Below, piece by piece: positions 1 to 64,000 of a DNA stretch of 64,000 nt (the first letter of the stretch is position 1; every line of letters begins with the position of its first letter). The translations under genes and the position numbers were made by a program. Source of the DNA: Saprospiraceae bacterium. Lineage in GTDB: Bacteria > Bacteroidota > Bacteroidia > Chitinophagales > Saprospiraceae. Under the pieces are notes generated by a model. That model did not search any database, had not been told where the DNA came from, and saw only the letters and a list, made by a program, of their open reading frames with translations. The stretch spans positions 62,001 through 126,000 of the forward strand of contig JAHDFP010000004.1 in assembly GCA_020628095.1 (NCBI GenBank), read 5' to 3'.

Positions 1-11
1 TGTTTTTCTTT

Positions 12-512
12 TTAAAATAAATTGTCCAACTCATAATCATTAAGATCACTGACCAGCTCATCGAGAACGATTTCTATTTCGTCATCATCAAAGAGCATCT
101 CTGTCGCCAAAGATTCTTCGTCCTCAGACAGGAGTGCTATAAGGTCCTCGTCCACATCATCAAGATTGTCCAGATAATAATCATATAACTCGACCTCTGC
201 CAAAGCGCCACTATCATCTACTACATCAGACGACCACTGAAGTCCAATCGCCATCAATAATAATAGAGACGCCGCGACAGCTAGATATTTTCTATAGGAG
301 ACCTTGAGACTGCTTCTCTTTTGGGTCAGTTGATTTTCCAAATTTTTAAAGTATCCATGAGGTACGCTATATGGATTACCATCCCGCATAGAGTGCAGTA
401 AAGGTGCCTCTTGCAACAAATCATCTTCTAACGATTCTATCTTCTCACTCAACCTATCCGGTAACTTTTCGAAATAATCTTCTGTTATCATTATTCTATA
501 TTTCTTAAACAT
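12..512 (-). CDS. Membrane-anchored anti-sigma-factor candidate
   Basis: A 166-residue protein with one membrane segment at about residues 77-95. The cytoplasmic N-terminal part contains the sequence PYSVPHGYFKNLENQL, a pattern common in small Bacteroidota proteins encoded beside ECF sigma factors. The part after the membrane segment is extremely acidic (runs of D and E) and ends at LDNLF. The gene overlaps the end of the upstream sigma-factor gene by 8 bases, so the two are probably co-translated. From that linkage and topology I infer that it binds and restrains the sigma factor. No zinc-binding HxxxCxxC anti-sigma motif is visible, so the mechanism is unknown. A second possible start is the ATG at 491. 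Confidence 0.6.
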   Translation of the reverse strand: MFKKYRIMITEDYFEKLPDRLSEKIESLEDDLLQEAPLLHSMRDGNPYSVPHGYFKNLENQLTQKRSSLKVSYRKYLAVAASLLLLMAIGLQWSSDVVDDSGALAEVELYDYYLDNLDDVDEDLIALLSEDEESLATEMLFDDDEIEIVLDELVSDLNDYELDNLF

Positions 513-1056
513 TGGCTTTGAGATAATTTTCTATTTTTTTGACAGCGTGATGATATGATGCTTTTAGAGCGCCTACTGATGTATCTAGTACTTCTGACAT
601 GTCTTTGTATGTCATGTTATCATAGTATCTCAGATTGAAAATTTGTTTTTGCTTCTGAGGTAAAGACTCTACTGCCTTGACTAAAATCAGCTGCGCCTGA
701 TCACTGTCAAAATAAGTATCCGCTTTGAGCTTGGATGACAATATATCATCATCGGCATGCTCCGTCACAGAACTGATTTTTTTCTTCTTATTAATAAAGG
801 TGATTGACTCATTAGTCGCTATCTTATATAACCATGTATATAACTTAGAGTCTCCTTTGAATCCTTTGATCCCTCGGAACACTTTGATAAATACATTCTG
901 TATGACATCATCTGCATCCTCATGAAAATGCACCATGCGACGGATATGCCAGTAGAGGGGTTCCTGATACTTCTGCACTAATCGCTTGAAGCCACCGTCA
1001 AACTGCTTATCATCACTGAGCATGCCTATTATTATATCATCACTTATTTCTTTCAA
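505..1056 (-). CDS. ECF-family RNA polymerase sigma factor
   Basis: Region 2 is clear: LVQKYQEPLYWHIRRMV, then HEDADDVIQNVFIKVFRG and LYTWLYKIATNESI, which bind core polymerase and the -10 element. Region 4 follows, with LPQKQKQIFNLRYYDNMTYK, MSEVLDTSVGALKASYHHA and a C-terminal KKIENYL helix for -35 recognition. The frame is open to a TTG at 1152, which would abut the divergent acyltransferase. I prefer the TTG at 1056, which gives the usual family N-terminus MKEISDDIIIG and leaves room for a promoter. The ATG at 1023 is a further option. The downstream gene is its likely anti-sigma partner. Target genes cannot be read from the window. Confidence 0.88.
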   Translation of the reverse strand: MKEISDDIIIGMLSDDKQFDGGFKRLVQKYQEPLYWHIRRMVHFHEDADDVIQNVFIKVFRGIKGFKGDSKLYTWLYKIATNESITFINKKKKISSVTEHADDDILSSKLKADTYFDSDQAQLILVKAVESLPQKQKQIFNLRYYDNMTYKDMSEVLDTSVGALKASYHHAVKKIENYLKANV

Positions 1057-1151
1057 CTTGTTTTCTAAGTTTTTTGATGTCTTTGTTATTATGACTTGTG
1101 GATAACCCAATAGTTTAATTTGCCGATTAAATTTGTACTTTTCGCTTCTCA

Positions 1152-1694
1152 ATGAAAAAAGGTCTCGCTCAATTAATATTTAAAATAATAGGTTGGAAAG
1201 TCGTCGGTGATTATCCTTTACATATCAAAAAGAAAATGATCATCGTCGCACCGCATACCTCTAACTGGGATTTTCCTATTGGCATATTGGTAAGGGCAAT
1301 ATTCGAGGACACGATTAATTTTGTAGGTAAGAAGTCTCTATTCAAGCCACCTCTAGGGTGGCTAATGTCTGCACTCGGTGGGATTGCCATTGATAGGAGT
1401 AAGTCAACTAACTTTGTCAAATCTGTCGTAGACGAATACGATAAACGAGATAGTCTGACGATACAAATCGCACCAGAAGGAACCAGAAATAAAGTAGATC
1501 GATTTAAGACTGGATATTATTATATAGCTAAAAAAGCCAATATTCCAGTGTTGCCCATTGCCTTTGATTGGGCTAATAAATTAGTGGTTGTGCTGGATTG
1601 TTATTATCCTACCGAAGATGCACAATCCGATCTCAAAAAAATAGAAAATCTATTTAAACCTTATAAGGGAAAGTTTCCAGAGAAAGGAATCTAG
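1152..1694 (+). CDS. 1-acyl-sn-glycerol-3-phosphate acyltransferase family protein (PlsC-like)
   Basis: 180 residues with the two acyltransferase signatures. [13 protein letters not shown] (about residue 33) supplies the catalytic HxxxxD, and [17 protein letters not shown] supplies the EGTR phosphate-binding motif. A third block, [10 protein letters not shown], matches the family too. Enzymes of this group transfer fatty acyl chains to lysophosphatidic acid or related lysolipids at the membrane. The protein is shorter than a typical PlsC, so the exact acceptor (lysolipid or ornithine lipid) is not determined. It is divergent from the sigma factor, and its last 4 bases overlap the end of convergent panD. 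Confidence 0.85.
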
Positions 1695-2038
1695 TCGACT
1701 TGATTCTTTTCGTTAGGGAAGACTGTCAGTGGCTTATAATCCTTAGCCTCATCTGGTGTCATCCACGCATAAGATATGATAATGACGATATCTCCCACCT
1801 CACACTTTCTAGCAGCGGCTCCGTTGAGACAGATGATGCCCGAGTCTTTTTCGCCAGGTATGACATAAGTCTCTAGTCTCTCACCATTATTATTATTGAC
1901 TATTTGTACACGCTCTCCTTCTATGATATTAGCGGCTTCCATCAGTCGCTCATCTATCGTAATAGAACCCACATAATTGAGGTTGGCCTGTGTGATAGTG
2001 GCCCTATGTATTTTTGACTTATGTATCTGTAATAACAT
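1691..2038 (-). CDS. panD: Aspartate 1-decarboxylase (pro-enzyme)
   Basis: 115 residues, the normal PanD length. The self-cleavage site is present at Gly24-Ser25 in NYVGSITID; Ser25 becomes the pyruvoyl cofactor after autoproteolysis. [21 protein letters not shown] is the conserved C-terminal block (NGAAAR). It makes beta-alanine from aspartate for pantothenate and coenzyme A synthesis. It lies 37 bases downstream of panC on the same strand, so both dedicated steps towards pantothenate are encoded together. panB is not in this window. Confidence 0.97.
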
Positions 2039-2075
2039 GGCGACAAAGTTATAATTACATTAATAATTAATCCAG

Positions 2076-2939
2076 CTACCTAATATATTTTTCTCCTCTC
2101 AGTATCATATTGTCGATGAGTCTGACATCACCCGCCCATACGGCCGTACAGGCTACAATATACTCGGCATCAGACATTTTTTCTACGGGCTTGAGTGTAT
2201 GACCATCGACTATATCAAAATATTCTGGTCTGAAATTTTGAATTTTGAGGCTGGATAATGCTCTATCCTCTATCACATTGATATTAAGCTCTTCCAGTTT
2301 TTCTTTGGCGTACTTGAGAGATTTGTATATCAGATTGCAGTGAGGTCTTAGTGCAGAAGAAAGCCTTACGTTACGAGAGCTCATAGCCAGTCCATCCTCT
2401 TCTCTTATGATAGGGCATACTCTCAGTCGTGTCGGTATATCAAGGGCTTTCAGCATATAGTTGATTATCGTAAACTGCTGAAAATCCTTTTGGCCCATGT
2501 AGAGGTTGTTGGGATTGACAATATCAAGCAATCTTTTGACGACTTGTACCACACCCTCAAAGTGCCCTGGTCGATTAGGCCCTTCCATCTCTGATGTGAG
2601 ATGAGATATATCCAGATCTACCTTGGTATCCAGACCCTTAGGATATATCTGTGAGCTAGATGGCGCAAATATGTAATCACACCCAAATTTGCGCAATAGA
2701 GAGGCGTCTTTTTCTAAGTTTCGGGGATATTTTTCTAAGTCATCCTTATCATTGAACTGAGTCGGATTGACATAGATACTGCATACCGTTATGTCGTTTT
2801 CTTCAGTTGATTTTTTGATAAGTGATACATGTCCTTTGTGTAGTGCGCCCATTGTAGGTACAAAACCTATAGTCCTTCCTTCTTCCCTGATAATATCTAA
2901 ATGTCTATCAAGGCTGGAAACTCTTTTCAGAATTCTCAT
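2076..2939 (-). CDS. panC: Pantothenate synthetase (pantoate--beta-alanine ligase)
   Basis: 287 residues, full length. The nucleotidyl-transferase start is FVPTMGALHKGHVSLIKKS, with the HIGH-like HKGH. Further conserved blocks are VNPTQFNDKDDLEKYPR, GHFEGVVQVVKRLLDIVNP, YMGQKDFQQ and REEDGLAMSSRNVRLS (KMSKS-like). It joins pantoate and beta-alanine using ATP through a pantoyl-adenylate intermediate in the cytoplasm. It is transcribed ahead of panD and diverges from the BioD/DRTGG gene, with about 68 bases between them. Confidence 0.97.
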   Translation of the reverse strand: MRILKRVSSLDRHLDIIREEGRTIGFVPTMGALHKGHVSLIKKSTEENDITVCSIYVNPTQFNDKDDLEKYPRNLEKDASLLRKFGCDYIFAPSSSQIYPKGLDTKVDLDISHLTSEMEGPNRPGHFEGVVQVVKRLLDIVNPNNLYMGQKDFQQFTIINYMLKALDIPTRLRVCPIIREEDGLAMSSRNVRLSSALRPHCNLIYKSLKYAKEKLEELNINVIEDRALSSLKIQNFRPEYFDIVDGHTLKPVEKMSDAEYIVACTAVWAGDVRLIDNMILRGEKYIR

Positions 2940-3007
2940 ACCCTCTTAACATCATTTGAGCCTCAAAAATTCAATTAAAAGTGATCTTGGCTTTGTACTT
3001 TGTGTTA

Positions 3008-4108
3008 ATGAAATTGAAAAATTTATATGTAGCCGCAACGAGTCAGCATGTGGGCAAGACAACCTCCACACTCGGTCTTGCTGCTAGTTTCAAAAAAGCG
3101 AACATAAATACAGGCTATTGCAAACCCGTCGGACAAAGGCATGTAGAACTCAAAGGCAGTGTCGTAGATAAAGATGCAGTACTGTTCGCAGATTTGCTCA
3201 AACTTGATATAGAACCAGAAATCCACAGCCCAGTAATAATAGGCAAAGGGGCTACTGTCGAATATCTTTCCTATCCCGACAAATATGATCCCAAAGCCAA
3301 AATAATTAAAGCCAAAGAAACACTAAGTCAGTCCCATAATGCGGTCATATACGAGGGCACAGGTCACCCCGGTGTAGGTTCCGTTGCGGACGTGTCTAAT
3401 GCGCAAGTCGCTAAATTATTGGACGCTCAAGTGGTGATGGTCGTAGAAGGTGGAATCGGTAATACGATAGATAAGCTGAATATGTGCATGTCTCTATTCA
3501 GAGAACATGATGTACCGATAATAGGCGTTATTATCAATAAAGTCATACCAGACAAAATGGATATGGTCAGGACCTACGTCGGAAAATGGCTAGCCAAGAA
3601 TGACCTTAGATTACTAGGTGTCGTACCTTATGATAATACACTAGGTTATCCCTTATTATGGACTATTGCTAACTCTATGAATGCTCATTTTGAGCTATAC
3701 TCCGAGAGAGGGTTCAACAAAGTCGAAAACATATTGCCTGGCTCTGTAGTGGACCCAGAGATACTCAAAAAATCTAATGATAACCTACTCGTCGTGAGCT
3801 CTCGCGTATTGAAAAAAGCCATAGAACATATAAGAGAAATCATGGATCGCGAGCAGATGGAACAATGTCCGCTATCGGGGATTATAGTAACTGGTGGAGG
3901 CAATATATCTAAGGTGAGTCTATCTTTTATAGACGAATATCAGATACCCGTGGTCCGGACCTCATTAGATACCTACGGTGTCGTAATCAAGATAAGTAAG
4001 CTAGAGGTGAAAATTATCAGAAGGACTCCTTGGAAAATATCCAAGGCCATAGACCTTATCAACGAAAACGTCGATATAAAACAGATGATTAACTTACTAA
4101 GAGAATAA
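3008..4108 (+). CDS. BioD-like P-loop / DRTGG-domain protein
   Basis: The N-terminus LYVAATSQHVGKTTSTLGLA carries a deviant P-loop (GKTT) typical of the dethiobiotin-synthetase-like domain at the front of long phosphotransacetylases. CKPVGQ and YEGTGHPGVGSVADVSNA are family blocks. The last 120 residues (GIIVTGGGN...PVVRTSLDTYGVVIKIS) match a DRTGG regulatory domain. The phosphotransacetylase catalytic domain is absent, so this is a stand-alone version of the Pta N-terminal part, possibly an acyl- or nucleotide-sensing regulator; that function is inference. The frame opens with a GTG at 2981, but the ATG at 3008 begins directly before the P-loop strand and is preferred. Confidence 0.78.
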   Translation: MKLKNLYVAATSQHVGKTTSTLGLAASFKKANINTGYCKPVGQRHVELKGSVVDKDAVLFADLLKLDIEPEIHSPVIIGKGATVEYLSYPDKYDPKAKIIKAKETLSQSHNAVIYEGTGHPGVGSVADVSNAQVAKLLDAQVVMVVEGGIGNTIDKLNMCMSLFREHDVPIIGVIINKVIPDKMDMVRTYVGKWLAKNDLRLLGVVPYDNTLGYPLLWTIANSMNAHFELYSERGFNKVENILPGSVVDPEILKKSNDNLLVVSSRVLKKAIEHIREIMDREQMEQCPLSGIIVTGGGNISKVSLSFIDEYQIPVVRTSLDTYGVVIKISKLEVKIIRRTPWKISKAIDLINENVDIKQMINLLRE

Positions 4109-4110
4109 GA

Positions 4111-4138
4111 TTCTGATAACATCAGCGCATCATCAGAA
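4111..4138. terminator. Weak hairpin between convergent genes
   Basis: TTCTGAT (4111-4117) pairs with ATCAGAA (4132-4138) across a 14-base loop. It lies just after the DRTGG gene stop and before the convergent DUF4920 gene. The tail is only partly T-rich on either strand, so termination is a modest inference. Confidence 0.35.
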
Positions 4139-4156
4139 CCTTATTCCATTAATCAT

Positions 4157-4645
4157 TTAGAGTATGATGACGCCATCTGCCATAAACTTGAGCTCCTCTT
4201 TGGGCTCGGTAATTTTATCTATTTCTTCTTGAGGTAGCCCTTCGTCCTCAGCATAGTGCTTAAGCTCATCCACAGAAGTGACCTCTCTATAGGCAACACC
4301 TTCTATAACGACCTCTTTACCAGCTAGATCAAGGGGCATAAAAAAGGCATAATCCTTAAACTTGACAAAAATTGCATCATCCTCATTGCCACTATCAGGC
4401 AGAAGATTCATCCAGCAGCCTTTGACCTGGCATACGGATTCTACCTTTCCTTTGATTTTAGTAACCAGCGAGTCTTGAGTCTCCAGACTTGCAATCGCAG
4501 ACTCTATGGTGATCGCATTATCCGCCGTAATTTCTTTTCCGTAGGTGTTTTTAGCCGTGCCTTCTGTCACTGATCCTGCGTTATTATTTTTGCATGATGC
4601 CAGTGCAATCGTAACTAAGGCAATGGTTATTAAGAACTTATTCAT
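4157..4645 (-). CDS. DUF4920-type lipoprotein
   Basis: 162 residues starting with a lipoprotein signal peptide (MNKFLITIALVTIALASC; lipobox LASC, Cys18). The mature part contains the block VESVCQVKGCWMNLLPD, with two cysteines four residues apart, followed by VKFKDYAFFMPLD and a VVIEGVAYREV strand, which I recognise as the DUF4920 family of Bacteroidota. Its fold resembles OB/Omp-type domains and the CxxxGCW motif could bind a metal or form a disulfide. Biochemical function is unknown. It is convergent with the DRTGG gene and divergent from the rpsF operon. Confidence 0.8.
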   Translation of the reverse strand: MNKFLITIALVTIALASCKNNNAGSVTEGTAKNTYGKEITADNAITIESAIASLETQDSLVTKIKGKVESVCQVKGCWMNLLPDSGNEDDAIFVKFKDYAFFMPLDLAGKEVVIEGVAYREVTSVDELKHYAEDEGLPQEEIDKITEPKEELKFMADGVIIL

Positions 4646-4705
4646 ATAATTAAATTAATATGTTTTAGAGTATATAAAAAGCAAAGGTAATCAGACCTTT
4701 TTACT

Positions 4706-4736
4706 TTGCTTTACTTAGTTTAAAAGTATATATTTG
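4706..4736 (+). promoter_or_regulatory. Promoter of the rpsF operon (Bacteroidota sigma-ABfr type)
   Basis: -33 box TTG at 4706-4708, a spacer of exactly 20 bases, and -7 box TATATTTG at 4729-4736, a perfect match to the Bacteroidota consensus TAnnTTTG. The rpsF start lies 38 bases downstream of the -7 box. The same geometry recurs in front of rplM and tRNA-Val in this window. Confidence 0.85.
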
Positions 4737-4774
4737 CGCTCCTTTTTAAAAGAGAAAAGTTACTAAAATTTCTA

Positions 4775-5422
4775 ATGAATCAGTACGAAGTTACTTTCAT
4801 CATCGATCCCATTCTGCCAGGTGATGAAATCGAAAAGGCAGCCCAAGCTTACGAAAAGCTTTTGAAGGACGACTCATGCTCTATAGTCAATGTAGATCAC
4901 ATGGGCCTCAAGCAACTTGCTTATCCTATCAACAAAAGAAACTCCGGAGTCTATAAGTGTATCGAGTTCCAATCTGACAAACAGGACATAGTGCCTAAGA
5001 TGGAATTGGCTATGAGACGTGATGAGCGTATCATAAGATACCTGACTATCAAGCTAGACAAATACGGTATCAAATACAACGACGACAAAAGAAACGGACG
5101 AATAGGTAAGAAAAAGTCCAAAGAAGAGGCTGAAGCAGAAAAGCTCACTGTGATCAAAGATGATCTTACACTCATAGAGGGTATAGACTCTAAAGTATCT
5201 AAACTCCTTAGTGTAGCAGGTATCAAGTCGTATGCCGCATTATCAGAAAAATCTCAAGATGACATCAAGTCGATCTTATCCAGAGGTGGGTCTAATTATC
5301 TCAACTATGATCCGACGACATGGACAGATCAAGCGCAGCTAGCGGCCGATGGCAACTGGTCTAAGCTCAACGAAATGAAAGACAAATTAAAGTACGGTGA
5401 TTCTGTATCCGAAGAGGAATAA
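4775..5422 (+). CDS. rpsF: 30S ribosomal protein bS6 with C-terminal helix-hairpin-helix extension
   Basis: Residues 1-105 are a standard S6: YEVTFIIDPILPGDEI, then MGLKQLAYPINKRNSGVY and RRDERIIRYLTIKLDKYG. S6 binds S18 and the central domain of 16S rRNA. It is followed by a lysine/glutamate-rich linker (about 106-128) and an extra domain at 130-200. That domain contains LTLIEGIDSKVSKLLSVAGI, a helix-hairpin-helix-like motif, and then TTWTDQAQLAADGNWSKL. Most S6 proteins are 95-140 residues; this one is 215. The added piece resembles the HhH tails that some Bacteroidota attach to other ribosomal proteins such as L21. First gene of rpsF-rpsR-rplI. Confidence 0.95.
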   Translation: MNQYEVTFIIDPILPGDEIEKAAQAYEKLLKDDSCSIVNVDHMGLKQLAYPINKRNSGVYKCIEFQSDKQDIVPKMELAMRRDERIIRYLTIKLDKYGIKYNDDKRNGRIGKKKSKEEAEAEKLTVIKDDLTLIEGIDSKVSKLLSVAGIKSYAALSEKSQDDIKSILSRGGSNYLNYDPTTWTDQAQLAADGNWSKLNEMKDKLKYGDSVSEEE

Positions 5423-5439
5423 CCACTAAATAATCGATT

Positions 5440-5706
5440 ATGGCTACTAGAGATGAAATAAAGTTTTTAAGCAATCCTAATATTGGAAAAGACAATAAAA
5501 AGTATTGTCGATTTAGAAAATTCGGAATCCGTCACATAGATTATAAGGATGCCGACTTCTTGTTGCAATTTGTCAATGAGCAAGGAAAATTATTGCCAAG
5601 AAGAATCACGGGAAATTCATTGAAATATCAAAAAAAGGTGGCTATCGCAGTCAAAAGAGCAAGACATCTTGCCCTTATGCCTTATGTTGCTGACCTTCTA
5701 AAATAA
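5440..5706 (+). CDS. rpsR: 30S ribosomal protein bS18
   Basis: 88 residues. CRFRKFGIRHIDYKDADFLLQF and the core RRITGNSLKYQKKVAIAVKRARHLALMPY are the conserved S18 blocks. It pairs with S6 on the platform of the small subunit. The gene begins 17 bases after rpsF, within the operon rpsF-rpsR-rplI, the usual bacterial order. Confidence 0.97.
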   Translation: MATRDEIKFLSNPNIGKDNKKYCRFRKFGIRHIDYKDADFLLQFVNEQGKLLPRRITGNSLKYQKKVAIAVKRARHLALMPYVADLLK

Positions 5707-5714
5707 AGATACAG

Positions 5715-6161
5715 ATGGAACTCATATTACTTCAAAGTATAGATAACGTCGGTTATAAGCACGATATCGTAAAGGTAAAACCAGGTTACGGAAGGAACTT
5801 CCTAATCCCTAAAGGATTTGCCGTTATCGCTAATGCTACCAATAGAGCGAAACTAGACAAGCTCGTACAAGAAGAGCAAGCTAAAGAAAACGCGCGACTA
5901 GAAGAGTACAAGCAAATGGCCGAAAAAATCAAAGGTCAAAGTGTACAAATTGGTGTCAAGTCGGGTACGTCTGGAAAAATATTCGGTAAAGTGACCAATG
6001 TACAAATCGCAGCGGCTATGAAAGAACACTTCGAGATAGAAGTGGAAAGAAAGAAAATAGAACTTGCTGAAGAGCCAAAAGAAATTGGTACTTACACGGC
6101 GACTATCAACTTTCACCCTGAAGTCTCAGAAGAACTACAGTTTGAATTGGTGAAAGAGTAG
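5715..6161 (+). CDS. rplI: 50S ribosomal protein bL9
   Basis: 148 residues. The N-terminal RNA-binding domain is MELILLQSIDNVGYKHDIVKVKPGYGRNFLIPKG; then come the long connecting helix (about 42-75) and the C-terminal domain (GKIFGKVTNVQIAAAMKEHF). L9 sits at the base of the L1 stalk. It follows rpsR by 8 bases and ends the operon, which is closed by a strong terminator. Confidence 0.97.
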   Translation: MELILLQSIDNVGYKHDIVKVKPGYGRNFLIPKGFAVIANATNRAKLDKLVQEEQAKENARLEEYKQMAEKIKGQSVQIGVKSGTSGKIFGKVTNVQIAAAMKEHFEIEVERKKIELAEEPKEIGTYTATINFHPEVSEELQFELVKE

Positions 6162-6186
6162 GAATAGAAAATAAAGAAATATCTAA

Positions 6187-6220
6187 AGCCCATCTGACTA
6201 TGTTAGATGGGCTTTTTTTT
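6187..6220 (+). terminator. Rho-independent terminator of rpsF-rpsR-rplI
   Basis: AGCCCATCT (6187-6195) pairs perfectly with AGATGGGCT (6205-6213), followed by seven T residues. It lies 26 bases after the rplI stop. Confidence 0.9.
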
Positions 6221-6301
6221 GTGCACTCCTGTCTATCTTTAAAATAGACTCTGTGTCTGATCGTTTTTAATATAGAGCATCAAATTGTCTTATTGACTTT
6301 T

Positions 6302-6898
6302 ATGCATAGAGCTACATTTACCTTAGTCTTACTTCTACTTGTTTTTCGTGGAACGAGCCAGCTATCCATTTCTCCACAAGTAGGAATAACTCGCAGTGTT
6401 TTCGATGTCACATACTTCCGAGATTGGATGATCGAACCTGTGCAAAGTAAAACCCAAATGACCTTTGGATTGAGCCTAAACTATTTATTCGATAGAGTAG
6501 AACTAAGCGGCGATATTAACCTGCTTTCAAAAACTGAATTTAACTTACGCACTAACAATCTCTATGAAGATTTCCCACCTATATATGCCATTCCCAGTAT
6601 AATCGAAAATTCTTTTTTAGCGTCTTACAGGCTTATCAATACTGTATCCGTAGGAGCGGGCATAAAACTTTGGCATTTCCATAGCTTTGAAACTGCCCTA
6701 AGTTCAGAACCATCTTTTTCATCATATAATGTAACCAATGCCTTGCTTAATGCTTCATATATCATCGGAAGGTTACGACTTAGCTTGGCTTGGTCCAAAT
6801 ACTTGACGTCTAACTCAGATTATCAGCTTATCAAACCACCACAGATTGTTTCTTTTAAAATCGGATTTGATATTCCGCTTACGAAAAAGAAGAGTTAA
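6302..6898 (+). CDS. Exported outer-membrane-barrel-like protein
   Basis: About 198 residues with a cleavable signal peptide (MHRATFTLVLLLLVFRGTSQ). The remainder has alternating hydrophobic strands separated by polar turns (for example MTFGLSLNYLFDRVELSGD, LINTVSVGAGIKLWHF, VSFKIGFDIPL), the pattern of small outer-membrane beta-barrels. No specific family is recognised. An in-frame TTG exists at 6293, but the ATG at 6302 places the signal peptide correctly. It is monocistronic, ending in a hairpin terminator. Confidence 0.65.
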   Translation: MHRATFTLVLLLLVFRGTSQLSISPQVGITRSVFDVTYFRDWMIEPVQSKTQMTFGLSLNYLFDRVELSGDINLLSKTEFNLRTNNLYEDFPPIYAIPSIIENSFLASYRLINTVSVGAGIKLWHFHSFETALSSEPSFSSYNVTNALLNASYIIGRLRLSLAWSKYLTSNSDYQLIKPPQIVSFKIGFDIPLTKKKS

Positions 6899-6927
6899 GA
6901 GTGATGTTTTCAGAATAAGAAATTACC

Positions 6928-6962
6928 AAGAGCCTCTGCAATAATCTTGCGGGGTTCTTTTT
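6928..6962 (+). terminator. Terminator after the barrel-like protein
   Basis: AAGAGCCTC...GCAA (from 6928) pairs with TTGCGGGGTTCTT (6948 onward), a stem of about 13 pairs with one bulge and two G-T pairs, followed by a T run to 6962. Confidence 0.65.
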
Positions 6963-7001
6963 GAGTATTGTAGACACTCTATAAAAAGAGGTATTTTTTT
7001 A

Positions 7002-7724
7002 TTAAGCCGATTTTCGGCTATACTTTCTCCACAATAAAATCGGCACAAAAACAATAACAAATAACACAACAGCCAGCAACTGCGTCGTCAATAAATAGAT
7101 AGGCCATTCGCCCATATAATCTAAGAGGCTGCCGACATCAGGCTTACGCATCGTGTACATATAGTTAGACCCTAAGATCATATTAGCGCAAAGTGAAAAA
7201 AGCAAAAACACATTAGCCGTCCATACGGCATGGAAGAGATCCTTCCACTTGATTTTGATATCCAGTACTATGACATAGTATAAGGGAATAACCACAAGCA
7301 AACCATGTAGCATCCAATAAGTAAAATAATTCCAATGTGGAAAATCATATTTTATATCAGGTGACAAGTTGGCATTAAGCGTACCCACCATAATCCAGAA
7401 ATAGAATATCCCTAAGAAAAACCGTTGTCGGTAATAAATGACGATAGGACAAAAGAATGCCAATGTACGACAAACATGAAATGGGAGATCTTCCTGTAGA
7501 CTAAACTCTCCTTCGATTATCCTGAATACAACGTACATAATATAGGATAGCAAGGGCAAGAAGCTAATGTAAAAGAGCAACCGCCACTTCTTATCTACTG
7601 AGTATAATCGCCGTCCAAATAAAATGCTAATAAGCCCGAATACCGCAATAATCAGCAAGGGTATTCCGTGTTGATATGAAAAAGGCTTAAATTCTTCTTG
7701 TTCGAACAAAAAAGCGAAGTCCAT
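7002..7724 (-). CDS. YwaF/TIGR02206 family integral membrane protein
   Basis: 240 residues with about seven membrane segments, spread from LLIIAVFGLISILFG near the N-terminus to LLAVVLFVIVFVPILLW near the C-terminus. Landmarks of the TIGR02206/YwaF group are HVCRTLAFFCPIVI, LSPDIKYDFPHWNYFTYWMLHGLLV and NYMYTMRKPDVGSLLDYMGEWPIYL. The family is widespread in Firmicutes and Bacteroidota and has no established activity. The conserved H, D, N, Y and R residues near the membrane faces suggest transport or a membrane enzyme; that is inference. It is divergent from the S46 peptidase gene. Confidence 0.8.
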   Translation of the reverse strand: MDFAFLFEQEEFKPFSYQHGIPLLIIAVFGLISILFGRRLYSVDKKWRLLFYISFLPLLSYIMYVVFRIIEGEFSLQEDLPFHVCRTLAFFCPIVIYYRQRFFLGIFYFWIMVGTLNANLSPDIKYDFPHWNYFTYWMLHGLLVVIPLYYVIVLDIKIKWKDLFHAVWTANVFLLFSLCANMILGSNYMYTMRKPDVGSLLDYMGEWPIYLLTTQLLAVVLFVIVFVPILLWRKYSRKSA

Positions 7725-7788
7725 CTTACTTAAAGCATCTCTTTTTCCTAAATTACGAGAACTTAATTTGAAATAAACTTAATCAGAT

Positions 7789-9915
7789 ATGAAATCTTAT
7801 TTATCGACAATTCTGCTTGTTTGTTTTCTTAACCTATCATTTGCAGGAGAAGGGATGTGGATACCTCTACTCCTGAAAAGTCTCAACGAAGCAGAGATGC
7901 AACAGATGGGAATGAAACTCTCAGCAGAGGACATTTATAGTATCAATAAAGGGTCACTTAAGGATGCCATAGTGCATTTTGGTGGGTTCTGTACCTCGGA
8001 GATCATCTCATCAGAAGGCCTATTACTGACTAATCATCATTGCGGATACGGACAGATACAGTCCCATAGTAGTTTGGAAAACAACCTACTGAAAAATGGA
8101 TTTTGGGCAAAAAACAAAAAAGAAGAACTGGCTAATCCAGGTCTTACAGCCACCCTTATAGACCAGATCATAGACGTCTCCGAAAAAATACTTGCGGGTG
8201 TCACAGAAGAAATGACACTCAAAGAAAGACAATCACTAGTGGATCAAAACATCGCAGCACTCAAGTCAGGTTATAATCTTGCAGATTATCAGGACTTAGT
8301 CGTCAGACCATTTTATCATGGCAATCAGTATTTCGCTTTTATTACGACGACTTATCGTGATATAAGATTAGTGGGAACGCCTCCAGAGTCCATTGGTAAG
8401 TTTGGTGCCGATACTGATAACTGGGTATGGCCTCGACATACTGGTGATTTTGCACTTTTCCGTATATATGCTGGACCTGATAATATGCCCGCGGATTACT
8501 CCGAGAATAACATACCTTATAAGCCTAAGCATCACTTACCTATATCGCTTGACGGTGTCGAGGAGGGAGATTTTACTTTGGTATTTGGATTTCCTGGTAG
8601 GACACAAGAATACCTTCCGGCAGCAGCAGTAGAGCAAATTGTCGAAGTCTCTAATCCAGCCAAAATTGCAATACGAGAAACAGCTCTGGGCATTATAGAT
8701 AAATACATGAGAGCTGACGAAGAAACAAGAATCAAATATGCCTCTAAGTTTGCGCGAGTCGCTAACTATTGGAAAAAGTGGATCGGCGAAAGCAAAGGAA
8801 TAAAAAGAACAAAGGGCATCGAAAAAAAGAAGGCCTTTGAAAAAGAGTTCCAGTCGGCGTTATCGGCAGATAGCCCCTATAAGAATCTACTCTCTGAGTT
8901 TTCGGCATTATACAAAGAACAAGAACCTCTAGCCTATGTGCGGGATTATTACTCCGAAGTGGCAGGTCGTAATATAGAACTGATGAGGCTTATCTCTATC
9001 TCTAACAGGCTCGTATCTAACTACGAAAACAACGGAGAAGAAAGCTATAACAACTACAAATCTCGTGTCATCCCTTGGCTAGAAAATTTCTACAAGGACT
9101 ATGACGCTCGGATAGATCAAGAGGTATTTCAGGCACTCGTTACGATGTATATAGAAGATGTAGGAACAGAATATTTCCCTAAGCAAATAAATGAGATCGA
9201 TGCAGAGTCATTCTACAAGAATACGGCCCTAAGCAGTCAGGAGAAAATGATGTCTCTGCTGAGTGAGCCAGCAGAAAGTGCAGTCGCAAAACTTAAAGAA
9301 GATCCAGCTTTCATGTTTGGTAAGGCATGGAGAGAACTCTATACGGAAAAAGTCGGAAATCCAATCAACAACATTTCCTACCAGCTCGATAGCCTCCAAA
9401 GAATATATATGAAAGCCCTTATGGAAACTTTTCCAGATAGAAGATTCTATCCCGATGCAAATAGCACGATGCGTATTACTTATGGCAAAGTAGACGGGTA
9501 TAACCCAGTAGACGCCGTCAGATATACGCCGATTACTTATCTCGACGGGGTTATAGAAAAGTATCAGCCTGGCGACTATGAGTTTGATGTATCGGATAAG
9601 TTATTGGAACTATACGAAAAGAAAGATTACGGTCAGTATACAGACAAGACTGGAAAAGTGCCCGTCTGCTTTATAGGCACTAATCACACCACCGGAGGTA
9701 ACTCTGGTAGTCCAGCAATAGATGCTTATGGTAACCTTATTGGTCTGAACTTTGATCGTGCCTGGGAGGGCACTATGAGTGATTATAATTATGATGCCTC
9801 TATCTGTCGTAATATCATGGTGGATGCGCGATATATATTGTTCGTCGTAGATAAGCTAGCTGGGGCGACCCACCTTATAGAAGAAATGGACTTGGTTAGA
9901 CCCAAGCAGAAATAG
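7789..9915 (+). CDS. S46 family serine dipeptidyl peptidase, DPP11-like
   Basis: 708 residues with a signal peptide ending at LSFAGEG. The chymotrypsin-like double barrel carries the catalytic His in LTNHHCGYG (His83/84), the block DTDNWVWPRHTGDFALF, and the catalytic Ser639 in GGNSGSPA. The position 18 residues after that serine is Arg657, in GLNFDRAWEG. In the characterised S46 enzymes of Porphyromonas, Arg here (DPP11) gives preference for acidic P1 residues, while Gly (DPP7) gives hydrophobic preference. So an Asp/Glu-specific dipeptidyl peptidase in the periplasm is likely, feeding on imported oligopeptides. The gene stands alone, with its own terminator. Confidence 0.92.
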   Translation: MKSYLSTILLVCFLNLSFAGEGMWIPLLLKSLNEAEMQQMGMKLSAEDIYSINKGSLKDAIVHFGGFCTSEIISSEGLLLTNHHCGYGQIQSHSSLENNLLKNGFWAKNKKEELANPGLTATLIDQIIDVSEKILAGVTEEMTLKERQSLVDQNIAALKSGYNLADYQDLVVRPFYHGNQYFAFITTTYRDIRLVGTPPESIGKFGADTDNWVWPRHTGDFALFRIYAGPDNMPADYSENNIPYKPKHHLPISLDGVEEGDFTLVFGFPGRTQEYLPAAAVEQIVEVSNPAKIAIRETALGIIDKYMRADEETRIKYASKFARVANYWKKWIGESKGIKRTKGIEKKKAFEKEFQSALSADSPYKNLLSEFSALYKEQEPLAYVRDYYSEVAGRNIELMRLISISNRLVSNYENNGEESYNNYKSRVIPWLENFYKDYDARIDQEVFQALVTMYIEDVGTEYFPKQINEIDAESFYKNTALSSQEKMMSLLSEPAESAVAKLKEDPAFMFGKAWRELYTEKVGNPINNISYQLDSLQRIYMKALMETFPDRRFYPDANSTMRITYGKVDGYNPVDAVRYTPITYLDGVIEKYQPGDYEFDVSDKLLELYEKKDYGQYTDKTGKVPVCFIGTNHTTGGNSGSPAIDAYGNLIGLNFDRAWEGTMSDYNYDASICRNIMVDARYILFVVDKLAGATHLIEEMDLVRPKQK

Positions 9916-9940
9916 TAGTTTTAAAATAAAGAATCAAAAA

Positions 9941-9970
9941 GGGCTTTGGTGTAATTACCAAAGCCCTTTT
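9941..9970. terminator. Bidirectional terminator between convergent genes
   Basis: GGGCTTTGGT (9941-9950) pairs with ACCAAAGCCC (9957-9966) across a 6-base loop. It is flanked by A5 on the left and T4 on the right, so it can serve both the S46 gene (+) and the gene ending at 10005 (-). Confidence 0.88.
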
Positions 9971-10004
9971 CATTTTATAAAAAACTTTTTTCTTCGCTAG
10001 TATC

Positions 10005-10643
10005 TTAGAATGCCACGCCTATAGATAGCATTATCCTATTAGCACTTTTCTTGAGCTTCATATCATCTTCTCCGAAGTTAAATCCATCAGCGATACTGTT
10101 GAACTTATTGACATACTTCAAGTCGATATGCATGATACCTAGCTTGTAACCCACTAAGCCTTGAAAACCATACTCTACCTTATCAGAAGTATCTTGATAA
10201 TAACCCATTACCGAAAATTGGCTCTCTTTATCGGCATATATTTCGGCCACTGGTCCGAGTCCTATCTTGAATTTGCCAGGGCTATATCCCGCTATCAAAG
10301 GCAGCTCGACGATATAATGATTCTCCGCATACAGTGGCGAAGACTCCGTAAGAGACTTGTATCTATCCATCTGATACTCTAAGCTATATCTTGTCGCCAT
10401 GATCTCTGTCTGTACGAAAAATGGTCCTAGCTTACGATAGATCATCAGACCCGCAGATTGTACGGATGTGCTGCCGACATAACTGAGATCATAGATACCA
10501 TGCTCAGAGTTAGGCAGTATTCTGAAGGATTCCTCTCCTTGAGCAATGACGCCCATAGATATACGAGGGCCTATTGTCCATTGTGCATTTAGGGTTAATG
10601 CAGTGGTCATAATTGCGGAGGCAATTAATAAAAATTGTTTCAT
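10005..10643 (-). CDS. Outer-membrane beta-barrel-like protein
   Basis: 212 residues with a signal peptide (MKQFLLIASAIMTTALTLNAQ). The rest shows repeated amphipathic strands such as WTIGPRISMGVIAQ, FFVQTEIMATRYSLEY, ELPLIAGYSPGKFKIGLGP and NRIMLSIGVAF, ending in an aromatic residue as porin-like barrels do. The pattern fits the PorT/OMP_b-brl-type small barrels abundant in Bacteroidota. No specific ligand or function is visible. Confidence 0.65.
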   Translation of the reverse strand: MKQFLLIASAIMTTALTLNAQWTIGPRISMGVIAQGEESFRILPNSEHGIYDLSYVGSTSVQSAGLMIYRKLGPFFVQTEIMATRYSLEYQMDRYKSLTESSPLYAENHYIVELPLIAGYSPGKFKIGLGPVAEIYADKESQFSVMGYYQDTSDKVEYGFQGLVGYKLGIMHIDLKYVNKFNSIADGFNFGEDDMKLKKSANRIMLSIGVAF

Positions 10644-10963
10644 TTCTCTTTTAATTCTATCTGTTAAAATAAATCCAGTTTTTTATAGAAAACAGAATAA
10701 TATACTGTCAATCTATAAATACGGGTGCGAAATTAGAACAAATGTTTTTCTACTGCTCGTTTTGCCAAATTATTTAATGTTTTCTTATGTGAGCGACCTA
10801 TCGAATAATTAGGACTATTCTCTTTTGCTCGATGAAAAATATGGATGTGCAGGGGTGTGCAAAAGGAAATTTCGCACTTGGGATAGAACTAAAAACTTAC
10901 TCAAAAAAAATTGCCATCTGCTTTTTTGAACAAATGGCAATTGGATTACATTTTTTATAGTAT
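10644..10963. other. Intergenic region, no gene seen
   Basis: 320 bases between two minus-strand genes. The part nearest 10963 holds the terminator of the upstream thioredoxin-fold gene. The part nearest 10644 should hold the promoter of the barrel gene, but no clean TAnnTTTG box was found on the minus strand. An open frame on the plus strand here has no start context or recognisable product. Confidence 0.5.
10903..10942 (-). terminator. Terminator of the secreted thioredoxin-fold gene
   Basis: Read on the minus strand, AATTGCCAT and ATGGCAATT form a 9-pair stem followed by a run of T (the A-run at 10903-10910 on the plus strand). Confidence 0.75.
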
Positions 10964-11971
10964 CTATTTAATAAATACTTTGAAATTCTCTACAGAATTG
11001 TTCTTTGATACATTAATAAAATACAATCCAGAAAAGTATTCTGCTGTATTTATTATAAGTTTCTGATTCAGTTGTTGCTCATCCAGTAGTTGACCTGATT
11101 GATTGACAACTTGCACTTGGTATGTGTCTGTGTCGGTACTGCTCAATGTTATATTATCTGCTGATTGCAACATAGATACGTTATCTGCAATGATATCACG
11201 TGTACTTGTCAGGGCTTTCCAGCTCATAGAGGCAATAGAATAATCCATATAATAATCGTCACCATCTTTTTCCCACATGATAGCGAGTACTCCGAGGTTA
11301 TCTTGATTGAATGAGTCATCTGGAGTATAATTAAAAGTTAGTGTCTCTTCCTCTCTCGTATCTCCTGAGGCCACATAGAGATCGCCAAAATTATTATTTG
11401 AGATTACATCTCTTAGGACATTAGGATGGTTCTCCTCATTAGTCCTAGAGGACTGTCTTGCCACCACGTCATTTTCGAATACATAAACCGCCAAATAATG
11501 ATCATTGCCTAGATTCGCCATTTGACCCACTTTGACATTGACAGTAAAACTGCCATCATCATTCACTATTCTAGAAGAAACAAACTCCATCTCAGCATTA
11601 CTCGGACCGCTAATCTGAGCTTCTACCATGGTCTGTACAGAGGACAACTGATCTGACCAATTGCCAGAACTAACACTAATAAAATCGTTGCCTACAAAAA
11701 ACTGTGGCTGACCCTGAGACTTAAGATTATCCGAGAACCATCTGGCAACTGGATTCTCAAGATCTCCACTATAATGTACACCTAAGGGTAGTGCCTGGGC
11801 ACCATTAGCAGAGTAGATGTCTTTAAGTCCTTCCATAAAATCCCAACCATAGTCGCCACATCTAGGACACCAGGTTGCGGTTACTTTGGATACGACGATT
11901 GCTCGCTGTGCTGAAAGTTGTGCTGCTAAGAAAAAACAAAGTAATAAAGGGTAAATCTGTTTCATTGACAT
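10964..11971 (-). CDS. Secreted thioredoxin-fold (Omp28-like) protein with T9SS sorting domain
   Basis: 335 residues with a signal peptide (to LAAQLSAQ). Next comes a thioredoxin-like start, VVSKVTATWCPRCGDYGWDF, whose CPRC is a redox-active-type CxxC. The middle resembles the Omp28-related family, with a second beta-rich domain. The last 80 residues are a type A T9SS sorting domain (SGLYFINVSKN ... FKVFIK), so the protein is exported through the outer membrane and probably surface-attached or released. It is 3 bases downstream of the M28 lipoprotein gene and likely cotranscribed with it. A similar protein is encoded at 43098-44681. Confidence 0.75.
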   Translation of the reverse strand: MSMKQIYPLLLCFFLAAQLSAQRAIVVSKVTATWCPRCGDYGWDFMEGLKDIYSANGAQALPLGVHYSGDLENPVARWFSDNLKSQGQPQFFVGNDFISVSSGNWSDQLSSVQTMVEAQISGPSNAEMEFVSSRIVNDDGSFTVNVKVGQMANLGNDHYLAVYVFENDVVARQSSRTNEENHPNVLRDVISNNNFGDLYVASGDTREEETLTFNYTPDDSFNQDNLGVLAIMWEKDGDDYYMDYSIASMSWKALTSTRDIIADNVSMLQSADNITLSSTDTDTYQVQVVNQSGQLLDEQQLNQKLIINTAEYFSGLYFINVSKNNSVENFKVFIK

Positions 11972-11974
11972 TAT

Positions 11975-12985
11975 TTATTTGATATTATATAATGAGCCGT
12001 CGGACTCTTTGTAGATTACTGCTGTAACCACTTGTCCTACGGCGCCGATTGTTTTTTTATTGATACCACTCATATCATCACACTTCTTATGCCAGCATTT
12101 TTGGAATAAGGCCATTCCGTTAGAGGCTAGTGGCTGATTGATGATATCTATCATCGGGATACGCGCCATCTCATTTATCACACGATGATCATCGACGATT
12201 TCTCCCGTATCGTGATTTTTGAACATACTGCTATGGCCCATTCTCTGACCTAGTTTCCATACTCGATCCAAGAGATCTTTTGCATATCTCTTAGAGAATG
12301 TATCTTGACCAAAAGAAGGATTAGAAGCACCGACCATATCCAGATTAATTCCATATTTGGCATTATAGTTTTTGTCATGCTTGTTGCGAGACCAGTGCTG
12401 AGCCCCTAGACACCAAGTCTCATTACGGTATGGAGACGTTCCTTGGTCTTCAGCATCCCAGAAAATTATGTCTACTCCGAGGTCAATAGGATTCTGTTGG
12501 ATAATTCTCGCAATCTCTAATAGTACACCGACTCCAGATCCACCATCATCCGCACCTAGTACTGGTTCTTCTGGGTTCTCAGCATCCTCATCTGACATAA
12601 ATCTTGTGTCCCAGTGCGCAGACAGAATTATTCTTGTCTTATGATCTGGATTGATCTGAGCTATTATATTCCTAGAATCCCATTTGTCACCCGTATATAT
12701 GTTAGCCACAAAATCCTGTACGATTACCTCCGCACCATACGACCTTAATTTATTAGCCAGCCACTCACCACATCGTCTATGCTCATCTGTACCTGGGACA
12801 CGCGGACCAAAGTCTACTTGGTTCTGAATAAACGTGTAAGCAGAATCGGCAGAAAAGGCTGGAATTTTGACGGGGTCTTTGAGGATTACCTCCGCCGCTT
12901 TATTATTCGTCGTATCTGTCTTACATGAGGGCATCATTGCAAGAGCTATCAGAAGAAGAAATACCGAAATATTGATTCTGTACAT
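11975..12985 (-). CDS. M28-family lipoprotein, glutaminyl-cyclase-like
   Basis: 336 residues with a lipoprotein signal (MYRINISVFLLLIALAMMPSC, Cys21). The zinc-peptidase core is FGPRVPGTDEHRRCGEWL, then ILSAHWDTRF, VLGADDGGSGVGVLLEIA (Asp ligand), DIIFWDAEDQG (acidic pair) and a distal His in the HRVINEMARIPMIDII region. This order and the DFGPRVPGT opening match bacterial glutaminyl-peptide cyclotransferases of the M28 fold rather than classical aminopeptidases. Such an enzyme would cyclise N-terminal Gln to pyroglutamate on exported proteins. Activity as an aminopeptidase cannot be excluded. It lies 11 bases after cysS. Confidence 0.82.
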   Translation of the reverse strand: MYRINISVFLLLIALAMMPSCKTDTTNNKAAEVILKDPVKIPAFSADSAYTFIQNQVDFGPRVPGTDEHRRCGEWLANKLRSYGAEVIVQDFVANIYTGDKWDSRNIIAQINPDHKTRIILSAHWDTRFMSDEDAENPEEPVLGADDGGSGVGVLLEIARIIQQNPIDLGVDIIFWDAEDQGTSPYRNETWCLGAQHWSRNKHDKNYNAKYGINLDMVGASNPSFGQDTFSKRYAKDLLDRVWKLGQRMGHSSMFKNHDTGEIVDDHRVINEMARIPMIDIINQPLASNGMALFQKCWHKKCDDMSGINKKTIGAVGQVVTAVIYKESDGSLYNIK

Positions 12986-12996
12986 TGTTCTATGTT

Positions 12997-14487
12997 TTAG
13001 TTTAGTGTCCAGGTTGTTCCTTCTTTGCCATCCTTGACGACTATCTGATGTTTGGCTAATCCATCTCTGATCTTATCTGCGATGTCCCAGTTCTTGTTAG
13101 CACGCGCATCTTGCCTTAGTTGTAATACCAAGTCCATAACGCCATCCAGTTTGTCATTATTACCACCTGATAAGATGTCATCTTCTAGCCCCAAGACATC
13201 ATGTATGAAAGAAGGAAAACTCTTTTGGAGTCTTTCCATTGTCTCAGCAGATACTTGCCTGATATCTAGGTGTCCCTCTTTGAGAGAGTTTATTTTACTG
13301 ACGATATCAAACAAAGAGGCAATAGCCCTTGGTGTATTAAAATCGTCGCACATGTGCTTGTCTAGCATATCCACGGCGTCATTGATTTCTTTGTCCAGTG
13401 CATTGCCTTCTGACTTAGCAGATAACGTGCTGAGGGTTTTGATGGCTTCCATGAGCCTTTTATAGCCTTTCTCCGATGCTTGTAACGCTTCATCAGTTAG
13501 GTCTAGTGTAGAGCTGTAATGTGACTGTAGCATAAAAAACTTAACCACCATCGGTGAGTACCCTTTGCTTACGTGTGGACTATCTCCCGTGAATAATTCA
13601 TCTGGTGTAATGGTGTTGCCATCACTCTTAGACATTTTCTTGCCATTCATCAGGAGCATATTGGTGTGTAACCAATAGTTAGCTGGCTCGCAATTACATG
13701 CCCCGACATTCTGTGCCACTTCGTTTTCGTGGTGTGGAAACTTGAGATCGTTGCCTCCACCATGTATATCAAAAGTTTCTCCTAGATACTTGGTACTCAT
13801 AACGGAGCATTCGAGATGCCACCCTGGGAATCCTACTGACCACGGCGAGTTCCATTTCATCAGATGATCTGGTGCGGCTTTCATCCAGATCGCAAAGTCA
13901 GAAGGGCAATTTTTTTCTCCTTGATTCTTGAGGTCGCCTCTGGTCTCTGATAAGAGCTCATCTATGACACGACCAGACAGCTTACCATAACACTTTTTCT
14001 CCTGATGAAATTTTTGAGTATCAAAATATACAGACCCATTGCGCTCATAAGCATAACCGTTATCTATGATCTGCTGCACCATCTCTATTTGCTCTATAAT
14101 GTGTTGCGTGGCTCTGGGTTCTATACTAGGTTTTTTAGTATTGAATATATCCATCATCTGATGAAAGGAGTTAGTATATTTTTGTACAACTTCCATAGGC
14201 TCCAACTGGTCTAATCGCGCTCCTCTCGATATACGATCTTCTCCATCATCCAGTAGGTGGCCCACATCAGTAATGTTTCTTACATATCGCACCTTATATC
14301 CGAGATGCAATAAGTATCTATACATGATATCAAAACTAGTAAAGGTCCTGACGTTACCCAGATGTACGTCACTATATACCGTAGGTCCACACACATACAT
14401 TCCCACAAAACCCTCCGTTATAGGCTCGAACTTTTCTTTCTTCTTGCTCAGTGTATTGTAGATAAATAAATCCTTAGTCGCGCTCAT
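12997..14487 (-). CDS. cysS: Cysteinyl-tRNA synthetase
   Basis: 496 residues, full length. Class I synthetase motifs: MYVCGPTVYSDVHLGNVRTF (HIGH-equivalent HLGN, with the first zinc Cys), FPGWHLECSVMS (zinc Cys and His), FDIHGGGNDLKFPHHENE and KKMSKSDGN. The C-terminal helical domain recognises the tRNA. It charges tRNA-Cys in the cytoplasm. It is the upstream member of a minus-strand run that continues with the M28 lipoprotein and the thioredoxin-fold protein. Confidence 0.98.
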   Translation of the reverse strand: MSATKDLFIYNTLSKKKEKFEPITEGFVGMYVCGPTVYSDVHLGNVRTFTSFDIMYRYLLHLGYKVRYVRNITDVGHLLDDGEDRISRGARLDQLEPMEVVQKYTNSFHQMMDIFNTKKPSIEPRATQHIIEQIEMVQQIIDNGYAYERNGSVYFDTQKFHQEKKCYGKLSGRVIDELLSETRGDLKNQGEKNCPSDFAIWMKAAPDHLMKWNSPWSVGFPGWHLECSVMSTKYLGETFDIHGGGNDLKFPHHENEVAQNVGACNCEPANYWLHTNMLLMNGKKMSKSDGNTITPDELFTGDSPHVSKGYSPMVVKFFMLQSHYSSTLDLTDEALQASEKGYKRLMEAIKTLSTLSAKSEGNALDKEINDAVDMLDKHMCDDFNTPRAIASLFDIVSKINSLKEGHLDIRQVSAETMERLQKSFPSFIHDVLGLEDDILSGGNNDKLDGVMDLVLQLRQDARANKNWDIADKIRDGLAKHQIVVKDGKEGTTWTLN

Positions 14488-14529
14488 CTATATATGTATC
14501 ATATTTTTTTCCAAATAAAAACAGTATAA

Positions 14530-14537
14530 CAAAAGTA
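14530..14537 (-). promoter_or_regulatory. Possible cysS promoter (-7 box)
   Basis: On the minus strand the bases read TACTTTTG, a match to TAnnTTTG, 43 bases upstream of the cysS start. At the N20 position the -33 triplet reads TTA instead of TTG, so support is moderate. Confidence 0.5.
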
Positions 14538-14556
14538 AGTCAATTTCATATTAGCT

Positions 14557-15582
14557 CTAATCAATATGTGTTAGTATTGGGTAGTGATCAGACAAATCAG
14601 ATTTTATAACCTGATAATTACTAATATTCAATTCTTCAGACCCAAAAGCATAATCTATTCTTAAGCCTGGTAATCTCGTCCTATACGTCGTCCCTAGTCC
14701 GGATCCGTGCTCTAGAAAAGCATCAGTATATCTACTCGCAATCTGTCTATAGACATAGGACTGAGGTATATCATTAAAGTCGCCCGTTATCAGTACTGGA
14801 CAATCTGCATTCTCCGCATGCTCCAGTATTATATCTAATTGTTCCACACGCTTTACAGAGTGTTCATTATAACTATCGAGTATCCGTCTTGTTCTCTCCC
14901 ATACCTTGGATATATCTTCTGTCAGATCCGTCACCAGATTAGAACTGATATGCAGACCATAGATGCGATATGTGTTTTCTCCAGATCTGAGGTCTATCCA
15001 TGTGGCGTTATGCGATTTGGTTTCGAATGCGATGTTACCGTTATCCTCTACAGACAATTTTGTATAGATACATGTTCTGAGGCTATCTGTGGGATACTTG
15101 TCATAATCAGATAGTATTTCGTCCAGTATCGGTATCATCCATTCTCTGCGCTCTTGGACACATATTACATCAGGATTATGAGCGTCTATGAGTTTGTCGA
15201 ATTCTTCTATTTTCTCTTTTTTGTTTTTTCCAGAAAAGTGATAGGCTGTTCCACCTAGATTATAGGACATCACTGAGATACCTTGCTTATGATCTTTGAC
15301 TTTGTTGAATCCGATGGTTCTAAGAATAGGCTTGATGCCGATGGCCAAGACTAACAATGACATGAGCGCATATCTAGGGCTATCAAAAAGCCAATAAAAA
15401 ACAAAGGCTAGATTGGTAAAAATCAACAATGGAAAACCCAAACCAAAAAATGAAAAGAACCAAGTCAAGGAGGGATCTACGTAAGGTGATAAATATGCAA
15501 AGATCAAAGCCACAGCAGCCAATACATTCAAGCCATAAAAGATTCTCTGCAATATTGTCATATCCGTCCTCTTTTTACTCAC
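14557..15582 (-). CDS. Endonuclease/exonuclease/phosphatase (EEP) family membrane protein
   Basis: 341 residues. Three hydrophobic segments lie near the N-terminus (about 12-30, 36-65 and 74-90). The EEP catalytic domain follows: ISVMSYNLGG, DVICVQERREWM (metal-binding Glu), YRIYGLHISS, CPVLITGDFNDIPQSYVYR (GDFND) and SDLSDHYPILTHID (SDH). This arrangement is typical of Bacteroidota membrane-anchored EEP proteins of unknown substrate (phosphodiester, lipid or nucleic acid). It overlaps the upstream rhomboid gene by 8 bases, so the two are translationally coupled. Confidence 0.88.
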   Translation of the reverse strand: MSKKRTDMTILQRIFYGLNVLAAVALIFAYLSPYVDPSLTWFFSFFGLGFPLLIFTNLAFVFYWLFDSPRYALMSLLVLAIGIKPILRTIGFNKVKDHKQGISVMSYNLGGTAYHFSGKNKKEKIEEFDKLIDAHNPDVICVQERREWMIPILDEILSDYDKYPTDSLRTCIYTKLSVEDNGNIAFETKSHNATWIDLRSGENTYRIYGLHISSNLVTDLTEDISKVWERTRRILDSYNEHSVKRVEQLDIILEHAENADCPVLITGDFNDIPQSYVYRQIASRYTDAFLEHGSGLGTTYRTRLPGLRIDYAFGSEELNISNYQVIKSDLSDHYPILTHID

Positions 15583-16447
15583 TCGCTTCTTTGAGAAAAT
15601 CTTTCTCCTCCTGACTCAAGTTGTCATAACCCACCTCATTAATACGGTCTAATATGCGATCTAATCTGTCTTGAGTCGATATACTGCTATTTCTTGCGGA
15701 TGATTTTTCTTCTTTAGTGACATTGTGTACCACCTTGAATGACTTTCGACTTGTCTTTTTTATTTTTCTCTTTCTATCTGACTTATTAAAAGGATCTGTA
15801 AGATCAGTACCCCTTCTCAGCATAACAACAAAGAGAACCCCAAACACCACTCCAGCTAGATGTACTATAAAGCCTCCTCTATTACTAGTTCCGTTAGATA
15901 TTAAATCTAAAAAAAGCAACCCTAAGGCAACATACCGAAGCCTTACAGGACCTATCAGCAAGAGATTAATAATATAATCAGGAGCCACCGTTGCCGCAGC
16001 AAAGATGAACGCCATCACGGCGCCAGATGCACCATAGGCTACTGCTAGGCCATCGCTTCCACCAGGTAAAAACTGATCCCAGATAACATATACCATGGCT
16101 CCAAAAAGAGCACTCATAAAATACAGGGGCAGAATACGTCTATCACCTAACAAGTCACCCACGATTCTACCAAACCAGTATAGCAAGAGCATGTTCCACA
16201 GGATATGCCAAAAACTGACATGCATAAACATGTGGGTGACAATAACCCACGGTCTAAAAATCAGTTTGCTAAGGTCAGAGGTCATCGCCAGATGCTCCTC
16301 CACGAAAGGAAATAAAGACTGATTATAGTCAAAGACTTTAATAAGATTGAGTACCATAAAAACGATAACATTGATAATAATCAATCGAGATATCATGTTA
16401 CCACTCCTGAATACGCCCTTGAGGTCTGCTATAATTGAGTCTACCAT
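15575..16447 (-). CDS. Rhomboid family intramembrane serine protease
   Basis: 290 residues. The six-helix rhomboid core is present: the HMFMHVSFWHILWNMLLLYWFG block (HxxxN), the catalytic serine in AYGASGAVMAFIFA (GASG) and the catalytic His in FIVHLAGVVFGVLF. A positively charged cytoplasmic tail of about 70 residues follows and ends with YDNLSQEEKDFLKEAS, a C-terminal motif common in Bacteroidota rhomboids. It cleaves membrane-spanning segments; the substrate is unknown. It is cotranscribed with the overlapping EEP gene. Confidence 0.93.
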   Translation of the reverse strand: MVDSIIADLKGVFRSGNMISRLIIINVIVFMVLNLIKVFDYNQSLFPFVEEHLAMTSDLSKLIFRPWVIVTHMFMHVSFWHILWNMLLLYWFGRIVGDLLGDRRILPLYFMSALFGAMVYVIWDQFLPGGSDGLAVAYGASGAVMAFIFAAATVAPDYIINLLLIGPVRLRYVALGLLFLDLISNGTSNRGGFIVHLAGVVFGVLFVVMLRRGTDLTDPFNKSDRKRKIKKTSRKSFKVVHNVTKEEKSSARNSSISTQDRLDRILDRINEVGYDNLSQEEKDFLKEASE

Positions 16448-16603
16448 AAATTATTAAGGAAGTACAAAATTATTATAAAATATTTATAATTATTGACTTA
16501 CGTATAAAACAATTGTATAATATGTTGCGACTTAACTTGATTCACTATTTTAGTTTCTCTGATCTATACTAAGACAAAACGAAATAATCTATTAATACGA
16601 TAC

Positions 16604-18526
16604 GTGTCCTATATCACTAAATATATAATCAACATTTCATTACTAATGATGGTTCTGACACATATAGGAAATAGTCAGCCCATATATACGCACAACCAAA
16701 AAGTCAAAGAGCTATATGTACATGCTGATGGGCGCCTCATATTCTCCGATATAAATGGTCGTTATTACCTCATAGAACAAGAAAAAACTACTGAGCTATC
16801 GTGGTTATCGAGCGATATGACATTAAGAAAAAATGACAAGACCATTATAGCTCATGATCTACAGAACTATTACACCCTGACTGACACAATAAGCCCTTTA
16901 GATATAAAAATAGATCGTCCTCAGAATTATTTTTTCGATAATAGACACGAATACTTTGTAGGACACGATAAGGTCCATATTAGAAACATAGAGAATAAGC
17001 AAACCTCATCTTGTGCAATTCCCGTTTTCCTGAGTTCTGAGGATATTCTAGCCGCTCATCAAGTAAATAACAAGCTCTTTGTCCTTTATGATAAAGGAAT
17101 GACAGAGCTTTGTCTGGATGATTTTATGTATACGCAAGTGGCGAACTTTGTTCCGACGGCTTCTCTACTCTATGATGATCTGACTATTCTTATAGGCTCT
17201 GATATGAGTGGTATCTGGACTTTTGAGAGTGATATATTCAAAAGGTTTTTTGTACAAGGTGTACAATTTCCTTTGCAGATAAAATCCCTGTCAAGTATCA
17301 AAGACCATATACTCATAAACAGTCATGATGCTGGTCTGCAAGCCTATGATGTCAATCAACAAACCATACGATCCATATCTGCCAGCGCTGAGGACTACGA
17401 TGTAGACTCATGGAATGTAATCTATTATTGTAAGGATAAGCAGATCCATAAATACACCGCTCTGAAAAATGAGAAGACACCTCAAATAACCTTAACTAAT
17501 ATTTCCGACGGCCTTAAGAGCTATCAAAGTGATATGACCTTAGAATCAGGAAAAAACCTGATCATTCACTACCAAACCAACTACCCTCCAGCTCAAAAGG
17601 CTGTATCTGTAGAATACTCAGTTAATAATATCTGGAAGACTCACAAGGGCGATGGACCAATCATCTTGTCAGGATTAGAGTCTGGAGACTATATCGTCCA
17701 TCTCAAAGCCACTCATGATGGACAATATTATTCCGAATCCGAAAAAATAGAGTTCAAAGTAAAGGGGACTCCATGGAAGTCTATCTGGACATATCTATTT
17801 AGCGCGCTAATTTTATTGCTAGGTCTGAGCCTCTTTTTTATCTATCGCAATAGAAGGATAATGAAGGATCTGGACCAGCAAAAGAAAAACATAAGGCAAG
17901 AGCTGGAAGTGCTTCGGTCACAACAGAAATTGGGTTTGTTACAACTGAGTCCACATTTTCTGTTCAATGTCCTCAATAGTATCTCGGGACTCGTAGCTCT
18001 TAATGATAATCAGACCGCAAGAAGAGCTCTGAATCAGTTTTCCCATATGATGAGATCGTTACTGGATAATTCTGACCTTGAGGTAATACCTATAAAAGAA
18101 GAGATCAAGTTTCTCAATAACTACTTAGACCTAGAGCTCATGATGCGTCCTGATGCTTTCACCTATAATATTTCTGCGGATGAAGATGTTACCCATATCA
18201 GACCGATGTTGATTCAACCATTTTTAGAAAACTCTATAATACATGGATTCGCTTCTCTTGATAGACAGGGTCTCCTAACTTGTGACATACTCGGCAAAGG
18301 CCAATATATAGAAGTTATCATTACAGATAATGGGGTGGGCCGAAATGCAGCGACCAACAAAAAAAGAAAATCAAATCATCAGTCCAAAGGCATTAACATC
18401 ATCAAAAATCGTCTCAAAACACTCGACAGAAAGTCTGCTGAAAACCATGTCCAGTATACAGACTTATATGATGATAACGGCAGTGCATGCGGCACTAAAG
18501 TCCTTATTAAAATTCCCAACAAATAA
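16604..18526 (+). CDS. LytS-type sensor histidine kinase with periplasmic propeller/Y_Y_Y-like sensor
   Basis: 640 residues. A signal anchor lies at 1-24. A periplasmic part of about 370 residues has repeated beta strands (propeller-like) and ends in a Y_Y_Y-type domain (YSVNNIWKTHKGDG...GDYIVHLKA). One membrane helix (about 392-412) and a coiled coil follow. The His_kinase domain has LLQLSPHFLFNVLNSISGL (phospho-acceptor His451) and the ATPase motifs LIQPFLENSIIHGF and ITDNGVG. The start is a GTG; the next ATGs would cut into the signal peptide. It works with the response regulator 2 bases downstream. Confidence 0.9.
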   Translation: MSYITKYIINISLLMMVLTHIGNSQPIYTHNQKVKELYVHADGRLIFSDINGRYYLIEQEKTTELSWLSSDMTLRKNDKTIIAHDLQNYYTLTDTISPLDIKIDRPQNYFFDNRHEYFVGHDKVHIRNIENKQTSSCAIPVFLSSEDILAAHQVNNKLFVLYDKGMTELCLDDFMYTQVANFVPTASLLYDDLTILIGSDMSGIWTFESDIFKRFFVQGVQFPLQIKSLSSIKDHILINSHDAGLQAYDVNQQTIRSISASAEDYDVDSWNVIYYCKDKQIHKYTALKNEKTPQITLTNISDGLKSYQSDMTLESGKNLIIHYQTNYPPAQKAVSVEYSVNNIWKTHKGDGPIILSGLESGDYIVHLKATHDGQYYSESEKIEFKVKGTPWKSIWTYLFSALILLLGLSLFFIYRNRRIMKDLDQQKKNIRQELEVLRSQQKLGLLQLSPHFLFNVLNSISGLVALNDNQTARRALNQFSHMMRSLLDNSDLEVIPIKEEIKFLNNYLDLELMMRPDAFTYNISADEDVTHIRPMLIQPFLENSIIHGFASLDRQGLLTCDILGKGQYIEVIITDNGVGRNAATNKKRKSNHQSKGINIIKNRLKTLDRKSAENHVQYTDLYDDNGSACGTKVLIKIPNK

Positions 18527-18528
18527 TC

Positions 18529-19242
18529 ATGGACAGAAAAATAAAAGCCATAATAATAGATGACCTTCCACTCGCTATTGCTAATCTAAAAGCAGAACTA
18601 GAAGACCATCATCCAGAGATAATAATCGCAGCTACTGCTGGCGGCGTCATAGAAGGCGCTAAGAAAATAAAAGAACACAAACCCGATTTAATTTTTCTGG
18701 ATATAGAGATGGGTGATGGTGATGGATTTGACCTGCTGGAAATAAGTGATCATTCTGCGATACAAGTCATATTTACGACGGCATCAAAGGATCACGCTAT
18801 CAAGGCATTTCAGTTTTCTGCCTTGGACTATCTTCTGAAGCCAATCGATCCCTCTTTGCTCGCAGAAGCCATAAAAAAATACAAAACTCATAACCAACAG
18901 AATCCCAAAGAGGCACAAACCAACGACACAATTAGCCTGAGCACTCAAGAAGAAATAAGGGTGGTAAAGCTAGTAGATATATTAAGATTGGAGTCTGATG
19001 GGAATTACACAAAGTTCCACCTTATAGATAATAAAGTTATTCTAGTCGCTAAGACTCTTAAGGAATACGAATCACAATTAGGAGATAAATTCTTAAGAGT
19101 ACATCAGTCTCACCTCGTCAATAGATCTCATATCACCTCTTACAAAAAAAGTGAAGGTGGTGCTCTTATTATGTCTGACGGATATCATGTTCCCGTTAGC
19201 TTTCGTAAGCGAAGCTATGTCATAGAACAGTTATCAAAATAA
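18529..19242 (+). CDS. LytTR-family response regulator
   Basis: 237 residues. The receiver domain has the acidic pair Asp11-Asp12, phospho-acceptor Asp58 in LIFLDIEMGDGDGF, and the KP motif LLKPID. The C-terminal LytTR DNA-binding domain includes DILRLESDGNYTKFHL, FLRVHQSHLVNRSHI and VPVSFRKRSYV. It is the cognate partner of the preceding kinase (two-base gap) and probably binds direct repeats at target promoters. The transcript ends in a terminator. Confidence 0.95.
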   Translation: MDRKIKAIIIDDLPLAIANLKAELEDHHPEIIIAATAGGVIEGAKKIKEHKPDLIFLDIEMGDGDGFDLLEISDHSAIQVIFTTASKDHAIKAFQFSALDYLLKPIDPSLLAEAIKKYKTHNQQNPKEAQTNDTISLSTQEEIRVVKLVDILRLESDGNYTKFHLIDNKVILVAKTLKEYESQLGDKFLRVHQSHLVNRSHITSYKKSEGGALIMSDGYHVPVSFRKRSYVIEQLSK

Positions 19243-19266
19243 CACTCTTAAAGAGAAGAAAAAAAT

Positions 19267-19302
19267 AAGCCCATACAATAACTTTTATCGCATGGGCTTT
19301 TG
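19267..19302 (+). terminator. Terminator of the kinase/LytTR operon
   Basis: AAGCCCAT (19267-19274) pairs with ATGGGCTT (19292-19299), followed by a short T run. The A-rich left flank means it may also end the convergent HYR gene transcript. Confidence 0.75.
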
Positions 19303-19326
19303 TAAGCTAATTTTTTTAACCTGTGA

Positions 19327-21672
19327 TTATAGCTTAATTACTCTTTCGAAATGGGGCTCATCCTCGTGATAATTTATTGCGAGGATATAGACAGCTTGTC
19401 CTATTTCGGATATATCTATTTTGTTATAACCCGTTATGTCTGATACTGATTTTATCAGTCTACCATTTTGGGTATATAGTTGAATATTTTTTACTTGATC
19501 AGGTTGTGGTATTTCTACATTAAGTATCTCTGGTACAGGGTTAGGATACACATTTAGTTTCTCTGGATTATCTAGTGTATTCCGATCCACAAGACTGCCA
19601 AAGTCGTTATCACCAGATAATCTAGATCCTACTTTTTCTCTCACGATGACATTGAACTGGCACTCTGCGTGATTGCCACAAGGATCGACCGCCTCATAAG
19701 TAATAACCGTCGTTGTACCTAATGCAAATCGACTACCCACTGGAGGTCCTCCCGTCTGCGAAACCACCGCACAATTATCACGAGAGTCACAGTCTACACA
19801 ACACGCCGTCGCTTCTGGCAATGTCCAATTGACTATGGCATAATCATTAGCTGGTGGTGGTAATTCAGCAATCACATCTCCTCGACAAGTCAGCCAGATA
19901 CCCTCTTCTATGAATACGGTGAACTCACAATATTCCTCTAGACCACAGCCGTCTGCTATAATATATCTAATGGTATAAAGCCCTGACTGCACATAGGTGC
20001 CAGGCTCTGGACCTTCTAGCTGGGTTACATACTGGCATGGTATCTCCATGACGAACTCTAGTTCCTTACTATTATCGACATCGTTCCACTCACCAGATCT
20101 CATCAGCTCTACGGCATCTTGCATGCCGTCTTTATCATTAGGCTGGCTGTAGAACCAGTTAGTATATGTTACAGGTTCGCCACTATCCCATACAAAGTTT
20201 CCTTCCTCGTCCCAATCAGATATACCTATCATGGCCGTCGCACTTCCGATGATAGATGTGACATAGGCATTCTCCTCTGCATTATTTATTGATACGAGAT
20301 GTCCTCCTTTCCTATTAGCCAAAGTTCTAGCAGCATCAAACGTGTAGTTTTTCTTGGAGCAATAGTAATAACTACCATTAAACGATCCCATATATATAAA
20401 TCCAGGAATAGCACGACCTCTGATACATTGATTACAAGTACCCTCGTATACAGGTGGCTCCCAATCTACGAATGCACCACCTCCACCATCACAAGTCATC
20501 TGTATATCATCTGGACAGTTTTCGTTAATTGGTTCTTCTTGCACCATCACCTTGAATGAGCATTGCCTCGTATTTCCACAGGCATCTTCTGCAGTATATG
20601 TCACGAGTGTAATACCTATAGGGAATGTATTGCCAGGATGATGTGTCGATGTCAATGTTACATTATTAGGTCCGCTCGAAGCATGAGGGGCTTCCCATTC
20701 TACTAGCGTGCGATCATTTTTAACAACGATGTCTTCTGGACAATCAGAGAGGATAAGCTCTGTGTCAGAGTATAACTCTATTTTTTGCATACAAGTGAAG
20801 CTCATGTCTGGCATCAGCTCAAAATTCGCCGTCCAGACTCTGTAATATAGCATGGAGCCACTACAATCAGAATTGATCATAATGTCATTATAGTCAATAG
20901 CTGCATTGCCGCAAGTATTTCCTTCATACTCCGTCGCATATCCTATAGCGTTAGGTGAGATGTCACTACCGAGTGGAAGAGAAACATCATCAGGACAGAT
21001 AATATGACAGTCCGCACAGATAACATTTACCTCGAAGGTATAAGTGCTTATTTTATCACAATAATCTTCTACGATATAAGTAACCTTGGTTACACCTTCG
21101 TCAAAGTAATCCCCAAAGTGTAAATCATAAGTATAGCCATAATAGTCCGCCACTATCTTAACTGATTTGACTCTGACATTATCGTATATAATAGGGGCTT
21201 CCCATTCTACATAACTTCTGCACTGAGATCTATTAGCGTACACATCTATATCGTCAGGACCATTTTCTATAACGGGTGGCTCTTCGTCTACGACTTTTAT
21301 CGTCTGGTGACAAGTGTCATAGAGGTCTGGATGTTTTGGATCGAAAGCTGTCCACACTCTTGTAATGACATAGTGACATCTATTAATTACGAATACATCG
21401 TCATCATATAATAGTTCGGGTTCGTCACAGACAGACTCTCCTCTGAGAGCAGTAGGATAACCTGTTCTGTCTGGGTGCTCACTTTCTCCAGGCTTGAGCC
21501 AGACGAAGGGCGCACATTGCAATACAGGTGGCTTAGTGCAGTCACTTGAGTTAAAATTTATATTTGTTTCATTGGGACTTTCGGCGGGGCATTCTGCAAG
21601 AAGAGGCACACTTAGCACAAGGCAACATAATACTGTTACCATTCTCGGTAAAAGGGTAAAAGACATTCTCAA
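19327..21672 (-). CDS. Large secreted HYR-domain protein with embedded C-type lectin domain and T9SS sorting domain
   Basis: 781 residues, signal peptide at 1-26. Several immunoglobulin-like HYR repeats are visible, each ending like GVTKVTYIVEDYCD, GITLVTYTAEDACGN or TVITYEAVDPCGN and containing VEWEAP or NWTLP strands. Between them, about residues 425-550, is a C-type lectin-like domain: SYYYCSKKNYTFDAARTLAN, GGHLVSINNAEENAYV, IGISDWDEEGNFVW and GEWNDVDN. A type A T9SS sorting domain closes the protein (LNVYPNPVPEILNVEI ... RVIKL). It is probably a surface adhesin that binds glycans or proteins. The gene stands alone. Confidence 0.88.
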   Translation of the reverse strand: MRMSFTLLPRMVTVLCCLVLSVPLLAECPAESPNETNINFNSSDCTKPPVLQCAPFVWLKPGESEHPDRTGYPTALRGESVCDEPELLYDDDVFVINRCHYVITRVWTAFDPKHPDLYDTCHQTIKVVDEEPPVIENGPDDIDVYANRSQCRSYVEWEAPIIYDNVRVKSVKIVADYYGYTYDLHFGDYFDEGVTKVTYIVEDYCDKISTYTFEVNVICADCHIICPDDVSLPLGSDISPNAIGYATEYEGNTCGNAAIDYNDIMINSDCSGSMLYYRVWTANFELMPDMSFTCMQKIELYSDTELILSDCPEDIVVKNDRTLVEWEAPHASSGPNNVTLTSTHHPGNTFPIGITLVTYTAEDACGNTRQCSFKVMVQEEPINENCPDDIQMTCDGGGGAFVDWEPPVYEGTCNQCIRGRAIPGFIYMGSFNGSYYYCSKKNYTFDAARTLANRKGGHLVSINNAEENAYVTSIIGSATAMIGISDWDEEGNFVWDSGEPVTYTNWFYSQPNDKDGMQDAVELMRSGEWNDVDNSKELEFVMEIPCQYVTQLEGPEPGTYVQSGLYTIRYIIADGCGLEEYCEFTVFIEEGIWLTCRGDVIAELPPPANDYAIVNWTLPEATACCVDCDSRDNCAVVSQTGGPPVGSRFALGTTTVITYEAVDPCGNHAECQFNVIVREKVGSRLSGDNDFGSLVDRNTLDNPEKLNVYPNPVPEILNVEIPQPDQVKNIQLYTQNGRLIKSVSDITGYNKIDISEIGQAVYILAINYHEDEPHFERVIKL

Positions 21673-21764
21673 GTATTTTTATATTAGACTACTATTTATT
21701 TCTCAAGTTACTAGGTAGGTTATGGTTTAGTCCATGTTTTTTTTTTGAATGACAGGTATTTTAC

Positions 21765-21795
21765 AAAAAATGCCTTGCAAAAACATTGCAAGGCA
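21765..21795 (-). terminator. Terminator of the SH3-domain gene
   Basis: A perfect 10-pair stem, TGCCTTGCAA (21771-21780) with TTGCAAGGCA (21786-21795), around a 5-base loop. Read on the minus strand it is followed by six T residues. Confidence 0.9.
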
Positions 21796-21823
21796 AATCA
21801 ATTGACAAATATTTAAAGAAAGA

Positions 21824-22543
21824 CTAGCAGCCTTGATAAAAGGCCGTTACAGTGATTTTAACATTTCCATTCTTTGACTTTTTGATTTGTACTGGGTTTT
21901 CTATTCCTATCTTGATATTATCCACGACACCATCTCGGTTTTTGATAAATAAAGTCTGCCTTTCAAACTCTTGTCTCTCTTGCTTAGTCAGCAGCATAGA
22001 CCGCATTAGGTTATAGGCATCTTTCAGCTTTATATTTTCAAACTCCGATACCACTTTGAAATGATACCTAGACTCTTCTGTATTAAGAGAAATGTTGTCG
22101 TACTGGTAACCGACCTTTTGTGTATTATGTCTTACGGTAGAATCAGGCATACTCATCAAGTTGTGATTTTTCTCTATATACGCCAATAAGGGGTAAGTTA
22201 GGTCAGAATCTTCGTTACTCAACTCTACATCATCTTCTGGTAACACCATCGTCGTAACAAAACCATCAAAAACATAACCTTCTATGCCCAGATAAGATAC
22301 TTTGATCCAATTGCCCTCTAACCATTCTATTCTCTGTTGCACATCGCTGACTTCCATAATCTCTACAGATTCGCCATAGGGAATGACTTTAAGTACTTGT
22401 CCCTGACTGCCAGGAGAGACCCTGAGCTTAAGACCAGAAAAAGCCGTGACAAATCCCGTGGATGGTTCTGTTTCCTTCGCTTCGGCTGATACTGCTAAAA
22501 GACAAACTATAATCGCACAAATTAGATTTTTCATGATATTCAA
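21824..22543 (-). CDS. Exported SH3b-domain protein
   Basis: 239 residues; the signal peptide MKNLICAIIVCLLAVSAEA suggests that the ATG at 22534 is the true start. Residues about 30-95 form a bacterial SH3 domain (FSGLKLRVSPGSQGQVLKVI, then YGESVEIMEV and WIKVSYLGIEGYVFDGFV), the type that binds cell-wall peptides. The second half is unfamiliar and ends in Cys. It is monocistronic, with a strong terminator. The role, probably envelope-linked, is inferred from the SH3 domain only. Confidence 0.75.
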   Translation of the reverse strand: MNIMKNLICAIIVCLLAVSAEAKETEPSTGFVTAFSGLKLRVSPGSQGQVLKVIPYGESVEIMEVSDVQQRIEWLEGNWIKVSYLGIEGYVFDGFVTTMVLPEDDVELSNEDSDLTYPLLAYIEKNHNLMSMPDSTVRHNTQKVGYQYDNISLNTEESRYHFKVVSEFENIKLKDAYNLMRSMLLTKQERQEFERQTLFIKNRDGVVDNIKIGIENPVQIKKSKNGNVKITVTAFYQGC

Positions 22544-22664
22544 TTTTTTCGTTTTTTAAATAATTGACATCATAAAGTTGCAATCACGGACACAGTGTTA
22601 CACCGAAGAAAAAGTAAGCGCTAGCTTTTAATGAGTATTCGTCTAGTCTTAATAGATATTGATG

Positions 22665-23294
22665 CTAAATAGATCGCAGAATTTGGACGAGTTCTGAGGT
22701 GATCATCGCCGTAGCACCCCATAGTGTGTCACCATCTACATCATAATAAGGCATATCTCGGAAGGTAAGGCTCCTGATTTTGAAGTCTTTATTCTTTAGG
22801 GCTTGCTCACTAATAAGGTAAGACATCGGTACAGAAATAACCCGACTGACCTCCGACTCTTGTAAGCTCAATACGGGCAAGCGCTCCATATATCCTATAT
22901 AGGTGCGAACTAAAAAGTTACTGACATAGACATAGATAGGTGTTATTTGACCTATTATATCTATGTGCGACCGCGATATGCCTATCTCCTCTTCTACTTC
23001 TCTGAGTGCGGTATCTTTTGGTCCACTATCCTCTGGGTCTTGTTGTCCTCCAGGAAAACTTATTTGTCCTCCATGCTTATCATGTGGATGATTATTAGTC
23101 CGCTTGATATAAAGGAGTTGTAGTTCTCCTTGGTCGTCAGGGTATAAAAGAGCGCAAACAGAGGCTTTTTTGGCATTATCTGGTGATTCTCTATACTGCT
23201 CTGTGCTTATCGGAGACATCATATTCTGCGCTGACCAGCCAGGAAGTGGTTGCTGAAGACGATCTCGTAATGTTCCGATAATATTTTTATTCAT
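22665..23294 (-). CDS. Nudix hydrolase, CoA-pyrophosphatase (NudL/YeaB) type
   Basis: 209 residues. The Nudix box is complete: GGQQDPEDSGPKDTALREVEEEIGI carries G-x5-E-x7-REVEEEIG. It is preceded by HPHDKHGGQISFPGG, the histidine/GGQxxFPGG signature of the CoA-pyrophosphatase branch. This group cleaves coenzyme A or its derivatives to phosphopantetheine and 3',5'-ADP. It is divergent from tRNA-Leu, 46 bases away. Confidence 0.88.
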   Translation of the reverse strand: MNKNIIGTLRDRLQQPLPGWSAQNMMSPISTEQYRESPDNAKKASVCALLYPDDQGELQLLYIKRTNNHPHDKHGGQISFPGGQQDPEDSGPKDTALREVEEEIGISRSHIDIIGQITPIYVYVSNFLVRTYIGYMERLPVLSLQESEVSRVISVPMSYLISEQALKNKDFKIRSLTFRDMPYYDVDGDTLWGATAMITSELVQILRSI

Positions 23295-23340
23295 TTATAA
23301 GCAAATAAGAAATCAAATATCGACATTTATGGCGTCTATT

Positions 23341-23424
23341 GCCCCAGTGCTGGAATTGGTAGACAGGCATGGTTGAGGGCCATGTGTCCGCATGGGCGTG
23401 AAGGTTCGACTCCTTTCTGGGGCA
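23341..23424 (+). tRNA. tRNA-Leu (GAG)
   Basis: An 84-base cloverleaf. Acceptor GCCCCAG pairs with CTGGGGC; anticodon stem CATGG/CCATG encloses loop TTGAGGG (anticodon GAG); a long variable arm typical of class II tRNAs follows; T arm GAAGG-TTCGACT-CCTTT. The CCA end is not encoded. An intrinsic terminator begins 6 bases later. Confidence 0.96.
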
Positions 23425-23429
23425 CTTTT

Positions 23430-23456
23430 GGGGACATAATTGTCCCCTTTTATTTT
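23430..23456 (+). terminator. Terminator of tRNA-Leu
   Basis: Perfect stem GGGGACA (23430-23436) / TGTCCCC (23441-23447), loop TAAT, followed by TTTTATTTT. Confidence 0.92.
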
Positions 23457-23509
23457 CTAATAAATGGAAGCAACGTTATTACTTACGTGAATCCTTATTT
23501 GTTTTCTCA

Positions 23510-24751
23510 CTACTCATATCTCAGAGACTCGATAGGATCTAATCTCGAAGCCTTAAGCGCAGGATAAAGACCAGATATAACACCAACGACAATACAAATA
23601 AATATCCCTAGCAACATCCACTGAAAGGGGATAATAAATCGACCATCGATGAGCATGGCTACAACAAATCCGACTATAATCCCCAGTATAATACCGACGA
23701 TACCTCCTAAAATCGTAATCACTACAGCCTCCATCAAAAACTGAAATAAAATATTAAATCGTGTCGCACCTAACGCTTTTCTGATACCGATTTCTCTGGT
23801 ACGCTCAGATACGGATACAAGCATAATATTCATAAGGCCTATGGCGGCACCGAATAAGGTCATCAGGGCAATAGCTATAGTACCGACTCTGAGCTCGGTG
23901 GTCATTTCTTTGAGATTTTGGATGAGGCCATCACTCTTGGTTATCTCAAAGTCATTTTCTTCGACGGCTTTTAGATTGCGGACGTTGCGCATAGTACCTG
24001 TGGCACTGGCAATGCTCTCGTCTATACGCGTAGGGTCTGTGACAGCAGCCATGATATCATAGTTGCGATTGGCAAATCCGTAATATCTTTTGGCATTAAG
24101 CAAAGGGATGAAAACGCGCATGTCCTGTGAGGCACTCATAGATGAGCCTTTAGTCTCTAATGTACCGATGACCTTATATCTGACATTGCCTATACGGATG
24201 ATTTGGTTAATGGCTTTCTCGTCTTTTTTATCAAAAAGAATCTTTACTAAGTCACTGCCCAAAACGGCCTTATGATCGCCATTGTCGATTTCTTTTTTAG
24301 TAAAATTTCTACCGGCTTTGAGTTCGTAGGCGGAGACAGAAAAGTAGTTTTCGTCTATGCCTGCTATGCGGATATTGGGGTTGGTTTTTTCTTCTTTGTA
24401 CTTGACCGTTTCGTTCCACTTGCAGAAGGTATATAATGAGACCAATGCGCCATCATAATTATATATATCCTTGAACTCCATCGCCTGATCAAAATTGATC
24501 GGGTCTCCGCGCTTGACATCTTTGCCACTATTACGACTGCTCATGCCATCACCCATCGGCTCTATCTGATAGGTATTAGCCCCCATTCGGTTAAAACTAT
24601 CACTCATATAAAAGAGCATGGTATCTATCGCGGTCAACATCCCGACTAGACAAGCGATGCCCACAGCAATGATCAGTAAAGTCAGCAAGGCCCTCAAAAA
24701 ATTGGACCTGATCGAGCTTAATGCCACTTTTATATTTTCCTTGATATTCAT
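23510..24751 (-). CDS. ABC transporter permease (MacB/FtsX family)
   Basis: 413 residues in the MacB topology. An N-terminal membrane helix (ALLTLLIIAVGIACLVGMLT) is followed by a large periplasmic MacB_PCD domain (about 45-275) and three C-terminal helices with the FtsX signature SERTREIGIRKALGATRFNI and a terminal GLYPALKASRLDPIESLRYE. Such permeases transmit ATP-driven motion to the periplasm for export of peptides, lipoproteins or drugs. The ATPase partner is not adjacent, so the transported substrate cannot be named. Confidence 0.93.
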   Translation of the reverse strand: MNIKENIKVALSSIRSNFLRALLTLLIIAVGIACLVGMLTAIDTMLFYMSDSFNRMGANTYQIEPMGDGMSSRNSGKDVKRGDPINFDQAMEFKDIYNYDGALVSLYTFCKWNETVKYKEEKTNPNIRIAGIDENYFSVSAYELKAGRNFTKKEIDNGDHKAVLGSDLVKILFDKKDEKAINQIIRIGNVRYKVIGTLETKGSSMSASQDMRVFIPLLNAKRYYGFANRNYDIMAAVTDPTRIDESIASATGTMRNVRNLKAVEENDFEITKSDGLIQNLKEMTTELRVGTIAIALMTLFGAAIGLMNIMLVSVSERTREIGIRKALGATRFNILFQFLMEAVVITILGGIVGIILGIIVGFVVAMLIDGRFIIPFQWMLLGIFICIVVGVISGLYPALKASRLDPIESLRYE

Positions 24752-24841
24752 CGGATCAGTAAAATAATGAAAGTGCTAAGAATAAGTAGGGGCTTTTAGA
24801 GATAACTTACGAATCAATCGATGAAAGAAGGTATACTAATA

Positions 24842-25642
24842 TTAAAGGATGTTATCCGTGATGGCTTTATGGATGTTAGGGTATAGATGCTTGTTGCATG
24901 ATATGATAGAGCCTTTTTTGAGATAATTCTCATCACCATCATAATCCGTGATAATACCACCAGCTTCTGTCACTAACAAAGCTCCTGCCGCTAAGTCCCA
25001 GATATTGAGCGCGTTTTCGTAATAGATGTCAATTTTTCCTGATGCTACATAAGCTAAGTCCAGAGCCGCTGAGCCCAGACGTCTTACCCCTCTGCAGTGC
25101 ATCACACAATACTTAAGAACTCGTAGGCTTGCATCTATGTCTATATCTCGTCGATACGGAAAGCCCGTCACCACCACCGCATCCAGCATATCCTTAGTAT
25201 CTCTTACTGCAATCGGCTTGTCATCCTGCCATGCCCCTGCTCCTCTTATTGCTGTGTAAGAAATATCTAGCATGACCTCATAGACTATGCCTAGAGTGAC
25301 TACGCCGTCTTCCATCAGAGCAATAGAGATAGAAAAGTGCGGAATTTTATACAGAAAGTTAGTCGTACCATCTAGCGGATCTATAATCCAAATCCGTTCT
25401 TTTTTCTCTTGAGCGACCGTATTTTCTTCTGTGATGTATCCAGCGTCGGGTGTCAGGGTCTTAAGACGTGCAACGATTTTTTCTTCGGCGGTCTTATCGA
25501 CGTAGGAGACGAGGCTATTCATATCTTTTTCTTCCACGTCACCGCCGGAGACCTTATATAATTCTCCTCTTATGAATGCAGCCGTAGACTGACAAAGGGT
25601 AATAAGTTCTTTTCTGAGGTCTTGGTAAGAGTTGTCCGACAT
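24842..25642 (-). CDS. Inositol monophosphatase family protein
   Basis: 266 residues. Metal-binding motifs: GYITEENT (Glu), WIIDPLDGTTNFLYKIPHF (DPLDGT) and the late NIWDLAAGALLVTEAGG (WD). Conserved RRLGSAALDLAYVASG precedes the last motif. It hydrolyses inositol-1-phosphate or a similar sugar phosphate; SuhB-like regulatory roles and phosphoadenosine phosphatase activity are alternatives in this superfamily. It is 8 bases downstream of the Nfu gene. Confidence 0.92.
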   Translation of the reverse strand: MSDNSYQDLRKELITLCQSTAAFIRGELYKVSGGDVEEKDMNSLVSYVDKTAEEKIVARLKTLTPDAGYITEENTVAQEKKERIWIIDPLDGTTNFLYKIPHFSISIALMEDGVVTLGIVYEVMLDISYTAIRGAGAWQDDKPIAVRDTKDMLDAVVVTGFPYRRDIDIDASLRVLKYCVMHCRGVRRLGSAALDLAYVASGKIDIYYENALNIWDLAAGALLVTEAGGIITDYDGDENYLKKGSIISCNKHLYPNIHKAITDNIL

Positions 25643-25650
25643 AGATTGGG

Positions 25651-26262
25651 TTAGTCCATTTGTGCAACAACCTCTGTAACTTCTGGGACCATTCTTTTGA
25701 GCATACCTTCTATGCCTGATTTAAGAGTCACGGTGGATGAGGGACAACCGCTACATGAGCCTTGGAGCAGTACAGTAACCTTTCCTTTATCAAAAGAGCT
25801 AAACTCTATATTACCGCCATCCATCTCGACGGCAGGCTTGACATATTTATCTATAAGTTCTTTGATCTTGACTACTATCTCTGCCTCTTCGCCTTCGTAT
25901 TGGTATCCTGCGCCTGATTCTTTTTCTATCTCCGCCATAGCCTCTGCAAAACCCTCTTTGACGATTTCTTTTTCCTCTTCTACATATTTCTTGACGAAGT
26001 CCTTTATTCTAGGCTTGATATCTTCCCATTGGTAATTCATTTCTTTGGTCACCGTGACAAAATTATTGCAAACGTATACCCCTTTGACAAAGGGCATATC
26101 GAATAACTCCGTCGCAATCGGAGACCACTCCTTAGCCAAAACATCCGTCCTAAAATCTGCTGTCCCTCTATATAACATTCGATTAGTCACGAATTTCATA
26201 GACTCGGGATTAGGAGTTTGTTCTGTGTATAACATTACTGGGCTTACCGTCTTCGTATTCAT
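25651..26262 (-). CDS. NifU/Nfu family iron-sulfur scaffold protein
   Basis: 203 residues with two domains. The N-terminal Nfu_N domain (about 9-100) includes YTEQTPNPESMKFVTNRML and LFDMPFVKGVYVCNNFVTVT. The C-terminal NifU domain (about 128-200) includes IKELIDKYVKPAVEMDGGNI and VLLQGSCSGCPSSTVTL, whose CxxC holds the Fe-S cluster. It carries or transfers [4Fe-4S] clusters to target apo-proteins. It heads a minus-strand pair with the inositol phosphatase. Confidence 0.94.
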   Translation of the reverse strand: MNTKTVSPVMLYTEQTPNPESMKFVTNRMLYRGTADFRTDVLAKEWSPIATELFDMPFVKGVYVCNNFVTVTKEMNYQWEDIKPRIKDFVKKYVEEEKEIVKEGFAEAMAEIEKESGAGYQYEGEEAEIVVKIKELIDKYVKPAVEMDGGNIEFSSFDKGKVTVLLQGSCSGCPSSTVTLKSGIEGMLKRMVPEVTEVVAQMD

Positions 26263-26467
26263 ACTTCTTTAGTCTTAATAAGTGTCAACGAAAATAGTGC
26301 CTATTTGGTTTTAAAACCAATCTAATTACTATAGAAAATCTGTACACCTAACCCACAACTTATTTGTGATACAAACATTATTATGTTGTAATGATAATAT
26401 GAGAAAAATATATCATCGTTATATATACATTTACACAGCAAATTAATATTAATTCCGGCACCGTCCA

Positions 26468-27544
26468 TTGGAGAATAAGGCTCAAATAAAGGAACAAGAA
26501 AACGTACTCAAACAACTGAACGTATCCAAGATAATACTCCCTGTCATCATAGGGATATTGGTCATCATGTGGATGGTCTTCAGTCAGTTTGATGTAGAGG
26601 AGTTCAATAAGATCCAGTGGAATCGTCGATTATGGACTTATCTGGGTCTTGCCGTACTCATGTATGTTTTGAGACATATCTTTTACTCCTTTAGGTTGAG
26701 GATATTGTCAGATAATGACTTTAGTTTCAAACATTCTCTGGAGCTGGTCACTATATGGGAGTTCGCTTCTGCTATATCACCTACAAGTATCGGAGGGTCA
26801 GCAGTCGCTGTATTTTTCCTATCTCAAGAAAAAATTTCCGCCGCCAAGGCGGTTTCCATAGTACTCTATACTGTAATCATAGACACCGTCTTTTTTCTGA
26901 TCACGATATTAGGACTGTATTTCATCTTCGGACCCAAGATAGTGGACGGCGATCTTACCACTTTGTGGAGTGGGGCCGGGATCACTTTGATTATAGTATG
27001 GTTGTTTTTACTTTCTTACGGTAGCTTGTTGCTATGGGGCTTATATAAGCCGTTGATTATTAAGCGGATGATTAGGATATTCGCGAGCCTTCCTTTGATA
27101 CGCCGATTCAAAAAAGGTCTTCACCAGATCGGAGAAGATGTCATGATAACATCCAAAGAACTTCGTCGCAAACCTCTTTCTTTTCATATCAAAGCCTCCT
27201 TACTTACCATAGGAGCCTCAGTGACTCGTTTTCTGACAGTCAATTTTGTTATACTGGCCTTAGTGGAAATGGACTGGAGTTGGTGGGAGCAGTTCCTGAT
27301 CTATGCGCGATCAGAGACAATGTATGTCATAACACAGTTTAGCCCGACTCCTGGTGGCTCAGGTGTGATGGAGTATTTTTTCCCTAAATTTTTCAAAGAG
27401 TATATATCGTCTGGTATAGGATCGTTAGGGGCGTTACTATGGCGTATCATCACGTATTATCCTTACCTCATTATCGGTGCCATCATTATACCTAACTGGA
27501 TAAGTCGAGTCATCAAGCAAAAAAGAGCCTCTCACTCAGAATAG
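26468..27544 (+). CDS. Lysylphosphatidylglycerol-synthase TM-region / flippase-like membrane protein (UPF0104)
   Basis: 358 residues with about eight membrane helices. The family landmarks are present: AISPTSIGGSAVAVFFLSQE and FSPTPGGSGVMEYFFP (PGGxGxxE). This group includes the flippase part of MprF and free-standing proteins thought to move lipids or polyprenyl-linked molecules. The start used is a TTG at 26468; no in-frame ATG lies before the first helix. Its last 9 bases overlap the end of the convergent ogt gene. Confidence 0.87.
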   Translation: MENKAQIKEQENVLKQLNVSKIILPVIIGILVIMWMVFSQFDVEEFNKIQWNRRLWTYLGLAVLMYVLRHIFYSFRLRILSDNDFSFKHSLELVTIWEFASAISPTSIGGSAVAVFFLSQEKISAAKAVSIVLYTVIIDTVFFLITILGLYFIFGPKIVDGDLTTLWSGAGITLIIVWLFLLSYGSLLLWGLYKPLIIKRMIRIFASLPLIRRFKKGLHQIGEDVMITSKELRRKPLSFHIKASLLTIGASVTRFLTVNFVILALVEMDWSWWEQFLIYARSETMYVITQFSPTPGGSGVMEYFFPKFFKEYISSGIGSLGALLWRIITYYPYLIIGAIIIPNWISRVIKQKRASHSE

Positions 27545-28030
27545 AGTCTTCTGGTCTGCGATAGCGCCCTCATGTATCAGCAAGCTGCGCTTGAGGTCGA
27601 CGCCATAAGCATAACCTGTCAGTGACCGATCCTTGCCCATCACCCGATGACAGGGTATCACTATAGGAAAGGGGTTCTTGCCATTAGCCATACCGACGGC
27701 TCTGACCGACTGTGGATTGCCGAGACTGATGGCTACATCACTATAAGAGATAGTCTTGCCATAGGGTATCTCTGCAACGACTTCCCACACAGTACGATAA
27801 AAATCAGGATAACCTTCCGTATATAGAGGCAAATCAAAAGACCGTCTATCACCATTAAAATATTCTTTCAGTTGATTGCACGCGGTGGTCAATAATGGAC
27901 TATTACGCCAATTATCCGTCGATAATCTATCGGTATAGCTGATGGAACGTATATACTCATCAACTGCTTGCACTATCCAATACCCATTATCTGCCTGAAT
28001 ATAATTGCTATATACATTATCAGAAATCAT
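27536..28030 (-). CDS. ogt: Methylated-DNA--[protein]-cysteine S-methyltransferase
   Basis: 164 residues from the ATG at 28030 (MISDNVYSNYIQADNG), the usual Ogt length. The active site is IVIPCHRVMGKDRSLTGYAYG, in which PCHRV holds the acceptor cysteine; it is preceded by VWEVVAEIPYGKTISYSDVA and VRAVGMANGKNP. It removes O6-methyl from guanine by suicide transfer. The open frame continues upstream to 28117, but that part would run into the tRNA-Phe promoter and adds an atypical hydrophobic stretch, so it is rejected. Confidence 0.93.
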   Translation of the reverse strand: MISDNVYSNYIQADNGYWIVQAVDEYIRSISYTDRLSTDNWRNSPLLTTACNQLKEYFNGDRRSFDLPLYTEGYPDFYRTVWEVVAEIPYGKTISYSDVAISLGNPQSVRAVGMANGKNPFPIVIPCHRVMGKDRSLTGYAYGVDLKRSLLIHEGAIADQKTLF

Positions 28031-28077
28031 CAGATGAAAAATACAGATATAAAATAGATAAGGTGCGAAAAAGAACA

Positions 28078-28085
28078 TAAATTTG
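28078..28085 (+). promoter_or_regulatory. Likely tRNA-Phe promoter (-7 box)
   Basis: TAAATTTG at 28078-28085, a full TAnnTTTG match, ends 39 bases before the tRNA. At the N20 position the -33 triplet is TAG instead of TTG. Confidence 0.6.
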
Positions 28086-28124
28086 CACGGCTGAATCAAA
28101 AAGAATAAGAAAACCAACTACGAC

Positions 28125-28197
28125 GGTACCTTAGCTCAGTTGGTAGAGCAATGGACTGAAAATCCATGTGTCCCTGGTTCGATTCCTGGAGGTACCA
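28125..28197 (+). tRNA. tRNA-Phe (GAA)
   Basis: A 73-base cloverleaf. Acceptor GGTACCT pairs with AGGTACC; D stem GCTC/GAGC; anticodon stem ATGGA/TCCAT with loop CTGAAAA (anticodon GAA); T stem CCTGG/CCTGG with loop TTCGATT. No encoded CCA. Followed at once by a terminator. Confidence 0.97.
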
Positions 28198-28200
28198 CTG

Positions 28201-28231
28201 ACCTTCATCGCTTTGCGGTGGAGGTTTTTTT
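28201..28231 (+). terminator. Terminator of tRNA-Phe
   Basis: ACCTTCATCGC (28201-28211) pairs over 11 positions, including two G-T pairs, with GCGGTGGAGGT (28215-28225) across a TTT loop; a T run follows to 28231. Confidence 0.88.
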
Positions 28232-28407
28232 GTATGTGCTGTTTACTTTTTGCATAATACTTATACAATCACTGCGTTAATAATCTGCACTACTATATTA
28301 AGAGAACCATATATAAGTTAAATCATGTTGCAATAATTACCATTTACGTTTCTTGCAGTTACCAAGCAAAGAAATTATTCTTGTCACTTACCATTAAAAA
28401 CTAAATC

Positions 28408-30987
28408 ATTACGAATAATATAAAATATCTATTCGCCCTACTCTTATTTTTCCTTCTTTCTTGCTCTAATGATAAAGAAGAAGATCTCAACTTATCGCAA
28501 GAAGCAAATCTTGAAAATAGAACAAACTCCTACACTGGTGAAATTACCGGACCTTTCTTCGAAACCAAGTTTGTAAAAGACGAGGTGGGTATTAATCTCT
28601 CTCGGGTCGTTTCTTCTGACAAGGTATATGCCATGATGAATAAAATGGCAGAACTGGAAGAAATCGAAAACATTATAGAGTTCTTCGCTCAAGAGGATAA
28701 TTATCCTTGCTGGAGCTGTGCCGAAACGGACGAATATGAGTTTAAATCCGAGCAATTTGATTTAACTCTTACTCCAGTTATTAATCTAAACAATCAAGAA
28801 GTCAAGGGCTTACTTGTACATAACTATTCTGATAACTCCGAAAATATTAGCTATATAGATGGAAATCTTCTAGATCATTTCCATGCTAGATTCAATAAGA
28901 ATTTGAAGAATAGGGAATATTCTTATTATTCTCTTTTTCTTGAATATTTCGAATTACAACTAAATAACGAAAACCCAGACCCCAACGACTATAAAAATTT
29001 AAAAAGTTATGCTTGTGTTAGACATAAAGGATGGTGCGTCTGTGAAATTCGACCAGAATCGCATACAGGCTCACCATGTCAATTTCCTCCTGGAACAACG
29101 GAAGGAGGCGAACTGGATTGTTCTCAATTAATCTGCCCAGATGGTGGTAATACGGAAAACGAGACGGAAATAGACCAAGGAGATAGTTCTACAGGTGGAC
29201 CTTTTCATCTTATTTATGATGTCCACCAATGGGATTGGGTCTTTGATCTTTATGATTACCCAAACGAAATAAAATGGCCGCCATATACCATCCGTAACAT
29301 AGGAGATTTCAATACCAACGCAAATTCTAATGATGATCCTTTCGCAAATGATTATGATATTCCATCCCCTCCAGAATTCTCGTTGGAGTGGTTTGATCTA
29401 ATTGCAGAACTACTAGATTATCTGGAGAACGAAACATCCGTAGTACTAACTGATGAAATGGTGGATGCAATTTCAGATCCATATAACTTCCAACTCATCA
29501 CATGGCCGTTATGGAATAAGAAAGAACAATTAACAGATCACAGAATAGAAGTGTTCTTATCATTCGTTAGTCGTCATGCGATCTTTATACAAGACATTGA
29601 TATGGCTGCATGGCTAATGTTTACCAACAAATTTACATCTGAGCTTGATAGTTGGTTGAGTAACTGTGACCCAGAATTTAAGGGCTTTGGTTACATTATG
29701 CAAAGAATGTTTTCCAGCCTTCCCTTACCTCCTGTTAGCATCTCTCAAGCATTTACTAATCTGGACGATGTCATACAATTAACCAAGGATAATCCTTCTG
29801 TCCTATTTAGCAATCCAGAGATCGTCTGGCTAATCAATAACACAAACGAATTACAAGAGGTCAAAACTAATATAGAAGAAGCAGGTGGTGATGCGATTAA
29901 GCTAGCGGCAATGCAGATATATGTAACTCTGGGAACAAATAATCTCTTAGATTTGACAGTAAACGAAATTTCGAGTTTATCCGAAGATGATCTTAAAATT
30001 CATTTTCAGATGACCAGATATAATCTAAGTGATAGAACCATATTAGCTGCACAGATATGGCATCAAATCTTTACGACAGAAGCTGGTGGTGGAGGAATTT
30101 CTGCTTGGTTGGACTCTATTAAAGATTCCATAGATGACTTCTTTGATAGCGTACTGGTTCCAGCGGCCGCTGCAATTGATTCTTACCTCCAATCCCTTGG
30201 GATTATTATACCTAGCACCTTAGAGGAGTGGCAAGTATTTGGTAACATTCTTTTGCAAGTCATTACCGAAAATGCCATATATTTTATTCCATATCTAGGA
30301 GACGCCTACGAAATAGGTCAGGGGCTACAAGCAGCAGTCAATGGAGAATCTGCCTCCGCAGCTTTAGGTATAATAGGAGGCCTAGCAGGAATTCTTCCCA
30401 TCTCTCAGATATTGAAAAAAATAGGCACTTTCATAGATGTCATTAAGTTGGGCTTTAAAGCTTGGAAGCTTATTTATAAAGTCTTCGGTCAGGTATTTCG
30501 TTTTATGAATAATGCCGCGGATGCTGTCGTTAAGCTTGCTAGCAATAAGGTTAAGCTGCTTAAAGGAACTGATGAAGTAGCAGAAATCGTTAATGATATA
30601 TTACATGTTAGATATGCTGGTTATGGTGGTGATGTGATATGTGACTCTAGAAGAACAACTACATGTATTGGCAATTGGAGTGGGGGAACAGGTGAATTAA
30701 TAGAAACTGGACTCTCGAAGTCAGGAAAAAACCCTAAAGGAATTAATGTTTTAAATGAAAACATACCTGATGATTGGACAGACGAAAGAATTTGGCTTGA
30801 TGTTAATAAGCCTTGGCTTGAAGCAGCAGATGCAAGAGGTGATATTATAAGAGCTGTGTCCAATCCATTAGATAATTCAACGTTATACAATGCCAATGGA
30901 ATTAGGTTTTTCGGAAGAGAACATGAGCATCTTACTAACGTACTGAATTATACATTCGATCCCATTTCTAATACTTACATTAAATAA
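28408..30987 (+). CDS. Lipoprotein with polymorphic-toxin architecture (putative toxin)
   Basis: About 859 residues. The frame upstream of its first standard start (GTG 28585) encodes a textbook lipoprotein signal, NNIKYLFALLLFFLLSCSND, so translation must begin near 28405-28411 at ATC, ATT or ACG. After the lipid Cys come a Cys-rich stretch (about 200-245), a long unfamiliar helical region, then IYFIPYLGDAYEIGQGLQAA with Gly/Ala-rich helices (about 622-720), which resembles the pre-toxin linker of polymorphic toxins. A distinct C-terminal domain (about 730-859) contains ICDSRRTTTCIGNWSGGTGE, WLEAADARGDIIRAVSN and IRFFGREHEHLTNVL. The toxin family is not recognised. It is followed with a one-base overlap by a small immunity candidate. 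Confidence 0.62.
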   Translation: MTNNIKYLFALLLFFLLSCSNDKEEDLNLSQEANLENRTNSYTGEITGPFFETKFVKDEVGINLSRVVSSDKVYAMMNKMAELEEIENIIEFFAQEDNYPCWSCAETDEYEFKSEQFDLTLTPVINLNNQEVKGLLVHNYSDNSENISYIDGNLLDHFHARFNKNLKNREYSYYSLFLEYFELQLNNENPDPNDYKNLKSYACVRHKGWCVCEIRPESHTGSPCQFPPGTTEGGELDCSQLICPDGGNTENETEIDQGDSSTGGPFHLIYDVHQWDWVFDLYDYPNEIKWPPYTIRNIGDFNTNANSNDDPFANDYDIPSPPEFSLEWFDLIAELLDYLENETSVVLTDEMVDAISDPYNFQLITWPLWNKKEQLTDHRIEVFLSFVSRHAIFIQDIDMAAWLMFTNKFTSELDSWLSNCDPEFKGFGYIMQRMFSSLPLPPVSISQAFTNLDDVIQLTKDNPSVLFSNPEIVWLINNTNELQEVKTNIEEAGGDAIKLAAMQIYVTLGTNNLLDLTVNEISSLSEDDLKIHFQMTRYNLSDRTILAAQIWHQIFTTEAGGGGISAWLDSIKDSIDDFFDSVLVPAAAAIDSYLQSLGIIIPSTLEEWQVFGNILLQVITENAIYFIPYLGDAYEIGQGLQAAVNGESASAALGIIGGLAGILPISQILKKIGTFIDVIKLGFKAWKLIYKVFGQVFRFMNNAADAVVKLASNKVKLLKGTDEVAEIVNDILHVRYAGYGGDVICDSRRTTTCIGNWSGGTGELIETGLSKSGKNPKGINVLNENIPDDWTDERIWLDVNKPWLEAADARGDIIRAVSNPLDNSTLYNANGIRFFGREHEHLTNVLNYTFDPISNTYIK

Positions 30988-31364
30988 TGAATATTCAAGA
31001 ATACATTTCGGGCACAATTCAAAATGCGGAACTTCCAAAAGTTTTCGATTTGGATAATTTTAAGATAAGAATTAGTCCAGACAAATTTAATAGGATAGAA
31101 TTGGAGTTTAGATTAGCAAGGCTTGATGATTGGGTTTCACCTGGTTTCTTATTGGAATATTTTTTAACTAACTCGGTTGGTTTTACAAAAAATTATTCTT
31201 TTGATTCAGACTACGGAAGAGACAAGGTAGAAACGGTAAGGTTTTGTATTGATTTTTTAAGAAATTTTGAGCAAGAAATAACAAATCATCTTGATATAGG
31301 CGATTACAAAAAGTGGTTGTGTTCAGAAGAACCTAAAAAAGCTTACGCTATTATGAAACAATGA
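30987..31364 (+). CDS. Putative immunity protein
   Basis: 125 residues, no signal peptide or membrane segment, mildly acidic, no family recognised. It starts in a TAATG overlap with the toxin-like gene, so the two are translationally coupled. It is clearly AT-rich: I count 18 G/C in 60 at 31021-31080 and 20 in 60 at 31201-31260. Small, AT-rich, cytoplasmic-type genes directly after a variable toxin tip are the normal setting of immunity genes; the assignment rests on this context. Another possibility is an unrelated hypothetical protein. Confidence 0.55.
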   Translation: MNIQEYISGTIQNAELPKVFDLDNFKIRISPDKFNRIELEFRLARLDDWVSPGFLLEYFLTNSVGFTKNYSFDSDYGRDKVETVRFCIDFLRNFEQEITNHLDIGDYKKWLCSEEPKKAYAIMKQ

Positions 31365-31420
31365 AAGTCGAATAAGAGAAATTGTTAAAAATACTTTGGA
31401 AGTAAAGTTTGATCCACATC

Positions 31421-31454
31421 AAAAAAGCCCACTCCTGCGGAGTAGGCTTTTTTT
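31421..31454. terminator. Bidirectional terminator between toxin/immunity pair and tRNA-Val
   Basis: GCCCACTCC (31427-31435) pairs with GGAGTAGGC (31439-31447; one C-A mismatch) around a TGC loop, with A6 on the left and T7 on the right. It serves the immunity gene (+) and tRNA-Val (-). Confidence 0.85.
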
Positions 31455-31455
31455 G

Positions 31456-31530
31456 TGGGCGGCAAGAGACTCGAACTCCTGACCCCCTGGGTGTAAACCA
31501 GGTGCTCTAAACCAACTGAGCTAGCCACCC
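31456..31530 (-). tRNA. tRNA-Val (TAC)
   Basis: A 75-base cloverleaf on the minus strand. Acceptor GGGTGGC pairs with GCCGCCC (one T-G pair); D stem GCTC/GAGC; anticodon stem CCTGG/CCAGG with loop TTTACAC (anticodon TAC); T loop TTCGAGT. The CCA end is not encoded (the bases are ACA). Confidence 0.96.
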
Positions 31531-31547
31531 TATATTATAAAGGAATG

Positions 31548-31578
31548 CAAATATAGACCGATGCCTAAGGACTTGCAA
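31548..31578 (-). promoter_or_regulatory. Promoter of tRNA-Val
   Basis: Minus-strand -33 TTG at 31578-31576, a 20-base spacer and -7 TATATTTG at 31555-31548, a perfect Bacteroidota promoter 17 bases upstream of the tRNA. Confidence 0.85.
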
Positions 31579-31594
31579 ATTGTAGACCACTTTT

Positions 31595-33055
31595 TTACCG
31601 CTTCTTTATTAAGTCTGCGCTTTCCTGTATTTCAGGACCTTTACTGAGGGAATAATGGGTAATTATAGCGGCCGATAAGAAGAAAAAAGGCCCGACCTTA
31701 TCGGCTTCTAAAAGATCATTGATCAATATGACTATACATATCAGTACAAAACAGACGATGGCGGCATAGACCAGATTTTTGTCTTCTTTACGCGATAGAC
31801 GGTGGACGGTCTGCTCACCTATAAGAACAGTGACTATGATTATGGCGAGTAATATGATGAGCCCTGGAATGCCCTGCTCTACTGTGGTCATCAGATAATA
31901 ATTATGGATACCTGATTTTTCTGGGTTATCGCTGACATAGGTCTTATAACTTGTTACTGTATGTGGTCTATACTCGAAATAAAATCTTGCTGGACCAAAA
32001 CCCGTCCAAGGCCTTTCTCCAACCATATAGAACCCCGCCACCCATCTATAAAAACGCTCTACTGTGGATATATCCTGCATCTTAGTGGTCGCCTCGACTA
32101 GATTATCAAATTTCTTATGTACGATGGCCTTTTCGTAATCGGGCGCGTAATCTAAGTACCGATTATCTGTACATAAGAAAACAGTCAATAATATCATCAG
32201 AATAAGACCTAATCCTATACTCAATTTGGCTAATCTATACTTTATCACGAAGAAAATACCTATCGCTAATACCAAACTGAGTTGCGCCGCACGGGTATAA
32301 GTAAGGTATATCGCCACTAAAAAAAATAATAGGACTCCACTCTTTATTATGATATGCCTTTTGGTTCTGAATAGTGCACTTATCAGGAAAGGAAACACCG
32401 CCAATAGCATAATGGCATAGTTGACATGATTTCTAAATATAGGTCTGACGACCTTATTAGAGCTGGCGAAACTAAAACCCTCACCTGCATGATTAATAAG
32501 GACATAAGTTATAGCCAGTAAAGTCCCACCAATCAAAAAATAAAATAGCCTTCTATAGTCGATGGTGTCTCGGAGAATAATAAGAGGTAGGAAATAGAAA
32601 GGGCACAGATACCAAATCTTAGCTAAAAAAAACTTGAGCGAAATAAACTGGTCGGTAGAAAATAGAGTCGTGAATAATATCCAGAACAAATGAACCAGCA
32701 ATAAAATGCTGATAGGATGTGTCATAATACGACCAGATATCTGTCTGAAAGATTTGATATAAATAATAATAGTGATACCCGTCAGTAGCAACATCAGAGG
32801 CTCAGACGGTAAGTCTGTACCAAAGCCATTAGGCAACTCGACCTCTATAGAAAAAGGTAATAGAAAGAAAAATAGATAATAGAGGTTTTTGACAGAATGG
32901 ACACAGAACAAAGCAAACACTATCCCTAACGGTATAAGTACAGGCAACGGACTATCCGCAGCGACGCCCAGATTAAATAAACCAATGCTGAGAACGGTAA
33001 AAATCCAAAAGAACCGCTTACCAGTTTGGCTATCCGATAGAGAAAGACTAGGCAT
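31595..33055 (-). CDS. O-antigen ligase/polymerase-like membrane protein (Wzy family)
   Basis: About 486 residues from the ATG at 33055 (MPSLSLSDSQTGKRFF), which overlaps the Wzz-like gene by 8 bases. Ten or more membrane helices are seen. The large periplasmic loop contains STVERFYRWVAGFYMVGE, RPWTGFGPARFYFEYRPHTV and SGIHNYYLMTTVEQGIPGL, the pattern of the O-antigen ligase/Wzy_C domain (a conserved H-N-x-Y after the loop). It polymerises or transfers lipid-linked glycan repeat units at the periplasmic face. It is the last gene of Wzx-Wzz-Wzy. Confidence 0.85.
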   Translation of the reverse strand: MPSLSLSDSQTGKRFFWIFTVLSIGLFNLGVAADSPLPVLIPLGIVFALFCVHSVKNLYYLFFFLLPFSIEVELPNGFGTDLPSEPLMLLLTGITIIIYIKSFRQISGRIMTHPISILLLVHLFWILFTTLFSTDQFISLKFFLAKIWYLCPFYFLPLIILRDTIDYRRLFYFLIGGTLLAITYVLINHAGEGFSFASSNKVVRPIFRNHVNYAIMLLAVFPFLISALFRTKRHIIIKSGVLLFFLVAIYLTYTRAAQLSLVLAIGIFFVIKYRLAKLSIGLGLILMILLTVFLCTDNRYLDYAPDYEKAIVHKKFDNLVEATTKMQDISTVERFYRWVAGFYMVGERPWTGFGPARFYFEYRPHTVTSYKTYVSDNPEKSGIHNYYLMTTVEQGIPGLIILLAIIIVTVLIGEQTVHRLSRKEDKNLVYAAIVCFVLICIVILINDLLEADKVGPFFFLSAAIITHYSLSKGPEIQESADLIKKR

Positions 33056-34145
33056 TCTTAAGTTGCTCTGACCAGTTGTTTTTTCTGAATTGGTCCAGAA
33101 GCACAATCCATAGACAGCCAAGCACAAAGGTCAGCATCGCCACGCCGATGACGTAGATCGATCTCTTAGGTCTCGACTTATATACTGGCTTAGTGGCTTT
33201 CTCTATGATATGGAGTGTGTTGAACTCTGCCTTGTATGCGGCCTCCAGTTGCTTAAGCCTTTCTTTGTCCAACGCCAGTTGCTCACCAAAATCTTTAATA
33301 TCTCTCTCCAGTGAGACAATAGTAGGATATCCATTATTATATTTAGTGATATTGCTATTGAGTGCATCCAACTGTTTTTTGTAACCCACCGCTTTGGCCT
33401 CTAATACAATGATAGAGTCTCTTGGTCCATTCGCTGATCTGAGGGCGGATACTTGAGCTTTGATATTCTGGTATTTTCCTTCCAAGGAGACAATGCTAGA
33501 CCCGAACGCTTCTCCCTGAGAGGCGGTATTAAATATTTTATATCTGGACCTGACCCGAAACAAACTATCTGTTAGCTTATTAAGGTACTTTTGTTTCACC
33601 TCGATGTTAGACCGATTACCTTCTATCAGATTGGACTGGCTTTCCTTGATAAGTCGTTGAGCGACCATGGCAATTTTATCTCTGGCCTCGTTAGCCATGT
33701 CAGCGACGATGTCTATATCCTTGTCTTCTACGCTAAGGTTGATGCCATCATATTTTGTTTTAGTTGTATTGTATAGCTTGTTTAGCTTGAGCAGCAGTTT
33801 GTGTTTGGCGTGTTTACTATCAGGTTTTATATCATAGAGTGTATAGAGGTTAAATTTTGAAATCAGGTGATCTGTGATTTCACTGGATCTCGATATTGCG
33901 AGCAACCTATCTATATCGTGGTCGTTGCCATAGATGTTGATATTGTTAGCCGCATTTCCTATAGGTGTTGGTTTGGCAAGATCAGGGCTGGCCGCATAAA
34001 ATTGTGTGGAAGCCTGATAATAATTAGGAAGTATAAGTGAGATGGCGGCAGTGGTTATGGCAGCTAATAAGGTGGCAATTATCAAAGGCTTTCTCCACTT
34101 ATATAATAATACGACGACATCTAGGAGGCTATCGTTTTCTTTCAT
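33048..34145 (-). CDS. Chain-length determinant (Wzz-like) protein
   Basis: 365 residues. A first membrane helix (about 19-40, PLIIATLLAAITTAAISLIL) is followed by a proline-containing periplasmic start, a long coiled-coil-rich periplasmic domain (about 110-310), and a second membrane helix (about 328-350, YVIGVAMLTFVLGCLWIVLL) preceded by KPVYKSRPKRS. This is the polysaccharide co-polymerase topology. No tyrosine-kinase domain is attached. It sits between the flippase and polymerase genes and should set glycan length. Confidence 0.87.
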   Translation of the reverse strand: MKENDSLLDVVVLLYKWRKPLIIATLLAAITTAAISLILPNYYQASTQFYAASPDLAKPTPIGNAANNINIYGNDHDIDRLLAISRSSEITDHLISKFNLYTLYDIKPDSKHAKHKLLLKLNKLYNTTKTKYDGINLSVEDKDIDIVADMANEARDKIAMVAQRLIKESQSNLIEGNRSNIEVKQKYLNKLTDSLFRVRSRYKIFNTASQGEAFGSSIVSLEGKYQNIKAQVSALRSANGPRDSIIVLEAKAVGYKKQLDALNSNITKYNNGYPTIVSLERDIKDFGEQLALDKERLKQLEAAYKAEFNTLHIIEKATKPVYKSRPKRSIYVIGVAMLTFVLGCLWIVLLDQFRKNNWSEQLKNA

Positions 34146-34159
34146 TGCGTTGGTTTGGT

Positions 34160-35578
34160 CTATGCGCTATGGCTTGTACTAAAACGTAAAAATCCCGCCA
34201 AAAATGATACTATAAAAGATAAAATAATAAAAATACCAAGCTGAATAATCCAATGTGCCTCCACATAGCCTAACAGCAAATGTAGGATCACAAAAAGTAT
34301 GGCTAATAAACCAATCGTTTTGACCATAAATAGTCCACTATACTGTAGGCGGAACATTTTCTTAGCCAACATAAACTGACCTATAAAGACAGAAAACTGA
34401 GTTATAAGGGTAGCAATGGCCGCACCTTCCGCCTTATATATAGGAATCAGATACAGGTTGAGTCCCCAGTTGATTACGATTCCTATGATGAAAATAAGAT
34501 TGAAAATCTTAAGCTCTCCCGAGGCGGTTATCATAGAACCAAAGATGTAAGACATCGCCATTGCCCAAAAACTAACCATCAACCATCTAAAGGTTTGCAC
34601 ATTTTCTAGAGATATATCATCATATATTAAATCAAGCACAGGTTCTGTAAAGTACCAACATGCCATACTCACGACGGAAGCAAGACAAAACAATAATCGA
34701 GTCGCGGTCATGCATAGAGGATTGAGGTCTTTCTTCTCCCCGATAAGATTAGCGAACATGGGAAGTAATAGTACTGCAAACAAATACCCAAACATATTAG
34801 CGGCATCCAACAGTCTATAAGCTGTGGCATAAACACCTGCTGACTTGGCATTATCATCTAAGAGTCTCTCCAGCATCACCCCATCCATCCGTGTATACAA
34901 AGTCATCAATAAAAAAACCACAGCAAAAGGCCAGGATTTTTTTATTAATGAATAAGATGCTTGATGATCAAATCGGAAGCTGATCTTGAAACGTCTGCTA
35001 AGAAGAAATAGAGCGATTACGCAAGAGATAAGCAGAGCAATAACCTGACCCATGATAAACCTCTCAATAGAAATATTATTACTAACGTATATAAAATACC
35101 CGACGACTGCAATCATCAAGATCTTGTCAAGGGCTGACAACCAGGTCTCTGTGCGATACTGTCCCAAAGCAGAAAAGTTGCTTCTCAGATACACATAACC
35201 TGTCTGTAGGCTCATAATCACTCCGATACCTAAGAACAAGGTGAGGTATCGACTCTCATAACCAAGAATGAATGCAAATAAAATAGTGGCCAGCGCGAAA
35301 ACAGGAACAAGAAGTATCCTTGTACTCAGGACAATACCGAACTGTTTTTCTACTTGATCCCGATGTCGCGATAGATACTGAGAGTTATAATTCTGTATAC
35401 CACAATCAAGAAATATCTGGAATAAAAAACAGAAGTTAAATATTGCGAAATACGCCCCATACTCATTATCACCAACTGTATTCTGCACTTGAGCATCAAT
35501 GCCAAGAATATATATCGGCTTAATCAAGACATTGGCGAGTAGTAGTAAAAAGATGTTTTTGAGGAATGCTTGTTGCAC
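34160..35578 (-). CDS. Polysaccharide/lipid-linked oligosaccharide flippase (Wzx-like)
   Basis: 472 residues with about 12-14 membrane helices across the whole length, belonging to the MOP/MATE-like export superfamily. NTVGDNEYGAYFAIFNFCFL near the N-terminus and MLERLLDDNAKSAGVYATAYRLLDA in the middle are typical of the polysaccharide-synthesis flippase group. It moves lipid-linked repeat units across the inner membrane. First gene of a three-gene minus-strand operon (Wzx, Wzz, Wzy) that has no glycosyltransferase genes attached. Confidence 0.88.
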   Translation of the reverse strand: MQQAFLKNIFLLLLANVLIKPIYILGIDAQVQNTVGDNEYGAYFAIFNFCFLFQIFLDCGIQNYNSQYLSRHRDQVEKQFGIVLSTRILLVPVFALATILFAFILGYESRYLTLFLGIGVIMSLQTGYVYLRSNFSALGQYRTETWLSALDKILMIAVVGYFIYVSNNISIERFIMGQVIALLISCVIALFLLSRRFKISFRFDHQASYSLIKKSWPFAVVFLLMTLYTRMDGVMLERLLDDNAKSAGVYATAYRLLDAANMFGYLFAVLLLPMFANLIGEKKDLNPLCMTATRLLFCLASVVSMACWYFTEPVLDLIYDDISLENVQTFRWLMVSFWAMAMSYIFGSMITASGELKIFNLIFIIGIVINWGLNLYLIPIYKAEGAAIATLITQFSVFIGQFMLAKKMFRLQYSGLFMVKTIGLLAILFVILHLLLGYVEAHWIIQLGIFIILSFIVSFLAGFLRFSTSHSA

Positions 35579-35704
35579 TAATAAGTATTATCTCAGCAAA
35601 GTAAATCAAAATAGAACTTTAGGAGTACTATGATTTTATTAGTCTAAACTAAATATGACTATCTTTCCGATTATTGGCTAATTTTAATTGTAATCACCAC
35701 ATAG

Positions 35705-36796
35705 ATGAAACTATTTATTTCTTTTATATGCGTTCAGTTATTAGGTTTTCACTTGACAGGACAAGAGCAATTCACCTTTGATCACAATGGGGTAGAAAGA
35801 GAATACTTGCTCCATCTTCCAGACAATTTAAGCCCTAGTGCGCCTTTGGTATTTGTACTGCATGGCTACACTAGTAGTGCAAGCAATATCAGTGTATATA
35901 GCGGTATGACACGACAGGCTGATTTACATGGTTTTGCTGTGTGTTATCCACAGGGGACTGAGGACTTTAGAGGCACAACACATTGGAATGCTAATCTCAG
36001 TATCAGCGATACAGACGACATTGGATTCTTAAGTGAGCTATCTTCTTTTTTACACGAAGAATATAATCTAAGTGCTGACAATACATTTTCTTGCGGTATG
36101 TCCAATGGTGGATTTATGAGCTATACCTTGGCTTGCGAAAGACCTGATGTCTTTAAGGCGATTGCCTCGGTTACTGGAACGATGAGTGGATATGATTGGA
36201 ATAATTGTAATCCTGATAAGCCAGTCCCTGTGTTCCAAATATCAGGAGTCGATGATAACGTCGTACCCTATGATGGCAACTGGAATCCTGGTGGTGGCTG
36301 GGGTGGTGGCCCTGGAGCAGAAGGGGTCAACGAATTTTGGACCACGACCAATCAGACGGACATCTTAGAAACCACAGAAATCAGTAGTAATCTGAATGCG
36401 CAATATTATACCTCCTCCGATGAAGACAATAACAATCAAGTATGGTTTTATCCTATAGAAAACTGGGGGCATGATTGGCCAGGTGCATGGAATCAGTCCA
36501 GATCTGGAATATTAGCAGCGGAAGAAATATGGGAATTCTTTTCTCTATTTATAAATCAAGAAACCACATCTACTGGCAAGACCCCATCTCAAGTAATTTC
36601 TATCTATCCTAACCCATCCTCTATGTACATCCATGTATCTGGTATAGATGAAGAAGAGATCACAATTGCCGACATGAGCTATCAAGTGGTTATGAAATCA
36701 AAACCCATACAATCTGAAGTGAACATTAGCTCTCTAAGTCAAGGCGTTTACATATTAAAAGCTAAAAATCAATTCTTTAAATTTGTCAAACTCTGA
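35705..36796 (+). CDS. Secreted alpha/beta-hydrolase esterase (PHB-depolymerase/LpqC-like) with T9SS sorting domain
   Basis: 363 residues, signal peptide at 1-19. The alpha/beta-hydrolase core has LVFVLHGYTSSASNI (oxyanion HG), the nucleophile Ser133 in SCGMSNGGFMSY, the acid region VFQISGVDDNVVPYDG and the late His in NWGHDWPG. This is the poly(3-hydroxybutyrate) depolymerase/feruloyl esterase type. A type A T9SS sorting domain follows (VISIYPNPSSMYIHV ... FFKFVKL). It probably hydrolyses an extracellular ester such as a polyester or plant-wall feruloyl ester; the substrate is not resolved. Confidence 0.87.
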   Translation: MKLFISFICVQLLGFHLTGQEQFTFDHNGVEREYLLHLPDNLSPSAPLVFVLHGYTSSASNISVYSGMTRQADLHGFAVCYPQGTEDFRGTTHWNANLSISDTDDIGFLSELSSFLHEEYNLSADNTFSCGMSNGGFMSYTLACERPDVFKAIASVTGTMSGYDWNNCNPDKPVPVFQISGVDDNVVPYDGNWNPGGGWGGGPGAEGVNEFWTTTNQTDILETTEISSNLNAQYYTSSDEDNNNQVWFYPIENWGHDWPGAWNQSRSGILAAEEIWEFFSLFINQETTSTGKTPSQVISIYPNPSSMYIHVSGIDEEEITIADMSYQVVMKSKPIQSEVNISSLSQGVYILKAKNQFFKFVKL

Positions 36797-36859
36797 TAAC
36801 ATATACAAGGCTGTCATCGATTATTAGAATTACCTTCGTTTTCTAATAAAGATTATAGT

Positions 36860-37747
36860 ATGAAACCTGCCCTTATTGTTTCGTTCTTATTCTTCTTAAC
36901 CATTGGTTACTCTAATAAGGATACGACATATTTTGATTTTGATACTACCAAAGACAGCATAGTGCCTGGAGATGAGTTCTGTGTAGAATTTCTGACTCGT
37001 GATTTTATTGATATTATAGGATTCCAATCCGAGTTGCAATGGGATTCTACCGAGCTTGTTTACTTAGGCAGTTTTCAGGTGCCGGGATCCTTAATAGGTC
37101 CTATGACATTTAACGAAGAAGATGTAGCATTAGGAAAGCTGCCCTTCTTATGGACTAATGCCAATGCCTTGCCTCAGACTTTATTAGATGGAAGTCCAAT
37201 ATTTCAGGTTTGCTTTAGGGCTTCAGAAGATTTTGACAAGTATACTTATCTACGCATGGATAACAGCCTAGTATACACAGAAGATGAAAATGGCGAATAC
37301 TGCGAGAGCAGCCTGATCTTACTCAATGGTTATAGAACGGCAGCTGTAGATCATAATGTCATTCTTGTAGATAATGATGGGGATGGATATTACGACGGGG
37401 AGGATTGCGATGATAATAATCCTGAGATTAATCCTAATGCAGAGGAAATACCTGACAATGGTATAGATGAGGACTGTGATGGACAGGATGATATAACGTC
37501 GTCGTCCGAATTTTTAGCCCCTACCCTCTCTGTTTTCCCTAATCCCGCAAAGGACCTTATAAACATACAATGTGCAGGCCATGATAGTCTTCTTATACGG
37601 CTTATGGATGCTCGAGGAAAATTGCTTGGGCAATATACCAACGAAAAAGAAATAGATGTTAGCTCATTAGAGAATGGCACTTATTTTATGGTCATCAAAA
37701 CAAATGAAGCATCGCATACACATATAGAAAGAATCATCATTATGTGA
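36860..37747 (+). CDS. Secreted cohesin-like/MopE-type metal-binding protein with T9SS sorting domain
   Basis: 295 residues with a short signal peptide. Residues about 30-140 look like a cohesin-type beta-sandwich (SIVPGDEFCVEFLTRDF, FQSELQWDSTELVYLGSF). A MopE-type motif follows at about 170-210: VDNDGDGYYDGEDCDDNNPE, then NAEEIPDNGIDEDCDGQDD, rich in Asp and Cys and likely to bind calcium or another metal. A type A sorting domain ends the protein (LSVFPNPAKDLINIQC ... IERIIIM). It may be a structural surface protein. Confidence 0.8.
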   Translation: MKPALIVSFLFFLTIGYSNKDTTYFDFDTTKDSIVPGDEFCVEFLTRDFIDIIGFQSELQWDSTELVYLGSFQVPGSLIGPMTFNEEDVALGKLPFLWTNANALPQTLLDGSPIFQVCFRASEDFDKYTYLRMDNSLVYTEDENGEYCESSLILLNGYRTAAVDHNVILVDNDGDGYYDGEDCDDNNPEINPNAEEIPDNGIDEDCDGQDDITSSSEFLAPTLSVFPNPAKDLINIQCAGHDSLLIRLMDARGKLLGQYTNEKEIDVSSLENGTYFMVIKTNEASHTHIERIIIM

Positions 37748-37865
37748 TATACTTCGGAGTACTTGTGTTCTTTTTTTACAACTCAACCCACGATTCTTAC
37801 AGTTCGTCTTATTACTTTTTGTGCTTACACCTATTGAGATGACTTTTGGTGTATAATTAGTACTC

Positions 37866-40025
37866 ATGAAACTGAAAACATACATATCATTATTCTTTCT
37901 ACTTGTTAGTGTGTCACATAATGCTCAGAATCTGGTGTCAGGTATCGTAACAGAAAAATCTGGCGAGCCCATTATAGGTGCCAATGTCTTTATCGAAGGA
38001 AGTTATGATGGAACAACCTCTGAGCTAGACGGTTCTTTCTCCTTTGAGACATCTCTATCTGGTGATCAAGTATTGTCCATATCATTTCTTGGTTATGAAG
38101 CCAAAAAAAGAACGCTCCCAGTAGAAGAAATGCAAAACCTGATTATCAAACTGAGACCATCGGCCGCTACGCTAGATGCCGTAGAGATAACTTCTAGTAC
38201 TTTTAAGGCTGGCGACAATTCCAAAGTCGCAGTCCTAAAACCTTTAGACATGGTCACTACTGCTGGATCTATGGGTGATGTCGTCGCAGCCATCCAGTCA
38301 CTCCCAGGGACACAGAGTAATGCAGATGATGGTAGACTGTTTGTCCGAGGAGGTGATGCGCGAGAGACAAGGATATTTATAGATGGCATGCGGGTGTTTT
38401 CTCCTTATACGAGGACCATTGGTGGTACGCCAAGTCGGGGTAGGTATTCACCTTTTTTGTTCAAAGGGGTCAGCTTTAGTACAGGGGGTTATGATGCGGA
38501 ATTTGGGCAAGCCTTATCTGGTATTCTGGATATGAACACGATAGATGAGCCTAAGCAGACGGAAAGTAATCTATCTCTGATGACCGTCGGACTGGGCGTA
38601 AGTCATACGCATAAGGGCGACGATAGTTCTGTAAGTTTCAGTGGTTCGTATATAGATCTTACACCATATTATCTGTTGGCTCCGACTCGACTCAATTTTA
38701 ATACACCATTCCGAGGCTTCTCAGGAGAGTTGGTACACAGACACAAGACCTCCAAAGGACTGATCAAAAACTACATTGCCGGTGACTGGGGAATAGTAGG
38801 TGTTTTTCAGAACAACCTAGATAGCGGTCTCCGTGAGGATGTAGATGTCGATAACAAAAACATATATACTAACTCCACCTATAATATGATACTGTCCGAT
38901 AAGACTTCTCTCAAAATGGGAATAAGTCTTGGCTACAATAAAGATGTGGTAGAGGTAGATGATTTTCGATTACAGACTTCGTTGAAAGGGATGCATATCA
39001 AAGGGGCATTCAAGCGTATCATCAGTGACTTTATATCCCTAAGCTATGGTGCCGAAGTCACTTGGCAAGAAGACGGCGTTAATAAATCTAGTACGGGAGT
39101 CACCTTTTATAATGGAACCGTGTCCAGGTATATTCCAGCCGCTTTTACTTCATTGGATTATTTTTTCAGCAAAGATTTGGCCTTTCAGTTGGGGGCTCGT
39201 TATGAGTATAATAGCTTGCTGGAGACTAACGAAATCAACCCACGCCTCACCTTGGCTTATAAGATGGGTAAGAATGACCAGATCAGTGGTGCGATAGGTA
39301 TCTATAACCAAGAGTTAGGCCCTGAGTCATTACAGACGAACAATACTCTCATCAATGAAAAATCCACGCATTACCTCATCAATTATAATTACAAGACGGA
39401 TAAAAACATCATCAGACTAGAGGGATATTATAAGTCATACAAAGATCTGCTGACGTACCAGAACATAGAACAAAGATCAATAGGCAACTCGGCTAATGGT
39501 GGAGATGGTGCAGCTTATGGTATTGATGTGTTTTGGCGAGCTAATAATCTTATAAAGTATGTGGACATGTGGGTTAGCTACAGCTGGTTGCATAACGAAA
39601 GAAAATATCTTGATTATCCAGATTATGCCACCCCTAATTTTTCTACGTCGCACAACCTATCCGTTGTTACTAAAAAATGGTTTCCTAAGCTCAACTCTCA
39701 GCTAGGAGTCACGTATACCTTAGCCAGTGGCAGGCCTTATGATAATCCTCATACACCCTCTTTTATGTCAGAGAGGTCTAAGCCTTTTCATAATCTTAGT
39801 ATGAGCTGGGCGTACCTGATAACACAACAAAAAATCCTCTTTGTATCCGTATCTAATGTGCCACGAATCAAAAATGAATTTGGTTATAGATACTCATCTG
39901 CACCTAATGCAGATGGCATGTATAACTCAGAACTTATCAGACCTAATGACGATCAGTTCTTCTTTGTCGGGTTTTTTATCACTATGAGTAAAGACAAAAC
40001 TAAAAACCAGTTGGACCAATTGTAG
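37866..40025 (+). CDS. TonB-dependent outer-membrane receptor with carboxypeptidase-regulatory-like domain
   Basis: 719 residues. A signal peptide (to VSHNAQ) is followed by a CarboxypepD_reg-like domain (VSGIVTEKSGEPIIGANVFI, then GTTSELDGSFSFET), the plug (MGDVVAAIQSLPGTQSNADD, GRLFVRGGDARETRIFIDGM) and a beta-barrel ending in DNQLDQL-type residues (NQLDQL). It imports a substrate that cannot be named; no SusD partner is adjacent. The next genes are a DUF2141 protein and a two-component pair, which may form a functional module with it. Confidence 0.9.
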   Translation: MKLKTYISLFFLLVSVSHNAQNLVSGIVTEKSGEPIIGANVFIEGSYDGTTSELDGSFSFETSLSGDQVLSISFLGYEAKKRTLPVEEMQNLIIKLRPSAATLDAVEITSSTFKAGDNSKVAVLKPLDMVTTAGSMGDVVAAIQSLPGTQSNADDGRLFVRGGDARETRIFIDGMRVFSPYTRTIGGTPSRGRYSPFLFKGVSFSTGGYDAEFGQALSGILDMNTIDEPKQTESNLSLMTVGLGVSHTHKGDDSSVSFSGSYIDLTPYYLLAPTRLNFNTPFRGFSGELVHRHKTSKGLIKNYIAGDWGIVGVFQNNLDSGLREDVDVDNKNIYTNSTYNMILSDKTSLKMGISLGYNKDVVEVDDFRLQTSLKGMHIKGAFKRIISDFISLSYGAEVTWQEDGVNKSSTGVTFYNGTVSRYIPAAFTSLDYFFSKDLAFQLGARYEYNSLLETNEINPRLTLAYKMGKNDQISGAIGIYNQELGPESLQTNNTLINEKSTHYLINYNYKTDKNIIRLEGYYKSYKDLLTYQNIEQRSIGNSANGGDGAAYGIDVFWRANNLIKYVDMWVSYSWLHNERKYLDYPDYATPNFSTSHNLSVVTKKWFPKLNSQLGVTYTLASGRPYDNPHTPSFMSERSKPFHNLSMSWAYLITQQKILFVSVSNVPRIKNEFGYRYSSAPNADGMYNSELIRPNDDQFFFVGFFITMSKDKTKNQLDQL

Positions 40026-40095
40026 CATTCTTACAATTCGTCAGGACTAATCCACAATTGGTCATGATATACTTTCATCCATTAGTCAGTTGACT

Positions 40096-40103
40096 TAGAT
40101 TTG
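40096..40103 (+). promoter_or_regulatory. Possible promoter (-7 box) of the DUF2141 operon
   Basis: TAGATTTG matches TAnnTTTG 32 bases before the DUF2141 start. At the N20 position the -33 triplet is TTT instead of TTG. Confidence 0.55.
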
Positions 40104-40135
40104 AATTATAATTATTAAAAAAATAAATTTCATAT

Positions 40136-40588
40136 ATGAAAAGCTTATTAGTTATTATCACAATTTTTCTCTTATGTTCTGACATAAGTGCGCAAGATCA
40201 GGTTATAAGCGACAAACCTTCAAAAGAACAACAAACTTGCACTATCACTATCCAGATAGAAGGGCTGAAGTCAAATAAGGGTAAGTTATTCCTTTCTCTT
40301 TACGACTCTCAAGAAAATTGGCTGTCAAAAGGATGTAAAGAAGCCATCGTAAATATTGAGAATAGAACAGCAACAGTACAATTAGAAGGTGTGCCTTATG
40401 GAACTTATGCCATATCTACTTTCCATGACGAAAATGACAACAAAAAATTAGATACTGGATTTTTAGGTATTCCTGTAGAGCCGTATGCCTCTTCCAGAGG
40501 GGCTAAAGGTCGATTTGGTCCTCCTAAATGGAAACATGCCAAGTTTGTTATCGAATCCAATGCACAATCAGAAATTATCAAATACTAA
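40136..40588 (+). CDS. DUF2141 family exported protein
   Basis: 150 residues, signal peptide to DISAQ. The DUF2141 core is visible: TITIQIEGLKSNKGKLFLSL, then VNIENRTATVQLEGVPYGTY, AISTFHDENDNKKLDTGFLG and IPVEPYASSRGAKGRFGPP. It is a single periplasmic beta-sandwich domain of unknown biochemical role, often found in Bacteroidota beside TonB receptors and LytTR regulators, as here. First gene of a four-gene run. Confidence 0.87.
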   Translation: MKSLLVIITIFLLCSDISAQDQVISDKPSKEQQTCTITIQIEGLKSNKGKLFLSLYDSQENWLSKGCKEAIVNIENRTATVQLEGVPYGTYAISTFHDENDNKKLDTGFLGIPVEPYASSRGAKGRFGPPKWKHAKFVIESNAQSEIIKY

Positions 40589-40614
40589 AATCACACCACT
40601 AAAAAACATATACA

Positions 40615-41247
40615 ATGAAAAATTATATAAGTCTTCTTTCGCTTATCATACTCAGTAATATAGCCCTCTCACAGGGTACAGCATACGAGCAAGGAATGAA
40701 AAAAGCCTTCAGCCTATGGGGCGAAAATAAAACAACAGAAGCTAGTGCCCTTTTTGAAAGAATAGCGCTCGCCGAAAAAGAAAACTGGTTGCCATACTAT
40801 TATGCTGCGAATGTACTTATTGCCTCTTCTTTTACTACCGAGGACAAAGTCAAAACAAATGAAATGCTCAAAAAAGCCGAAGAACATATCGCGGCAGCAC
40901 ATGTCGCATCTCCTGACAACTCAGAGATTACAACCTTAGAGGGTGTCTTATATACAGGATATGTGGCTATGGAACCAGAGGTGTATGCTATGCAATACTC
41001 TAATAAGATCATGGGACTTCACGAAAAAGCCCTAAAACTAAACCCTGATAATCCACGAGCACGATTCAATAAAATAGAATACGAAATAGGAACAGCACGA
41101 TTTTTTGGACAAGACCTTTCCACATTTTGTGATGCACTGAAGGAAACAAAGCCTTTGTTTGAAAACCCAGAAAAGGGTGATGCATTTTTTCCTTCCTATG
41201 GTGTAGAAAGGTTAGATGCTACTATGACTCAATGCGGCTGCGAATAA
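40615..41247 (+). CDS. Exported TPR-like protein
   Basis: 210 residues, signal peptide to NIALSQG. The mature protein is helical with TPR-like units: FSLWGENKTTEASALFERIA, LPYYYAANVLIASSF and LHEKALKLNPDNPRARFNKI. It ends with TMTQCGCE. It probably acts as a periplasmic protein-interaction scaffold. It lies between DUF2141 and the LytS-like kinase with gaps of under 30 bases, so it may take part in signal perception; that is inference. Confidence 0.75.
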   Translation: MKNYISLLSLIILSNIALSQGTAYEQGMKKAFSLWGENKTTEASALFERIALAEKENWLPYYYAANVLIASSFTTEDKVKTNEMLKKAEEHIAAAHVASPDNSEITTLEGVLYTGYVAMEPEVYAMQYSNKIMGLHEKALKLNPDNPRARFNKIEYEIGTARFFGQDLSTFCDALKETKPLFENPEKGDAFFPSYGVERLDATMTQCGCE

Positions 41248-41263
41248 CATCTATATCCTAAGC

Positions 41264-42286
41264 ATGGAATATTTTCTTGGAGAAGTAAGGAAGGCCATTA
41301 AGTTTATTGCTGTCTTATGTCTGATTACTATTGCTATTCAGATTTTACATGATAATGATATCAACTTGCCAAATATAGGTCGCTGGATCTTTTCTAACGT
41401 TTACTTCGGTATACCTTTCTACTTCGCTAACGCCTATCTCAACGAATGGCTCAATGGATTATTCCCATGGCATGAAGAACCAAAGAAAAGAGTATTGTGG
41501 GGGATACCATCATTTATAGTTATGAATGTTGGTATCCTAATGATTCTCTTGTATGTTTTTAGCAGATTTTACCTTGGTAATGATAGTGTCAATATTTTTT
41601 CGAGAGATTATATCAATACGTTTATTGTTTCTCTGACAATATGTCTCATTGCTACATTATATTTTCATGCCGTCGGTTTTTTCAATGGATTCATTAGTCA
41701 GATGAGAATAAGCGAAAAACTAAAAGAGGAAAAAATTTCTGCCGAACTCAATGCGCTTAAGTCACAGGTCAATCCACACTTTCTTTTCAATAGCTTTAAT
41801 GTACTATCAGGTCTTATAGACGAAGATTCCGAGCGGGCACAAAAGTTTCTGGGCGGTCTGTCAAAAATATATCGGTATATCCTTGAGCAAAGAAATGAAG
41901 ATCTCAGTAGTGTAAAAGAAGAGCTGGCTTTTGCCAATCAGTATCTTAAACTACAAAAAACAAGATTTGAGGACGGTGTCAATATCAATATAGCAGTGCC
42001 TCAGGATGCCATGGGTAATAAAATTCCTTCCCTCAGTCTCCAGTTGCTCTTAGAAAACGCCATCAAACATAATGCCTTCGATGACAACAACCCATTGCAG
42101 ATCAATATCGCAAAAGTGGAAAACAATCTTGTCGTCAGTAATAATGTAAAAGAACGATCACGACTATCCGAGAGTAATGGTATCGGATTAGAAAATATTG
42201 CTAAGAGGTATGAACTACATGCTGTACCGGGGTTTCATTTTGTAAATGATAATAATTACTTTAAAGTCACACTGCCCCTTATATGA
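41264..42286 (+). CDS. LytS-type sensor histidine kinase
   Basis: 340 residues. Four membrane helices in the first 140 residues, no large periplasmic domain, then a His_kinase domain: LNALKSQVNPHFLFNSFNVL with phospho-acceptor His172, the N-box-like LSLQLLLENAIKHNAF and a short SNGIGLENIAKRY G-box. The ATPase domain is compact. The last bases overlap the start of the LytTR regulator (ATGA), showing coupled translation. Confidence 0.93.
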   Translation: MEYFLGEVRKAIKFIAVLCLITIAIQILHDNDINLPNIGRWIFSNVYFGIPFYFANAYLNEWLNGLFPWHEEPKKRVLWGIPSFIVMNVGILMILLYVFSRFYLGNDSVNIFSRDYINTFIVSLTICLIATLYFHAVGFFNGFISQMRISEKLKEEKISAELNALKSQVNPHFLFNSFNVLSGLIDEDSERAQKFLGGLSKIYRYILEQRNEDLSSVKEELAFANQYLKLQKTRFEDGVNINIAVPQDAMGNKIPSLSLQLLLENAIKHNAFDDNNPLQINIAKVENNLVVSNNVKERSRLSESNGIGLENIAKRYELHAVPGFHFVNDNNYFKVTLPLI

Positions 42287-43035
42287 ATGTTATTATCGTA
42301 GAGGACGAATCCATCGCCGCTAGAAGACTACAGCGTATGTTGGCGGACCGTGAGATTAACGTCATAGAAATAATTTCTACAGTAAAAGAGCTCAAGGTTC
42401 AATTAGCCAAAAAAGATCAACCTGAGTTATTCTTTTTTGATATTCATCTGAGTGACGGGCTAGTGTTCGATGCCTTAGCAGAGCAGACTCTATCTACGCC
42501 GATAATATTTACAACCGCCTATGACCAATACGCCATCAAAGCATTCAAACAAAATAGTATTGACTATTTGCTGAAGCCCGTAGATGGAGAAGAGTTAGAT
42601 GCCGCATTAGCCAAATATAAAAACACCATCAAACCGCAAATTAATTTAGAGGCGCTATCTAGCCTGATACTGGGACAACAAACCCAACCAGCAACAGAAT
42701 ATCGCGAACGTATCAGCGTGCGCGTAGGAGATAAAATAAAAACCTACTCTCTGAAAGACATTTTGTTCTTTTATAGCGAAAGCAAAATGAATTATCTTTT
42801 CACGGCGGAAGGAAGATCTTACCCAATAGAAAAGACAATAGAGCAAGTCTTCTCTGAGCTCAATCCTAAAGATTATTATAGGGTAAATAGGGGATATATA
42901 ATTTCTATTACGGCTATATCTGAGATTATAACCTATTCCAATTCTCGTCTGAAAGTAAAAGTCAATCAAGCTCCTGACCACGAAATAATAGTAAGTAGAG
43001 AAAAGGTCAAAGATTTTAAAGCATGGATTGGCTAA
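42283..43035 (+). CDS. LytTR-family response regulator
   Basis: 250 residues. Receiver domain with VEDE acidic pocket (Glu7-Asp8), phospho-acceptor Asp53 in FFFDIHLSDG, FTTAYDQYAIKAF and the LLKPVDG motif. The C-terminal LytTR domain includes ISVRVGDKIKTYSLKDILFF, YYRVNRGYIISITAI and IIVSREKVKDFKAWIG. Partner of the overlapping upstream kinase. Likely targets include the neighbouring TonB receptor operon, by proximity only. Confidence 0.95.
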   Translation: MNVIIVEDESIAARRLQRMLADREINVIEIISTVKELKVQLAKKDQPELFFFDIHLSDGLVFDALAEQTLSTPIIFTTAYDQYAIKAFKQNSIDYLLKPVDGEELDAALAKYKNTIKPQINLEALSSLILGQQTQPATEYRERISVRVGDKIKTYSLKDILFFYSESKMNYLFTAEGRSYPIEKTIEQVFSELNPKDYYRVNRGYIISITAISEIITYSNSRLKVKVNQAPDHEIIVSREKVKDFKAWIG

Positions 43036-43073
43036 AAAAATAAGGGGAGTTTCTCAGTAGAGAAGTTCCCCTT
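43034..43073 (-). terminator. Terminator between convergent LytTR and thioredoxin-fold genes
   Basis: AAGGGGAGTTTCTC (43042-43055) pairs over 14 positions, two of them G-T, with GAGAAGTTCCCCTT (43060-43073). The A7 run on its left side becomes the T tract when read on the minus strand, so it best fits the minus-strand gene. Confidence 0.8.
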
Positions 43074-43097
43074 ATATCTACTAATATAAATTAGCTG

Positions 43098-44681
43098 TTA
43101 GATCTTAGAAAACTTGATCATATTTTGTCCTTTATCTGACTGCACGGATATGAAGTACACGCCTGAAGCGAGATCACTCACATCGTAATTCTGAGAAAAA
43201 TGCTTGTCATTATATCTGCCAAAATCTTTTACATTCTGACCATATATATCAACAACAGTAACACGATAATCTAGATTCTCAGAGAATGATAATTCTATAT
43301 TAAGTATTTCTGCTACTGGATTAGGAGATACTTTAGACTCATCGAGTTCAGTTATATCCTCTACGCCCGTCGTTTGTTCTGTATTGATATTAACTGTAGT
43401 TGAGCTTCCCCAGTTAGTACCTTCTCCTGTTAATTCTTCTAACGCCGTCTGGTCTGCATTCAATCTAATAACATTTTGCTTGATGATATTACCCCATTGA
43501 TCTATGATTTCTACACCTGGAGGAGTTTCGTTATTAACATGATCAAAAGTAAGAGAACCAAGTCCATCATCTGCAGAATCAAAAATCTGCATAGAAAGAC
43601 AAGAAATATCGGTTGTCGTTTCCACTTCGTATTCAAAGGTTCTAGAAGCATCAGGACCTCCTCCACCAAATTGATCTTCAGTTCCTGCTTGGTATGGACC
43701 ATCTTGTGCCAAGATATTAAGATCTTCGTCCACTAGTCTCCAAGTCGTTTCTGCTGGATAAAAATCCGTTGTGAAAAGTAAAGTAAACTTTTCTGTTGCT
43801 ACCGAATATCTAGCTGTAGTTTCTCCTTCAGCTCCGACCCAGTCTTTTCCAGTTTGTCCATCCAATTCGGATATACGTGCCTCTATAGTATGTGCATCGG
43901 CATCTATCAAAATAGGGTCAAAAACGATAGGCTCACCAAAATTGTAAGACTCTATGTCATTAACTACTGCAGATTGTACAACATTTCCATCTATAAGTAA
44001 ATCTACAGTGGCCGCTTCAATATCCATCTGAGAATAGTTGAATATATCAACCGTTGGCTCTACTTCGGTATCGAAACAAAATGATCCAAATCTAAAGTTA
44101 CCAGATACTCTGGCACTAGACTCCGTATTAATCCCCATTGCAGATAACCAAAACTCTTCGTCATATCTGACTGATGGACCAGGCATAGTAGAACCTAATT
44201 CTACAATCCTTCCATCTGGCTGGATAATATATAAGGTTGGCCAGTAACTTATTTGCATAAGTGAAGGAACTGACGGTTCATCTATCAGGTTGTAAGGAAT
44301 ATTCTCTCCCGTCGCTGGATTAGTCGTCCAATCTCCCCATGAGTCCGTTGCCGTCTCCATAAACAATGATTCTATCGGCGTTCTGCTATCACCCTCTACA
44401 CTAAGGATTCTGATCTGGTCTGTACCTTCTGGACCATACGCTAAGTATAGTTCTTCCATCCATCCAGACTCATGAAAAGACCAACAAGGTCCACACCATG
44501 TAGCAAATATGTCCAAAACAACCGTCTTGCCATCATCCAGCCAAGCCTGTACATCGACAGCCTCACCTGTTATAGCATCTGTTCCTGTAATGTTTCCAGG
44601 AATCGTGGTACCGTGCCTAAGCTGAGCAAAGGATAAAACGGAAACTCCACAGAATAATAAAGCGAGTAAATATCTTTTCAT
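43098..44681 (-). CDS. Secreted thioredoxin-fold protein with T9SS sorting domain
   Basis: 527 residues with a signal peptide (to VLSFAQ). The N-terminal TlpA/thioredoxin-like domain has VVLDIFATWCGPCWSFHESG, containing the WCGPC active site, and a cis-Pro region before the LMQISYWPTLYIIQPDGRIV strand. Beta-rich domains follow at about 190-420. The type A sorting domain (VSPNPVAEILNIELSFSENL ... MIKFSKI) directs T9SS export. A thioredoxin active site outside the outer membrane suggests disulfide chemistry on surface proteins, or a fold reused for binding. Confidence 0.85.
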   Translation of the reverse strand: MKRYLLALLFCGVSVLSFAQLRHGTTIPGNITGTDAITGEAVDVQAWLDDGKTVVLDIFATWCGPCWSFHESGWMEELYLAYGPEGTDQIRILSVEGDSRTPIESLFMETATDSWGDWTTNPATGENIPYNLIDEPSVPSLMQISYWPTLYIIQPDGRIVELGSTMPGPSVRYDEEFWLSAMGINTESSARVSGNFRFGSFCFDTEVEPTVDIFNYSQMDIEAATVDLLIDGNVVQSAVVNDIESYNFGEPIVFDPILIDADAHTIEARISELDGQTGKDWVGAEGETTARYSVATEKFTLLFTTDFYPAETTWRLVDEDLNILAQDGPYQAGTEDQFGGGGPDASRTFEYEVETTTDISCLSMQIFDSADDGLGSLTFDHVNNETPPGVEIIDQWGNIIKQNVIRLNADQTALEELTGEGTNWGSSTTVNINTEQTTGVEDITELDESKVSPNPVAEILNIELSFSENLDYRVTVVDIYGQNVKDFGRYNDKHFSQNYDVSDLASGVYFISVQSDKGQNMIKFSKI

Positions 44682-44859
44682 ATAAGAATTTTATAGATCT
44701 AATAAATATTGATACGATTAAAGATAGCAGAATTTTAATCTATTCTTTTGCATTGATCTTTGATTTATATCAATTGTCCTGCATAAGCAATTATAAGCCA
44801 TTAGAGTCGCTTAATACATAGAAAATGTGATACTATGAAAATGACTGATTTCTGCCGAA

Positions 44860-45858
44860 TTATATATTCAATATAAGATCATATAATTCTTGTAATGAGT
44901 CTTGCTTGTATGAGAAAAATCCATTTTTTCCGTGCAAGTAATCAGCTAGATATTCCTGCTCCGTCTGTCCCGGTGTGGGAATGAGATATGCACCTTTAGC
45001 TATACTATATAAGTCCATAACAGAAGAATATCCAGACCGACATATTATGTGCTCTGATGCTAATATGGCATCATTTACTTGGTTAGAGTCGGCACGGTTT
45101 ATAATTTCCAGATTATAGTTATCTATAGACTTCTTCAGACCTGTCGTAACACCTCTGATTAAAAGAGTCCTTTTTTTGATCTTTGATAACAGTGGTATTA
45201 AAGCATTTTCCAGTTTTGTCCTAGCTGGTTCTGGTCCAGAGAGTATAATGGAAAGAAAGTATTTCTTTTCAACAGGCTTTTCTTCTAATCTTGACAATGG
45301 ACCGATGTATGATTTATCCCTGATGCGGTTATTTTTACTCAGCTCTCCTGATAAGGTGGAGTTCTTGGTATCAGGAATTAAACAGAGGTCAAATCCATTG
45401 AGCAGCATCGTATTAATGGTATTAAGCAGAGCTTTCATTATGGAGTTATCTGCTTGCAGATTGAGTTGGTGAGTTAATATATAAGATGGTGTGTCTTTAG
45501 ATCTGAATCCAAAACGGCTATCTGAGATAATAAGGTCGGGGCGAATCTGTTTTACCAGCTTTTTGGCACGACGATTTTCAGAAATAATGGCTGCCAAAAC
45601 ATTAGGAATATTTCTAGTAACGATGCTCAGAAGGGAGTCTCCCTTGTAGGTTACACCATAAGACTTTAACTCTACAAAGTCTAAGTCTCTATATCTATCC
45701 CTGAGACATTGTCTAGCTTGACCATCCGTGGCGATGGTCACCTTGATGTCTTTTAGCAGGAGATAATCTATAATAGGAATACTACGTGTCGCATGACCCA
45801 AACCCCAATCCAGAACACCGTAAAGTACGTGCTGTGTTCCTTCTGGTAGAGGTATCAT
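44860..45858 (-). CDS. MurG-like (GT28/GT1-type) glycosyltransferase
   Basis: 332 residues with two Rossmann-like halves. The N-terminal half has VLYGVLDWGLGHATRSIPII, a GxGHxxR acceptor loop. The C-terminal half has HIICRSGYSSVMDLYSIAKG and AYLIPTPGQTEQEYLADYL, the nucleotide-sugar-binding pattern of the MurG/UGT fold. This is not murG itself, since the characteristic lipid-I-binding stretches are missing. It may glycosylate a lipid or polyprenyl carrier. It begins 1 base after the RNase G gene stop. Confidence 0.82.
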   Translation of the reverse strand: MIPLPEGTQHVLYGVLDWGLGHATRSIPIIDYLLLKDIKVTIATDGQARQCLRDRYRDLDFVELKSYGVTYKGDSLLSIVTRNIPNVLAAIISENRRAKKLVKQIRPDLIISDSRFGFRSKDTPSYILTHQLNLQADNSIMKALLNTINTMLLNGFDLCLIPDTKNSTLSGELSKNNRIRDKSYIGPLSRLEEKPVEKKYFLSIILSGPEPARTKLENALIPLLSKIKKRTLLIRGVTTGLKKSIDNYNLEIINRADSNQVNDAILASEHIICRSGYSSVMDLYSIAKGAYLIPTPGQTEQEYLADYLHGKNGFFSYKQDSLQELYDLILNI

Positions 45859-45859
45859 A

Positions 45860-47413
45860 TTACTCTCCTATACGTATCTCATCATCAAATTTGTTGAAGA
45901 ACTTAAATTGGTTGAATAAAAACTCTTCATTAGATTTTAATGGAATCCACTTTTTATACTTTATATACCACTCTAACTGCTTAGAGTAAATGCCTCTCTT
46001 TAGGTAAGCGTATATATAAGGGTTCACCGTCAGGCCAATCTTCATTTTAGGGTATGCCTCCAGGACCAACTTCAAGTTTCTCTCTATGCTATCCTCCAAT
46101 AATTGGTTTGGTTCTACCTTACCCGTACCATTGCAACTAGCGCAGACTTCCATCGTGTTGATCGTAAGAGCCGGTTTGACACGTTGTCTTGTGATCTGCA
46201 TGAGGCCAAATTTACTTAGCGGTAAGATCGTATGCTGCGCTCTATCATCTCTCATAAATTCCTTCATCTTTCCATAGAGAATGTTTTTATTCTCCTTATT
46301 ACGCATATCTATGAAGTCGATGATTATCAAACCTCCCAGATCTCTTAATCTTAACTGACGTGCTATTTCTTTCCCAGCTTCTATATTGACTTTGAGAGCT
46401 GCAGACTCCTGATCTGTACGTTGTGCTTTCGGACCACTATTGACGTCTATGACGTGCATCGCCTCAGTATTCTCTATGACGAGATAGGCGCCACTGGACA
46501 TAGTCGGTGTCTTACTAAAGGAAGATTTGATCTGTCTGGTCACACCAAAGTTTTCGAATATTGGTCTTTTTCCCTTGTAGTGACTTACGATTTTCGCAGA
46601 TTCCGGGGCTACATTTTTTAGATAAGCCTTGAGGTCTCGATGTAGGTCTTTGTCATCTATTGTTATCCTATTGAATGATTCGTTGACGACATCTCTTATA
46701 AGACTTTGAGTCTTGTTGACCTCGCTGAGTAATTTACCTGGTTTAGAGTTTTTCTTTAGTTCTTCCGTAATAAGTTTCCACCTGTTGGACAGATTACTTA
46801 CTTCGTCGTGCAGATCCGCAACCTTTTTACCTTCTGCCGCGGTCCTTATTATGAATCCAAAGTTCTTAGGTTTGATACTTTCTATCAGAACCTTTAGACG
46901 GTTTCTTTCTTCTGGGCTGACAATTTTTTTAGAGACGGAGACGCCGTTGCGGAAAGGCGTCATGACGATAAATCTACCGGCTAGATTAATCTCACATGTC
47001 AGTCTCGGACCTTTCGTAGAGATGGGTTCTTTGAGTATTTGTACTAGTACTGGTTGATGCTTTTTGAAAACCTGGTCTATTTTACCATGTTTATCATTAT
47101 CCTTTTCTAGCTTAAAGTTTTCCAGCAGCTGACTTTGCAGTTGTTTGCCGATAGCCTGCTTGGTATACTTTTGTATAGATTTGATCTGAGGACCGAGGTC
47201 AGTATAATGCAGGAAAGCATCTTTCCTGACACCCACATCGAGAAATGCTGCATTTAGTCCTGGTCGGAGCATTTTGATTTGACCTAAAAATATATCGCCT
47301 ACGGCGAACTGGTCATCGTTCTTCTGCGTATGCAGTTCGACCAGTTTTCTATCTTCTAATAATGCGATTTCGACATTTGTGGGAGTTGACTTTATTAATA
47401 ACTCCTTTTCCAA
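45860..47413 (-). CDS. rng: Ribonuclease E/G family protein
   Basis: 517 residues, RNase G length without the long RNase E scaffold tail. Features in order: an N-terminal S1 domain (VGDIFLGQIKMLRPGLNAAF then DVGVRKDAFLHYTDLG), the RNase H-like core with HVIDVNSG and LGGLIIIDFIDMRNKENK supplying catalytic Asp residues, and the zinc-link TMEVCASCNGTGKV (CxxC) that joins subunits. It processes rRNA and mRNA 5' ends. It lies downstream of HU, TPR and the mini basic protein, and is followed by a glycosyltransferase. Confidence 0.94.
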   Translation of the reverse strand: MEKELLIKSTPTNVEIALLEDRKLVELHTQKNDDQFAVGDIFLGQIKMLRPGLNAAFLDVGVRKDAFLHYTDLGPQIKSIQKYTKQAIGKQLQSQLLENFKLEKDNDKHGKIDQVFKKHQPVLVQILKEPISTKGPRLTCEINLAGRFIVMTPFRNGVSVSKKIVSPEERNRLKVLIESIKPKNFGFIIRTAAEGKKVADLHDEVSNLSNRWKLITEELKKNSKPGKLLSEVNKTQSLIRDVVNESFNRITIDDKDLHRDLKAYLKNVAPESAKIVSHYKGKRPIFENFGVTRQIKSSFSKTPTMSSGAYLVIENTEAMHVIDVNSGPKAQRTDQESAALKVNIEAGKEIARQLRLRDLGGLIIIDFIDMRNKENKNILYGKMKEFMRDDRAQHTILPLSKFGLMQITRQRVKPALTINTMEVCASCNGTGKVEPNQLLEDSIERNLKLVLEAYPKMKIGLTVNPYIYAYLKRGIYSKQLEWYIKYKKWIPLKSNEEFLFNQFKFFNKFDDEIRIGE

Positions 47414-47571
47414 AGCCTTTTAAATTTTATGTTCTAAATCCTTTAGCTGAGGTATACGACTTATATATTATCTAGTCATCGCAGATAAGGATACATCTAC
47501 TGTTAGTATAGAAAGATTATATTATGACCTAACACTTTGAGATAATATAACTCAGAAAAAGATTCAGCAGA

Positions 47572-47667
47572 TTATTTGTTCTTTTTCTTATGTCTATTCT
47601 TACGTAACCTCTTCTTACGCTTGTGCGTTGAGATTTTATGACGTTTTCTTTTTTTACCGCAAGGCAT
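47572..47667 (-). CDS. Mini basic protein, AURKAIP1/COX24 (mS38/bS22-like) domain
   Basis: A 31-residue ORF: MPCGKKRKRHKISTHKRKKR, then LRKNRHKKKNK. The KKRKRHKISTHKRKKR core matches the AURKAIP1/COX24 domain found in mitochondrial mS38 and in tiny proteins of Bacteroidota. Members bind the small ribosomal subunit rRNA. It starts 5 bases after the stop of the TPR gene and was probably missed by length filters. Role as a ribosomal protein is inferred from the family. Confidence 0.85.
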   Translation of the reverse strand: MPCGKKRKRHKISTHKRKKRLRKNRHKKKNK

Positions 47668-47672
47668 ATTTT

Positions 47673-48467
47673 TTATTTATTTATTTCACATTTTTTCTGA
47701 GCACTTTCCGCCTCCCTTTGGTTACCCATTTTATTATAGGTTTCTGCGAGTAGGCAGTAGGCTTCTTTATAGTCAGGGTCTATTTCGACTACCTTCGTAA
47801 GTCTATTAACCGCTTTTTCTAGTTGGTTAGTTCCTAATGAGAGTCTACCTAACTGAAATAATACCAATGGATTCTCAGGATAATCTTCGCTCAACTGCCT
47901 CAGCATCAATATTCCCTTCATCGGATTGTCTCTATCCATAACATCTACATAGCTGAGGGCCAGATTAATCTGATGGTCGACATTATCTGGATTAAGCTCT
48001 AACGCCTTATTATATGCGCCTCTGCTTTTAGTTATGGCAAACTGTCTTATGGACTCCTCTTGGTTACTCTTGGCAGCAATTGCAAAAGTCGTTCCCATAA
48101 TGCTGTAGGCACCTTCCGTACCTTGAGACAGAGCTATGTTCTCCGCATAATGCCCAGATATCAGAGGGTTCCCCACAGAATACCAAAAAGAAGCCAAGGC
48201 TTTGTTAGCCTCTTCTTTTTTGCTTTTATTATCTGCTTTGTCCAGATCTGCTCTGAGTGACACCACTTCAGCAAGCTGCTGTTCTGAGAGCTTATTATCT
48301 GCCTCATCTAACCATGACCTCATTTCTGAGGAGATTTCTTTTGCGACCTCAGACTTTTCTGTGGTCGATATATTTTTTTCAGGTTTTGTATTGCAACCAA
48401 AGTACATCACAAAAAACAAGACCGTAAAAATCGCAATACTTATATAGTGCTGACGATCAAGCCCCAT
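47673..48467 (-). CDS. TPR-repeat membrane-anchored protein
   Basis: 264 residues. An N-terminal membrane anchor (ISIAIFTVLFFVMYFGCN, possibly a lipoprotein signal with Cys25) is followed by TPR units: AYNKALELNPDNVDHQINLA, PENPLVLFQLGRLSLGTNQ and VVEIDPDYKEAYCLLAETYN. It ends at a KKCEINK tail. It probably serves as a scaffold on the periplasmic face. Its start overlaps the end of the HU gene by 11 bases. Confidence 0.82.
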   Translation of the reverse strand: MGLDRQHYISIAIFTVLFFVMYFGCNTKPEKNISTTEKSEVAKEISSEMRSWLDEADNKLSEQQLAEVVSLRADLDKADNKSKKEEANKALASFWYSVGNPLISGHYAENIALSQGTEGAYSIMGTTFAIAAKSNQEESIRQFAITKSRGAYNKALELNPDNVDHQINLALSYVDVMDRDNPMKGILMLRQLSEDYPENPLVLFQLGRLSLGTNQLEKAVNRLTKVVEIDPDYKEAYCLLAETYNKMGNQREAESAQKKCEINK

Positions 48468-48774
48468 CTACTCCATTCTCTTCTGGTAGTGATGAGACAT
48501 TATCTTTTACTTGATCAACAAAAATCTTTGCTGGTTTGAATGCGGGAATATAATGTTCTGGAATCTCTATGGCTACATTCTGCTTGATATGCCTTCCTAT
48601 TTTCTTTGCTCTCTTCTTTATTACAAATGAGCCAAACCCTCTTATATATACATTTTCTCCAGTGGACAACGACTGCTTGACCTCCTTAAAAAACTCTTCC
48701 AACGTAACTAGTACATCCACCTTAGGCACACCTGTCTTATCAGCTATTGTTGTCACCAAGTCTGCTTTTCTCAT
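48457..48774 (-). CDS. HU/IHF-family DNA-binding protein
   Basis: 105 residues. The HU fold is clear: MRKADLVTTIADKTGVPKVD, then YIRGFGSFVIKKRAKKIGRH (GFGxF) and IPAFKPAKIFVDQVK (PxFKP DNA-bending arm). A 12-residue acidic tail (SSLPEENGVDGA) is extra. It bends DNA as a dimer in the nucleoid. It leads a minus-strand series with the TPR, mini basic protein and RNase G genes. Confidence 0.95.
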   Translation of the reverse strand: MRKADLVTTIADKTGVPKVDVLVTLEEFFKEVKQSLSTGENVYIRGFGSFVIKKRAKKIGRHIKQNVAIEIPEHYIPAFKPAKIFVDQVKDNVSSLPEENGVDGA

Positions 48775-49026
48775 GGATTCATAATTTGTTGATTAATAAG
48801 CATTTATGCTGGGTTTTCCATTAGGGACGCCAAATTTCGGAAAATTTATCATTTATAGAAACTATTGCTTGGCTTTTTTAAGTTATTCAGCTTATAATTA
48901 GCAAATAGCACGTAATTCTCTCTTATTCAAGGGAATAGCACTTTATGGCATAGTCTTTTCATAGGTAATTAGTTGTTCCTAGGTTGAAGTTCAATTTTTT
49001 CTTAATTAAAAAAGATTATTGACCGT

Positions 49027-49902
49027 ATGATATATTCGATGACGGGGTATGGGCAGTCTTCCAGAGATTTGGATGGAAAAAAGTTTCGATTCGAAGTAAA
49101 GTCTCTCAATGGCAAAAATACCGATATAAGACTGCGATCCACTGACAATATCATGAACCGAGAGATAGAACTCAGAAAGGTAATATTGCAGAATGCCATA
49201 AGGGGCAAATTTGATGCACATCTGGTTATAGAGTCTGCTGAGGGACTTGAGGATAGCGAAATCAATCAGGCTCTCATGCAAAAGTATTATCACGCACTGA
49301 AGGGTTTCGCTGATACCAATAATATAGATCAAGGGGACATACTACAATCTATAATCAGACTACCCAATGTAGTACAGACTAACGAAGAAGCTCTAAGTGA
49401 TCAAGAGTGGATGATCGTCAAACAAATCGCTGAAGAAGCGGTCCAAAAGCTGATGAACTTCCGATCGCAAGAAGGAGAGTCCATAAAAAAAGACATATCC
49501 GAAAGGGCCAATAATATTATAAATCTACTGAATGAGGTCGGCCCTTATGAAGAAGAACGCATTGGTATCTTAAAAGAAAGGATCAAAAAAAATCTGAAAC
49601 TACATCTGAGTAATGATAATATAGACGAGAACAGATTTGAGCAGGAGCTAATTTTCTATATAGAAAAAATAGATATCAACGAAGAAAAGGTAAGACTGGC
49701 TCAGCACTGTAAGTACTTCCTCGAAGAGGTATCATCTCAAAAAATCGAGAAAGGAAAAAAACTGTCTTTTATTGCTCAAGAAATGGGTAGAGAAATTAAT
49801 ACTTTAGGAGCCAAAGCACAGCATCCAGAAATACAGCAAGTTGTCGTCAAGATGAAGGACCAACTAGAAAAAATAAAAGAACAAATGCTAAATATAGTCT
49901 AG
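49027..49902 (+). CDS. yicC: YicC family endoribonuclease
   Basis: 291 residues, full length. The N-terminal YicC domain begins MIYSMTGYGQSS and contains FEVKSLNGKNTDIRLR. The C-terminal DUF1732 domain contains GKKLSFIAQEMGREINTLGA. Members act as an endoribonuclease on small RNAs and are widely conserved. The stop codon overlaps the GTG start of gmk by one base, the usual yicC-gmk pairing. Confidence 0.95.
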   Translation: MIYSMTGYGQSSRDLDGKKFRFEVKSLNGKNTDIRLRSTDNIMNREIELRKVILQNAIRGKFDAHLVIESAEGLEDSEINQALMQKYYHALKGFADTNNIDQGDILQSIIRLPNVVQTNEEALSDQEWMIVKQIAEEAVQKLMNFRSQEGESIKKDISERANNIINLLNEVGPYEEERIGILKERIKKNLKLHLSNDNIDENRFEQELIFYIEKIDINEEKVRLAQHCKYFLEEVSSQKIEKGKKLSFIAQEMGREINTLGAKAQHPEIQQVVVKMKDQLEKIKEQMLNIV

Positions 49903-50504
49903 TGCTCGGATCAGAAAACCATAATTATAATCTCATAGTCTTTACGGCACCCTCTGGTGCGGGAAAGACAACTATAGTCAGGCACTTATTAGAGGTCTTT
50001 CCTGATGTGCTTGGTTTTTCGACGTCTGCGACCACGAGAGAAAGAAGAGAAAACGAGGTCGAAGGCGAGGACTACTACTTTATGACGGAAGAAACATTCA
50101 AGTCAAAAATAGACGATGGAGATTTCGTAGAATGGGAAGAAGTCTATCAAGGGTCTTACTACGGCACGCTTTACTCAGAAATAGAAAGACTGAAGGCCGC
50201 AGGTAAGGTCATAATATTCGATATAGATGTGCATGGTGCGGAGTCGATTAAAGATAAGTATGGAGACGAATGTCTCGTGGTATTCGTCAAGCCACCATCA
50301 TTTAGGACGTTGATCCAGCGTCTTACCGATAGACAAACAGAATCGGCAGAAAGTTTCGAAAGGAGGGTCAATAGAATAAAAAAAGAATTACTGTACGAAA
50401 ACTCTTTTGACCTTGTTTTATTGAATGATAAGTTAGACATTGCGTTATCAGACGCAGAGAGTATAATTAAGGAAAAGGTGTTATCAAGTGACAATAGAGA
50501 CTAA
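49902..50504 (+). CDS. gmk: Guanylate kinase
   Basis: 200 residues. P-loop in LIVFTAPSGAGKTTIVRHLL, the GMP-binding blocks STSATTRERRENEVEGEDYY and the lid region RLTDRQTESAESFERRVNR. It phosphorylates GMP to GDP. The start is a GTG overlapping the yicC stop; no ATG precedes the P-loop. It overlaps apaG by 17 bases. Confidence 0.96.
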   Translation: MLGSENHNYNLIVFTAPSGAGKTTIVRHLLEVFPDVLGFSTSATTRERRENEVEGEDYYFMTEETFKSKIDDGDFVEWEEVYQGSYYGTLYSEIERLKAAGKVIIFDIDVHGAESIKDKYGDECLVVFVKPPSFRTLIQRLTDRQTESAESFERRVNRIKKELLYENSFDLVLLNDKLDIALSDAESIIKEKVLSSDNRD

Positions 50505-50880
50505 AACAACAGAAGGAATAACTATCCGTGTAGGATCATACTACGAGGCTGGATCATCTAAGCCTCTCAACCAATATTTTGCCTTTTCTTATGTGGTCGA
50601 AATAGAAAACCAAAGTCCATTCGAGATACAACTGCTCAGAAGATACTGGATGATAAAAGACACCAATCTAGATATCAAAGAAGTAGAAGGTACTGGCGTT
50701 ATAGGTAAACAACCGATCATCAAGCCAGAAGAAATATATAACTATTCTTCTTGGTGTCCGTTAGCCACACCATTCGGAAAGATGACGGGTTATTACTCGA
50801 TGAAAAGACTTATAGACAATACGACATTCAAAGCCTACATACCTGAATTTCAGTTAGTCGCTGATTTCATTCATAACTAA
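50488..50880 (+). CDS. apaG: ApaG-domain protein
   Basis: 130 residues. The fibronectin-III-like ApaG fold has GITIRVGSYYEAGSSKPLNQ, YFAFSYVVEIENQSPFEIQL and LLRRYWMIKDTNLDIKEVEG (RxW), then GVIGKQPIIKPEEIYNYSS and MTGYYSMKR. Role unsettled in the family (cobalt/magnesium tolerance, diadenosine phosphate binding). The start used is a GTG inside gmk. It is the bridge between yicC-gmk and the DNA-repair genes. Confidence 0.93.
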   Translation: MTIETKTTEGITIRVGSYYEAGSSKPLNQYFAFSYVVEIENQSPFEIQLLRRYWMIKDTNLDIKEVEGTGVIGKQPIIKPEEIYNYSSWCPLATPFGKMTGYYSMKRLIDNTTFKAYIPEFQLVADFIHN

Positions 50881-50882
50881 GG

Positions 50883-51878
50883 GTGGCTCCTCTTATCCGC
50901 TTTACGTCCAAAGGAATATATTGTCCACAGGCAGATGTATATATTGATCCATGGAAGTCAGTGGATAAGGCACTTATCACGCATGCTCATGCAGATCATG
51001 CCCGACGCGGACATAAGGGTTATCTGTGCCACCACCATAGTATTAATATATTAAAGTATAGACTGGGTAACATCAATGTCCAAGGAATAGAATACGAAAA
51101 AACCATTAATATAAATGGTGTAACCATCTCCTTTCATCCCGCAGGGCATGTCGTGGGATCGGCACAGATTAAGTTGCAGAATAACAAAGAATCATGGGTT
51201 ATATCAGGTGATTACAAAATAGAAAATGACAACCTTTCTGTCCCTTTCCAGCCTGTTACCTGCGATTACTTTATTACAGAATCCACTTTTGGTCTGCCAG
51301 TCTTCCAGTGGGAAGACCAACGTGTCGTAATGGACAAGATCAATAAATGGTGGTCTCATAATAAAGAACAAAAAGTGCCAAGTCTCATATCCGCATACTC
51401 CCTAGGAAAAGCGCAACGCCTGATACAGAATGTAGATCACTCCATAGGTCCAGTCCTTTGTCATCCCGCTATTGCCAATACTAATGAAGCCATCATCGCA
51501 TCAGGTATCAAGATGAAAGAAAGTCATCCCATCGGAGATAATTATAATAATACCGAAGCCCTCTTTATATGTCCACCGGCAGCGATAGACTCTTTGTCCA
51601 AAAAGCTAGGTAAATCTTCTGTAGCGATTGCATCTGGATGGATGGCTCTGAGAGGCGCGAGACGTCGTCGCAATGTCGAACATGGTTTTGTGCTATCCGA
51701 TCATGCCGACTGGGCTGGACTCAATCAAGCCATAAGAGACACAGGTGCACAAAAAGTATATGTCACACATGGATATAGCGATATATTCTCAAAGTGGTTA
51801 AACGAAAAAGGTATACCATCGCAGACGGTCGAAACAGCTTTCGAAGGTGAAAAAATGGTAGAAACCGAAGAGGTATGA
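50883..51878 (+). CDS. Ligase-associated DNA exonuclease (metallo-beta-lactamase fold)
   Basis: 331 residues. The metallo-beta-lactamase motif is ALITHAHADHARRGH (HxHxDH), with later ligands in ISFHPAGHVVGSAQI, WVISGDYK and VLSDHADWAGLNQAI. The beta-CASP-like second part has SLISAYSLGKAQRLI and VYVTHGYSDIFSKWL. It resembles Artemis/Pso2-type nucleases and belongs to the ligase-associated exonuclease group. The GTG start lies 2 bases after the apaG stop; its end overlaps the ligase gene by 4 bases. Confidence 0.93.
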   Translation: MAPLIRFTSKGIYCPQADVYIDPWKSVDKALITHAHADHARRGHKGYLCHHHSINILKYRLGNINVQGIEYEKTININGVTISFHPAGHVVGSAQIKLQNNKESWVISGDYKIENDNLSVPFQPVTCDYFITESTFGLPVFQWEDQRVVMDKINKWWSHNKEQKVPSLISAYSLGKAQRLIQNVDHSIGPVLCHPAIANTNEAIIASGIKMKESHPIGDNYNNTEALFICPPAAIDSLSKKLGKSSVAIASGWMALRGARRRRNVEHGFVLSDHADWAGLNQAIRDTGAQKVYVTHGYSDIFSKWLNEKGIPSQTVETAFEGEKMVETEEV

Positions 51879-53461
51879 AACAATTTAGCACACTGTTCCA
51901 GGCTATAGAATCCACCACGAGTAGCAATGCTAAAATCTCCGCCATTGTAAATTATTTTGAGCAAGCTCAAGATCTGGATAAGCTCTGGTGTATCGCCATC
52001 TTTTCTCATAAAAGACCAAAGCGAAGTGTCACGACGACCTTATTGCGGACATGGGCTGCGGAACTAGCCGATATACCTCAGTGGCTCTTTGAAGAAACTT
52101 ATCACATCGTAGGCGATCTGGCCGAAACGATATCCAAAGTCACGCCTGCTAATAAGAATAAGGAAAGTAAAACTCTGAGCGATTGGATCCAATACATCAT
52201 AGATCTCAAAGAACTAGCCGAAGAAGAAAAAAAAGAAAAAATATTATACGCTTGGAGTGCTCTTAATAGTGACGAACGCTTTCTTTTCAATAAACTAATC
52301 ACTGGCGGTTTCCGTATGGGCGTCGCACAAAAAACTATCGTCAAAGCCCTTTCTAGACTTCTCGGACAAGAAGAAAATGTAATAGCGCATAAGCTCATGG
52401 GTAACTGGACGCCACAGAACATCAGCTATCAGGAATTACTCCTGACGGAAGATCAGAAGCACAATCTATCTAAGCCATATCCTTTCTATTTGGCTTATGC
52501 TCTAGACAGCGACTTACAGAATTTGGGCGCACCAGATGACTGGTTCGCAGAGTATAAATGGGATGGTATCAGAGGGCAGATTATAAAAAGAGATAGTCAT
52601 ATCTATGTCTGGTCACGGGGAGAAGAACTTGTCACACATCAATATCCAGAGTTCGATGCTCTAATAGATATTCCAGATGATTTTGTTATAGATGGAGAAG
52701 TCCTTGTTATAAAAGAAGAAAAGATCGCCTCATTCAATGCTCTACAAAAAAGAATAGGAAGGAAAGCCGTATCTAAAAAAATGAGAACTGAGTATCCTGT
52801 CAAGATGATGGTCTATGACCTACTCGAATTAAATAACGCGGACATCAGAGATCAGCAGCAACAGAAAAGACGACTCCTACTAGAAAAACTTTTTTTAGGT
52901 ATCTCCTCAGAGATGCCACTTCGGTTGTCTCCCTTGGTTTCTTTTTCGACATGGGAAGAACTGCATGACATAAGAAATAACATCCGCAAGAAAGATGCAG
53001 AAGGTCTTATGCTCAAAAGAAAAACAGGACCATATAAGACAGGACGTAAAAAAGGAGATTGGTACAAATGGAAGGTAGACCCTATGACCATAGACGCCGT
53101 CATGATATATGCTCAGAGGGGTCATGGTCGTCGTGCTAACCTATTTACCGATTTTACCTTTGCGCTTAAGGATGGAGATAGGTTAGTTCCTTTCGCCAAG
53201 GCCTATAGTGGGCTGACAGATATAGAGTTCCGAGAAGTTTCACAATTTGTTAGGAAGAATACATTAGAAAAATTTGGGCCTGTCAGTAGCGTACGTCCTG
53301 AGTTAGTCTTCGAAGTCGCCTTCGAAGGTATCGCCGAATCTAAAAGACACAAGTCTGGTATTGCACTCCGCTTTCCAAGAATAAAAAGATGGCGAAAAGA
53401 TAAACCAGTAAGCGAAATAAATACTTTAGATGATATCAAGAAATTCTTGTCTTCTGATTGA
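51875..53461 (+). CDS. ATP-dependent DNA ligase (ligase-associated repair cluster)
   Basis: 528 residues. An N-terminal helical domain (1-195) is followed by the adenylation domain with the nucleophile Lys in FAEYKWDGIRGQ (motif I), VIDGEVLVI (motif III), DAEGLMLKRKTGPYKTGRKK (motif IV, EGxMLK) and WYKWKV (motif V), and then an OB fold ending in SGIALRFPRIKRWRKDKP. It seals nicks with ATP. It lies between the exonuclease and helicase with 4-base overlaps on both sides, so the three are coupled. Confidence 0.95.
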   Translation: MKQFSTLFQAIESTTSSNAKISAIVNYFEQAQDLDKLWCIAIFSHKRPKRSVTTTLLRTWAAELADIPQWLFEETYHIVGDLAETISKVTPANKNKESKTLSDWIQYIIDLKELAEEEKKEKILYAWSALNSDERFLFNKLITGGFRMGVAQKTIVKALSRLLGQEENVIAHKLMGNWTPQNISYQELLLTEDQKHNLSKPYPFYLAYALDSDLQNLGAPDDWFAEYKWDGIRGQIIKRDSHIYVWSRGEELVTHQYPEFDALIDIPDDFVIDGEVLVIKEEKIASFNALQKRIGRKAVSKKMRTEYPVKMMVYDLLELNNADIRDQQQQKRRLLLEKLFLGISSEMPLRLSPLVSFSTWEELHDIRNNIRKKDAEGLMLKRKTGPYKTGRKKGDWYKWKVDPMTIDAVMIYAQRGHGRRANLFTDFTFALKDGDRLVPFAKAYSGLTDIEFREVSQFVRKNTLEKFGPVSSVRPELVFEVAFEGIAESKRHKSGIALRFPRIKRWRKDKPVSEINTLDDIKKFLSSD

Positions 53462-55899
53462 ATCTAGCTAAAGAACATATAAAAAAAGCGCACGATTGGT
53501 TTGAGTCTATGGGCTGGTCGGCTTTTCCTTTTCAGACCTCTGCATGGAATGCCATCTGCGCGAACCAAAGTGGGATCGTCAATGCCCCCACAGGTAGTGG
53601 TAAAACTTATGCCCTTTTCGTCGGAGCCCTATGTCGAAGTTTGACCATCAAAAGGAATAAAAGACATGGTCCATTAATAATCTGGATTACACCCATACGA
53701 GCGCTGGCCAAAGAGATCAAAATTTCTATAGAAAAAGCGATACTCGGTTATGACCTAGATTGGCGTGTAGAGATACGCAGTGGAGACACCACGTCTACGC
53801 AGCGCAAAAAGCAAATGAGCCACCCACCAGAAGTCCTCATTACCACACCAGAGAGCCTGCATGTTATCTTAGCAACCAAGGGTTATACTAAGTTTTATAA
53901 AAGTCTAGATACAATTATCCTGGACGAATGGCACGAACTTATGGGATCTAAGCGTGGTGTCCAATGCGAGCTCGCCATCTCTAGAATGCGCGGTCTCAAT
54001 CCTAATCTGTCCGTCTGGGGTATATCCGCAACTATCGGAAACTTAGACGAAGCACTCGATGTCCTTCTGGGAGAACACAAAAAACCGAACAGCCCGATCA
54101 TCATAGCAGAAGTACCTAAGAAAACAGAAGTCATCTCTATCTTTCCCGATAATATAGAAAAGTACTCATGGGCTGGTCACTTAGGACTAAAACTCGCTGA
54201 CAAATTAGTACCCATCATCAAAGCGTCTAAGACCACACTCATCTTTGCTAACACCAGAGCACAAAGCGAAATATGGTATCAAAAGCTGCTGGATATTGCA
54301 CCAGAGCTCTCTGGCAGCATGGCCGTGCATCATGGCTCCATAAGTCGAGATATACGTAACTGGGTCGAAGAACAATTATACGAAGGCGCACTCAAGGCCG
54401 TTATCGCCACCTCTAGTTTAGATCTAGGGGTAGACTTTAGGCCTGTAGAGAATGTCATACAGATAGGTAGTCCTAAAAGTGTCGCGAGATTTATGCAGCG
54501 TGCTGGACGATCTGGTCATGCTCCAGGTGCGGTAAGCAAGATATATTTTTTACCTACGCATACTCTAGAGCTTATCGAGGCGGCGGCACTAAGAGATGCC
54601 CTCAAAATAAAAAACGTAGAGGTACGTATTCCCTATATACGCTCCTGGGATGTGCTGATACAATATTTAATGACGCTTGCTGTCTCAGAAGGATTTGAGG
54701 CAGAACAAATATATCAAGAGGTAAAACAGACTCACTGTTATCAGAGTATGACAGAGGAAGACTTAGATAAGATTCTCAGTTTCTTAGTACACGGTTCTCA
54801 GTCTCTCAAAGCGTATGACGAATTTCAAAAAGTAATTATCCAAAAAAACATCTATAAGGTAATCGACAGAAGAATTGCTCAGCGCCACAGACTTTCTATC
54901 GGCACGATTTCCAGCGAAGCCATGCTCAATGTCAAATATCTCAAAGGTGGCCGCATCGGATCTGTAGAAGAATGGTTTGTAAGCCACCTCAATGTAGGAG
55001 ATAGCTTTTGGTTTGCAGGACGACCACTTCAGTTAGTCATGATAAAAGATATGAATGTCCTAGTCAGAAAAAGTAAAAAAGTTACCAAAAGGATTCCCTC
55101 TTATCTTGGTGGTCGCGTGCCACTTAGTACAGAAATGTCAGAGGTCCTACGCACTAAACTATACCAGTATGAAAAAGATAGAAGGGGCGAAAAAGAATTG
55201 AACAGATTAGAGCCCTTACTGGAATTACAAAAAGAAAAAAGTATTCTTCCGTCGGAAGAAGAATTTCTAATAGAATACTTCGAGTCTAAGGAAGGTTATC
55301 ACCTACTTATGTACCCCTTTGAGGGTCGCTATGTCCATGAAGGTATGGGTGCACTCATTGCACAAAGGCTTGCCAAGAAAATGCCGATCACTTTTTCGAT
55401 AGCCATGAATGATTATGGTTTTGAGTTGCTCAGCGACAAAAAAATAGACATCGAAAAAGAACTTTCTAAATCTCTCTTCTCTCCACATAACCTGAGCGTC
55501 GACATACAATCCAGCATCAATGCCGCAGAATTGGCACGAAGAAAATTCAGAGATATTGCGCGTATTTCTGGATTGATTTTTCAGGGCTTTCCTGGTAAGA
55601 TCAAAAAAGATCGTCACTTGCAGGCTTCTTCTTCTTTACTCTTTGATGTATTCAAAGATTACGAGTCAGACAACTTACTCTATCTACAGACCTTTGAAGA
55701 AGTGATGACCTTTCAGCTAGAAGAAACTCGCATGAAAAGCGCACTGAATAGAATACAAAACCAGAAGTTCGTCTTTCAGTATCCGACACACCCTACGCCA
55801 CTCGCTTTTCCTATTATGGTGGACCGTCTAAGAGAAAAAATGACCTCTGAGAGATTAGAGGATCGCATCAGTCGTATGACGGTTAAGTTTCTTAAGTAA
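53458..55899 (+). CDS. Ligase-associated DNA damage response DEXH-box helicase (Lhr-like)
   Basis: 813 residues. Helicase motifs: GIVNAPTGSGKTYALF (I), ITPIRALAKEI (Ia), TTPESLHVIL (Ib), ILDEWHELMGSKRG (II, DEWH), SATIGNL (III), AVIATSSLDLGVDF (V) and RFMQRAGRSGHAPG (VI, QRAGRSGH). A long C-terminal region resembles the Lhr-core winged-helix domains. Such helicases partner the ligase and exonuclease in repair. The start codon is TTG, overlapping the ligase stop. The usual fourth member, the pdeM phosphoesterase, is absent here. Confidence 0.94.
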   Translation: MNLAKEHIKKAHDWFESMGWSAFPFQTSAWNAICANQSGIVNAPTGSGKTYALFVGALCRSLTIKRNKRHGPLIIWITPIRALAKEIKISIEKAILGYDLDWRVEIRSGDTTSTQRKKQMSHPPEVLITTPESLHVILATKGYTKFYKSLDTIILDEWHELMGSKRGVQCELAISRMRGLNPNLSVWGISATIGNLDEALDVLLGEHKKPNSPIIIAEVPKKTEVISIFPDNIEKYSWAGHLGLKLADKLVPIIKASKTTLIFANTRAQSEIWYQKLLDIAPELSGSMAVHHGSISRDIRNWVEEQLYEGALKAVIATSSLDLGVDFRPVENVIQIGSPKSVARFMQRAGRSGHAPGAVSKIYFLPTHTLELIEAAALRDALKIKNVEVRIPYIRSWDVLIQYLMTLAVSEGFEAEQIYQEVKQTHCYQSMTEEDLDKILSFLVHGSQSLKAYDEFQKVIIQKNIYKVIDRRIAQRHRLSIGTISSEAMLNVKYLKGGRIGSVEEWFVSHLNVGDSFWFAGRPLQLVMIKDMNVLVRKSKKVTKRIPSYLGGRVPLSTEMSEVLRTKLYQYEKDRRGEKELNRLEPLLELQKEKSILPSEEEFLIEYFESKEGYHLLMYPFEGRYVHEGMGALIAQRLAKKMPITFSIAMNDYGFELLSDKKIDIEKELSKSLFSPHNLSVDIQSSINAAELARRKFRDIARISGLIFQGFPGKIKKDRHLQASSSLLFDVFKDYESDNLLYLQTFEEVMTFQLEETRMKSALNRIQNQKFVFQYPTHPTPLAFPIMVDRLREKMTSERLEDRISRMTVKFLK

Positions 55900-56040
55900 G
55901 TTCTTTTTCGGAAGTTGAAGCGATAACTTTTTGTGAAGTTATTCTCAATATCTCAGCATTAAAGTAATTCATAATAACACACCAAAAAACTCGGTTCAAT
56001 ACCAACCAAATAAAATCAACACGATAAAAATTATTCATTG

Positions 56041-56122
56041 ACAATTTAGAATTGTATATTAGTTATGATAGAATGTTGGTGTACTTAAGGTCATGGTGTT
56101 AACAGGTTGTTGAGCCAACATT
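56041..56122 (+). promoter_or_regulatory. Leader with inverted repeats upstream of the VioB-like operon
   Basis: Between the helicase and 56151 there are three nested symmetry elements: ACAATT-TAG-AATTGT (56041-56055), AATGTTGG (56072-56079) pairing with CCAACATT (56115-56122), and TGTTG-AGC-CAACA (56108-56120). No TAnnTTTG box is visible. They could be an operator and a folded leader. A 7-pair hairpin at 55923-55942 without a good T tract is the only candidate end for the repair operon. Confidence 0.4.
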
Positions 56123-56150
56123 AAATCGTTAGTTCAAAAAACCAAGTTAC

Positions 56151-58109
56151 ATGTCATACCTCAATCTACCTCGGCTCGTATTCACGGGCGACTTTCAAGC
56201 TGATGTCAATACTGTTAATAATGATGTAAGACATTATTATAATCCTGCATTTACGGAAGATAATTGGATGCAGGAAGAGTCTGGACATGGAGGCTGGTGG
56301 AATCCTGATGGAGGCTCTATCTTTCGATTAGTCAATTGTTCAGTAAAGCAAGCCTGCTATCCTGACGGTAGTCAGGCAAACGATTCTGAAAAAGACCCTA
56401 TAATCGGTAAGAATGTCTCAGGTCCTCTAAACGCATCCAGTGCCAAAATTGTAGACCTCGATCCCCAGTTCCAATTTACCTCACAATTATGGGGACTCAA
56501 ATTATGCATCTATGATAATGAAAACGAAGTACTACTAAGTGGTACTGTAGAGCCTTCAGGCTTCAAAGATTTGCAATTCAGACAATTTAAAGATGTTATA
56601 AATGGTCAAGCACTAGGGGCATCATGGACTTCTATAATAAGTGATGTCCAATGGGGCGAGAATGCCAACAAGTCTAAAATATTATCAGAGCTAAAAAGAC
56701 AATGGGAAAAAACAAAATTACTTTCCTGCCAACTGGTTAGTTTCGGTTATTATAAGGAAATAGGTAGTGAAAGATTTTCCCTTGGACGCTTGCTGGGCTC
56801 TATAGGTCCTTACTTGGAAGGAGAACCAAAACAGTACCCTCAGGCAAGAAGGATTATAGGAATAGGTGGACAATTCCAATATAGCAATAGTCTTTATGAC
56901 GAGGATAGCTCAATGCTCACGATAGATATAGGAGGCTCCATACCTCTTAGTACTCCTTTAGGGGAAACAGATATGGAAGGAGAATTGTGCATAGGCGTTG
57001 CTAAAGTAGACAGGCTGCGAGAGGTACTATCTGGCTCAGATAAAAAAGACAAAATCAGTGTCAACAAGATTGTCAAAATAGGGGAGATACCATATTACAA
57101 AACAGACTGGATACTCCAGACGGCAGGCATCTCTGATTTCAAAGTCAGTCATGAGGCAAGAGAGTATATCGACTCCAAACAACTTGTTCTTTTTACGAAC
57201 GTAAAAGAAGACCCAGAAAGCTACCAAGTTCTGGCTTGCGAAACTAAAGACGGATTGTCAATACGTGCTGACGATAACGTGAGGCGCATAGACGCAAAGT
57301 CTTCTGGTTCTGTTGATTTCCAGTTTAAGGTACGTACTTATCAGTGGGGTAAAAAACTAGCTGGCGGCAAAATTTCTTTTAAGCCGTGTGAGCCTAACCA
57401 CATGCCTTTAGTTGACTCTAATACATGTATTACGCCAGAAGTGCCTAAAGGCATTGACCCTGACAGTGGTCAGGTCATAGAACCCTGCACATGCTGGCCA
57501 AAAGAAACTATACTGCTCAATGGTGAGCTAAGTCCCGAAATAATATCAGATGATAATGGAGAAGCCACAGTAACTGTTTCTGTCTTCGATCCAAAAAATC
57601 CGCGTGGATACATAGACGGTCAGATATTCTTGATTGGGTATACTTTAGAAAACTTACCTAAAGAACAGCAATATACATTTTTCGGTAATTGTCTGATGGA
57701 TGGATTGATTATGCATGTCAGGAATGCCTTCGAAGAAATAAAAGAGCCAGAGTGGAGTGACATATCAGAGATTATGACACAATATCGCAATCTGTATCCC
57801 TTGATGACCAAGAATATCTTGGACCTAGGTAATCCCAAGGAAATAGTGCAACGACAAAAAATTATGCTTTACGCATTTACACGTGATATCCATGATCCGA
57901 CGTACATGCCTGTCTCGAGAGACTTATCTGAAGGCAAAAGAAAAACTATCGTCAACTGGCTGAAAACAGGCATGAAGGGAGCTGATGATTTGCACTCTAT
58001 GCCTACAGCTTATAACAAAGCATCAATACCGCATCTTATAGAAGGAGTAAGCCCGACCAGCCAACCACTTAATACCAGAACCAAGGATAATTTATTCTCT
58101 AGCGAATAG
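56151..58109 (+). CDS. VioB/RebD N-terminal-domain-like protein
   Basis: 652 residues, no signal peptide. The opening MSYLNLPRLVFTGDFQADVN resembles the start of VioB/RebD (the FPRxxFRG-type beginning). The C-terminal segment YRNLYPLMTKNILDLG, then YMPVSRDLSEGKRKTIVNWL, resembles the YPFMSDKxFxLxD ... YMPSTRELS region that precedes the ferritin-like domain in VioB. VioB/RebD condense two oxidised indole (imino) acids. Here the gene stops where the VioB ferritin-like part would begin, and that part is encoded by the next gene. A Cys-rich loop (KPCEPNHMP...EPCTCWP) is also present. Assignment rests on recollected motif similarity; the activity is unknown. Confidence 0.6.
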   Translation: MSYLNLPRLVFTGDFQADVNTVNNDVRHYYNPAFTEDNWMQEESGHGGWWNPDGGSIFRLVNCSVKQACYPDGSQANDSEKDPIIGKNVSGPLNASSAKIVDLDPQFQFTSQLWGLKLCIYDNENEVLLSGTVEPSGFKDLQFRQFKDVINGQALGASWTSIISDVQWGENANKSKILSELKRQWEKTKLLSCQLVSFGYYKEIGSERFSLGRLLGSIGPYLEGEPKQYPQARRIIGIGGQFQYSNSLYDEDSSMLTIDIGGSIPLSTPLGETDMEGELCIGVAKVDRLREVLSGSDKKDKISVNKIVKIGEIPYYKTDWILQTAGISDFKVSHEAREYIDSKQLVLFTNVKEDPESYQVLACETKDGLSIRADDNVRRIDAKSSGSVDFQFKVRTYQWGKKLAGGKISFKPCEPNHMPLVDSNTCITPEVPKGIDPDSGQVIEPCTCWPKETILLNGELSPEIISDDNGEATVTVSVFDPKNPRGYIDGQIFLIGYTLENLPKEQQYTFFGNCLMDGLIMHVRNAFEEIKEPEWSDISEIMTQYRNLYPLMTKNILDLGNPKEIVQRQKIMLYAFTRDIHDPTYMPVSRDLSEGKRKTIVNWLKTGMKGADDLHSMPTAYNKASIPHLIEGVSPTSQPLNTRTKDNLFSSE

Positions 58110-58151
58110 ATCCATCAATCTTACAATTACATAACCCGACGATAAAAAACC

Positions 58152-59273
58152 ATGCTAAGACTACAACCAGAACTTTTACAAAAAATAGAAGCTGCCAAAG
58201 AGCCAAAGGATTTATTCGGTATCATGCAAGGTGCTATAGAACTGGAGCACTCTACCATCCCTCCTTATCTCACGGCTATGTTTTCTCTCAAGCCAGGTAA
58301 GAATAGAGAAATCTGGGGGATCATACATTCTGTGGTGCTAGAAGAAATGCTACACATGACTATTGCCTCTAACATTCTTATTGCCTTGGGAGGTGATCCT
58401 AATTTTATACATAAAGACTTTATACCCAATTATCCCAGCCCCCTGCCGATGAATATAAGTGCCAAAGATCCAGACGATAAGGATGAAAATTATCTTACGG
58501 TTAGTCTGGGTGGCTTCTCTAAGAAGCAGCTTCACCACGTTTTCATGTCTATAGAGCAACCCGAAAGTCCTATACACTATCAAGTCAAAGAAGGCCCACC
58601 TAAAGGTCTCTTATCAAGTGCTGAAAGCGGAATCGAAGAACCTGAGTATGCCACCATCGGTGCATTTTATAATGCTATAAAAAAGAAACTACTAGACCTA
58701 GATCTTGATCTATTACCAGGAGCAGATCGACCGCAGGTCATTCCTGATAAGTATTACCCCTCAGACGATTGTTTCCACATCCGCACGGTAGATGATGCTA
58801 TTAAGGCCATTGATATTATTGTAGAGCAAGGAGAAGGCACTAGTGAAGGTACAGAAGACGGTTCGCCACTAGACCCGGACGGAGAACTGGCGCATTATTA
58901 CCGATTCGCAGAGTTATATTATGGGCGACGCCTTGTAAAAGATCCTGATGCCCCTGGCAAATATTCTTATAGTGGTCCTGTGTTTCCTTTTGAGGTAGAT
59001 GGACTATGGAATCTAAACGCGGATACCAAGGCTGGCCAGTTGCCAGAAGGAAGTGCTCAACGCCGACAAGCAGATCAGTTTAACTATGTCTACAGAAAGT
59101 TGCTCCTGACGTTACACCAAGCCTTTAATGGGGAGCCAGAAAAATTTGACGCCACCATAGGTCTGATGTATGATATAAAACTCGTGGGAGAAAAACTAGT
59201 CTCCATGCCTTATCCAGGCAAAGTGGGTCTTAACTGTGGACCACCATTCGAATACGTCAACCTTAACAAGTAA
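58152..59273 (+). CDS. Ferritin-like protein related to the VioB/RebD C-terminal domain (PF12902 type)
   Basis: 373 residues. The ferritin-like four-helix core is in the first 120 residues: MQGAIELEHSTIPPYLTAMF (Glu30 and Glu32 as candidate iron ligands) and VVLEEMLHMTIASNILIALG (Glu65 and His68, an ExxH pair). HYRFAELYYGRRLV and the C-terminal LHQAFNGEPEKFDATIGLMY are further family-like stretches. In VioB/RebD this domain is fused behind a domain like the preceding gene product. I infer a two-subunit non-heme-iron oxidase or dimerase. It starts 42 bases after its neighbour and is followed by a VTT-domain gene 3 bases later. Confidence 0.75.
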   Translation: MLRLQPELLQKIEAAKEPKDLFGIMQGAIELEHSTIPPYLTAMFSLKPGKNREIWGIIHSVVLEEMLHMTIASNILIALGGDPNFIHKDFIPNYPSPLPMNISAKDPDDKDENYLTVSLGGFSKKQLHHVFMSIEQPESPIHYQVKEGPPKGLLSSAESGIEEPEYATIGAFYNAIKKKLLDLDLDLLPGADRPQVIPDKYYPSDDCFHIRTVDDAIKAIDIIVEQGEGTSEGTEDGSPLDPDGELAHYYRFAELYYGRRLVKDPDAPGKYSYSGPVFPFEVDGLWNLNADTKAGQLPEGSAQRRQADQFNYVYRKLLLTLHQAFNGEPEKFDATIGLMYDIKLVGEKLVSMPYPGKVGLNCGPPFEYVNLNK

Positions 59274-59276
59274 CGG

Positions 59277-59942
59277 ATGAAGCGATATTTGTTCCTATTG
59301 GTTGGCCTAGCCATTGTATTGCTGATTCTTTTTGGTATAGGCTTATTCATCTTACCTGATGCATGGCATAATCCTTCCGATTGGCTCATAGCGGGTAATA
59401 TATCGAGTAGCCTGATGGGAGTTGGTTTGCTTATCGCTGACGTCTTACTTCCAGTGCCTTCTACTATTGTGATGACTGCCTTGGGGGCTATACACGGCAT
59501 TGTTATCGGTACATTATTATCTCTGGTGGGTAACCTTGGCGCGGCGGCGTTCGGTTTTTGGTTAGGACGAAGGAAGGATGGGGTTATCGGAAGATACGTG
59601 TCTACAGACGACCGTATCGCGGCATCTGCTTTTATACGGGACTGGGGTGCTGTGGGAATTATTCTCTCACGTCCGATTCCTATTCTTGCTGAAAGTGTGG
59701 CAATCCTGGCAGGTACTTCGCCAGCAGTTTCTTGGCCTAAGCTGATGATATGCGCGCTTATAGGAGCACTGCCAGCCTCTTTTATCTATGCCTGGGCTGG
59801 AGCACAGGCGATTACCTTACAGAGCGGTCTCTATGTATTCGCTGGTGTGATACTTGTTGCGTCTATTTTTCTTCTGATCAGCAAGTCCTATTATCGACAG
59901 GAGAAGTTATATACAGAAACTAATCGTGCACTAAACAATTGA
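59277..59942 (+). CDS. DedA/VTT-domain integral membrane protein
   Basis: 221 residues with about five membrane segments. The VTT (DedA/TVP38) signatures are LPVPSTIVMTALGAIHGIVI (re-entrant loop), LVGNLGAAAFGFWLGRR (GxxxG) and GIILSRPIPILAESVAILAG with the conserved Arg and Pro. DedA-family proteins move phospholipids or undecaprenyl-phosphate across the membrane. In an operon of a putative biosynthetic enzyme pair it may export or protect against a lipophilic product; that is inference. Confidence 0.83.
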   Translation: MKRYLFLLVGLAIVLLILFGIGLFILPDAWHNPSDWLIAGNISSSLMGVGLLIADVLLPVPSTIVMTALGAIHGIVIGTLLSLVGNLGAAAFGFWLGRRKDGVIGRYVSTDDRIAASAFIRDWGAVGIILSRPIPILAESVAILAGTSPAVSWPKLMICALIGALPASFIYAWAGAQAITLQSGLYVFAGVILVASIFLLISKSYYRQEKLYTETNRALNN

Positions 59943-59947
59943 ACCTT

Positions 59948-60355
59948 ATGGATCAAAAGACCTACGATTCTATCGTTGCAGAACTCATGACTTTATCAGA
60001 CACTTGGAATAAGTTATATGCAGCAGAAAAGTTTGAAGAAATGAAAAATCTGGCGACCAAAGATGTCGCCATCGCTAATGTACAAGTATCAACAAGTATT
60101 ACTGGTCTCATCTATGGTCGTCAGGCATATTATGACGGGATATACCAGGCCTATGTGGGTGCTTCTGGAAAGGAAAAAAACTTACTAGTCATGGATTACG
60201 ATGACTGGGAATATATTCCGCTAGGAGATGAGAACCATTTTTATACTATCGGAAAGTACACCCTCCAACCTAATATTGTCGGTGTCAATTGTTGGCTGTT
60301 AAAAAGAGAATCGACAGATGATCCGTGGCTTATTTATAGAGTAATCAATAATTAA
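59948..60355 (+). CDS. NTF2/SnoaL-like small protein
   Basis: 135 residues from the ATG at 59948 (a TTG at 59939 is in frame but less likely). The sequence is compatible with an NTF2/SnoaL cone fold: an N-terminal helix LSDTWNKLYAAEKFEEMKNL, the strand LATKDVAIANVQVSTSITGL, an insertion YGRQAYYDGIYQAYV, and a final sheet HFYTIGKYTLQPN to WLLKRESTDDPWLIYRVINN. This fold serves ketosteroid-isomerase-like and polyketide-cyclase enzymes as well as binding roles. It lies between the VTT gene and the frameshifted gene. Confidence 0.6.
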   Translation: MDQKTYDSIVAELMTLSDTWNKLYAAEKFEEMKNLATKDVAIANVQVSTSITGLIYGRQAYYDGIYQAYVGASGKEKNLLVMDYDDWEYIPLGDENHFYTIGKYTLQPNIVGVNCWLLKRESTDDPWLIYRVINN

Positions 60356-60383
60356 AAAATTTCATAAAAAAAGAATAATTCGC

Positions 60384-61386
60384 ATGTCAGAAAATCAACC
60401 CCACAAATTTCCAGAAGAGTACATATTCCCGACCTACGGTGTACATAACCCTCCTGAATATAGTCCATGCCTAAATCATGATGGTCTCTATCCACGCCAA
60501 CCTTGGGAACCATCAGACCCCCTGTATCCAGAATATTGGTCAGCAAAATATGTATATAATACATAAGAATGGTGAGAAAGATCCACCACCCTATGACGAT
60601 TATCCTAGAAAACTTGTAGAAGGAGATGATTATACAATATCTACTGGCGAAACCTATTATGACAGCACATGGCGCGGCCCTAACGGAGAAGAAGGGGCCA
60701 TGATGGAGCTCTATCATAAGGCGAGTCTACCTATCTTTCCGACACAAAACAATTATACATCTGCTTTTATCTCTCTTGGTAATAAGGCTTATTATCTCAC
60801 CTTTGATGATAAGCCAGAGGAGGTTAATTTACCCCCTATCTGCCTGATGTCACCCCTTAACCATCCTCCTAAAAGAGATTTTATCAAGCATCTTCCCTAT
60901 AGTCCTGGAGATAGTGCGCGACTAGGCGGTCGTATACAAGGATACTCTTTCTGGGCAAGCCTTAACGAAGATCCTGATCAGCCACCATCAAAGGGTGAAC
61001 CACCTTTTCAGACTGGTGTAACGCCGATACCTGATCCTAATGTAAAACCAGGTATCCTATTTGGCTATGCTTTCAAGAGTTATGTCGAGCCAGATGCACA
61101 TGACCAAACTGCACCCGCTTACAGACACCCTCACTCTTTTTATTTTTCTGGTTGGCCTGGTGCCCCTGTCGTTGCACCCTTAGTAAGCCAGAACTATACA
61201 GAATTTTCTATGAAGCAACCTGACCCTGCTAAGACATGGAACCTTGTTGCTGAACATGCCGCTGGTAAGCCTATACCACCTAAGTATCTATTCGATGGCT
61301 TTCCTGATCAAAGCAAATCCGAGGAAGGTGAGACTCTTGTACGCGGTTGTCCCATGGCTGGGCTATGGTCTGGTAAGCGTAAGTGA
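60384..61386 (+). CDS. Hypothetical protein with apparent frameshift near its N-terminus
   Basis: Two overlapping frames make one plausible protein of about 333 residues. Frame A (60384-60566) reads MSENQPHKFPEEYIFPTYGV and ends at WSAKYVYNT. Frame B continues at HKNGEKDPPPYDDYPRKLVE and runs to 61386. Both parts have the same Pro/Tyr/Asp-rich style, and the frame-B residues upstream of HKNG are merely frame A read one base off. One A too many in the AAAA run at 60545-60548 would explain it, giving WSANMYIIHKNGEK. It could be a sequence error, a natural pseudogene or frameshifting. The product family is unknown; HSFYFSGWPGAPVVAPLVS is a distinctive block. It is the last gene of the VioB-like operon. 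Confidence 0.6.
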
Positions 61387-61412
61387 TACTACGAGTACTA
61401 TAACGTTATCAG

Positions 61413-61451
61413 CACCCTTTATTGATAAGATTTCAGTAAAGGGTGTTTTTT
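61413..61451 (+). terminator. Terminator of the VioB-like operon
   Basis: CACCCTTTA (61413-61421) pairs perfectly with TAAAGGGTG (61437-61445) across a 15-base loop, and is followed by a T-run to 61451. Confidence 0.85.
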
Positions 61452-61644
61452 ATCTATAGCAGTATGATTAAAACCACTGTAAGTAAGCAATCGATGGATG
61501 ATCTCGATATAAATCAATCGCATGATAGATAGAAAAGGTCTAATTTACACCTAACAGACTATCGTTCTTATAATTTTATGCGATTTTTTTATTGAAAATC
61601 AGGCAGTTATACACACACCTATCAAACTTTTCCTTCCCAATCCC

Positions 61645-61675
61645 TTGTTTTCTCATTAAAAGAAATATACATTTG
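61645..61675 (+). promoter_or_regulatory. Promoter of the rplM-rpsI-rpsB-tsf operon
   Basis: -33 TTG at 61645-61647, spacer of 20 bases, -7 TACATTTG at 61668-61675, a perfect TAnnTTTG. The rplM start lies 44 bases downstream, the same layout as at rpsF. Confidence 0.88.
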
Positions 61676-61719
61676 CACCGCTTTAGAATAAAGCAAATTA
61701 AGTAAGTAAACATATTACT

Positions 61720-62163
61720 GTGGACACTTTAAGTTACAAAACCGCATCCGCCAAAAAATCAGAAGTCGAGAGACAATGGTTTGTCGTCGATGCACAATCA
61801 GATGTCGTCGGACGATTATGTACAAAGATCGCGACAGTGTTAAGAGGTAAACATAAGCCGAGTTTTACGCCGCATGTAGATACAGGAGACTACGTCATCG
61901 TTATCAATGCGGAAAAGGTTAGATTTTCTGGTCAGAAAATGCAGCAGAAAATTTATCAGAGATACTCTGGATACCCTGGTGGTCAAAAGGAAAGAACGGC
62001 AGCAGAACTACTTGCCAAAAAGCCTACAGACATCATAGAAAAAGCAGTCAGAGGAATGCTACCTAAAAATAGACTGGGTAGACAGATGTTCAAAAAATTA
62101 TATGTGTACACTGGATCAGAGCATCCACATGCTGCACAACAACCAAAAGAACTTAATATATAA
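61720..62163 (+). CDS. rplM: 50S ribosomal protein uL13
   Basis: 147 residues. The core is [40 protein letters not shown] and [19 protein letters not shown], then [15 protein letters not shown]13 is an early assembly protein of the large subunit. The start is a GTG at 61720 (no in-frame ATG upstream of the conserved block). It is followed by rpsI after 7 bases, the usual rplM-rpsI order. Confidence 0.97.
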
Positions 62164-62170
62164 TCTCTAT

Positions 62171-62557
62171 ATGGAAGTTATTAACACAATAGGACGAAGA
62201 AAAGCAGCTGTCGCTAGAATATACATGAAAGCGGGCAATGGCAATATCCTTGTCAATGGAAAAGATTACAAAGAGTATTTTCCTCAGGAAAACATAAGAT
62301 ATAACATAGAAGACCCGCTCAATATCGTAGAAGGTCTCAAGTCTTATGATCTAAAGGTCAATGTGTCAGGAGGCGGATTCAAAGGTCAGGCAGAAGCCAT
62401 CAGACTAGCTATATCCAAAGCTCTTGTTATCATCAACGAAGACAACAAAAAGTCTCTAAAAGAGAAAAAATATCTTACTCGAGACCCAAGAGTCGTGGAA
62501 AGGAAAAAGTATGGAAAGCCAAAGGCAAGAAAGAGCTTCCAGTTCTCTAAGAGATAA
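62171..62557 (+). CDS. rpsI: 30S ribosomal protein uS9
   Basis: 128 residues from ATG 62171: MEVINTIGRRKAAVARIYMK, NILVNGKDYKEYF, VNVSGGGFKGQAEAIRLAIS and the C-terminal LTRDPRVVERKKYGKPKARK with final SFQFSKR, whose last Arg reaches the P-site tRNA. An upstream in-frame ATG at 62102 lies inside rplM and is rejected because the family starts at 62171. Confidence 0.98.
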   Translation: MEVINTIGRRKAAVARIYMKAGNGNILVNGKDYKEYFPQENIRYNIEDPLNIVEGLKSYDLKVNVSGGGFKGQAEAIRLAISKALVIINEDNKKSLKEKKYLTRDPRVVERKKYGKPKARKSFQFSKR

Positions 62558-62592
62558 TCATTTAGTATTAATTTTTTTCAATAAAGAATAAA

Positions 62593-63315
62593 ATGGCAAA
62601 ACCTACATATAAAGAACTATTAGATGCTGGAGCACACCTAGGACACATGAAAAGAAAGTGGAATCCTAAGATGCGTCCTTACATCTTTATGGAAAGAAAA
62701 GGTATACACATCATAGACCTCAATAGGACCATGGAGTATATGGACAAAGCAGCGGCGGCACTTAAGCAAGTAGCGAAGTCAGGTCGTAAAGTGATGTTCG
62801 TAGCGACCAAGAAGCAGGCTAAAGAAAATGTAGCGAAGTGTGCGAGAGAGGTGAACATGCCTTTCGTGACGGAAAGATGGTTAGGAGGAATGATGACTAA
62901 CTTTTCTACGATCAAGAGATCTGTCAAGAAAATGAATAACATCGACAAACTCTTAGCTGATGAAAATGTGACGAGTATTACCAAAAAAGAAAGGTTAACT
63001 CTCACAAGAGAGCGAAACAAGCTAGAGAAAGTACTAGGCGGTGTAGCTAATATGAACAGATTGCCAGCGGCAATTTTCGTAGTCGACATAACACATGAAC
63101 ATATCGCTATCGCAGAAGCCAGAAAATTAGGAATCAAAATCTTTGGTATCGTAGATACCAACTCTGATCCTACATTGATTGACTTCCCTATTCCAGCCAA
63201 TGATGATGCGTCACGCTCTATCAAGATGATAACGGAGTATATGTCGGAGGTTATCAAAGAAGGTCTGGATGACAGACGAAAAATGAAGGAAGACCAAAAA
63301 CAAGCCGTTGCGTAA
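62593..63315 (+). CDS. rpsB: 30S ribosomal protein uS2
   Basis: 240 residues. Family blocks: LLDAGAHLGHMKRKWNPKMR, VMFVATKKQAKENVAKCARE, MPFVTERWLGGMMTNFSTIK, NRLPAAIFVVDITHEHIAIA and IFGIVDTNSDPTLIDFPIPA with a terminal helix. S2 bridges head and body of the small subunit. It lies 35 bases after rpsI; tsf follows. Confidence 0.98.
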   Translation: MAKPTYKELLDAGAHLGHMKRKWNPKMRPYIFMERKGIHIIDLNRTMEYMDKAAAALKQVAKSGRKVMFVATKKQAKENVAKCAREVNMPFVTERWLGGMMTNFSTIKRSVKKMNNIDKLLADENVTSITKKERLTLTRERNKLEKVLGGVANMNRLPAAIFVVDITHEHIAIAEARKLGIKIFGIVDTNSDPTLIDFPIPANDDASRSIKMITEYMSEVIKEGLDDRRKMKEDQKQAVA

Positions 63316-63363
63316 CGCAGGGCGTTAAAAGAAATTTATAAACAAATTAAAAAGTAAAAATAA

Positions 63364-64000
63364 ATGGGAATTACTGCAGCCGATGTAAAAAAGCTAAGAG
63401 ACCAGACTGGTGCAGGAATGATGGATTGCAAAAAAGCACTCACAGAGTCAGGAGGAGATTTTGATAAGGCTATAGAAGTATTGAGAAAGAAAGGACAAAA
63501 GCTTTCTGCTAAGAGAGCTGATAGAGAGGCGAAAGAAGGTGCTGTCATTGCTAAGATATCTGGTAATAAAAATAATGGCGTTGTCGTCAGATTAAGTTGC
63601 GAAACAGATTTCGTTGCTAAGGGAGAAGGCTTTATCACTTTAGCTAATGAGTTTGCAGACCTTGCTCTTAAGAACTTGCCTAACAGCGTAGAAGACCTAC
63701 TTGCTCTCTCTACTGCTGACGGTATGACTATCGCTGGTAAGATAGAAGAGCAGACGGGTGTGATAGGAGAAAAACTGGAGTTATCAGCTTACGAAAAAAT
63801 AGAAACTGCCGCGGGCGAAGGTCAGGTATTACCTTATATACACATGGGTAATAAAGCAGGCGTTATCGTAGCAGTCAATCTAGAAGGACCTCAATACGAA
63901 GAACCGGCTAAGAATGTCGCTATGCAAGTAGCAGCAATGCATCCGATTGCCCTTGACAAGGATGGTGTAGATTCTGCGACTGTAGAAAAAGAAATCGAGA
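63364..64000 (+). CDS. tsf: Translation elongation factor Ts (cut by the window end)
   Basis: At least 212 residues visible; the frame is still open at 64000. The N-terminal UBA-like domain is DVKKLRDQTGAGMMDCKKAL with TGAGMMDCKKAL the hallmark. The core follows: VVVRLSCETDFVAKGEGFIT (CETDFVA) and LPYIHMGNKAGVIVAVN. EF-Ts exchanges nucleotide on EF-Tu. The usual rpsB-tsf pair, 48 bases apart. It begins at the ATG at 63364. Confidence 0.97.
   Translation, partial: MGITAADVKKLRDQTGAGMMDCKKALTESGGDFDKAIEVLRKKGQKLSAKRADREAKEGAVIAKISGNKNNGVVVRLSCETDFVAKGEGFITLANEFADLALKNLPNSVEDLLALSTADGMTIAGKIEEQTGVIGEKLELSAYEKIETAAGEGQVLPYIHMGNKAGVIVAVNLEGPQYEEPAKNVAMQVAAMHPIALDKDGVDSATVEKEIE

Follow-up and report, generated by a model that had tools for sequence, protein, structure and literature searches.

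Two adjacent genes, P1 and P2, in the window (the whole 64,000-nucleotide stretch of Saprospiraceae DNA analysed here) are, judged by homology at the level of their protein families, a split VioB/RebD-type pair. VioB is an iminophenyl-pyruvate dimer synthase, and RebD and StaD are chromopyrrolic acid synthases (TIGR04492); the three enzymes start well-known bisindole pathways. The occurrence of the halves as separate proteins, with membrane or export partners in a rare cassette, suggests an undescribed small-molecule pathway.

Organization of the Cassette

The following features were located in the cassette:

56151..58109, + strand: P1, 652 aa; stand-alone protein related to the first ~600 residues of VioB/RebD
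58152..59273, + strand: P2, 373 aa; PF12902 ferritin-like protein matching the C-terminal part of VioB/RebD
59277..59942, + strand: gene 3, VTT/DedA-type membrane protein, 221 aa
59948..60355, + strand: gene 4, small protein with a counterpart in locus L002
60384..61386, + strand: gene 5, divided between two frames (60384-60566 and 60478-61386), the frame being broken here; member of a family of dedicated partners of the pair
61411..61447, + strand: terminator-like hairpin of 15 pairs with a T run

A sequence-only reading of this DNA had described a same-strand operon at 56151-61386 followed by a terminator, and both features were borne out. The genes are separated by short gaps of 42, 3, 5 (to ATG 59948) and 28 nt, and the hairpin lies 3' of the last gene; terminator-like sites in the region numbered 9, compared with 4.4 expected. 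The "private leader" proposed in the same reading was not upheld, as it was a 251-nt gap, and promoter-like sites in the region were not above chance (15 observed vs. 15.8 expected). A known anti-phage defence system was rejected, since the five window proteins matched no PADLOC family at E 0.1.

Gene 4 is 77% identical to its counterpart at L002:6403-6810. Its start, like that of the L002 gene, is probably ATG 59948 rather than TTG 59939. The NTF2 fold previously assigned to its product was not supported: no family scored above its cut-off (the best Pfam match, with an E-value of 0.12, was below cut-off), the AlphaFold model was of low confidence (mean pLDDT 47), and the best PDB fold match of that model in Foldseek was not significant (E 0.24). 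Gene 5 had been regarded as the fifth gene of the operon, starting at 60478. Its presence and strand were confirmed, but its start was not, because the N-terminal part is encoded by the ORF 60384-60566 in a different frame. The L002 relative is a single ORF of 324 aa, and near 60545 the window gene is 5 nt shorter; both pieces were recovered by the gene 5 family profile. Gene 5 was found solely within about 2 kb of a P1-P2 pair, and the best E-value of five members in Pfam and NCBIfam was 0.08.

The broken frame would fit an improbable reading in which the window genome acquired the cassette recently and retains it as a decaying remnant without current function. The same reading is favoured by the absence of P1 from all 13 same-genus genomes and by the region ahead of rplM, where none of nine genus relatives carried the cassette and five had an mnmG-type gene (by sequence) instead. 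However, the frames of P1, P2, the VTT gene and gene 4 are open, and P1 and P2 align with their L002 counterparts at 67% and 75% identity, without stops. In addition, the GC content of the cassette (39-46%) is not distinct from that of its neighbours (37-46%), and the break in gene 5 may be a sequence-assembly error.

The P1 and P2 Families Match the Two Parts of VioB

The P1 family has no Pfam entry, and the comparison with VioB/RebD was made against the NCBIfam profile TIGR04492 (length 1003). Eight of the nine aligned P1-family members matched this profile in order, with a best E-value of 2.4e-7. In comparisons of P1 proteins with the profile, matches fell at VioB positions 1-51 and 513-598, and the P1 of L039 gave none. 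The family matches indicated homology to the VioB-type N-terminal region (VioB 1-600) at the family level. The window P1 alone aligned residues 540-624 with VioB 514-598 at an E-value of 0.061, which was not significant. The earlier assignment of gene 1 to the VioB/RebD N-terminal type therefore stood for the family but not for the window copy by itself. The P1 and gene 5 profiles retrieved no PDB sequence, at E-value limits of 10 and 1, and no relative turned up when viral contigs were scanned with alignments of the two families. The AlphaFold model of P1, built from an alignment of two rows, had a mean pLDDT of 31.

P2 matched PF12902 with an E-value of 1.1e-60, and a relative has a solved ferritin-like structure (3hl1, E 1.4e-23). 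The protein contains an ExxH motif together with other invariant Glu and His residues; E32, H33, E65, H68, E135, E228 and H248 were invariant in the 11 P1-paired rows. Two P2 relatives matched VioB 669-833 in TIGR04492 (E 1.4e-5 and 4.5e-7), in agreement with the proposal that gene 2 is a ferritin-like protein of the VioB/RebD C-terminal type.

Linkage of P1 and P2 across Genomes

Of the 12 opened loci that carry a close P1, 11 have P1 and P2 side by side, in four bacterial groups, and P2 was linked in all eight plasmid records with P1. At the close loci, the gene order was the order of the parts in VioB. The earlier reading had named an absent VioB profile match or unlinked genes as grounds for abandoning it; at the family level, the match and the linkage given above were found instead. 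The distances of P1 and P2 were correlated over 11 rows (r 0.85, a value that none of 5000 permutations reached), but the correlation decreased to r 0.26 without L002 and L025 (603/5000) and was r 0.39 when L043 was also left out (309/5000). As it was not significant without the close copies, the correlation was not taken as support.

A P1-type protein without any P2 was present in five of the nine genomes checked: that of G089 is a fairly close relative, and those of G115, G232, G401 and G512 are distant. Neighbours of the distant P1-like genes include cyclases, a kinase and lipoprotein-like genes, and this setting suggests that the role is one of binding and not of catalysis. On a very unlikely reading, P1 would be a ligand-binding or sensory protein and P2 an iron or redox sensor, the cassette would serve as a membrane stress or signalling unit, and catalysis would be secondary. 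Consistent with this, distant P1-like genes lie next to 7TMR-DISM cyclases (L042 and L096) or a PADLOC cyclase-profile match (L049) and one gene away from a kinase (L040), and VTT proteins are membrane proteins. Yet no cyclase or kinase was found beside the pair among the genes named in the 12 close-P1 loci, and the ebo linkage described below suggests metabolism.

Membrane and Export Partners

Gene 3 had been called a DedA/VTT-type protein, and its match to PF09335 (VTT_dom; 49.8 bits, curated cut-off 33.9) confirmed this. In L043, L094 and L098, at most one gene separates a VTT gene from a P1-type gene, and in L096 the distance is 3.7 kb; the L002 cassette has no VTT gene. Because of these neighbouring VTT genes, a membrane component of the P1-P2 pathway is plausible. 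The sequence-only reading had gone further, to a possible new oxidative pathway with its own membrane component, of which the oxidative part is treated below as a proposal.

In four loci (L027, L028, L031 and L039), ebo genes including eboE directly follow the P1-P2 pair. Judged by EboE, three pair-bearing genomes lack ebo; EboE gave no match in the window genome (G000). In two strains of Mycetohabitans endofungorum, the P1-P2 pairs were 36% identical, while the Ebo proteins encoded after them were 95-99% identical. A study of Nostoc describes the Ebo proteins as exporting the scytonemin monomer for oxidative dimerisation (PMC6282210). The ebo link points toward a small aromatic metabolite (PMC6282210, PMC9235831).

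Proposed Function of the P1-P2 Pair

In our main reading, to which we give a probability of about 45%, P1 and P2 are the two subunits of an iron oxidase that acts on an aromatic precursor by coupling or oxidation, and the membrane step is interchangeable, being served by VTT in the window genome and by Ebo in others. The observations behind it are the homology, the gene order, the gene linkage and the diverged pairs that precede one ebo cluster; from these we infer the complex, the metal, the reaction, the substrate and the roles of the VTT protein, gene 4 and gene 5. P1 and P2 would be two subunits equivalent to the single VioB/RebD/StaD-type polypeptide, with an iron centre in P2 and the remaining active site or the substrate-binding part supplied by P1. 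In the cytoplasm, the pair would oxidatively couple, or oxidise in another way, an aromatic precursor of the imine or enol type. Membrane handling of the product would then fall to the VTT/DedA protein in the window genome and to Ebo proteins in other lineages, and gene 5 might work on the P1-P2 compound, after export where gene 5 has a signal peptide. CPA synthases contain heme and couple two imines (PMC10851217). Several results weigh against this reading of P1-P2: the lack of significance of the window P1 and the missing match of the L039 P1, the genomes that have a P1-type protein and no P2, the neighbours of the distant P1-like genes, the absence of an amino-acid oxidase from the operon and of a LodA relative from the genome, the VTT-free cassette of L002, the pair-bearing genomes without EboE, the loss of a significant distance correlation without the close copies, and the pairing of PF12902 proteins with GMC oxidoreductases elsewhere.

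A rather unlikely alternative keeps the folds and the iron-dependent oxidative nature of the pair but assigns P1-P2 another reaction, for example oxygenation, the handling of peroxide or lipid/peptide modification, without aromatic coupling. As in the sequence-only reading, no amino-acid oxidase was recognised by sequence among the genes at 51875-63315; the window genome has no LodA relative. The equivalog cut-off of TIGR04492 is 1250 bits, and P1 (11.1 bits) and P2 (10.5 bits) scored far lower. The missing oxidase in the operon and the low scores favour the alternative, as does the occurrence of PF12902 proteins with other partners, including GMC oxidoreductases and an R-body gene cluster. 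On the other hand, the close P1-P2 loci retain both VioB parts in the VioB order, the GMC-paired PF12902 proteins are separated from the P1-paired ones by a tree branch with support of 88/79, and the ebo link, as noted above, favours a small aromatic metabolite.

Building on the two-subunit oxidase reading, we tentatively consider a broader and less probable one. The VioB/RebD N-terminal region would belong to a wider superfamily without a Pfam family, and P1-P2 would be its two-subunit form for oxidative coupling. As a horizontally mobile module, the pair would determine the chemistry of a pathway and be exchanged as one unit next to interchangeable membrane modules (ebo in some lineages, VTT/DedA in others); gene 5 would be its dedicated partner, and the exported products would form an undescribed class of aromatic metabolites.

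The two-gene form would allow each half of VioB/RebD/StaD to be tested separately, and the system is accessible because named strains of Azospirillum, Gloeothece, Aureibacter and Mycetohabitans carry such loci. The ebo link provides a candidate partner enzyme for the export cluster and makes the ebo substrate beyond scytonemin producers directly testable.

Comparison with Known Systems

The pair resembles VioB/RebD/StaD in the homology and the order of its two parts, the C-terminal one being of the PF12902 type. Those enzymes are single polypeptides of ~1000 residues with a VioA/RebO/StaO oxidase nearby, whereas the window cassette has two ORFs 42 nt apart and no adjacent amino-acid oxidase. 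Violacein or rebeccamycin biosynthesis proper was rejected on these two differences and the low model scores. The partners of such pairs also differ from those of VioB/RebD/StaD, namely VTT, gene 4, gene 5 and ebo.

DedA/VTT undecaprenyl-phosphate flippases (UptA and others) share the PF09335 domain with gene 3; however, gene 3 scored 19.1 bits against the UptA model NF052604 (equivalog cut-off 250) and sits in a P1-P2 operon. The GMC oxidoreductase and PF12902 pairs of Saprospiraceae and rhizobia have a second gene of the same PF12902 family, but their partner is a GMC oxidoreductase rather than P1, and they lie across the tree branch from the P1-paired proteins. The ebo cluster (eboA-F), which serves scytonemin export in Nostoc (PMC6282210), directly follows the pair in four opened loci, and both would involve the handling of a compound at the membrane close to an oxidative step; the window genome differs in that it has no EboE.

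Organization of the cassette

The cassette consisted of five genes on the + strand with operon-like spacing, followed by a hairpin:

56151-58109, + strand: P1, resembling the N-terminal part of VioB/RebD, 652 aa
58152-59273, + strand: P2, ferritin-like protein of family PF12902, 373 aa
59277-59942, + strand: VTT, membrane protein of the VTT/DedA type, 221 aa
end at 60355, + strand: gene 4
60384-60566 and 60478-61386, + strand: gene 5, after gene 4, in two pieces
61411-61447: hairpin of 15 pairs with a T run, downstream of gene 5

The window genome comprised 33 contigs and 4.2 Mb. Judged by sequence, the downstream genes probably encode ribosomal proteins; the run directly upstream (50883-55899) looks like genes for exonuclease, DNA ligase and a large helicase. 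This run was not seen before rplM in nine fetched genus relatives. The nearest cassette found, L002, belonged to a named Saprospiraceae MAG (G220, same family as the window) and had no VTT.

The sequence-only reading had started gene 5 at 60478, which proved to be the wrong frame; gene 5 of L002 is a single 324-aa ORF. In the window, the first 60 aa and the main part lay in different frames; the family profile detected both pieces, and near 60545 the window was 5 nt shorter than L002. Either a genuine lesion or an assembly error may account for the frame break. Relatives of gene 5 were found in 4 of 72,556 plasmid records, all within ~2 kb of the P1-P2 pair (two being near-identical Mycetohabitans records), in 2/298 family genomes, both carrying the pair, and in 1/395 phylum genomes, the window's own. 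By eye, the N-terminus was signal-peptide-like in Azospirillum B510, Gloeothece and Mycetohabitans; no such start was seen in L002 or the window. In M. endofungorum B13 (L028:13550-13966), a gene 5 remnant with pieces of both ends only lay between eboD and eboE, and in strain B14 the ORF was full-length.

Homology of P1 and P2 to VioB

Window P1 alone matched the VioB profile TIGR04492 at E 0.061, with residues 540-624 aligned to 514-598, the corresponding place. Eight of nine aligned P1 family members matched this profile (best E 2.4e-7), and the only other family listed in the same scan scored 0.14 against one member. The VioB/RebD resemblance first read from the sequence was thus borne out at the family level, and the profile matches argue firmly for homology of P1 to VioB at that level. 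A Pfam scan of P1 members gave a best E of 0.047, and a PDB sequence search found no P1 relative at E 10.

Ten proteins, including three P2, were scanned with the VioB profile. P1 matched VioB positions 1-51 in L028 (5.2e-4), 513-583 in L027 (2.4e-7) and 515-596 in L032 (2.9e-4); distant P1 relatives matched at 3.5e-10 (L040), 1e-8 (L042) and 2.2e-4 (L049), and L039 P1 gave no match. P2 matched positions 669-833 in L028 (1.4e-5) and L049 (4.5e-7), and L027 P2 reached only 0.031. Because the P1 matches occupied 1-51 and 513-596 and those of P2 669-833, the two proteins run through VioB in order. Window P2 was assigned to PF12902 (E 1.1e-60), and the P2 profile matched the ferritin-like structure 3hl1 (1.4e-23). 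Seven residues (E32, H33, E65, H68, E135, E228 and H248) were invariant in the 11 P1-paired rows, a set that would be compatible with an iron site.

Linkage and distribution

Twelve close-P1 loci were opened (window, L002, L043, L025, L032, L029, L026, L027, L028, L031, L039 and L094). P2 adjoined P1 in 11 of them and, by comparison of positions, in 8/8 P1 records of the plasmid collection; the linkage seen in the window therefore held in related loci. The exception was L094, where P1 stood with VTT and a gene of lipoprotein-like type; P2 was absent from its whole genome (G089, 72% complete). VTT adjoined P1-type genes or sat one gene away in the window (one gene), L043, L094 and L098, and lay 3.7 kb away in L096. 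DedA proteins have been reported as undecaprenyl-phosphate flippases.

P1 is rare. Its family profile matched at least 5/395 Bacteroidota genomes (three weakly, E 3.7e-5 to 4.6e-8) and at least 8/298 family genomes (four weakly), these counts being lower bounds because the distant G305 copy (L049) was missing from the 298-genome result. P1 was found in 0/13 same-genus genomes, several of them incomplete. A gene resembling mnmG preceded rplM in five of nine fetched genus relatives, and the cassette preceded it in none, two of the nine stretches being short on that side. Base composition did not set the cassette apart. Transfer is the likely, though unproven, route by which the cassette was acquired.

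Association with ebo genes

In L027 (Aureibacter), L039 (G489, Bacteroidota) and M. endofungorum B13 (L028, NZ_CP132745.1) and B14 (L031, NZ_CP132742.1), genes of the metabolite-export group ebo came directly after the pair and shared its strand; genes of the eboB and eboD types stood ahead of the pair in L026 (Gloeothece). EboE occurred in 5/8 P1 plasmid records (three from M. endofungorum) versus 48/72,556 overall, a co-occurrence to which we attach no probability because the listed P1 and EboE records were mostly large. In Azospirillum B510, EboE was ~410 kb from the pair. Three pair-bearing genomes, those of the window, L043 and L002 (77% complete), had no EboE.

From eboE to eboF, B13 and B14 were 96.4% identical in DNA over 5 kb, and their Ebo proteins were 95-99% identical. 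P1 and P2, just upstream, shared 36% identity, and a single DNA match of 106 bases lay within P2. The left flanks were unlike, hpn genes lying left of the pair in B13 and ~45 kb from it in B14. Two pairs that have diverged from each other thus precede a single ebo cluster, an arrangement suggestive of an exchange of the pair.

Other contexts of P1 and PF12902

Away from P1, PF12902 proteins of Saprospiraceae and rhizobia had GMC oxidoreductases as partners. L045-L048, L058 and L060, from Saprospiraceae and rhizobial plasmids, represent this separate cassette. In a 22-row tree, 11 P1-paired and 6 GMC-paired proteins fell on opposite sides of one branch (support 88/79; 0/500 shuffles as low; long branches flagged). 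A PF12902-type gene also lay near several RebB-family R-body genes on a Burkholderia pyrrocinia plasmid (L057:5944-7092).

Distant P1-like genes adjoined 7TMR-DISM cyclases in L042 (6229-10178) and L096 (5065-9068) and a cyclase-type gene in L049 (3990-8266), and a kinase was one gene away in L040 (6418-11771), which hints at a sensory use of the P1 domain. In L041, L094, L095 and L097, the neighbours of P1-type genes encoded lipoprotein-like proteins of 472-529 aa that gave weak, sub-threshold Kelch matches; this partner differs from P2. Given these other neighbours, the absence of P2 from 5/9 genomes carrying P1-type genes, and no significant correlation between P1 and P2 distances once close copies were removed, the P1 superfamily is wider than the P1-P2 enzyme. 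P1 may bind rather than catalyse.

Proposed function and comparison with known systems

The results above establish homology, order, linkage and the presence of diverged pairs ahead of one ebo cluster. We infer a P1-P2 complex, its metal, reaction and substrate as follows: a two-subunit iron oxidase would couple or oxidise an aromatic precursor, and the step at the membrane would fall to VTT in the window genome and to Ebo in other lineages. We rate this reading slightly below even odds (about 0.45). Its main gap is the missing amino-acid oxidase. A split VioB was not found in titles and abstract openings on VioB/RebD/StaD, iminophenyl-pyruvate dimer synthase and ebo, with few subscription papers covered, and the word "ferritin" is absent from the main text of PMC6282210 and PMC5133447. 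In Nostoc, Ebo is reported to export the scytonemin monomer, which is then dimerised oxidatively (PMC6282210), and an EboC relative is reported to farnesylate quinolines (PMC9235831).

LodA relatives were absent from the window genome and present in that of L043. About 4.5 kb upstream in L031, beyond an intervening transposase, lay a quinoprotein oxidase of the LodA type with its flavoprotein. A study of lodA genes notes that PF12902 genes adjoin lodA in a fungus (PMC4417212).
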